Assembly (NCBI GenBank): GCA_003556605.1
Contig: PWQX01000051.1
Coordinates: 1-35,132, forward strand
Direction: 5' to 3'
DNA from: Spirochaetaceae bacterium
GTDB lineage: Bacteria > Spirochaetota > Spirochaetia > DSM-27196 > SLAA01
DNA: 35,132 nucleotides
Shown: piece by piece, positions 1 through 35,132 of the stretch
Position numbering within the stretch: the stretch's first letter is position 1
Layout: each line of letters opens with the position of its first letter
Notes under the pieces: model-generated
What the model was told of the DNA's origin: nothing
Database searches by the model: none
What the model saw: only the letters and a program-made list of their open reading frames with translations
Made by a program: the position numbers and the translations under genes

Positions 1-6
1 CACAAA

Positions 7-35
7 AAAACCGTCCCGGCTGGGACGGTTTTTTC
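7..35. terminator. Rho-independent terminator of an upstream gene
   Basis: An inverted repeat with arms 7-17 (core CCGTCCC) and 22-32 (core GGGACGG) encloses the four-base loop GGCT. It is followed by a run of T and preceded by a run of A, so it could stop transcription on either strand. The gene it serves lies outside the window on the left. The next plus-strand gene has its own promoter from 198, which fits this being an operon boundary. Confidence 0.9.
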
Positions 36-197
36 GGTTTCTTGCGAATCCCTACTCAACTCCCGCCGGGTGGGCCGGTGAGACGCGTAATAATGCTAAT
101 GCTGATTGCAATTGCAACCCGGGTGGAGATAGAGGGTGTGATACAACGACAGTTATGCCCTGGCATCGTGAGCAGACTCTCTCAGTTTTGCTCAAAG

Positions 198-226
198 TTG
201 TCAAGCGTGTTGCAATCAACTACAAT
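198..226 (+). promoter_or_regulatory. Sigma-70-type promoter of the gene at 238
   Basis: TTGTCA (198-203) and TACAAT (221-226) are separated by 17 bases, which is a near-consensus housekeeping promoter. The expected transcription start is about 232-234, only four to six bases before the ATG at 238. No Shine-Dalgarno sequence lies between. The in-frame TTG at 226 overlaps the -10 element and so is unlikely to be the start codon. Confidence 0.75.
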
Positions 227-237
227 TGAACACATAC

Positions 238-2001
238 ATGCAGCCACGACAGAGCGGTTTTGACAGATTGGTATCGGAGCTATCGCGCGATGAGCGCGTG
301 CGCATGCTTGAACGTATTCGCACCTCCGCGGCTATTGTCGAAGAGCCGCTGTCGCAGTTCCAGGAAGAGCCGAAGGTTGACCTATTAGCTGAGCTGCGAA
401 GATTGACCGTAATCCAGCGAGTGCTGCTACTGCTACGGTCGGTGTTCACCGGCAAGAACCGCGTTGAGGCACTTGAGCAACTGCTTATCAAAGATCTTGG
501 CCGCAGGATTCAACGCAGCGCGCCGGGATTCATCGATCTGCGCACCAACAGTTGCAAGGCGCTGCTATACGAACGCCTCGAGATGCTCAAAGGCTACGCC
601 CAGGTGTTTCGCAGACCGCTGGCACGTGTTCTTGGAGGGCCTGAGCTCTCATTTTACGCTTTTCTGTGCGGTTTCGAGCTGCCGGATCTTCATAACCAAC
701 TCGAAGAAGATACCGATCCGTTTAGGCTCGTCGCTGCGGAGCCCGACTTGGCTGAACCGGAGGTTCGCAGGCGGGTATTCGTGAATATGGAATACATCCT
801 TGAGGGAATGCCGGCTGACGGGCGACGCCGAATGTACAACAACGCACAAGCTCTGGAGAGCTTGTACGAGCTATCGCGTTATCCGTTCGAAGAGCTGCTG
901 GACAGTTTTCAGACCTCCCCCGAAGGCACCGTTGTAGATTGTCCGTTCGAGTACATCCGCGAGCCGCTGACCAAGCTTTGCGGCTTGATGCTGAGCATGG
1001 AGTTTTTCCCCTCCTCGCGCCTCGTTGAGGCGTTGCACCTGTATCTCAATCGAGATCGTCTGGATTGGGGCGCCGGGACCGCGCAGATGGAACACGAGCT
1101 GGCACGTCAGGTGCGCATTGCATCGGATGCGTTAAACGGCATTCGCAGCTTTACCGCCGAAGTCCCGTTGCCTCAGATTGTGCGTCTCATGCACGGAGAT
1201 ATCAACTTCACCCCTGCGCTCAGCTCCGGGGGCGAACAGTGGTTTGCGCGGGTGAAGCGGTTTTGGCATAAACGTATCGAGCGTCAGTACGACGCCTATC
1301 TGTTTACCGCCAAGCACAAGCAGCGCCGCGACCAAGCGAGACACCTTCTCGGCGTCGCGGTCGAACCGTTGAGCGAGTACTGTGCGTTTTCTCGCCGCAC
1401 GACACTTCGCGAGAACGGCTGGATGACCGGGCGTTTCGCGTTGTCGCTGGGCGTGATCCGGGCCTTCTCCGCCGGTCCGTTCCGCACACAGATGCACGCG
1501 CCGTTGAAGAATCTTCATATCGACGGCGAGTTCTACAAGAAAGAAAACCGCAACGAGTACACTCGCGCCTTTAACGCGTTAATCTCAATTGATTCACAGA
1601 TAGACGCGTTTCGCATACGCTTGTCCGAAACCGGCGAGTTCGGGCTGCATTTGAAGCGACTGGCGCCTGAATCGAACGCTAGCGGCGCGTATCATTCGGA
1701 ACTCGTTGAACTGGTCAATCGCGTGGATAGTGAGGCCCATCAGATGGTGCGCGAATATGTCGGAGCGCTCGACTCAATCGCCGAGGTGCTGAACGGCATT
1801 CTCTACGGCGAGGTCGGCGCGAAGTACGATACGCTTGCAAACCTTGGCCAGATCGGCGGTCGCAGTCATAAGCGCCTAATGGTACAGCTCGATACCAGCA
1901 TGAAATGGGCCCGCGATCTTGCCGATCTAATGCGGCAGATCATTCAACTCGAGGAAACTTCCACCCAGCTTGTCGGCGATGCCGAGCTCGATGCGTCGTG
2001 A
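238..2001 (+). CDS. Conserved hypothetical protein, probably spirochaete-specific
   Basis: This is a 587-residue protein that I do not recognise with confidence. It may belong to a spirochaete family of unknown function such as DUF5312, but that is a memory-based guess. It is predicted soluble, with no signal peptide or clear membrane segment. It is rich in charged amphipathic helices; the N-terminus has the helix-like stretch FDRLVSELSRDERVRML, and the last ~100 residues are also helical. No catalytic motif is visible. ATG 238 is chosen over the in-frame TTG at 226 because the TTG lies inside the -10 hexamer. There is no ribosome binding site, so translation may be leaderless. A separate promoter precedes the next gene, so the two are not necessarily one operon. 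Confidence 0.8.
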   Translation: MQPRQSGFDRLVSELSRDERVRMLERIRTSAAIVEEPLSQFQEEPKVDLLAELRRLTVIQRVLLLLRSVFTGKNRVEALEQLLIKDLGRRIQRSAPGFIDLRTNSCKALLYERLEMLKGYAQVFRRPLARVLGGPELSFYAFLCGFELPDLHNQLEEDTDPFRLVAAEPDLAEPEVRRRVFVNMEYILEGMPADGRRRMYNNAQALESLYELSRYPFEELLDSFQTSPEGTVVDCPFEYIREPLTKLCGLMLSMEFFPSSRLVEALHLYLNRDRLDWGAGTAQMEHELARQVRIASDALNGIRSFTAEVPLPQIVRLMHGDINFTPALSSGGEQWFARVKRFWHKRIERQYDAYLFTAKHKQRRDQARHLLGVAVEPLSEYCAFSRRTTLRENGWMTGRFALSLGVIRAFSAGPFRTQMHAPLKNLHIDGEFYKKENRNEYTRAFNALISIDSQIDAFRIRLSETGEFGLHLKRLAPESNASGAYHSELVELVNRVDSEAHQMVREYVGALDSIAEVLNGILYGEVGAKYDTLANLGQIGGRSHKRLMVQLDTSMKWARDLADLMRQIIQLEETSTQLVGDAELDAS

Positions 2002-2087
2002 GCCGCTCTCCCTGCCGGCCGGCCGCCGCCGAAGCGGCCTCGCACTTGCGTCATGCGGCTATTGTGTACAGGTCGGCGGAGCAGCTG

Positions 2088-2117
2088 TTTACGGTGTACA
2101 TACCCCGGCCCTATACT
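2088..2117 (+). promoter_or_regulatory. Promoter of the Lon-like protease gene
   Basis: TTTACG (2088-2093) and TATACT (2112-2117) are 18 bases apart. The predicted transcript starts near 2124. GGAG (2141-2144) lies eight bases before the ATG at 2153, so this gene has a conventional leader. Confidence 0.6.
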
Positions 2118-2152
2118 AAGAGTGTGGAATCACACAACCCGGAGACAAAAGA

Positions 2153-4570
2153 ATGAGAAAACTAGAGTCACAAGATGCCAGGTATGTCGTCGATCCCCAT
2201 TCAATCACAAAGGCCGAGAAAAGTGACGAAGCTGCGTTTCGCGGAATAATAGGGCAAAAGCGTGCACTGCATGCCTTGGAGGTGGGTTTGCAGGTTCCCG
2301 GGCGCGGGTTCAACGTGTACGTTTCCGGGCCCCCAGGTATCGGGAAAATGACCTCAGTTCGCTCCTATCTGGAACGAATCGCCGAACAGCGCCCTACCCC
2401 GAGCGACCTGTGTTTCGTTCATAACCACAAGGAACCATACGAACCGAAGGCGATCATGTTGCCGGCCGGTTGCGGAAACGAGTTCAGAAAGGCGATGCAG
2501 AACATACAGAACTTCATCGAAGAGGACGTTTCCCGAATTTTCGAAAGCGATGAGTATAGAACGCAGCGAGAAAGTGCCATAGAAGAACTGAAAGGGCGGG
2601 GTCAGGGAGTTCAGGAGGAGATTAAGCAGAAGGCGCACGAGAAAGGATTTGTGCTCCAGCAGACCTTGATGGGTATGGCGCTTGTCCCCCTCAAGGACGG
2701 TGAACGGCTCAGCGATGAGGGGCTGCAGCAGTTGCCCGAGGAGGAGCGCGAGGAGATTAACCGCAGGCAGCAGGAATTGCAGCAGGAGATTCAGGACATT
2801 CAGCGCAAGTACCGCCGCATAAATCGCGCGGCGAAAGAGAAGGTCGAGAAGCTCGACCGCGAGATCGTGAAGAATAGGCTTACCGGGCCGGTTGACGATC
2901 TCAAAGAACAGTATCAGGGAAACGAGAAGGTCGCCGAATACCTAAACGCGATGATAAACGATGTGGTGGAGAATATCGATACGCTCAAGAACCTATCCCA
3001 GCAGAAACAGCAGAACGCTTCTGCACAGGAGCTGCAGCAGGCGGAAATGCTGAAGCAGCAGTTCTTTCGAAAGTACGATGTCAATGTGGCGGTCGACAAC
3101 CAGGGCCTCGATGGCGCCCCGGTCGTGCAAGAGATCAACCCAAACTACAACAATCTTGTAGGCCGTATTGAGAAAGAAATGCAAATGGGCGCGGTGAGTA
3201 CCGACTATACTCTCATACGGGCGGGCGCGCTACTGCGAGCAAACGGCGGGTTTCTGGTGCTCGCAATCGAGGATGTCCTTCGCAGCGTATACAGCTGGGA
3301 CGGGCTCAAACGAGCGCTGCGCAGCGAAGAAGTTCGTATCGAAGAGCTGCAGGAGCAGCTTGGACTCATGTCGATCAAGACATTGCGACCGGAGTCGGTG
3401 CCACTGGAGGTCAAGGTCATACTTGTCGGCCGACCGATCTTCTACCATCTGCTTCACACCTACGACGAGGACTTTCAAGAGCTCTTTCGAATTAAGGCTG
3501 ATTTCGACACTGAGATGGACGCCGGTGAACAGAACTTCAAGCACTTCGTGAGCTTCTTGAGCGCGCTCGCCGAAAAAGAGAACCTCAAGCCGCTACAGAA
3601 CACCGCCCTTGCCAAGGTGGTGGAACATGCTCTTCGCATGGCGGGACATAAGCACAAGCTGTCCACCGAGTTCGGAACAATTTCCGACTTGCTGAGAGAG
3701 TCGAGCTTCTGGGCCGCAAAGGAGAACGCGTCCGAGATTACCCACCGCCACGTGAGACGCGCGCTCGATGAGAAGACCTATCGGTCTAACCTCGTCAAGG
3801 AAAAGATCAACGAGTTTATCGCGAACGGCAGCATCTTGATCGATACGACTGCAACGGCAGTGGCTCAGGTCAACGGGCTCTCTGTTGTGGAGCTTGGCGA
3901 TTTTGCCTTTGGGCGGCCGAATCGCATTACTGCGACCGCGGGCCCCGGCCGCGACGGTGTGGTGGACATCGAACGAGAGGCGAAGCTCGGCGGCCCAGTT
4001 CACAACAAGGGGGTTATGATTCTCACCGGTTTCTTATCGAACACCTTTGCAAGGCAAGAGCTTCTCACAATTTCCGCGCGTGTGGTTTTCGAGCAGAGCT
4101 ACCAGGGTGTTGAAGGCGATAGCGCCTCCTCGACCGAACTGTACGCGCTGCTGTCGGCGCTCTCGCAGATCCCGCTTACCCAGGGAATCGCGGTCACCGG
4201 ATCGGTTAATCAACACGGCAGGGTGCAGGCGGTCGGCGGTATAAACCAGAAGGTCGAGGGATTCTACGAAGTGTGCAAAATCGGAGGGCTTACCGGGCAG
4301 CAGGGAGTGCTAATTCCCGACGGAAACGTACAGAACCTCATGCTCAGAGAAGACGTCGTGGAGGCGATAGATAAGGGGAGTTTCAACCTCTGGAGTGTGT
4401 CCAGCATCAGCGAAGGAATCGAGGTCCTCACAGGAGAGCCCGCCGGTGAGCTGCAAGCTGACGGTACTTTTCCGGCCGGGACGCTCTTCCGGAAAGTGGC
4501 CGATACACTCCAAGCCTACCGGCAGGGACTCAAAGAATGGCAAGGAGATCTTAGCGCCGGGAACCGCTGA
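2153..4570 (+). CDS. Lon-like ATP-dependent protease (LonB/YcbZ-type)
   Basis: This is an 805-residue protein of the cytosolic Lon-like S16 protease family (AAA_32 plus Lon_C type). An N-terminal ATPase segment carries a P-loop at residues 59-67 (GPPGIGKMT), with Met66 where Ser/Thr is usual. A long, Glu/Gln-rich coiled-coil region follows at about residues 150-300. The C-terminal protease domain has the Ser-Lys dyad: Ser657 in GDSAS and Lys700 in GGINQK. These are 43 residues apart, the same spacing as the E. coli Lon dyad S679/K722. The start at 2153 has a good GGAG. The likely role is protein quality control. It differs from housekeeping Lon by lacking the LAN substrate-binding domain. The GGFLVLAIEDVL segment sits where a Walker B would be but is atypical. 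Confidence 0.9.
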   Translation: MRKLESQDARYVVDPHSITKAEKSDEAAFRGIIGQKRALHALEVGLQVPGRGFNVYVSGPPGIGKMTSVRSYLERIAEQRPTPSDLCFVHNHKEPYEPKAIMLPAGCGNEFRKAMQNIQNFIEEDVSRIFESDEYRTQRESAIEELKGRGQGVQEEIKQKAHEKGFVLQQTLMGMALVPLKDGERLSDEGLQQLPEEEREEINRRQQELQQEIQDIQRKYRRINRAAKEKVEKLDREIVKNRLTGPVDDLKEQYQGNEKVAEYLNAMINDVVENIDTLKNLSQQKQQNASAQELQQAEMLKQQFFRKYDVNVAVDNQGLDGAPVVQEINPNYNNLVGRIEKEMQMGAVSTDYTLIRAGALLRANGGFLVLAIEDVLRSVYSWDGLKRALRSEEVRIEELQEQLGLMSIKTLRPESVPLEVKVILVGRPIFYHLLHTYDEDFQELFRIKADFDTEMDAGEQNFKHFVSFLSALAEKENLKPLQNTALAKVVEHALRMAGHKHKLSTEFGTISDLLRESSFWAAKENASEITHRHVRRALDEKTYRSNLVKEKINEFIANGSILIDTTATAVAQVNGLSVVELGDFAFGRPNRITATAGPGRDGVVDIEREAKLGGPVHNKGVMILTGFLSNTFARQELLTISARVVFEQSYQGVEGDSASSTELYALLSALSQIPLTQGIAVTGSVNQHGRVQAVGGINQKVEGFYEVCKIGGLTGQQGVLIPDGNVQNLMLREDVVEAIDKGSFNLWSVSSISEGIEVLTGEPAGELQADGTFPAGTLFRKVADTLQAYRQGLKEWQGDLSAGNR

Positions 4571-4691
4571 AAAGGCAAGCAGGAAACTCGCTTTCACCTG
4601 AGCGAGAGCAGCGCTGCGGATGAATGCTTCCGGCGTCTTGTTAGCCGTTATGCGCGCTGCGCGCAGGGCGCCACACACGCCGCGCGTGCTG

Positions 4692-4720
4692 TTGACGGTG
4701 CGTGTGACACCCTGTATTAT
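4692..4720 (+). promoter_or_regulatory. Promoter of pgeF
   Basis: TTGACG (4692-4697) and TATTAT (4715-4720) are exactly 17 bases apart, which is close to consensus. Only ten bases separate the -10 element from the ATG at 4731. The transcript should therefore start within about three to four bases of the start codon. There is no Shine-Dalgarno sequence. Confidence 0.75.
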
Positions 4721-4730
4721 TCCGGCACAC

Positions 4731-5525
4731 ATGCCGGTCATCCACGAAACCCAGTTTCAGGTCGAGGCACGCAAGCCGGTTGAGGTCCTGCCGTTCAGCG
4801 CCCGGGCGTTCATTACCTGCGCTGCGGCCGGCGATATGGGACCGCCGGAGCTCGGCGAGACCGATGTGCGTGAAAAGGCGCTCGCCTGGGCAGGGTTAGC
4901 CGGGGGCCGGCTGCTCACGGTTAAGCAGGAGCACACGCACACCGTGCTTCACGCTGCGACGCTTGCTGAGACGCTGGATGCAGCGGCGGCGGTGGGCACA
5001 CAGGCCGGGTACAAGAAAGCCGACCGCCCGGTAGGCGACGGAATTGTGGGCAATGACGGCCGGCAGGTGCTCGGCGTCACGGTTGCCGACTGCATGCCGA
5101 TCTACTTGCACGACCGTGAGCGAAATGTTGTCGCGATGCTGCATTCCGGCTGGAAGAGCACCGGAATCGTAGAGCGCGGGCTTGAGCTGATGGGTGAGTG
5201 CTGGGGTACGAGGCCTGCGGCGGTGAACGCGCTGCTGGGACCGGCAATCCAGGGGTGCTGTTACGCTGTAGACGCCGAGCGCGCGCGGGGGTTCAGGGAC
5301 AAGTTTGGCGAGGGTGCCGCGGTGCTGCGCGAAGGGCAGTGGTACCTGGATCTGCAGGAAGCTAATCGGCGGCTGCTGGAGAGGGCCGGTGTAGGCGAGC
5401 TTGCGGTTTGTGCAAACTGCACGTTCTGCGGTGAAGGGCTGTTTTCGTATCGGCGCGAGGGCCCGAATGGCTACCGGCGAATGCTCGCCGGGACTGCTCC
5501 GGCGGCCCCGGCCGGTGCACCGTGA
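4731..5525 (+). CDS. pgeF: Peptidoglycan editing factor / YfiH-family purine nucleoside phosphorylase
   Basis: This is a 264-residue protein of the YfiH (Cu-oxidase_4, laccase-fold) family. Members phosphorolyse adenosine and inosine, and have been reported to keep peptidoglycan stem peptides correct. The metal-site signature is present: Cys121 in VADCMP, His138 in LHSGW and Cys233 in CTFCGEGLFSYRR, together with QEHTHT (67-71) near the usual QxH site. The GPAIQGCCY segment (170-178) matches the conserved GP-I motif. Length is typical (about 240-270). An ATG at 4620 would add 37 residues that do not look like the family and lie upstream of the promoter, so ATG 4731 is chosen. argS follows after 78 bases in the same direction and is probably cotranscribed. 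Confidence 0.88.
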   Translation: MPVIHETQFQVEARKPVEVLPFSARAFITCAAAGDMGPPELGETDVREKALAWAGLAGGRLLTVKQEHTHTVLHAATLAETLDAAAAVGTQAGYKKADRPVGDGIVGNDGRQVLGVTVADCMPIYLHDRERNVVAMLHSGWKSTGIVERGLELMGECWGTRPAAVNALLGPAIQGCCYAVDAERARGFRDKFGEGAAVLREGQWYLDLQEANRRLLERAGVGELAVCANCTFCGEGLFSYRREGPNGYRRMLAGTAPAAPAGAP

Positions 5526-5603
5526 GCGCGTCGGTGCGCCGTGCAGCGCGGCGGTGAGCCGGCAGCCGTACCGAAAGCCCAAGACGGATGCGAAGGACGA
5601 GCG

Positions 5604-7388
5604 ATGCAACAGATGTTGGAGACCAAGCAACAGTGGCGGGATCTGGCAGTTGAGCAACTGCGGGAGCTGGCGCAGGATGACTATGGGCTCGACCCCGCGC
5701 AGATAGATGAGTCGCAGCTTGTGATTTCAACGCCGCCGGAGGAGAAGCTCGGGGATCTCGCGCTTCCGCTGTTTCCGTTCGCAAAGGTGTTTCGCAGCGC
5801 CCCGCCGAAGATCGCCGGGCAGCTTTGTGTGCGGCTTAGCGCGGCGGCGCGTGAGCGTGGGCTCGGTACGGCCGAGACGGCCGGCGGCTACGTAAACGTG
5901 CGGCTGCACCGCGAACAGCTCATCGCTCCGGTCCTGCGGGAGGTCCTCACCAAGGAGGCGGACTACGGCCGGCGGCGAACGCTCAGCGGGGTCCGGACGG
6001 TTGTTGAGTTCTCGTGTCCAAACACCAACAAGCCGCTTCACCTTGGGCACCTTCGAAACGACGCCCTGGGTGAAAGCGTGTCGCGTATCCTGAACTTCGC
6101 CGGTTCCGAGGTTCGTAAGGTCAATCTCATCAACGACCGCGGCGTGCATATCTGTAAGTCCATGCTGGCGTATCAGAAGTTCGGCGACGGTGCCACCCCC
6201 GAGTCCGAGGGTGTGAAGTCTGACCACTTTGTCGGCAACTACTACGTGCGCTACAACGAGTGGGCGGCCGAGGAGCGCGACGCCGAGCGCCAAGCGAAAG
6301 ACATGCTGCAGCGCTGGGAGCAGGGTGACCCCGAGACGATAGAGCTCTGGGAGCGAATGAACCGCTGGGCGATCGAAGGAATCGAAGAGACCTACCGCCG
6401 TACCGGTGTAGGCTTCGACGCGGTGTACCGTGAAAGTGAAACCTACAAAGCCGGGCGCGATGAAGTACTGAAGGGCCTCGAGCGCGGGGTGTTCTACAAA
6501 TCAGACGACGGTTCGATCTGGATTGACCTGAGAGATATTAATCTCGACCAGAAAGCGCTGCTGCGCAGCGACGGCACGTCGCTGTATCTCACGCAAGATA
6601 TCGGCACCGCGATCCAGCGGCACAAGGACTGGCCGTTCGAGCGGATGATCTACGTGGTTGCTTCGGAGCAAAACTACCATTTCAAGGTGCTCTTTCACGT
6701 GCTCGCGCGCTTGGGCTTCAACTGGGCGCTGAACCTGTACCACCTGTCGTACGGTATGGTGAACCTGCCGGAAGGCAAGATGAAGTCGCGTGAGGGTACG
6801 GTAGTAGACGCCGACCTCTTGCTCGATAAACTCAACGCGATGGCGGTGAACGAGATCACGTCTAAGGCGCGTGAAGATGAGGTGAGCGATCTGGCCGGTA
6901 CTGCCGAGAAGATCGCGCTCGGCGCGTTACACTACTATCTGCTGCAAACGAGCCCCAACAAGGACATGGTGTTTGATCCCGGCGCTTCGCTGTCGTTCAA
7001 TGGTAACACCGGGCCGTACCTGCAGTACACTTGCGCCCGCATCTCCAGCATCATTCGAAAAGCCGGCTCTACAACCGGTGCCGCCCTCATGCCGCCGGAG
7101 AGTGTGGCTGAGCAGCTCACCCGCTCGGAGGAGTGGCAGCTCGTGAAGCAGCTTGCCCAGTTTCCCGAAGCGGTAGCCCAGGCTGCAGAGAGCCTGAATC
7201 CCGCCGTGATCACGACGTATGCGTACGAGCTCGCCAAGACTTTCTCGGGGTATTACCACGAGGTTCCGGTGCTGAGGGCCGACACGCCTGCGCAGGTGCA
7301 GTCGCGGCTTGCCCTATCTGCCGCGGTCCGTCAAGTCATCGCGAACGCGCTGCGGCTTATCGACGTCCCGTTCCTCGAGCGCATGTGA
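5604..7388 (+). CDS. argS: Arginyl-tRNA synthetase
   Basis: This is a 594-residue class I aminoacyl-tRNA synthetase that charges tRNA-Arg with arginine. The HIGH signature appears as HLGH (146-149) in NKPLHLGHLRND, and the KMSK equivalent is KMKSR (392-396). An N-terminal Add-1 type domain precedes the catalytic core. The C-terminal DALR anticodon-binding domain ends in ALRLIDVPFLERM, close to the usual family terminus. ATG 5604 is chosen because AAGGA (5593-5597) lies at good spacing. A GTG at 5541 would add 21 low-complexity residues without a ribosome binding site. The gene follows pgeF and has no obvious promoter of its own. Confidence 0.96.
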   Translation: MQQMLETKQQWRDLAVEQLRELAQDDYGLDPAQIDESQLVISTPPEEKLGDLALPLFPFAKVFRSAPPKIAGQLCVRLSAAARERGLGTAETAGGYVNVRLHREQLIAPVLREVLTKEADYGRRRTLSGVRTVVEFSCPNTNKPLHLGHLRNDALGESVSRILNFAGSEVRKVNLINDRGVHICKSMLAYQKFGDGATPESEGVKSDHFVGNYYVRYNEWAAEERDAERQAKDMLQRWEQGDPETIELWERMNRWAIEGIEETYRRTGVGFDAVYRESETYKAGRDEVLKGLERGVFYKSDDGSIWIDLRDINLDQKALLRSDGTSLYLTQDIGTAIQRHKDWPFERMIYVVASEQNYHFKVLFHVLARLGFNWALNLYHLSYGMVNLPEGKMKSREGTVVDADLLLDKLNAMAVNEITSKAREDEVSDLAGTAEKIALGALHYYLLQTSPNKDMVFDPGASLSFNGNTGPYLQYTCARISSIIRKAGSTTGAALMPPESVAEQLTRSEEWQLVKQLAQFPEAVAQAAESLNPAVITTYAYELAKTFSGYYHEVPVLRADTPAQVQSRLALSAAVRQVIANALRLIDVPFLERM

Positions 7389-7436
7389 CCGAAACCGTCG
7401 CCGGCGGGGGCTTCCGGTAGCCCGCACCGGTCCCAG

Positions 7437-7497
7437 AATCCTACGTTCATGCTCAGTGCCTACAATTATGTAGGTGCACTCCCCGGTAATCCTACAT
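7437..7497 (+). promoter_or_regulatory. Cluster of CCTAC motifs, candidate operator upstream of gltBD
   Basis: In the argS-gltB gap, AATCCTAC occurs as a direct repeat (7437-7444 and 7488-7495). Between the copies lies the inverted repeat CCTACA-ATTA-TGTAGG (7459-7474), extended by AGTGC (7455-7459) and GCACT (7476-7480) with a small bulge. No T-run follows, so it is a poor terminator. It could be a regulator binding site for nitrogen control of gltBD. The regulator is unknown. Confidence 0.4.
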
Positions 7498-7550
7498 AAA
7501 CGTAAGAACTATCCGCACCCTTTGTGCGCGTGTCTTGGTTTAACCACCAC

Positions 7551-7559
7551 TGGTATAAC
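7551..7559 (+). promoter_or_regulatory. Extended -10 promoter of gltBD
   Basis: TGGTATAAC (7551-7559) is an extended -10 element (TG-n-TATAAC). No good -35 hexamer is found 16-18 bases upstream, which is common for extended -10 promoters. Short palindromes flank it: TGGTTTAACCA (7536-7546) and ATAACGAGTTAT (7555-7566). These could be operators. The predicted leader to the gltB ATG is about 90 bases. Confidence 0.5.
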
Positions 7560-7609
7560 GAGTTATGTATCAGAGGGATGAATGGCACGTGAATTGCAAG
7601 TTACCAGGT

Positions 7610-7637
7610 TACGGGTGTCGTACGCTCGGCGCCCGTA
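7610..7637 (+). other. Stable leader hairpin ahead of the gltB ribosome binding site
   Basis: TACGGGTGTCG (7610-7620) pairs along its full 11 bases, with two G-U wobbles, to CGGCGCCCGTA (7627-7637) around a six-base loop. It ends about ten bases before the Shine-Dalgarno GAGGGG (7647-7652). There is no T-tract, so it is not a terminator. It could affect mRNA stability or access to the ribosome binding site. Confidence 0.55.
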
Positions 7638-7658
7638 GCTGTCTACGAGGGGATCACT

Positions 7659-10600
7659 ATGTATCACCAGCGACCGCGGCAGAGCGGCCTGTACGATCCG
7701 CGCTTCGAGCACGAGGCGTGCGGGGTTGGGTTCGTTGCCGATATTCACGGTCGGCAGAGTCACAAGATCATCCGGGATGCTCGCGAAGTGCTGGCGAACA
7801 TGACGCACCGCGGTGCGGTCGGCAGCGACGAGAACTCCGGCGACGGCGCGGGGATTCTCACAACCTTGCCGCACGCGTTCTTATCAGCGGTCGCCGGCGC
7901 CGAGCTCAATGTGCAGTTGCCAAGTCCCGGACGCTACTCGGCCGGCTTGGTGTTTCTCCCGCGTGACACCGCGCGGCGCGGGCGTATCAAGGCGCGGATC
8001 GGTGAGATCGTTGCGCAGTTCGGTCAGTCACTGATCGGGTGGCGCCGAGTGCCGACCGACAACAGCATGATCGGCCCTACGGCGCTCGCCTCCGAGCCGG
8101 CAATGGAACAACTGTTCGTCGCCGCCCGCGATGATCTCGACCAGAACGATTTTGAGCGAAAGCTCTACATGATCCGCAAACGCGCCAAGCGCGAGCTGCG
8201 CAGCGATCCCAGCGACCCTGACAGCTTCTGCTACTTCTGTACGCTCTCCAGTCGTGTGATCGTCTACAAGGGTATGCTCATGCCTGAGCAGCTGTTTCGC
8301 TACTTTCGCGACCTCAGCGACGAACGGTTTGAGAGCCACATCGCGATGGTGCATTCGCGCTTCTCCACCAACACGTTTCCGAGTTGGGACCGCGCGCAGC
8401 CGAATCGTTTCATGAGCCACAACGGTGAGATCAACACGCTGCAGGGCAATCTCAATAAAATGTGTTCACGCGAAGGCGTGCTGTCGAGTTCGTTGTTCGG
8501 CGACGACCTGGGCGAGATCTTCCCCGTCGTAGAGCCCGACTGCTCGGACTCCGGTAACTTCGACAACGTGCTCGAGCTGCTGTTGATGTCCGGGCGCGAG
8601 CTGCACGAGGCGGTAATGATGATGGTTCCCGAGGCCTGGGAGCGTCACGAGCGTATGCCGCAGATCGGCAGAGACATGTACGAGTTCATGAGCTGCTACA
8701 TGGAACCGTGGGACGGTCCTGCATCCATTGCGTTCACCGACGGCCGCTTTATCGGCGCGGTACTCGACCGCAACGGGCTGCGTCCGAGTCGCTATTACGT
8801 CACCGAAGACGACGTGGTGATCATGGCAAGCGAGGTGGGAGTACTCGATCTTCCGAGCAGCGCCGTGCGCTCAAAAGGCCGGCTGCAGCCGGGCCGCATG
8901 TTCTTGGTGAACTTCGAAGAAGGCCGCATCTACGACGACGTCGAGCTGAAAAACAGTATCGCCGTCGCGAAACCCTACGGACGCTGGCTCAACGAGCAGC
9001 GTATCCGGCTCGAACACCTCCCGGCGCCGGCAGAGGTTCCCGGTCTTAACGAGGGCTCGGTGCTCGAGCGGCTGCGCATGTTCGGCTACAGCATCGAGCA
9101 TCTCAACCTCATCCTCGCGCCCATGGCCGAGAACGCCAAAGAGCCGCTCGGCTCTATGGGTAACGACGCCGCGCTCGCGTGTCTGTCCGATCACCCCCGG
9201 CCGGCCTACGATTACTTCAAGCAGCTGTTCGCCCAGGTAACGAACCCGCCGATCGACTCGATCCGCGAAGACATCATCATGAGCATTTCCTCTTACATTG
9301 GACCTGAGGGCAACCTGCTCGAGGTCGGTGCGGAACACGCGCATCGTTTGCAACTCGACCACCCGGTACTCACCAACGATCAGCTGCAACGAATCAAGAA
9401 GATGGACCACCGCGGTTGGAGAGCCCAAACGATAGATATGACCTTCCCTGCGGCAGCCGGGCCTGAGGGTCTCGAGCAGTGTCTGCGCCGGATAGCCCAA
9501 GAGGCCGAGCAGGCGCATGCCGAAAAATATCCGCTTGTAGTCTTGAGCGATCGTGCGGCGGGTCCCGACCGTGTTCCGGCAGGAGCGCTCTTGGCGGTGG
9601 GCGCGGTTCACCATCACTTGATCCGGGCCTTCAAGAGAACCCGTATCGGCATCGTGGTAGAAAGTGGCGAACCTCGTGAAGTCCATCACTTCTGTACCCT
9701 AATCGGTTACGGTGCCGATGCCGTCAATCCGTATCTCGCTTTCGAAGCTATCTGGCAAGTCTCGCGTCAAGGCTACGTGAAACAGGAGTTTACCGACGAA
9801 GAGCTCGTACAGCGCTATCTGCGCGCGCTGGCCTACGGCATGCGCAAGGTATTCGGCAAGATGGGGATCTCAACGCTCGACAGCTACAAGGGCGCGCAGA
9901 TTTTCGAGGCGGTTGGGCTCGCGGATGAGGTGATACAGTTGTGCTTCGCCGGCACCGCGAGCCGCGTGCAGGGGGTGGGGTTTCACACTCTGGGTGAAGA
10001 GGCGCTACAGCGCCACCGCCTGGCGTACCCCCAGCGTGAGGCGCCGATCGGCACTCACGTCATAAACTTCGGCGAGTATCAGTGGCGGGTCGACGGGGAG
10101 AAACACATGTGGGATCCGGAGTCGATCGCGAATCTTCGGATTGCGGTGCAGCATGAGGATCCCGCAGCTTATCGGCGGTTTCGGGATGCGCAGAACCAGC
10201 GTTCGGCACGCCAAGCGACCCTGCGCGGACTGATGAAGTTCAAACACGGCAGGTCGATCTCTATCGATGAGGTAGAACCGGCTGAACAGATCATGCGGCG
10301 CTTCGCAACCGGGGCGATGAGTTTCGGGTCGATTTCGCAAGAGACGCACGAAGCGCTCGCCCTTGCGATGAACGCGATCGGCGGCAAGTCCAACACCGGC
10401 GAGGGTGGTGAAATGCCCGAGCGGTACATCCCGCTTCGCGACGGTCGCTCCAAACGATCAGCGATCAAACAGATTGCTTCCGGACGTTTCGGCGTAACTA
10501 TCGAGTACCTCACCCAAGCCGATGAGATTCAGATCAAAATGGCACAGGGTGCGAAGCCGGGGGAGGGCGGCGAGCTTCCCGGTGGAAAGGTCTTCGATGT

Positions 10601-12191
10601 CATCGCGAAGACCCGCTACTCAACACCGGGGGTTGGACTCATCAGCCCGCCACCGCATCACGATATCTACTCGATCGAAGATCTCGCGCAGTTGATTTTT
10701 GACCTGAAGAACGCCAACCCCAGCGCGCGCATCAGCGTCAAACTGGTGAGCGAGGTTGGGGTCGGCACTATCGCGGCCGGCGTGGCCAAGGCGCACGCGG
10801 ATCATATTTTAATTTCGGGGCACGACGGTGGAACCGGTGCATCTCCGCTCACCGGTATCAAGCACTCCGGCGTGCCGTGGGAGCTTGGGCTCGCTGAGAC
10901 GCACCAGACGCTCGTCATCAACGATCTGCGTAGTCGCGTAGTGTTGCAGACTGACGGGCAGCTCAAGACCGGTCGCGACGTCGCAATCGCCGCGCTGCTC
11001 GGCGCTGAAGAGTTCGGCTTTGCAACCTCGGCATTGATCTCACTCGGCTGCATTATGATGCGAAAGTGCGAGAAGAACACCTGCCCGGTTGGGGTCGCTA
11101 CGCAGGACGAGACCCTGCGGCGCAAGTTCACCGGCCGGCCGGAGGACGTAATTGCGTACTTTCGGTTTGTCGCTGAGGACTTGAGGGCTATCATGGCCGA
11201 GCTCGGCTTTTGCACCGTCGACGAGATGGTAGGCAAGGTAGAGTATCTCATGGCCGACGAGGAAGTGCGCAACTGGAAGAGCGCAGGTATCGACCTCTCG
11301 GCGATCCTCACCAAGCCTACTGCCGGCAGCAGACACAGCGGAGTGATCTGCTGCATCGCGCAGGATCATGGCATCGAGAGCGTGCTTGATCGACATTTGA
11401 TTGAAGAATGCAACGGCGCGATAGAGCATAAAGAACCGATTCAGCTTGATCTGCCGATCGCCAACACCGATCGTGCCACCGGCACAATGCTGAGTCACTT
11501 CATCACCAAACAGCACGGGTCGGCCGGCCTACCCGCGGACTGCGTACGGGCGAAGTTCACCGGTTCGGCGGGGCAGAGCTTCGGTGCGTGGCTCGCGCAC
11601 GGTGTGTCCTTTGAGCTGGAGGGAGATGCTAACGACTACGTCGGCAAAGGGCTCTCGGGCGGGCGGATCGTAGTGTACCCGCCGCACGACGCGCGCTTCC
11701 GCGCCGAGGAAAACATCCTCATCGGAAACGTCGCGTTGTACGGTGCGCTGATGGGGAAGGCGTTTTTCCGCGGCGTCGCCGCCGAGCGCTTCTGCGTGCG
11801 CAACTCGGGCGCCTACGTGGTAGTAGAAGGTGTGGGCGACCACGGTTGCGAGTACATGACCGGAGGCCGTGCGGTGATCCTCGGCCCAACCGGCCGCAAT
11901 TTCGCTGCCGGAATGAGCGGTGGAATTGCCTACGTCTGGGACCGCAGCGGCGATTTTCCGAGCAGAATTAACCGCGAATTGGTGGAAGCCGAGCAGCTCG
12001 CCGCTCAGGACATCGAGACCGTGCGCGGCCTGGTGCGCGAGCACGTATTCTACACCGGCTCGCCGGTTGCACAGTACGTGCTGGAGAACTGGGCGCAGTG
12101 TGAGGGCGAGTTCGTGAAGGTAATTTCACCTCAGTTCCGCCGCACGCTTGATGTACAACGTGCAAGTACCTGGGAGGTAGTCCATGGGTAA
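7659..12191 (+). CDS. gltB: Glutamate synthase large (alpha) subunit
   Basis: This is a 1510-residue protein that makes two glutamates from glutamine and 2-oxoglutarate with its GltD partner. The precursor begins with a 20-residue propeptide. Cleavage would expose Cys21 of EACGVGF, the N-terminal nucleophile of the class II glutaminase domain (about 21-430). A central domain and the FMN-binding synthase domain (about 800-1190) follow. The synthase domain carries the 3Fe-4S cysteines Cys1131, Cys1137 and Cys1142 (C-x5-C-x4-C). The C-terminal GXGXG beta-helix domain occupies roughly 1270-1490. Length is standard for the bacterial enzyme. GAGGGG six bases before ATG 7659 fixes the start. The stop overlaps the gltD start by eight bases, indicating translational coupling. 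Confidence 0.97.
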   Translation: MYHQRPRQSGLYDPRFEHEACGVGFVADIHGRQSHKIIRDAREVLANMTHRGAVGSDENSGDGAGILTTLPHAFLSAVAGAELNVQLPSPGRYSAGLVFLPRDTARRGRIKARIGEIVAQFGQSLIGWRRVPTDNSMIGPTALASEPAMEQLFVAARDDLDQNDFERKLYMIRKRAKRELRSDPSDPDSFCYFCTLSSRVIVYKGMLMPEQLFRYFRDLSDERFESHIAMVHSRFSTNTFPSWDRAQPNRFMSHNGEINTLQGNLNKMCSREGVLSSSLFGDDLGEIFPVVEPDCSDSGNFDNVLELLLMSGRELHEAVMMMVPEAWERHERMPQIGRDMYEFMSCYMEPWDGPASIAFTDGRFIGAVLDRNGLRPSRYYVTEDDVVIMASEVGVLDLPSSAVRSKGRLQPGRMFLVNFEEGRIYDDVELKNSIAVAKPYGRWLNEQRIRLEHLPAPAEVPGLNEGSVLERLRMFGYSIEHLNLILAPMAENAKEPLGSMGNDAALACLSDHPRPAYDYFKQLFAQVTNPPIDSIREDIIMSISSYIGPEGNLLEVGAEHAHRLQLDHPVLTNDQLQRIKKMDHRGWRAQTIDMTFPAAAGPEGLEQCLRRIAQEAEQAHAEKYPLVVLSDRAAGPDRVPAGALLAVGAVHHHLIRAFKRTRIGIVVESGEPREVHHFCTLIGYGADAVNPYLAFEAIWQVSRQGYVKQEFTDEELVQRYLRALAYGMRKVFGKMGISTLDSYKGAQIFEAVGLADEVIQLCFAGTASRVQGVGFHTLGEEALQRHRLAYPQREAPIGTHVINFGEYQWRVDGEKHMWDPESIANLRIAVQHEDPAAYRRFRDAQNQRSARQATLRGLMKFKHGRSISIDEVEPAEQIMRRFATGAMSFGSISQETHEALALAMNAIGGKSNTGEGGEMPERYIPLRDGRSKRSAIKQIASGRFGVTIEYLTQADEIQIKMAQGAKPGEGGELPGGKVFDVIAKTRYSTPGVGLISPPPHHDIYSIEDLAQLIFDLKNANPSARISVKLVSEVGVGTIAAGVAKAHADHILISGHDGGTGASPLTGIKHSGVPWELGLAETHQTLVINDLRSRVVLQTDGQLKTGRDVAIAALLGAEEFGFATSALISLGCIMMRKCEKNTCPVGVATQDETLRRKFTGRPEDVIAYFRFVAEDLRAIMAELGFCTVDEMVGKVEYLMADEEVRNWKSAGIDLSAILTKPTAGSRHSGVICCIAQDHGIESVLDRHLIEECNGAIEHKEPIQLDLPIANTDRATGTMLSHFITKQHGSAGLPADCVRAKFTGSAGQSFGAWLAHGVSFELEGDANDYVGKGLSGGRIVVYPPHDARFRAEENILIGNVALYGALMGKAFFRGVAAERFCVRNSGAYVVVEGVGDHGCEYMTGGRAVILGPTGRNFAAGMSGGIAYVWDRSGDFPSRINRELVEAEQLAAQDIETVRGLVREHVFYTGSPVAQYVLENWAQCEGEFVKVISPQFRRTLDVQRASTWEVVHG

Positions 12192-13701
12192 GCCCACCGG
12201 GTTCATGGAGTACGAGCGCCGCAGCGTCATTGACCGCGACGCGGCCGAGCGAATAAGGGATTACAACGAGTTTCACCTTGAGCTCGACGAAGAGGAACGA
12301 CGCCGTCAGGGTGCGCGCTGCATGGACTGCGGGGTTCCGTTCTGCCAGTCGAGCTTCGGCTGCCCGGTCGATAACTTGATTCCCGAGTGGAACGACCTCG
12401 TGTACCACGGTCGCTGGGACGAAGCGTTCCAGCGGCTCATGAAGACGAATAACTTCCCGGAATACACCGGACGCGTGTGCCCGGCGCCGTGCGAAAGCGC
12501 GTGCGTACTGGCGATCAATGAGCCGGCGGTAACGATTAAAGACAATGAGTGCGCGATCATCGACCGTGCCTACGCCGGCGGGCTGATAAAGCCCCGTATA
12601 CCGCACACGCGCACTGGTAAGCACGTTGCGGTGATCGGAAGCGGTCCGGCAGGGCTTTCAGCCGCCGATCAGCTGAACCAAGCCGGGCACCTGGTTACGG
12701 TGTTTGAGCGTGAAGACCGTATCGGCGGACTGCTGATGTACGGAATCCCGAACATGAAGCTCGACAAGGCGCTTGTGCAGAGACGCAACGACATCTTGAC
12801 CGTCGAAGGTATCACGTTCCGGCCGGGAGTCTGGGTAGGGCGCGATATCGACCCTAAACAACTGCGCAACGAGTTTAACGCGGTGGTTGTGGCCACCGGC
12901 GCCACCAGGCCGCGTGATCTGCCGGTGCCTGGGCGCGAGCTGCAGGGCATACACTTCGCGATGGATTTTCTCACGGCGAGCACCAAACGCGTTCTCGAAC
13001 CGAGCGCAGCGAACGAGAGCGACGATGGTAACGGGTACGGCAACGGCCGCGGTACGTACAACGGCGGGAAAGCTGTAATCTCCGCGCGCGCTAAGCGCGT
13101 GATCGTGATCGGCGGCGGCGACACCGGCAACGACTGCATCGGCACGGCGGTGCGGCACGGCTGTGCGGGGCTGAAGAACTTCGAGCTGCTGTCGAAACCG
13201 GCCTCGGCGCGCACGGGCGAGTATCCGTGGCCGGTATACCCGCGGCTTTACAAGAGCGACTACGGGCACAGCGAGGTCGTGAGCGCCTACGGGGCCGATC
13301 CGCGCGAGTTCGCGATAATGACCAAAGAGTTTCTAGACGACGCGCACGGGCGCGTGCGCGCCGTGCGCACGGTTCGCGTGAAGTGGAATAAACCGCCCGG
13401 CGACCGCCCCCGTCCGGTAGAGATCCCCGGCAGCGAGCAAGAGTGGCCGGCGGATCTGGTATTACTTGCGCTGGGATTTCTGGGGCCCGAGCAGGAGCTC
13501 GTGGATGCGATAGGCCTTGAGACCGACGAGCGAAGCAATATCCGAGCCGAGTTCGGGGAGCACAGCACGTCGGTGCCCGGTGTGTTTGCCGCGGGTGATG
13601 CACGCCGCGGTCAGTCGCTGGTGGTGTGGGCGATTAAAGAGGGTCGCCTCGCTGCTCGGGAAGTGGACCGCTATCTCATGGGAAGCACCCAGCTGCCGTG
13701 A
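12184..13701 (+). CDS. gltD: Glutamate synthase small (beta) subunit, NAD(P)H-oxidising
   Basis: This is a 505-residue protein that passes electrons from NAD(P)H through FAD and Fe-S clusters to GltB. The N-terminal cysteine-rich domain has Cys46, Cys49, Cys54 and Cys60 (CMDCGVPFC and following), and a second group in CPAPCESAC near 100-108. The FAD Rossmann motif is GSGPAG (152-157). The NAD(P) motif is GGGDTG (starting at 310). A Gly/Asn-rich segment of about 20 residues (around 278-298, SDDGNGYGNGRGTYNGG) is inserted before the second Rossmann fold; it looks like a disordered linker. GGGAGG upstream fixes ATG 12184 inside the end of gltB. No clear terminator was found between it and the convergent tex. 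Confidence 0.96.
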   Translation: MGKPTGFMEYERRSVIDRDAAERIRDYNEFHLELDEEERRRQGARCMDCGVPFCQSSFGCPVDNLIPEWNDLVYHGRWDEAFQRLMKTNNFPEYTGRVCPAPCESACVLAINEPAVTIKDNECAIIDRAYAGGLIKPRIPHTRTGKHVAVIGSGPAGLSAADQLNQAGHLVTVFEREDRIGGLLMYGIPNMKLDKALVQRRNDILTVEGITFRPGVWVGRDIDPKQLRNEFNAVVVATGATRPRDLPVPGRELQGIHFAMDFLTASTKRVLEPSAANESDDGNGYGNGRGTYNGGKAVISARAKRVIVIGGGDTGNDCIGTAVRHGCAGLKNFELLSKPASARTGEYPWPVYPRLYKSDYGHSEVVSAYGADPREFAIMTKEFLDDAHGRVRAVRTVRVKWNKPPGDRPRPVEIPGSEQEWPADLVLLALGFLGPEQELVDAIGLETDERSNIRAEFGEHSTSVPGVFAAGDARRGQSLVVWAIKEGRLAAREVDRYLMGSTQLP

Positions 13702-13779
13702 GACAGCGGTGAAGTAAGCAAAGCGGCCGCCGCGGGGTACTGCTTTCGGTGGTGTTCGGCCGGCTTGTGTTCCGCCCGG

Positions 13780-16065
13780 TTACACCAACGAGAGCGAGAT
13801 GCGTTTGCGTGCCGCGTCCACGGCGAGAACCGTCACGGTGACCGGCATGCCGATCTTTACAACTTCGTGCGGGTCGGAAACGAACCGTTTCGCGAGCTTG
13901 CTGATGTGCACCAGGCCGTCTTGGTGCACGCCGATGTCCACGAAGGCCCCGAAAGCGGCGATGTTAGTGACGACACCAGGGAGCTTCATCCCGGCGCTCA
14001 GCTCGTCAATGGCGTGCACGTCGGCAAATCGCACCGGCTCGAGCACGCCGCGCGGGTCACGACCCGGTTTTTCGAGCTCATGCATGATGTCGGATAGTGT
14101 CGGCAGCCCGACTTCATCGTCAACGTAATCCGACAGCTCAATGCGCGCACGCGCTTCACGATCGCTGAGCAGCACGTCCACGGTGACCCCAACGTCCGTG
14201 GCCATGCGACGTACAAGCTCGTAGCGTTCGGGATGGACGGCGCCGGCATCAAGCGGCTCATCGCCGCCGCTTATGCGGAGAAAGCCGGCCGCCTGTTCGA
14301 ATGTTTTGGCGCCGAACCCCGGGACCTCTAGCAGTTGCTTGCGGTTGCTGACTCCTCCGGCGGTGCTGCGATACCCTACAATTGCGCGCGCCAAGCGCGG
14401 CGAGAGCCCGGATACGTAAGACAAGAGCGGCGCCCCGGCGCTTGTTAGGTCTACGCCAACGCGGTTCACGCACGAGAGTACTGCCTCATCGAGTGCCGCC
14501 TTGAGCGCCCTCTGGTCGACATCGTGTTGGTATTGCCCCACACCGATGGCTTTTGGGTCGATCTTCACAAGCTCGGACAAGGGGTCGGCGAGGCGACGGC
14601 CGATCGAAACCGCCCCGCGCACCGAAACGTCTTGGTCCGGCAACTCCTCGCGCGCGATTGCGGAGGCCGAGTACACTGAGGCGCCGCTCTCGTTGACCGA
14701 GATAACCGGAATGCCGAGTGCCAAACCTTCGACGAAGCGCTGCACCTCGCGACCACCGGTGCCGTTGCCGACCGCGATGGCGCCGATCTGATACTGCTGT
14801 ACAAGCTCTTGCAGCCGTGCAGCCGCCGCCGCGGTCTTCTTGCGCGGCGCAAGCGGGTAAATGGTCGCTGTGACGCTCAGGTCACCGTGCGTAGTGAGAC
14901 ACGCCACCTTGCAGCCCGTGCGCAAGCCCGGGTCAATCGCGAGGATTGCGGTACCCGGCAGCGGGGCAGCCATCAGCAGCTCTTCGAGATTACGGGCGAA
15001 TACCGCGATCGCCGTCTGTTCGGCGCGTTGCCTCAATGCTGTTCGAAACTCCGTTTCTATTGCCGGCAACAACAAGCGGTCGCACGCATCGGCGACGGCC
15101 TGTTCGAGCACCGCGGCGCAGGCGGAGTGATAACGCCCGTTCGGATCGCCCCGCGCGGCTTCGGCAGGCGCTGCGGACGTTCGTGCGGCAGCGTTCTCCG
15201 CAGTTGCACCCTCGACGCCGCCAAACTCAGCGCCGAGGTGACCGTACGATATCTTGCGGCGCAGAACCTGCGCAAGCACGATGTCGCGCACCGTCGCCGC
15301 GCGCGGTGTGATCGACACCCGCAAGAAGCCGGCCTTTTCGCCCCGCAGCAACGCGAGCACGCGGTGCGACGGCGCGCGCGCCGCCGGCTCCTTGTGGTCA
15401 AAGTAGTCCTGGTACTGCAGCGCCTCGCCCTCGGCTTTGACGCTGGGCTTACGCGCCGCGCTGAGCACGGCCTCGGCCTCAAACAACGCGCGTACCGCCG
15501 CGCGGATGTCAGGGTGCTCGGCGATCACCTCAGCGAGGATATCCTGCGCGCCGGCGAGTACCTGCTCAGTGGTCTCGAAGCCGGCTTCGGGGTTGCGGTA
15601 GTCGGCGGCGAAACCGTTGGGGTCAGCGGTGCGGTTGAGCGCAAGCGCGGCGGCAACCGGAGTGAGGCCGGCACCGGCCGCAGTGGAGGCGCGTGTCTTA
15701 CGCTTCGGCCTGTAGGGGATGTAGAGATCCTCGAGCTCAGTGGTTGTAGTAGCCTGCTCAAGCCGTTCGGCGAGCTCCGGGGTCAAGACTCCGAGCTTCT
15801 CAAGCGATGTCCGGATGCTCGCGCGGCGGTCCTCGCGAGCTATAACTTTGTCGCGGGTATGCGCTACCGCCCTGATCTGGAGCTCATCGAGCCCGCCGGT
15901 GCGTTCCTTGCGGTAGCGCGCGATGAACGGTACGGTGGCACCATCTTCAAGCAGTTGCAGCACCGCGGCGATCTGCTGCGCGGAGGGAACCGAGCTCCCC
16001 GCGGCCTTTCGGCCGTCCTGCTTGAGCGCCGTGCGAATGTGCTGCGTGAGATGTACTGCAGCCAT
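13780..16065 (-). CDS. tex: Tex-family transcription accessory / RNA-binding protein
   Basis: This is a 761-residue Tex protein, the bacterial relative of Spt6, thought to act on transcription complexes and to bind nucleic acid. An N-terminal helical Tex domain contains ATVPFIARYRKERTGGLDE, the highly conserved family signature. A YqgF-like RNase H fold follows (AILAIDPGLRTGCKVA and AVGNGTGGRE). Next come helix-hairpin-helix repeats (LLEVPGFGAKTFEQAAGFLRI is typical), and a C-terminal S1 domain (about 685-757) with GAFVDIGVHQDGLVHIS. Length is normal. It is convergent with gltD and divergent from the 16412 operon. The start at 16065 follows a likely promoter so closely that the GGGGA upstream may not be transcribed. 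Long antisense open frames over it are codon-bias shadows. Confidence 0.95.
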   Translation of the reverse strand: MAAVHLTQHIRTALKQDGRKAAGSSVPSAQQIAAVLQLLEDGATVPFIARYRKERTGGLDELQIRAVAHTRDKVIAREDRRASIRTSLEKLGVLTPELAERLEQATTTTELEDLYIPYRPKRKTRASTAAGAGLTPVAAALALNRTADPNGFAADYRNPEAGFETTEQVLAGAQDILAEVIAEHPDIRAAVRALFEAEAVLSAARKPSVKAEGEALQYQDYFDHKEPAARAPSHRVLALLRGEKAGFLRVSITPRAATVRDIVLAQVLRRKISYGHLGAEFGGVEGATAENAAARTSAAPAEAARGDPNGRYHSACAAVLEQAVADACDRLLLPAIETEFRTALRQRAEQTAIAVFARNLEELLMAAPLPGTAILAIDPGLRTGCKVACLTTHGDLSVTATIYPLAPRKKTAAAAARLQELVQQYQIGAIAVGNGTGGREVQRFVEGLALGIPVISVNESGASVYSASAIAREELPDQDVSVRGAVSIGRRLADPLSELVKIDPKAIGVGQYQHDVDQRALKAALDEAVLSCVNRVGVDLTSAGAPLLSYVSGLSPRLARAIVGYRSTAGGVSNRKQLLEVPGFGAKTFEQAAGFLRISGGDEPLDAGAVHPERYELVRRMATDVGVTVDVLLSDREARARIELSDYVDDEVGLPTLSDIMHELEKPGRDPRGVLEPVRFADVHAIDELSAGMKLPGVVTNIAAFGAFVDIGVHQDGLVHISKLAKRFVSDPHEVVKIGMPVTVTVLAVDAARKRISLSLV

Positions 16066-16076
16066 GATTCCCCGCT

Positions 16077-16105
16077 ATGGAACCATACGTTGCTGCGGCT
16101 GTCAA
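16077..16105 (-). promoter_or_regulatory. Probable tex promoter
   Basis: On the minus strand a perfect TTGACA (plus positions 16100-16105) is followed 17 bases later by TTCCAT (16077-16082). The latter is a weak -10, helped by an upstream TG-n extension. Eleven bases separate it from the tex ATG, the same geometry as two other promoters in the window. Confidence 0.5.
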
Positions 16106-16358
16106 TTGCTGCGGAGCTTTTCGGCCCGCAGGTACGCGTCGCGTTTGACTGCGGTAGCGGTGATTTCGGCTGTGCCGCTTAAAGGGTGGCGCCGCTCGCT
16201 GTAGGGCGGAACTCACGCAGGCGAGGAAACGAGTGGTCGGTTCAGCGCCCGAAAGCCTTTTGATGGTACTGCAGTCTCGTTCGTGCTTTCCGATTAGGTC
16301 CGTGTCGGTAGAAACTCCGCGTGGAACGAGTTATCCTCTATAGGAAAGAATACCGTCT

Positions 16359-16381
16359 CCGGACACCTGCTGCTTGTCCGG
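16359..16381 (+). other. Leader hairpin before the 16412 gene
   Basis: CCGGACA (16359-16365) and TGTCCGG (16375-16381) form a perfect seven-base-pair stem with a nine-base loop. It lies 15 bases before the GGAGG at 16397-16401. It has no T-tract, so a regulatory or stabilising role is more likely than termination. Confidence 0.4.
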
Positions 16382-16411
16382 CACGTCTTCTTGACGGAGG
16401 ATGGGAAAGAG

Positions 16412-18775
16412 ATGCCGATCGAAAAGCCCGATATACCTCGTGAGGTTGACTGCAAGCGCCGCTCGGCGCAGTTGAACCAGCTGCTGCCGCATGCTTTCGA
16501 GTACGCCCGGCGGAAACGGCTCATCGATCGTTGGTTTCGCGCGTACGACGCTCTTGAGCCCGAGTGGGAGCGCTACCCCGAAGGGTGGGAAGACAGTGTA
16601 CGCGGTATGCTCGCAAACGCGGCGTTGTTCGGCTCGCGCGAGCGTGCGGCGGCGTTCTGCCGGGTGATGAAGAAAGAGCTTCCCGACGAATTAACGAGCA
16701 TGGCGCGCTGCTGGCGTGAACGCCCCTGGTGTTACATCGCGTTCACCGTCATCGCCGACTACGGGGACAATCTCCTGGAGATCGTACCGCTTGGTGATCC
16801 GCCGAGCTCCTGGTTGCCGGCCGGCTCCAATGGGTCACAACAGGCCGAGCGCGTCCGCGAACAATGGCAGTCGTTGCTGTTGTACTCGCCGAGCGTCGGT
16901 GATCACTACCGTCACGGCATCAAGCTGTTTCTCACGCAACTCTGGGACGATGGCCGCGCGTTTCAGACCTACGGCGTGGTGCTGCCCTTTCGCTCTCTGG
17001 AACCTGAGGATCTTTTGTTCTTCGCCGATGTTGCTCGTTTCGCAACACAGCACCCCGGGGGCCCGGAGTACCCGCGCTTGGCCGGCGTGGTCGGGCGGAC
17101 TACCAATCTCTCGGACGTCATCGCCGCTAATCCGCTCGCGTTCCTGCAACTCATACGGTTCAGCGACGCCCCGGGGGTTGCCGGCCGCGGTGTGCCGTTG
17201 TGGAGATGTGCAGCCTCGGCGGTGCTGAGCGAGCCGGCGGCGGCCATGGACGAAGCCGACTGGGCGCTCAGTCTGAAAGCGGCCGGTGAGCACCTGGCGC
17301 TTGCAATTTTCGACGATGACGCCGGCGCTTTGTATCCGGGTGAAGCCTCGCCGATGCACGACCCTGCGCTCTACCTGTCGTATTCCGATGATCGCTGCTA
17401 CCTCGCAGCGATGAGCGAAGAGGCTTACCGGCGCGGCCGCGACGCGGTTGCCGCGGTCTGCGTGTTTCCTGAGGAACCGGAAGTACGTGCGTCTATGGTG
17501 GCCTACGCCGCCGCGCACAAGATCCTCGACTGTGCGGACGAGTTGCGCCGACTTGAGGATCGGTTCTCCGCTCGCCGCGCCGAAGGCGAATTCGAGGGAG
17601 AATTCGACGAAGAAGCACTGGAAGACGAAGACGATCTCGATGACGCCAGCCTTCCCAGCGGCGATGAGCTGCAGGCGATCCTCAACCGTCTCAGTGAAAA
17701 CCATAACGAGGGTCGAACCGAGAGCGACGAAGAGATCGCTGCGGCTCTTGGGGTTGACCCGGCGAAGGTCACACCCTTGAGTGAGAAGCTGAGCGCGATG
17801 TTCGAGGAGCCTTTCGGCCCCGCAACGCCCGATACGCCCGGCGGCCCTGCAAGCGGCGCAGCCGATCGTTTTGGGCTTTCCCCAAAAGCGTATGTGGCCT
17901 TGACTCGCCGTAGCGTTCCCGACGTTCCCGGTGCGCTTGTGGTACGCAACGCTGCCGGAATCGCCGCGGCACTCCGGGCGCGCGGGCTGGACCCTGAACG
18001 CAGCGTTGCGGATGCGCCGGCGGTGAGCTTTGCGCGGTGGTTCATCAACAAAGCCGTCGCCGAGGGGTCGGTGGCGGCGACGCAGGCGGGTTATGTTGCG
18101 ACCAAAGTGGTTGCCGAGGCGTTTGAGCGGCACGTCATCCCGCCGCCGTTCGAATCAGCGGCCGGTTGGGATCGCTACCGGCCGAAAAAAGAGGGTGACT
18201 GGCCTGAGTTCCAGCTATACCGTAAGCTGCTCGAGGCAGCCGGGCTCGTCGACTACAACGGCAAGCGCTTTGTCGCGGCAGATACACCGGCGCGGGCGAG
18301 CGCCGGCCGGTTGTCTGTGGCCGAGCTCGCCGCCGGGCCGCTTATTCTGTACCACCACCTGCTTGAGGAGATGTTTCTCAGGTTCGAGTGGGATTACCAC
18401 CCGTGGCTGCCGGCGGTGCCGCATCTGCGGGAATCCGCCGGGTTTTTGTTCTACGCCGCGGGCGTGTTGCAGCGGGAGACTGCGGATTGGATTCCCGCGT
18501 CGCGGCTAACCGAGCGCTTTATCGCCGCCGTCCCACCGCTTGCAGCCGCAGTAGCCCGGGAGCGCGAGCAACTGCGGCAGCGCGGAGCGCGTTACGACGA
18601 TTCAGCGCGTGATGCGTTCGGCCTGCCCGAGCTCATTGGGGGAGCCGTCTCGGCACATTTCATCGGTGATTTCGCCGAGAGCTTTGGGCTCCTTGAGACC
18701 CAATATAGTCCCGATAGCGGCCGGCGCTTTCGAACTACCAGGCTGTATGCGGCCGTGTTCGGCGAAACACATTAA
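16412..18775 (+). CDS. Hypothetical protein with acidic linker and possible winged-helix segment
   Basis: This is a 787-residue protein that I do not recognise. It has no signal peptide or membrane helix, so it is probably cytosolic. The N-terminal part (about 1-385) is helical and Trp-rich. An acidic, disordered stretch rich in Glu and Asp (about 390-416) separates it from the C-terminal half. Around residues 593-612, WPEFQLYRKLLEAAGLVDYN followed by GKRFVA resembles the winged-helix-like module seen near the end of some SEC-C or pRiA4b-ORF3-type hypothetical proteins; this is a weak resemblance only. ATG 16412 is preferred, with GGAGG 11 bases upstream; an in-frame TTG at 16391 would add seven residues. 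Only seven bases separate it from the following GlpA-like gene, so they are likely cotranscribed. Confidence 0.75.
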   Translation: MPIEKPDIPREVDCKRRSAQLNQLLPHAFEYARRKRLIDRWFRAYDALEPEWERYPEGWEDSVRGMLANAALFGSRERAAAFCRVMKKELPDELTSMARCWRERPWCYIAFTVIADYGDNLLEIVPLGDPPSSWLPAGSNGSQQAERVREQWQSLLLYSPSVGDHYRHGIKLFLTQLWDDGRAFQTYGVVLPFRSLEPEDLLFFADVARFATQHPGGPEYPRLAGVVGRTTNLSDVIAANPLAFLQLIRFSDAPGVAGRGVPLWRCAASAVLSEPAAAMDEADWALSLKAAGEHLALAIFDDDAGALYPGEASPMHDPALYLSYSDDRCYLAAMSEEAYRRGRDAVAAVCVFPEEPEVRASMVAYAAAHKILDCADELRRLEDRFSARRAEGEFEGEFDEEALEDEDDLDDASLPSGDELQAILNRLSENHNEGRTESDEEIAAALGVDPAKVTPLSEKLSAMFEEPFGPATPDTPGGPASGAADRFGLSPKAYVALTRRSVPDVPGALVVRNAAGIAAALRARGLDPERSVADAPAVSFARWFINKAVAEGSVAATQAGYVATKVVAEAFERHVIPPPFESAAGWDRYRPKKEGDWPEFQLYRKLLEAAGLVDYNGKRFVAADTPARASAGRLSVAELAAGPLILYHHLLEEMFLRFEWDYHPWLPAVPHLRESAGFLFYAAGVLQRETADWIPASRLTERFIAAVPPLAAAVAREREQLRQRGARYDDSARDAFGLPELIGGAVSAHFIGDFAESFGLLETQYSPDSGRRFRTTRLYAAVFGETH

Positions 18776-18782
18776 CCGCCTC

Positions 18783-20273
18783 ATGAGTGCTGCCGGAAAT
18801 AAGGCCGGAGACCCCGCTTATAGCATCGCCATCGTCGGCGGCGGTATCGTCGGCGCGGCACTCCTGCATGAGCTCTCGAGATACCGCGTTCGAACGGTGC
18901 TTCTGGACAAGCATCACGACGTCGCCGAGGGGATCACCAAGGCGAATAGCGGGGTGCTGCACGCCGGGTTTATGGTGCCCCGCGGGTCGCTCAAGGCGCG
19001 CTTAAACGTAGAGGGGATCCGGCAGTACAAGGCACTCGCGCGCGACCTCGGCGTCCCGGTGCAAAGCTGCAGGAAACTGGTGATTGCGAAGGATGACACG
19101 GAACTGCCGTATCTCAGACGACTTCTCGATCAGGGAACCGAGAACCGGGTGCCGGGACTATCGCTCATAAACCATAGGCAGATCAGGGCTCTTCAGCCGG
19201 CGGTCACCGGGAAGTACGCGTTATTGTCGGAGGAGACGGCCGTCACCCTGCCATACCAAATGGCGATTGCGATGGCGGAGAATGCGGTGCTCAACGGCGC
19301 CGAGGTCATGTTGAATGCCGAGCTAACGGCTATCGGCCGCGGTGCCTCCGGCGCTTATCTGCTGCATACCGCCGACGGTCGCCGAGTGTCGGCTAAACTC
19401 GTTATCAATGCGGCCGGGGTAAAGGCGGATGAGGTCATGGGCTTACTCGAGACGCCTGCAGAAACAGTTTACCCGTGGCGGGGTGAGTACCAGCTGTTGG
19501 AAGAGGCTTCCACCGAGGTGGTCACTATGGCGGTCTATCCGGTGCCTCCGCAGTCCGGTGGCGGGCTGGGCGTACACGTCACGCCAACGGTAAACGGGGG
19601 TATCCTGCTGGGACCTTCGGCCGAGTCCATTGCCGATCCCGAAGATACCGCCAACACCGCAGAGGTCCTTGAGGCTTTGCGCCGTGAAGCGTTCGAACTG
19701 GTACCGGCGCTCGCGCCTTTTCAGACCATTAAGACCTACAGCGGTGTCCGTCCTAAGCTCTTTGGATCCGGGAGTCCGGTCCGCTTCAAGGACTTCTATA
19801 TCCGGGAGTCTGGGTCGCGTCCCGGCGTTGTCAACCTGCTGGGGATTGAATCACCGGGATTGACGGCGGCTCCCGCCATCGCCCGTCACGTAATCGAGGA
19901 GTTTATTGCGCCACAGTGCGAGCTCTTGCCGAACAAAACATGGCAGGTGCGGCGTGACCCGATACCTCGTTTGCGGCACCTGCCTCAGGAACAGCAACGG
20001 CGGCTATGGGCGCAGGATCCCGCCTACGGGGATATCCTATGCCATTGCGAGCAGGTTTCGCGGGCCGAGGTCGTGCAGGCCGTCAATAACCCGCTCGGCG
20101 CGGTGTCTATTCACGCGATTCGCAAGCGAACCCATGCCACGCTCGGACGGTGTCAGTCTTCGTTTTGTTTGGGACCACTTTCGCGCGAGATCTTGCGCCA
20201 GGGGTACGATATTGGTGCGGTAGCGAGAGGGCTGCCCGTGCATCCCATCTTTGAGGGTATGGAGACCGAATAG
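18783..20273 (+). CDS. GlpA-like FAD-dependent oxidoreductase with BFD-type [2Fe-2S] domain
   Basis: This is a 496-residue DAO-family flavoprotein, probably acting on glycerol 3-phosphate or another 2-hydroxy acid. The N-terminal FAD Rossmann motif is GGGIVG (19-24). A DAO core follows with GITKANSGVLHAGF, a segment shared with GlpA and LhgO-type dehydrogenases. The C-terminal BFD-like domain carries Cys420, Cys422, Cys457 and Cys462 (C-x-C-x34-C-x4-C), expected to hold a [2Fe-2S] cluster. ATG 18783 is used; an in-frame upstream ATG at 18609 would run 167 bases into the preceding gene. The next gene encodes the GlpB-like partner one base after the stop. The pair resembles the GlpA/GlpB/DUF1667 clusters of anaerobes. 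The exact substrate cannot be read from sequence. Confidence 0.88.
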   Translation: MSAAGNKAGDPAYSIAIVGGGIVGAALLHELSRYRVRTVLLDKHHDVAEGITKANSGVLHAGFMVPRGSLKARLNVEGIRQYKALARDLGVPVQSCRKLVIAKDDTELPYLRRLLDQGTENRVPGLSLINHRQIRALQPAVTGKYALLSEETAVTLPYQMAIAMAENAVLNGAEVMLNAELTAIGRGASGAYLLHTADGRRVSAKLVINAAGVKADEVMGLLETPAETVYPWRGEYQLLEEASTEVVTMAVYPVPPQSGGGLGVHVTPTVNGGILLGPSAESIADPEDTANTAEVLEALRREAFELVPALAPFQTIKTYSGVRPKLFGSGSPVRFKDFYIRESGSRPGVVNLLGIESPGLTAAPAIARHVIEEFIAPQCELLPNKTWQVRRDPIPRLRHLPQEQQRRLWAQDPAYGDILCHCEQVSRAEVVQAVNNPLGAVSIHAIRKRTHATLGRCQSSFCLGPLSREILRQGYDIGAVARGLPVHPIFEGMETE

Positions 20274-20274
20274 C

Positions 20275-21612
20275 GTGTCGCCCAATCATCATCATCAGCG
20301 TCAGCTCGAGCTGCTCATAGTTGGTGCCGGTGCCGCCGGACTTGCCGCGGCTATCCGTGCCTGGGATCACGGCATCCGCAGTCTGCTCGTTGTAGACCGC
20401 GATCCGTATCCCGGCGGAATTCTGCGCCAGTGTATCCATACCGGGTTTGGTCTGGAGTATTACAAAGAAGACCTTACCGGGCCGGAGTACCTGGCTCGGC
20501 TGAGAGCGGAGGCTGACAAACGGCGTATCGAGGTGATGCTGGAAACCACCGTTACTGGTCTACAGGAAGGTCCCCGGGCTACACTTATTTCGCACCGGCA
20601 CGGCGTTGTCCGTGTCGACGCCCAAGCGGTTGTGCTTGCCACCGGTTCGTACGAGCGTACCCGTGAGAATCTGCGGATCGCCGGCTCGCGGCCCGCAGGC
20701 GTCTTCACCGCGGGGCAGGCACAGCAGTTGATCAACCTGTTCGGCTATCGTATCGGCAAGCGCGTCGTGGTGCAGGGAACCGGCGACATCGGTCTGATCA
20801 TGACGCGCCGACTGCAGCTCGAGGGCTACGAAGTCCTCGCTGTCTTCGAACGCCTCCGGTTTGTCGTTGGACTGCTTCGCAACAAAGTGCAGTGTCTTGA
20901 TGACTTCGAGATTGAGCCCCAATTCGAACACCAGATCGTGGAGATCCACGGCGCCTCGCGCGTAGCGGGAGTGACCGTTGCTCAGATCAAAGGCTGCGAA
21001 GACGAGGCGCGGCCGGTTGCCGGAACCGAGCGGCTCGTCGCGTGCGACACGGTCGTGCTTTCTGCCGGACTTCTGCCAAACCGGGAGCTTCTGGGGCTCG
21101 CGCAAGATGAGCCGATAGACGCTAACCTGCACAGCAGTCTCGACGGAGTTTTTGTCGCCGGTAACGCCCTAGAGATCCACGACCTCGCCGACGGAGCGTC
21201 CGCGCAGGGGGAGTACGCTGCCGACCGTGCGGTTGACCGTGTAAGAGGAATACCGCTACAGCGTACCGTTGAATCGCACCGGCCCGGGCAATTCCGGTCG
21301 CGCTGGTCGGTCCCTGCTCGGGACGTCGTGACCACGGGAGTGGTGTGTATCGTCTGTCCCCGGGGATGTATACTTACGGATGAAGATATCCGCTGCCGCC
21401 GCGGAGCGGAGTTTTTGCAGCAGGAACGACGCGATAAGCATCGGGTAACGACAACGACGACCTGGATTCATATGAACGGCACGCGAGTGCGTGTGGCGGC
21501 GCGATCGAAGCTGCCCCAGCCGTTTGCCGTTCAGAAACAGATCGTGCGCCAAATCAAGCACGGCGGCCGTGCTGCACAGCAGTTCGAGTTCACGGATGTC
21601 GGTGAGCGCTAA
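20275..21612 (+). CDS. GlpB-like FAD/NAD(P) oxidoreductase fused to a DUF1667 domain
   Basis: This is a 445-residue protein. Residues 1-~340 are a pyridine-nucleotide-disulfide-type flavoprotein. It has the FAD motif GAGAAG near the N-terminus, the GGILRQCIHTGFG segment typical of the GlpA/GlpB partner family, a second Rossmann fold (VVVQGTGDIGLI) and the terminal FAD motif SLDGVFVAGNAL. Residues ~350-445 match DUF1667, with Cys358, Cys361, Cys365 and Cys374 (CIVCPRGC then CRRG), a probable metal or Fe-S site. In most genomes DUF1667 is a separate small gene beside this pair, so here it is fused. GTG 20275 is preferred, with GGAG at 20261-20264; TTG 20251 is the alternative. The gene likely moves electrons between its GlpA-like partner and NAD or a quinone (inference). 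Confidence 0.85.
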   Translation: MSPNHHHQRQLELLIVGAGAAGLAAAIRAWDHGIRSLLVVDRDPYPGGILRQCIHTGFGLEYYKEDLTGPEYLARLRAEADKRRIEVMLETTVTGLQEGPRATLISHRHGVVRVDAQAVVLATGSYERTRENLRIAGSRPAGVFTAGQAQQLINLFGYRIGKRVVVQGTGDIGLIMTRRLQLEGYEVLAVFERLRFVVGLLRNKVQCLDDFEIEPQFEHQIVEIHGASRVAGVTVAQIKGCEDEARPVAGTERLVACDTVVLSAGLLPNRELLGLAQDEPIDANLHSSLDGVFVAGNALEIHDLADGASAQGEYAADRAVDRVRGIPLQRTVESHRPGQFRSRWSVPARDVVTTGVVCIVCPRGCILTDEDIRCRRGAEFLQQERRDKHRVTTTTTWIHMNGTRVRVAARSKLPQPFAVQKQIVRQIKHGGRAAQQFEFTDVGER

Positions 21613-21698
21613 GCTCTTTCTGATGGCCGGGAGGATCCGGCAGCGCAAACTATGACGGCGTTTATGCCGTCCGGCCCGATGGGTTTGTTAACACAAGA

Positions 21699-21719
21699 CC
21701 GCAGTCCTGCAGACTGCGG
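21699..21719 (+). other. Perfect hairpin between the oxidoreductase operon and rplU
   Basis: CCGCAGTC (21699-21706) and GACTGCGG (21712-21719) form an eight-base-pair stem around a five-base loop. It lies downstream of the oxidoreductase stop and upstream of the rplU promoter. No T-run follows, so it is at best a Rho-assisted or 3'-end-stabilising element. Confidence 0.45.
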
Positions 21720-21751
21720 CCGCCCGCGGGCGCTGCTCAGCCGCAGCCGGC

Positions 21752-21780
21752 TTGACCCTCGCCGCTGCATGTGCTATATA
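21752..21780 (+). promoter_or_regulatory. Promoter of the rplU operon
   Basis: TTGACC (21752-21757) and TATATA (21775-21780) are 17 bases apart. The predicted start is near 21787, giving a leader of about 39 bases with AAGGA (21813-21817) before the rplU ATG. An overlapping TATAGT at 21777 is an alternative -10. Confidence 0.75.
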
Positions 21781-21825
21781 GTCTTGCCTATACGCCGGAG
21801 CGAGAAAACAAGAAGGACAATTCTG

Positions 21826-22137
21826 ATGTACGCAGTGGTAGAGATTCAAGGCAAACAGTACAAGGCCGAGGAGGGTGCTCTTCTCAAGGTCGATAAACTC
21901 AGCGGTGAAAAGGGTGATGTCGTACAGTTCGACACGGTCTTGATGCTGAAAGACGGCGACAACTCGCGCATCGGGCAGCCTTACCTCAAGGATGCCGCGG
22001 TAAAAGGTGTTGTTGAGGAACACGGCCGCGATAAGAAGATTACGGTGCTGAAATTCAAGCGCCGTAAGAATTATTCGCGCAAGTATGGGCACCGACAGTC
22101 CTACTCTATGCTGCGGGTAAGGGAGATCACGAGGTAA
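21826..22137 (+). CDS. rplU: 50S ribosomal protein L21
   Basis: This is a 103-residue protein, the normal length for bL21, a 23S rRNA-binding protein of the large subunit. It starts MYAVVEIQGKQYK and contains KKITVLKFKRRKNYSRKYGH, a strongly conserved basic family signature. ATG 21826 has AAGGA eight bases upstream; upstream in-frame codons belong to the promoter region. It opens an operon with prp and rpmA, the usual L21-Prp-L27 order seen in Firmicutes and spirochaetes. Confidence 0.97.
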   Translation: MYAVVEIQGKQYKAEEGALLKVDKLSGEKGDVVQFDTVLMLKDGDNSRIGQPYLKDAAVKGVVEEHGRDKKITVLKFKRRKNYSRKYGHRQSYSMLRVREITR

Positions 22138-22161
22138 CGGCGGTATGCGGGTGCGAGCGGC

Positions 22162-22506
22162 ATGATCGAGGTTCGCGTTGAGCGTGCGGTAAACGGCGTG
22201 CTGGCGAGGCTCAGCTCAGCTGGGCACGCACGAGCCGACCACAGTGCTGCCTGCGTGGGGGTAAGCACGTTGCTGAAGGCTTCGGCACAGGCGCTTGCCG
22301 ACCGGCCGGAGCTCACAATGACCGGTACGGCACCGCACCCGGGAATGATGCAGATTGAGCTTATAGCTCCACAGGACACCGGCGCCGAGTACGCGCTCGG
22401 CGTTACCGAGGTGCTTATACAAGGGTTGCGTGAGCTTGCCGAGGGGTTTCCCGAAGAGGTGCAGCTTTCAATCGGCAGGACCGATACGGCAACCGCCGGC
22501 CGATGA
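22162..22506 (+). CDS. prp: Ribosomal-processing cysteine protease Prp (YsxB family)
   Basis: This is a 114-residue protein. Family members in Firmicutes cleave an N-terminal extension from ribosomal protein L27 before assembly. The catalytic pair is visible: His22 in SAGHA and Cys31 in SAACVGVSTLL. Length is normal. It sits between rplU and rpmA as expected, although the neighbouring L27 has no extension to remove. The ribosome binding site is weak, and translation is probably coupled to rplU, whose stop is 24 bases upstream. Confidence 0.9.
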   Translation: MIEVRVERAVNGVLARLSSAGHARADHSAACVGVSTLLKASAQALADRPELTMTGTAPHPGMMQIELIAPQDTGAEYALGVTEVLIQGLRELAEGFPEEVQLSIGRTDTATAGR

Positions 22507-22543
22507 GGGCAATCGGCTGTAGAATATCAGAGGAGAATATGAG

Positions 22544-22795
22544 ATGGCACATAAGAAGGGCGGCGGCAGCTCAAAGAACGGGCGGGATTCCGAATCCAAG
22601 CGACTCGGCGTAAAGCGCTACGGCGGTGAGATCGTGCAGGCCGGTACCATCATCGTACGGCAGCGCGGCACGAAGTTTCACCCCGGGCGCTTTGTGGGCA
22701 TCGGCAAGGACGACACCCTGTTCGCGAAAGCCGACGGCAGCATTACGTTTCACGAGCGCAAGGGACGCAAGCTCGTGTCTATCGAACCGGTTTAG
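22544..22795 (+). CDS. rpmA: 50S ribosomal protein L27
   Basis: This is an 83-residue bL27, whose N-terminal tail reaches the peptidyl transferase centre. The start [16 protein letters not shown] is the short, non-extended form. GAGGAG (22530-22535) is eight bases before ATG 22544, and an in-frame TAG at 22520 rules out a longer start. C-terminal [17 protein letters not shown] is typical. The obgE start codon abuts the stop. Confidence 0.97.
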
Positions 22796-23803
22796 GTGAA
22801 TCGCTTCGTCGACGAGGTCGTGCTTCAGCTCAGCGCCGGTCACGGGGGTGCGGGTTCGGTATCGTTTCTGCGAGCGAAGTACAAGCCGAAAGGCGGCCCG
22901 GACGGTGGTGACGGCGGTCGCGGCGGCGACGGGATTTTGGTCTGTAAATCCAACTTGAAGACGCTTTCTCACCTGGCGATACGCGACCGCGTGGCAGCGC
23001 GTGACGGCGAGCCGGGGGCGGGGGCCAACAGAAACGGGCGCGCGGGGCAAAATGCACGTATTGATGTGCCGCCGGGTACTATCGTGAGCGACCACCAAAG
23101 CGGTGAGCGGCGCGGCGAGCTGTTAGAAGAAGGCGAAGAAAAGGTGTTGCTGCGCGGTGGCCGCGGTGGGCGCGGGAACGCGTATTTCAAGACCGCGCAC
23201 AATCGGGCTCCGCGTTTCGCGCAGCCGGGCGAACCCGGTGAGCAGCTTACAGCGCGTTTTGAGCTGCAGCTCATCGCGGACATCGGGTTGCTGGGGCGTC
23301 CGAATGCCGGGAAGTCCAGCCTCTTGCGCGCGCTGACCGCGGCGCGGCCGCGCGTCGCGAGCTACCGGTTCACCACGCGCACACCATACCTCGGCGTCTT
23401 CCGCCGGCATGACCGTGATGTGGTGCTGGCTGACGTTCCTGGAATCATTGAAGGTGCGGCACAGGGCGCCGGGCTCGGCACTACGTTTCTCAGACATCTC
23501 GCGCGAACTGCCGCGATTGCCTACGTTGTTGAGCTCGGAAGCGATAGTGCCGTAGAAAGTTACCGGCTGCTGGAACGAGAGCTCGCGACGTACTCGCCCG
23601 AGCTGGTAGCCAAGCCGCGGCTGGTGATCGCGAACAAGCTGGATCTCGATCCCGAGCACATGGAGCTCAGCGAGTTTAGACGCGTGGTCGAGAATAGCTT
23701 GTCGAACACTCGAGTTGTCGCGGTATCAACTCTCACCCGGTCCGGGCTCGAGGATCTTCGCACAATGTTGCTGCAGACGCTGGATGAGGGACTTGAGCGG
23801 TGA
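22796..23803 (+). CDS. obgE: Obg-family GTPase
   Basis: This is a 335-residue GTPase acting in large-subunit ribosome assembly and stress control. The Gly-rich Obg fold fills about residues 1-158 (GPDGGDGGRGGDG and GGRGGRGN). The G domain has G1 GRPNAGKSS, G3 DVPG, and G4 NKLD; the G5 position reads STLTRSG in place of the more usual SA-x-x-x-x-G. It lacks the C-terminal OCT domain of some homologues, which is common. The GTG start lies directly after the rpmA stop with no separate Shine-Dalgarno sequence, so translation is coupled. The stop overlaps the nadD start by four bases. Confidence 0.96.
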   Translation: MNRFVDEVVLQLSAGHGGAGSVSFLRAKYKPKGGPDGGDGGRGGDGILVCKSNLKTLSHLAIRDRVAARDGEPGAGANRNGRAGQNARIDVPPGTIVSDHQSGERRGELLEEGEEKVLLRGGRGGRGNAYFKTAHNRAPRFAQPGEPGEQLTARFELQLIADIGLLGRPNAGKSSLLRALTAARPRVASYRFTTRTPYLGVFRRHDRDVVLADVPGIIEGAAQGAGLGTTFLRHLARTAAIAYVVELGSDSAVESYRLLERELATYSPELVAKPRLVIANKLDLDPEHMELSEFRRVVENSLSNTRVVAVSTLTRSGLEDLRTMLLQTLDEGLER

Positions 23804-24369
23804 GCTACGCGATCTTCGGCGGTAGTTTTGATCCGGTCCATCTAGGTCATTTGTTTATTGCTGATGAGGTGTTGCACGCCTTTGGATACGACCGGGTGAT
23901 CTTTGTTCCGGCCTATCGGTCGCCGCACAAGGACGACCGCCCGTCGGCCGGTGAGGAAGACCGCTTGGTTATGCTGCAAGCGGCGATCGCCGACCGTCCC
24001 GAGTTCACGATTGACGAGTTTGAGCTCGAGCAGCGCGGCGTCTCGTATACGATTGGCACCGTGCAGTACCTGCTGGATCGTTACCCCGATGAGCCTAATC
24101 CCGGCTTAATCATCGGCGATGATCTCACGCACAACTTTTCGCAGTGGCGCGAAGTCAAGAAATTGCAGCAACTCGTCGATATCTTAGTTGCGTACCGCGA
24201 AGGTGCAATAGACACCGGGCAAGTAGGGCGTTACAAGCGTATTGACAACGCGCCGTTGCCGGTGTCATCATCTGAAGTTAGGGCACGAATTCGAAGCGGA
24301 CGGAACTTCCGCTACTTGGTTCCGGATGCGGTGCACGCAATGATCACCGCACAGTCGCTGTACCGTTGA
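23800..24369 (+). CDS. nadD: Nicotinate-nucleotide adenylyltransferase
   Basis: This is a 189-residue enzyme that adenylylates nicotinate mononucleotide, the penultimate step of NAD synthesis. The nucleotidyltransferase signature GGSFDPVHLGHL (7-18) is present, as are SPHK (41-44) and the C-terminal VSSSEVRARI (ISSTxxR-type) motif. It starts with GTG in a GTGA overlap with the obgE stop. The TGA stop likewise overlaps a TTG that may start the next gene. Confidence 0.95.
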   Translation: MSYAIFGGSFDPVHLGHLFIADEVLHAFGYDRVIFVPAYRSPHKDDRPSAGEEDRLVMLQAAIADRPEFTIDEFELEQRGVSYTIGTVQYLLDRYPDEPNPGLIIGDDLTHNFSQWREVKKLQQLVDILVAYREGAIDTGQVGRYKRIDNAPLPVSSSEVRARIRSGRNFRYLVPDAVHAMITAQSLYR

Positions 24370-25583
24370 GGTCCGGTAACGTAAGCGTGGGCAACGGAAA
24401 TAGCAAGCGAAAATTTGATGCCGGCATTTTCTTCGGGATTCTGATTCTCGTCACAATTGTCGGTACGGTGACTCTTATTCGCCTTCAGGTGCAAACCGAT
24501 CGTATCACAGATCACATCTCGGCCGCTGAGGAGTTCGCGGTGGTGGTCGCCATCACGCGCGAGGGCGAACCGGTGGTAACGCAAGTGCTGCTGTATCAGC
24601 CCGAAACCAGGCGAGCGAGCCTGATCGATGTTCCCGGTAACCTTGGCACGGTCATCGGCGACCTGCAGCGTGTGGACCGTATCGATCGCCTGTTCATGGA
24701 GTATGGACCGCAGCGCTACCGCGAGGAAATCGCCTCGATGTTGGACCTCGACGTGGAGTTCCATCTCGCGATCGAAGAGCAAGACCTTAGCGAAATCATT
24801 GATCTCGCCGGAGGTGTTGAGCTATTTCTCTCCGATACGGTGGTGGAGTCGCTCAACAGCGGGCAGGTTTTCCCGGGCGGAAATGTCGTCCTTGACGGCC
24901 ACAAGGCGGGTCAGTACCTCGCGGCGACGCTTGAGCACAAGAGCGGTGTCGAGCGCGTAACGAGATTGCAGCGCTTCTTGCAGCGGGTGCTGTTGCGCAT
25001 TGGGGAGCGCAGCGAACACCTCGGCCGGCGTGAAGTTGCGCCGTACCTCCAGGATCGGGTGACCAGCAACTTAGACCGGCGGGCTCTGGTCGCGCTTAGC
25101 GCTGCTTTGGGGGAACTGGCCTCCGAACAGATGGTCTACCGCCGCATTCAGGGCGTCAGCCGCACCGTGGACGCCGAGGGTGGCTCACAGGAGCTGTTGT
25201 TTCCGCACTTCGAAGGTCGCTGGCTGCGCGAGACCGTGCGGCAACTGCGCGAGACCTTGCGTTCTGAGGAAACCCTCCTGCTCGATGGTGCCACGGTGCG
25301 GCTGGAGATTCTCAACGGCACGGACGTGAATGGGTTAGCCCGCCGTACCCGCGAACTATACGAGGGGTATGGGTTTGAAGTGGTCTCAATCGGCAACGCC
25401 GAGACCAACGAGGTTGAAAACACAGTGTTCATCAGTCGCACCGGCGATCCCGCCTACGCTGAGCGTGCGGCGCAGATCGTAGGGAGCTCGAGGATCATGA
25501 CCGAGAGTAGCCTGTCGACGCTTCCGAACGTAGATGTTACTGTAATCCTAGGGAACGATTTCGATGGACGCTATGTCAGATAG
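24366..25583 (+). CDS. LCP-like (LytR-CpsA-Psr) membrane protein with LytR_C domain
   Basis: This is a protein of up to 405 residues with one N-terminal membrane helix (about 20-42), placing the rest outside the cytoplasm. The LCP-type core runs from about residue 55 to 200, with the conserved IDLAGGVEL and LDGHKAGQYLA segments. A LytR_C domain at about 315-402 includes VRLEILNGTDVNGLARR. LCP enzymes usually attach glycopolymers to the cell wall. Here the usual SxPRD-type motif reads DVPGNLG, and the Arg-x-Arg after LDGxxA is missing, so classical transferase activity is doubtful. The start is uncertain: TTG 24366 overlaps the nadD stop, and GTG 24387 would be seven residues shorter; neither has a strong ribosome binding site. 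It commonly sits between nadD and rsfS in spirochaetes. Confidence 0.82.
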   Translation: MRSGNVSVGNGNSKRKFDAGIFFGILILVTIVGTVTLIRLQVQTDRITDHISAAEEFAVVVAITREGEPVVTQVLLYQPETRRASLIDVPGNLGTVIGDLQRVDRIDRLFMEYGPQRYREEIASMLDLDVEFHLAIEEQDLSEIIDLAGGVELFLSDTVVESLNSGQVFPGGNVVLDGHKAGQYLAATLEHKSGVERVTRLQRFLQRVLLRIGERSEHLGRREVAPYLQDRVTSNLDRRALVALSAALGELASEQMVYRRIQGVSRTVDAEGGSQELLFPHFEGRWLRETVRQLRETLRSEETLLLDGATVRLEILNGTDVNGLARRTRELYEGYGFEVVSIGNAETNEVENTVFISRTGDPAYAERAAQIVGSSRIMTESSLSTLPNVDVTVILGNDFDGRYVR

Positions 25584-25977
25584 TGCTATGACAGACAATA
25601 TTAAAACCTCACAAAACGAGAGAATGCAGGTTCTTGCCCTGGCACAGCAGATCGCTGATGAAGGCGGTATTTATACAGTGGCGCTTGATATCGGCGCGGT
25701 ATCAACGATCACCGATTACTTCGTGATCACCAGCGCGCGCAGTGTAACCCATCTGCACGGGTTAGTGCGGCGTATTCGCGATTTGCTGGTGGAGCTGGAA
25801 ATCGAGCCCGCAAAATCCCAGAAGCGCCACGATGACTCGGGATGGGTGCTGTTTGACTGCGGGTTCGCCGTGATTCATGTAATGCTTGCCGATCTGCGAG
25901 CGTTTTATGAGCTCGAGCGCCTCTGGCTTGATGGTCAGGTGGTGTTTCCGGCCCAGGACGCCACAAAGCGATCATAA
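25564..25977 (+). CDS. rsfS: Ribosomal silencing factor RsfS
   Basis: This is a 137-residue protein of the Iojap/RsfS family. It binds L14 and blocks subunit joining when nutrients are short. Conserved segments include DYFVITSARSVTHLHGL and GWVLFDCGFAVIHVM. ATG 25564 lies inside the end of the LCP-like gene and has AGGGA nine bases upstream; ATG 25573 or 25588 are alternatives. It ends the rplU operon, since the next gene has a strong promoter of its own. Confidence 0.94.
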   Translation: MDAMSDSAMTDNIKTSQNERMQVLALAQQIADEGGIYTVALDIGAVSTITDYFVITSARSVTHLHGLVRRIRDLLVELEIEPAKSQKRHDDSGWVLFDCGFAVIHVMLADLRAFYELERLWLDGQVVFPAQDATKRS

Positions 25978-25985
25978 TCCTTCGA

Positions 25986-26030
25986 ATACGCATAATGATG
26001 ATTTGACAGCCGTCGCTATTTGCGTATAAG
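25986..26030 (+). promoter_or_regulatory. spoVG promoter bracketed by an inverted repeat
   Basis: TTGACA (26003-26008) and TATAAG (26025-26030) are 16 bases apart, giving a strong promoter. ATACGCA (25986-25992) and TGCGTAT (26021-26027) form a seven-base inverted repeat. One arm is upstream of the -35 and the other overlaps the -10, as expected for a repressor or looping operator. The transcript should start near 26037. Confidence 0.7.
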
Positions 26031-26041
26031 TTTCAGTTAAT

Positions 26042-26101
26042 ATGGAGGATCTGTTGTTTTCGGCCCAAGCACGAAAAGGCGAAGCGCAGGGTTCCGTGTA
26101 G
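26042..26101 (+). CDS. Possible 19-codon leader ORF upstream of spoVG
   Basis: An ATG at 26042 lies 11 bases after the spoVG -10 hexamer and opens a frame encoding [19 protein letters not shown] before a TAG. There is no Shine-Dalgarno sequence, so it would be translated, if at all, as a near-leaderless message. It may be a regulatory upstream ORF or simply chance. It is supported only by its position. Confidence 0.3.
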
Positions 26102-26138
26102 TGAAGCGACCGTGGGACAACGTCGAAGGAGCAGCCTG

Positions 26139-26471
26139 ATGCAGATCACAGACATTCGGATCCGGCGAGTAAGCGGCGAAGGTAAATTGAAAGCGTACGT
26201 AACCGTAACCTTCGATGATTGTTTCGTGATCCATAACGTGAAGATCATCGAGGGCAAGAGCGGCGTATTCATCGCAATGCCGAGCCGAAAGACGAAGACC
26301 GGTGAGTACAAGGACGTGGCCCATCCAATCAATTCGGAGTTCCGTACCGAGTTGCAGGGGCGTATTCTCGAGACCTACGAAACGCTCGGTGACGACGAGA
26401 CCGCTCAGCAGGATGCACCCGGCGACGATTCCGGAGGTAGCGATCACCACGCTTCCGGCGATGAGCCTTAG
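26139..26471 (+). CDS. spoVG: SpoVG family regulatory protein
   Basis: This is a 110-residue protein. SpoVG homologues in Borrelia and Firmicutes bind DNA and RNA and act as global regulators. The start [11 protein letters not shown] and the conserved core [17 protein letters not shown] and FIAMPSRKT are clear. HPINSEFR matches the family C-terminal helix that gives binding specificity. The last ~25 residues are acidic and His-containing ([15 protein letters not shown]) and probably disordered. AAGGAG ten bases upstream fixes ATG 26139. The leader is about 100 bases and contains a possible short ORF. Confidence 0.95.
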
Positions 26472-26532
26472 CAGCTCCGATTCTCGATCTGCCGGTACGC
26501 GCACCAGCAAATCCTTTCGTGCCTCCCACCTC

Positions 26533-26562
26533 TTGACCTGCAGGAAGGTTTTCGGGTAAATA
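26533..26562 (+). promoter_or_regulatory. Possible tRNA-Gln promoter
   Basis: TTGACC (26533-26538) is a good -35. The -10 is less clear: TAAATA (26557-26562) at 18 bases or GTAAAT at 17. The tRNA begins 34 bases after it, a normal distance for a tRNA leader. The tRNA might instead be read through from spoVG, since no terminator is visible after that gene. Confidence 0.45.
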
Positions 26563-26595
26563 CGTACCCGCGCACGTTAGCACACGATGCGAGAT

Positions 26596-26667
26596 TGGGA
26601 CGTCGGCAAGCGGTAAGCCACCGGGTTTTGATCCCGGCATTCGCAGGTTCGAATCCTGCCGTCCCAG
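26596..26667 (+). tRNA. tRNA-Gln (anticodon UUG)
   Basis: The acceptor arms TGGGACG (26596-26602) and CGTCCCA (26660-26666) pair fully, with discriminator G26667. The anticodon stem CCGGG/CCCGG encloses the loop TTTTGAT, giving anticodon UUG for CAA and CAG. The T arm GCAGG-TTCGAAT-CCTGC is canonical. The 3' CCA is not encoded. Confidence 0.97.
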
Positions 26668-26824
26668 AACAGAAGGCCGCGCTCCCGGGTGGACGTCGAA
26701 TCGGGTGTCGCCGGCCGCGTTACCGCGCTGCAGCCTTAAACGGCCGCCGGATGTCGGGCATCAATACAATAGCTTCGAAACATGTCCGCGCTTACGCATC
26801 ACCATAGCCGAACATGTCATGGTG

Positions 26825-28015
26825 TTAGGCGTTGAACCCCGGGGCGGTTTCGTCGTCGACCACGATGTCAAGCACTGCGGGTACGTCGGCTGCGTTGGCT
26901 TCACGTGCGCGTTCTAAAGCGGGCTGCAGCTCGTGAGGCTTACCCACGCGTAGTCCAACACAACCCGATGCCTCGGCCACGGCGGCGAAATCGGGTTGGA
27001 CACTGAACTCGCTCGCGATGTAGCGGCCGTTGTTGCGGCGCTGATGGTATTTGATCCACCCGAGAGCCTTATTGTTCAGTACAAGATAAGTAATCCCAAG
27101 GCGGTACTGCGCGGCGGTGGTTAGCTCGCGCATGTACATTCGGAACGCGCCGTCTCCACTGATGCAGACCACAGTCTCCTCAGGTCGAGCGAGCTTGGCG
27201 CCGACAGCGCCTGCGACCCCTGCGCCCATGCATGTCTGAGCCCCAGGTGGTACACAACCGTTGACCGGTGTACGAAAGTACGGCGAGTAGTACGACCACA
27301 AGTCTTGACTGCCGTTTTCGTTAAGCAATAGCGCCTCCAATAGCGCCTCGGGACCGAATACCTGCCGGTATTTCGCCGGTACCCCCTTAGTTTTTACGCG
27401 CTCGTAACCGCGTGGGCACTCGTGTTCTACCTCTCTTACGTAGGCGCGCTTGGTTTCGGCAATCTCGCTCGCTCGCCGGACGTGCTGCTGTGAGCTGGGC
27501 CGCGCAAGCGCGAGGATGTCGGTGAGAGCGGCGCGGACGTCGGCGACGACCCCGATGTCTGGTATCCAATTTCGCCCAAAGGCGGCAGCGTCGATGTCAA
27601 TCTGTACGATTCTGGCACCCTCAGGACGGTACTTCCATGCCCCGGTCTCGAAGTGGTCATTGCGGCTGCCAAGGATCAGAAGCAGGTCTGCGTCAAGAAA
27701 TGTCTCCCGGCCCACGCGGGTGAAGTAAAGTCCGGTCGAACCGAGCGCCAGCGGGTGGCGCTCATCGATACTGCCGCGTCCTGAGGCGGTGGTCAGCACC
27801 GGAATGTGAAGCTCATCGGCAAGGCGGCGTAGTTCTTCGAATGCGCCTGACCACACCGTGCCGCCGCTCTGCTCGCGGGCATGTACGGCCTCTATTGTGG
27901 AACTGTCGTACAGTGCATCGTACAAAAGCTTGGGGTATCCGGGCATTCCGAAAACGTACTCAACGCCCTCGGCGGCAAGAGCTTCTACAACAACTTGCCA
28001 TGCCGTGTTCTCCAT
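26825..28015 (-). pseudogene. Acetolactate-synthase-like TPP enzyme missing most of the PYR domain
   Basis: This is an open frame of 396 residues, against about 540-590 for this TPP-enzyme family. Residues 1-50 match the start of the PYR domain (VFGMPGYPKLLYDALYD) and keep the catalytic Glu48 in HAREQSGG. The sequence then jumps at about residues 51-54 straight into the central domain (VWSGAFEELRRLADELHIPV). About 135-150 residues of PYR core are absent. The central domain and the C-terminal PP domain look intact, with the TPP motif starting at GDG (287-289) and ending at Asn314-Asn315. The frame is open throughout and GGAGG precedes ATG 28015 by seven bases. It is probably a decayed gene with an in-frame deletion, or an assembly error; a functional short enzyme is less likely. 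It is the only minus-strand gene in the right half of the window. Confidence 0.75.
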
Positions 28016-28098
28016 CGCTATACCTCCATCTGTTGCGGAATTGGGTTCACGGTAGTATGGCGCCGGCGCATGCGCAAGCGTTATCTGTTGCCGGGCCC

Positions 28099-28127
28099 TT
28101 GCCTTAAGCTACCTCGTGTGCTATATC
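28099..28127 (+). promoter_or_regulatory. Promoter of the rplY operon
   Basis: TTGCCT (28099-28104) and TATATC (28122-28127) are 17 bases apart, inside the divergent gap between the TPP-enzyme gene and rplY. The predicted leader is about 105 bases before ATG 28240, which has AAGGAG at 28224-28229. Confidence 0.65.
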
Positions 28128-28239
28128 TAGACAGCACGGTTACGTGGGGTTGGATACTAACAAGCAGCTCAATTCCCACCCGGCGTTTACAGGTCACCAG
28201 TCCTGCCGTTCCAGTAGCAGTATAAGGAGTAGCAACCTG

Positions 28240-28887
28240 ATGGAAGCTAGGATACTTAAGGCTGAACCGCGCACCGCTGCCGGCAGCGGACCCGCGCGGC
28301 GTTTGCGCAAGTCCGGGAAAATCCCCGCGGTTATTTACGGGCATCATGATCCGGAAACGATCACAATCGATGCGCGGGAGTTTGGCGAGAAATTCAATGC
28401 GGCAACTGAGAGTTCAATCATCCATATCGATGTCGACGGCAAGGGCTTTGATGTGGTTGTCAAAGACTACCAGTTCGAGGTCTTGACCGGCCGCGTGCTC
28501 CACCTAGACTTTTTTGAGATCGAGCGTGGCAAGAAGCTCAAGACTCACGTTGCAGTGCACACCACCGGTGAACCGGCCGGCGTTCGCGACGGAGGCGTGC
28601 TGACCTTACCGACCCGTGATCTGGAGATCGAGTGTCTTCCGGAGGATATTCCCGAGGAAATCACGATCGATATCTCGCATTTGCAGATCGGTGAGGCGAT
28701 CCATGTGACTGACATCACTGCGCCGGAAGGTGTAGCAATTCTCAGCTACGAAGACCAGATTATCGCGCTTGTTGAGCATCAGCGGCTTGAGGTTGAGCCC
28801 GCCGAGGAAGAAGAAGCGGCAGTAGGAGAGCTTGAAGGCGAAGAGGCCGGCGCCCAAGAAGCAGGTGAACAAGCAGCCGAAGAGTAA
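28240..28887 (+). CDS. rplY: 50S ribosomal protein L25/general stress protein Ctc
   Basis: This is a 215-residue protein of the long CTC form, which binds 5S rRNA. The N-terminal L25 domain includes PARRLRKSGKIPAVIYG. The C-terminal TL5-type beta domain includes LEIECLPEDIPEEITIDI. The last ~35 residues are an acidic Glu/Ala-rich tail. AAGGAG upstream supports ATG 28240; a GTG at 28144 would add 32 unrelated residues. The tail overlaps the start of pth, as in the common ctc-pth pairing. Confidence 0.95.
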   Translation: MEARILKAEPRTAAGSGPARRLRKSGKIPAVIYGHHDPETITIDAREFGEKFNAATESSIIHIDVDGKGFDVVVKDYQFEVLTGRVLHLDFFEIERGKKLKTHVAVHTTGEPAGVRDGGVLTLPTRDLEIECLPEDIPEEITIDISHLQIGEAIHVTDITAPEGVAILSYEDQIIALVEHQRLEVEPAEEEEAAVGELEGEEAGAQEAGEQAAEE

Positions 28888-29455
28888 AGACCCCATCGTC
28901 TTACTCGCAGCCGGACTGGGTAATCCAGGTGTGCGCTACGCCGCAACGCGACATAACGTGGGGTTTCGAGCGTTAGGCCACTTTGGGGTAAAGCTACGTA
29001 GACCGCTGTTCAATCGTTTCGAGTACGGCGTTTATCCGCATGCGGGCGGCTCTGTCGGTTTGCTGCGCCCGCTCACGTACATGAATCGGAGCGGTGAGGC
29101 GGTACAGCGGGTGATTCGGCTGAGCGGGCTTGAGTCAAAACAGCTGGTTGTGCTCTGTGACAACATCGACCTGGAGCCCGGAGTCATTCGGCTGAAGCGG
29201 GGTGGATCGTCGGCCGGCCATAAGGGTCTGAAATCAATCATTGCCGCACTCGGTTCGGAAGACTTCGCGCGCATCTATATCGGTATTGGACGGCCGGAGC
29301 ACGCAGCCTCGGTTGTGGAGCATGTGCTTGGAGTCCCGGATGCTTCGGAAGCCGCACAAATCAACGATGCCTGCCGGCGAGCCGCACAAGCGGTGCTTCG
29401 GCTCGCCGAGTGCGAGCTATCCCAGGTCATGAATGAGTTCAACGTCAGGTCGTAA
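28865..29455 (+). CDS. pth: Peptidyl-tRNA hydrolase
   Basis: This is a 196-residue enzyme that releases peptides from drop-off peptidyl-tRNAs. The signature GLGNPGVRYAATRHNVGF contains the catalytic His30 and substrate-binding Asn20. The region LCDNIDLEPGVIRLKRGG followed by SAGHKGLKS is also typical. The start is uncertain: GTG 28865, overlapping rplY by 23 bases, gives a near-normal N-terminus; TTG 28832 would add 11 basic residues. The 3' end overlaps tilS by 23 bases, so the genes are translationally coupled. Confidence 0.94.
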   Translation: MNKQPKSKDPIVLLAAGLGNPGVRYAATRHNVGFRALGHFGVKLRRPLFNRFEYGVYPHAGGSVGLLRPLTYMNRSGEAVQRVIRLSGLESKQLVVLCDNIDLEPGVIRLKRGGSSAGHKGLKSIIAALGSEDFARIYIGIGRPEHAASVVEHVLGVPDASEAAQINDACRRAAQAVLRLAECELSQVMNEFNVRS

Positions 29456-30947
29456 TCCGCTCAACGCGCGCGTGCGCTCCTTCTGCCGGGCGCATCTCGC
29501 TCGCGAAGCCATGGTGGTGGCGGCGGTCTCCGGGGGTGCAGACAGCGTTGCACTGTTGTATGCGCTGCGCGCAGCGTCTGCCGAGCTCGGATTCGAGCTG
29601 CGTGCCGCTCACGTTAATCACCGACTTCGAGCCGCTGCAACCCATCGCTACGAAGCGCGTCTAGTGCGCTCGACGTGCGCGGAGCTTGGGGTGCCTTTGC
29701 TGCTGCGCGAGCCGCTGCCTGGAACGGTAGACCGCGAAGCCGAGCGCGCGCGCTGCGGCCCTGAAGCGGCGGCGCGCGCGGTGCGGTATCGCGAGCTTGC
29801 GGCCGCCGCTGCCGAGTGTGGGGCGCGCTTCGTTGCAACTGGGCACCAACTTGACGATCAGCTTGAAACGCTGCTGCTGCGCTTCCTGCGCGGCAGCGGG
29901 CCGGCCGGGCTTGCGGGAATCCCCGAGCGCGGTCCCTTGCCGATGGGCGCCGGCAGCGTTGAGGTACTGCGCCCCCTACTGTGGATAGACCGCAAACTGA
30001 TTATCGAGTACCTGCAGTCGGTGGGTGGCGAGTACGTTGAGGATGAAAGCAACCGCTCACCCAGCTATACGCGCAACCGGGTTCGTCACGAGTTGCTGCC
30101 GCTGCTTGATGAGCTTGTCCCCGGGTACCGAGCGTCGGTGACCGCCGCGGCTGCGCGGCACCGGCAATTGGCGCAATTCCTGCGCGCCGAGGCCTGCGTG
30201 CGCTGCCCGTGGGAACTCACGTCTGTGCACCCCGGGGTAACGTACCCCGAAGCGGCCGGGCCGGCAGCGGTAACGGCGCGCCTACCCGATGGCCAAGGGC
30301 TCAGCTGCGATAGCGAGCGGTTTTTCGCACTGCCGCCGCCGCTGCGGCGCGAGGTGCTGTGCATAGCATACGACTTGGTAGTCCCCGGCGGTGCACCGCT
30401 TCCGTTTCGGTTTCTGGAGCGTGTCGCGAAGGGCCTGCCTCCGCTGCGTGACGGTGTTGTATTGCAAGGATGCGGAGTCCGGGTGTGGCGCCGGCGAGGG
30501 CGGCTTTTCTGCGCGCGTGATGTTGTCCTAACGGCAAAAAAAGGGTATGTTTTTGTTGTATTGAAAGATATCACCGTGCCCATCGGTGCCGTCGGGACGT
30601 TTTCGATTACCACCACGGAGGCAGCGTGGGAGGAGGGTGGCGACAACAGGGGGCTATTGCTCGACCGGAGCAGCTTACACGAGCCGGTTCTGGTGCGGTC
30701 ACGGCGCCCCGGTGACACAGTTGTTACCCGCAGCGGAACCAAGAAGATCAAGAATATCTTTTCAGAGTGGGGCTTAAATGAAGAGCAAAGAGCTGTGGTT
30801 CCTATTGTGGAAGATCGCGAGGGTATTCTCGTGATTTTCGGCCAGCCGTTCGGGCACCCGGCCGTGCTCGCGGCACGCGTCGCTGCGCCGGCAACGCCGG
30901 AAGCCCCGCCGGCCAAGCCGGTTCGAATAACTTTTGACGGAGTCTAA
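29433..30947 (+). CDS. tilS: tRNA(Ile)-lysidine synthase
   Basis: This is a 504-residue enzyme that converts C34 of the AUA-reading tRNA-Ile to lysidine, using ATP and lysine. The PP-loop is SGGADS (33-38). HVNHRLR and ATGHQLDDQLETLLLRFLRGSG are family signatures. The C-terminal TilS substrate-binding domain contains RRPGDTV and KKIKNIFSEWGL. The start ATG lies within the end of pth, and the stop is immediately followed by the ftsH start. A run of seven A at 30535-30541 falls in-frame and could be a slippage site, but nothing suggests it is used. Confidence 0.94.
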   Translation: MSSTSGRNPLNARVRSFCRAHLAREAMVVAAVSGGADSVALLYALRAASAELGFELRAAHVNHRLRAAATHRYEARLVRSTCAELGVPLLLREPLPGTVDREAERARCGPEAAARAVRYRELAAAAAECGARFVATGHQLDDQLETLLLRFLRGSGPAGLAGIPERGPLPMGAGSVEVLRPLLWIDRKLIIEYLQSVGGEYVEDESNRSPSYTRNRVRHELLPLLDELVPGYRASVTAAAARHRQLAQFLRAEACVRCPWELTSVHPGVTYPEAAGPAAVTARLPDGQGLSCDSERFFALPPPLRREVLCIAYDLVVPGGAPLPFRFLERVAKGLPPLRDGVVLQGCGVRVWRRRGRLFCARDVVLTAKKGYVFVVLKDITVPIGAVGTFSITTTEAAWEEGGDNRGLLLDRSSLHEPVLVRSRRPGDTVVTRSGTKKIKNIFSEWGLNEEQRAVVPIVEDREGILVIFGQPFGHPAVLAARVAAPATPEAPPAKPVRITFDGV

Positions 30948-33026
<2,079 letters not shown>

Positions 33027-33035
33027 GGACCAACT

Positions 33036-34748
33036 ATGAGACGAGCGGCGCAGATTGCGGCAACCGTCGCGATTATGATGATGTGCGCGCTGTCGGCACC
33101 AGCTCAGTCAGCCGATCGTGAGCTCGGCGATCTCTACTTCCGCCACGCAGAGCGCCTGCAGTTGCAAGCGCAGTTCAGCGAAAGCGCTCGGTTAGTTGAG
33201 ATAGGACTGCAGTACGACGCTTATAATGCTGATCTCCTGACTCTACGCGCTGAGCTCGCGCTGCGAGCGCCGCAAGGCACGCACCAGGCGATACGGTCGC
33301 TCGAGCGAGCGCTGCTCGAGGGTCGCTTCCATCGGCGTACGCGCGATGAAGCGGTTGGAGCGCTGGCGGCGGTGCTGGTGCGTATCGGCGATTATGGTGA
33401 CGCACTACAATGGATTTCTGAGCATGGGCGTGACTTGCAGTCTCCCGAACTACTGTATCAGCAAGCTCGGGCGCACCTGGGTCTCGGCGAGACGCAGGCA
33501 GCCGATGCGCGAATTGCAGCAGGCTTACGCCGCTATCCTGAAGACGCCCGTTTCGTTCGCCTTGCCGTTGAGCAGGATCCGTTACCCGCTTTCTCGGTCG
33601 CCCGATGGCTCGACGAATACCGCAGTCCTGAGAACGACCGCGAATACCTGCGCGTCCTGCGGTTTTACGCCGTTTCATTGCATCCCGGCGACAAGCAACA
33701 ACGCAGGCTCGAACAGTACTTTGCGTATGGTGGGCACTCACCGGCGGCGGTTGCCGAATACCTGCGCTATGCAGACCACGCCGAAGAAGAGATCCGGCGC
33801 TTTCGGGAGTTTGGCGGGTTCAACACTAAGGAGCACATCGCGGCATTCTACACGATGTTGCCTGAAGGGGCCGCGCGGGATGCGATGAGCCTGGAACTCT
33901 GGAGTTTCAGCGGTACGGTGTACGGTGAACGTGACGAGTATGGGTATCCGCGCGAGCGCTTGTCGTACCGGCTGGGAGAGCTGGTCCGCTACCAGCGTGA
34001 TCGCAATCGCGATGGGGTCTACGAGTACGACGTCCGGCTGCAAGACGGTCTTCCGGATATCTATCGGCTGACCGCCGACAGCGTGACTAAGACGGTGATG
34101 TATCGCGTCTATCCCGAAGTGGCTACGGTGGAGCGCCGCGAACCGGATACAAGCGAATTTCGTTACGTTATTGTTCCGGGGCGATTTCGTTTTCCGGTTG
34201 CACGCTTTGGTGCAGAATGGTTCGGCGAGAAGCCGCAGATCGTGAGCGACTTCAGGCTCGACGAAGCGCTCAAGTTGCCGAGTAGCTCGGTGTTAAGCGG
34301 TCATGCCGCGCGAATCGAAGAGCGTGTGCCTGACGCGGAGCGGGCGCATGAGATAAAGTATCTAGATAGCGGTGAGATATATCGAGTAACGGCGGACGGC
34401 AGCGGCGACGGTCGGATTGATTTGATCGTTGAGTACCGTGACAACGAGCCCTTGTTTGGGTTGCGTGACGTTACCGGCGACGGATACTTTGAGCTCTTCA
34501 AGCGCTACCGCGATGGTGTCCTGGTTGAGGTTGCGGTCGACGAGAACCGGGACGGTACGTATACGTATTTCGAGGAACTCGGTCCGCCGGTGCGGATCTC
34601 GTGGGATCTTGTGCAGGATGGCCGGGTCGATATTCGTGAAGCCTATCGCAACGACGAGCTCGTCGGCCGCGAGTATCAGGTAGCGCCGATCGTGTTGCCG
34701 GAAGTTCGAGATATTTCTCCTTGGAGTGTACATGGGACATCCGAGTAG
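33036..34748 (+). CDS. Exported TPR-like protein with EF-hand-like D-x3-D-G repeats
   Basis: This is a 570-residue protein that I cannot name. An N-terminal signal peptide (about 1-26, with IMMMCALSAPAQSA) predicts export. Residues ~27-260 are helical and TPR-like. From about residue 300 the protein is beta-rich and contains five copies of D-x-x-x-D-G-x-aromatic/Ile-D/E/T: at 322, 454, 478, 502 and 524. The last four are spaced 24, 24 and 22 residues apart. Each is followed by a Tyr/Arg-rich strand such as EYRDNE, RYRDGV or AYRNDE. This looks like a calcium-binding tandem repeat (inference). AAGGA overlapping the ftsH stop places ATG 33036. The stop overlaps the following lipoprotein gene by 17 bases, suggesting the two act together. 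Confidence 0.82.
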   Translation: MRRAAQIAATVAIMMMCALSAPAQSADRELGDLYFRHAERLQLQAQFSESARLVEIGLQYDAYNADLLTLRAELALRAPQGTHQAIRSLERALLEGRFHRRTRDEAVGALAAVLVRIGDYGDALQWISEHGRDLQSPELLYQQARAHLGLGETQAADARIAAGLRRYPEDARFVRLAVEQDPLPAFSVARWLDEYRSPENDREYLRVLRFYAVSLHPGDKQQRRLEQYFAYGGHSPAAVAEYLRYADHAEEEIRRFREFGGFNTKEHIAAFYTMLPEGAARDAMSLELWSFSGTVYGERDEYGYPRERLSYRLGELVRYQRDRNRDGVYEYDVRLQDGLPDIYRLTADSVTKTVMYRVYPEVATVERREPDTSEFRYVIVPGRFRFPVARFGAEWFGEKPQIVSDFRLDEALKLPSSSVLSGHAARIEERVPDAERAHEIKYLDSGEIYRVTADGSGDGRIDLIVEYRDNEPLFGLRDVTGDGYFELFKRYRDGVLVEVAVDENRDGTYTYFEELGPPVRISWDLVQDGRVDIREAYRNDELVGREYQVAPIVLPEVRDISPWSVHGTSE

Positions 34749-35132
34749 CGCTCTTAGTGTTATGCGCTTAGGTACCGGGATCGCTGTTGTGCTTGCGGTT
34801 ACAATCGCATGCGCTCGACCAATCGCCGACCCTGTCTCACCTGAACGCCACCGCGAGCATCTGGAAGCGGAATTGACGCGGCTGATAGAGGACGAAAACC
34901 CGACCCGTGCGCTTCAGAAGATTCAAAGCCTCCGCAGTGAATCCGTTTTTGAGCCCGAAGAGCTAGAACGCTATAACCGGCGCGCACTCACCGCACTGGA
35001 GTCCCGTTTCGCTGAATCAGTTGATTCCGGCCGTTATCAGCCGGCACTTACTGCGTTTCGCAGCCTCAAGGTGATTGGGCGCACCGAGAAGCTGGAGGAG
35101 TGGACCGAGGAACGCTTGCTGTATCGTGTCGC
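34732..35132 (+). CDS. Lipoprotein, N-terminal part (runs off the window)
   Basis: The first 133 codons of a gene that continues past the right edge. The N-terminus MRLGTGIAVVLAVTIAC (from residue 11) is a lipoprotein signal peptide ending in a lipobox-type TIAC, so Cys27 should be lipidated. The remainder visible is helical and charged, with alternating Leu and Glu/Arg as in TPR-like repeats. GGAG (34723-34726) five bases upstream supports ATG 34732. The gene overlaps the end of the preceding exported protein. Its function cannot be decided from this fragment. Confidence 0.75.
   Translation, partial: MGHPSSALSVMRLGTGIAVVLAVTIACARPIADPVSPERHREHLEAELTRLIEDENPTRALQKIQSLRSESVFEPEELERYNRRALTALESRFAESVDSGRYQPALTAFRSLKVIGRTEKLEEWTEERLLYRV

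Follow-up and report, generated by a model that had tools for sequence, protein, structure and literature searches.

The DUF5312 gene at the beginning of a spirochaete contig is very probably near-leaderless: it would be transcribed from a normal sigma70-type promoter, be translated without a Shine-Dalgarno (SD) sequence, and belong to a set of perhaps 4–5% of the genes of its genome having the same build, with an arrangement retained throughout the class Spirochaetia. In the proposed mechanism, transcription would start about 4 bases (0–6) ahead of the ATG, leaving a leader too short for an SD sequence, and ribosomes would initiate in an SD-independent manner at a 5′-terminal or near-terminal AUG, as they do on leaderless mRNAs. 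The DNA analysed (the window, 35,132 nt) is the whole of contig C60 of a Spirochaetales-type draft genome of 3.88 Mb in 296 contigs; positions 1–121 repeat the end of contig C168 without a mismatch, so that C168 is probably the contig adjoining DUF5312 on its upstream side.

The DUF5312 start site and its promoter

The DUF5312 gene (PF17239) occupies 238..2001 of the forward strand and encodes a protein of 587 amino acids, which matches the profile with 379 bits against a curated cut-off of 25 (E 3.8e-113), over profile positions 2–542 of 553. Its promoter, on the same strand, consists of a −35 hexamer TTGTCA (198..203) and, 17 nt further on, a −10 hexamer TACAAT (221..226), followed by an 11-nt stretch, TGAACACATAC (227..237), and then by the ATG. 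The initial annotation had described this layout, and the lack of an SD sequence, between 198 and 240; on checking the sequence, the description is exact, and the SD duplex energy at this AUG is −0.9 kcal, a value that indicates no SD sequence.

Regarding the start of transcription, position 8 downstream of the −10 hexamer is preferentially A in the leadered promoters of this genome; because of this preference, the 5′ end of the DUF5312 mRNA is predicted at about 234, with the 4-nt leader ATAC, in line with the 4–6 bases that had been expected. The predicted leader is below 10 nt, and the gene stands outside the strictly leaderless class, in which the −10 ends 6–8 nt before the ATG: at 11, its spacing exceeds the commonest one, which is a point against the main reading and the reason why a short leader is predicted instead of a truly leaderless 5′ end. 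By the same preference, the commonest spacing, 7, would make the A of the ATG the first transcribed base. Among the 9–11 nt promoters of this genome, purines at position 8 seem scarcer than in leadered ones (9/29, a small sample, versus ∼58%), a bias that might push initiation onto the ATG.

As for the start codon, ATG 238 is the sole plausible candidate, since the conservation of the protein begins at residue 8 counted from it and the lone in-frame alternative upstream, TTG 226, falls partly within the −10 hexamer. In-frame TTG and GTG codons do occur downstream of 238, and the gene starts of this genome are predictions, so that the protein could begin at a later codon behind an ordinary leader; this is extremely unlikely, because the orthologues align from residue 8 onward (F8, D9, L11) and the next in-frame candidates fall within the conserved block.

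It is also very unlikely that the two hexamers only look like a promoter because they are AT-rich, or serve as a secondary one, and that the main transcript comes from farther upstream with a leader lacking an SD sequence and translated with the help of ribosomal protein S1. Initiation of this type on leadered mRNAs exists in bacteria (PMC5397173), but a scan of window positions 1–600 found no promoter-like site besides the one at 198–226, and a terminator-like hairpin (5..34, forward strand), found by sequence scan, sets the gene apart from the DNA upstream.

The protein is predicted to be all-helical (mean pLDDT 83.6); no relative was found among PDB sequences (best E 0.47), nor was a confident structural match found for the predicted fold. 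Its nearest named relatives are metagenome-assembled Spirochaetaceae and Spirochaetales, and the other named ones are Spirochaetales, Spirochaetaceae and Treponema records.

Three other starts of the window had been listed as sharing this spacing, and one of them stands. The pgeF gene (PF02578; 4731..5525, forward strand), identified by its profile match, has a −35 hexamer TTGACG (4692..4697) and, 17 nt further on, a −10 hexamer TATTAT (4715..4720) ending 10 nt ahead of the ATG; a like arrangement, TTGACC-17-TAnnnT with the start 9–12 nt downstream, is found at six orthologue loci (L179, L180, L181, L182, L193, and L229). The site ahead of tex (TTGACA-17-TTCCAT, 16077..16105, reverse strand) also lies 11 nt from its ATG, and it was rejected as a firm case because TTCCAT matches TATAAT at just 3/6 positions. 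A mini-ORF before spoVG, with TTGACA-16-TATAAG 11 nt ahead of its ATG at 26042 (26003..26041, forward strand), was rejected as well, since spoVG orthologues elsewhere have ordinary SD leaders and no mini-ORF; the site is probably the ordinary spoVG promoter. The normal leaders attributed to lon, rplU (true start 21826), and rplY (28240) were borne out, all three being of the SD type.

Some further features of the window were recorded. The LonB-like protease at 2153–4567 is 73% identical to the copies of family f7 and 61% to that of G042, with same-genus matches of ∼37% only; the second copy of its own genome (C107) is of the 37% type, which suggests a patchy or transferred paralogue. The acetolactate-synthase-like ORF at 26825–28015 (reverse strand) matches only positions ∼209–537 of TIGR00118, its N-terminal part being absent, and a tRNA-Gln (TTG) gene lies at 26595–26668.

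Short promoter-to-ATG spacings across the genome

The spacing was surveyed in 1.58 Mb (41%) of the draft genome, whose contamination is estimated at 4.4%; within this portion 1352 genes were called with a home-made codon-based caller. Promoters were scored ahead of in-frame ATGs having non-coding upstream DNA; the −35 and −10 matrices were approximate E. coli values, and the peak was identical at score thresholds of 6, 8, 9, and 9.5. Sigma70-like promoters ended 6–8 nt before 44 in-frame ATGs, versus 4.9 (sd 2.1, maximum 9) in 40 dinucleotide-preserving shuffles, and 9–11 nt before 33, versus 4.8 (sd 2.2, maximum 12); the background estimated from more distant positions of the same data was ∼15 per three positions. 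Out-of-frame ATGs were little above their background of ∼4, with 8 cases at 6–8 nt and 6 at 9–11 nt, and GTG and TTG starts in the same 1.58 Mb had no excess at 6–11 nt. After background subtraction, the near-leaderless class would amount to the fraction of genes given above. The candidates with recognisable conserved N-termini include genes that we take, by sequence recognition, to be metG, pyrG, coaD, topA, and nrdR.

The SD sequence is lost in the same class. With the anti-SD taken as standard (the 16S 3′-end pattern was searched in the draft genome and not found), candidate leaderless starts have a median pairing energy of −1.95 kcal, close to that of random DNA (−2.4 kcal), and 4% of them reach −6 kcal or lower; the other ATG starts have a median of −6.3 kcal and 52% reach that value (p 1.4e-19). 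Sorted by the distance from the −10 to the ATG, the fraction of starts with an SD sequence is 3% at 6–8 nt, 7% at 9–11 nt, 0/5 at 12–14 nt, 50% at 15–19 nt, 72% at 20–29 nt, 66% at 30–39 nt, and 74% at 40–59 nt. The 9–11 nt class, to which DUF5312 belongs, behaves like the strictly leaderless one, since its SD fraction is similarly low. The commonest spacing is 6–8 nt, corresponding to true leaderless mRNAs, and the 10–11 nt spacing of the initial annotation belongs to another group, which is larger than usual in this genus. The genome-wide scan against shuffled DNA, which the initial annotation had put forward as a check, was positive, for in-frame ATGs only and with SD loss alongside.

The tie of the excess to in-frame ATGs and to SD absence speaks against a main transcript from farther upstream, and it bears on another reading, in which the short spacing is mere compaction of promoter and gene, the position being kept to spare a regulator site and the mode of translation being unaffected. 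The hexamers and their spacing are indeed better conserved than the 5–12 nt behind them, as such compaction would have it; the reading is nonetheless unlikely, because the SD sequence is lost in exactly the 6–11 nt class and GTG and TTG starts show no excess there, two observations which argue that translation itself is affected. The restriction to ATG fits initiation on leaderless mRNAs, since E. coli uses non-AUG leaderless starts with much lower efficiency (PMC9031893).

Conservation in the class Spirochaetia

Among 62 DUF5312 loci (named loci plus the window), the best promoter lies 5–12 nt ahead of the start codon in 44, compared with 9.9% in shuffled sequence (p 2e-30, a value that does not refer to independent events, the orthologues being related by descent). 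Some of the misses come from the script's choice of start codon or promoter (e.g., L191 and L198); L201 and L202 look leadered, their start being ∼29 nt away with an SD-like sequence. The usual promoter is TTGACC-17/18-TAnnnT, which is also found, as regards the −35 box, in most other families, and the own-genus −35 is TTGTCA, shared by three orthologues of the genus. The distance from the −10 to the start is 11 nt in the four genus members, 8 nt in the sister genus, and 6–7 nt in Treponema-type genomes, and many orthologues from other families have 6–8 nt. Many of these proteins share just 26–40% identity; over such divergence the arrangement is kept across the class.

In the 5–12 nt class, the spacing between the −35 and −10 is 17 or 18 in 46/49 orthologues despite a variable spacer sequence, a count taken from a broader scoring in which several loci were read in the wrong orientation. 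Such constancy goes against chance look-alikes of a promoter. In favour of transcription from upstream, TTGTCAAG-like elements recur in several DUF5312 promoters, ∼10–35 nt upstream of the −35 hexamer TTGACC (L151, L158, L161, L163, L165, and L221); they are possibly operators or tandem promoters.

Exact pattern counts extend the near-leaderless build beyond this gene, with a similar excess of TTGACNN{17,18}TANNNT-N-ATG in almost every one of the 61 Spirochaetia genomes. Leaving out three of low completeness, the 58 genomes total 2611 cases at N6–8, 1412 at N9–11, and 860 at N21–23, versus 202, 223, and 234 with reversed-pattern controls. In the own genus there are 0.74 cases at 9–11 nt for each one at 6–8 nt, a ratio that reaches 0.79 in family f3 and is 0.69 in f7; it ranges from 0.24 to 0.46 in f2, f4, f6, and f8 (0.37 in f4, 0.24 in f6). 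The difference between the genus and these four families together has p 2.5e-6, the families having been picked after viewing the data, and the ratios hint at a lineage-specific choice of start point or tolerated leader length. In the DNA flanking the DUF5312 loci, the peak recurs at 6–12 nt for in-frame ATGs and is absent for out-of-frame ones, with DUF5312 itself supplying many of the cases. As for other genes, secA (own genome and L187, L196, and L232), ispE (11–12 nt in L206, L209, L212, L220, and L240), and a ParA-like gene look leaderless in more than one family.

Relation to known systems and meaning

In the leaderless mRNAs of Mycobacterium and Deinococcus the promoter abuts the start codon and the SD sequence is absent, and DUF5312 is alike in both respects. 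On leaderless mRNAs, 70S ribosomes bind an AUG that is 5′-terminal or close to it, and lengthening of the 5′ end is reported to reduce translation in some species (PMC9031893), which likewise counts against the main reading for a gene with a 4-nt leader. GTG starts are used efficiently in the leaderless mRNAs of M. smegmatis (PMC9031893), whereas the excess in this genome is confined to ATG.

The kind of gene is already known in the phylum. Zheng et al. (2011) described leaderless genes of bacteria, marked by a TANNNT ∼12 bp ahead of the start codon, and predicted them in 6/18 Spirochaetes genomes, with a mean of 3.9% (PMC3160421); DUF5312 resembles them in the −10-like signal just before the ATG and the lack of an SD sequence, but its −10 begins 17 nt upstream, with a predicted leader of 4 nt, and here the arrangement of one gene is followed over a class. 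In Leptospira interrogans, of the same phylum, dRNA-seq mapped ∼440 mRNAs with a 5′UTR <10 nt, half of them <2 nt (PMC5243855); those 5′ ends were measured, whereas the DUF5312 start, in Spirochaetia, is predicted from sequence. The suggestion that a distinct leaderless gene set exists in this lineage largely holds, but such a set is not peculiar to the lineage. The literature searches turned up neither a map of leaderless transcripts in Treponema nor a paper on DUF5312, and papers beyond these searches may exist. What appears to be new is, for one uncharacterised gene, conservation over a whole class, together with the enlarged 9–11 nt class in the genus.

A broader reading can be offered tentatively: leaderlessness of DUF5312, as of SecA, IspE, the ParA-like protein and others, may be an ancestral, selected feature of Spirochaetia, the cohort being kept off SD-dependent initiation so that its translation responds differently to the state of the ribosome; the variant with a short leader of 3–5 nt would have been enlarged in some families.

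In conclusion, counts of leaderless translation are generally made genome by genome; the present case is a single uncharacterised gene that keeps the arrangement through deep divergence, although both its promoter hexamers and the precise spacing vary. DUF5312 thus lends itself to testing, in a natural setting, whether leaderless starts are under selection or incidental, and the case corrects how start sites are predicted and annotated in a class in which few transcriptomes have been mapped.
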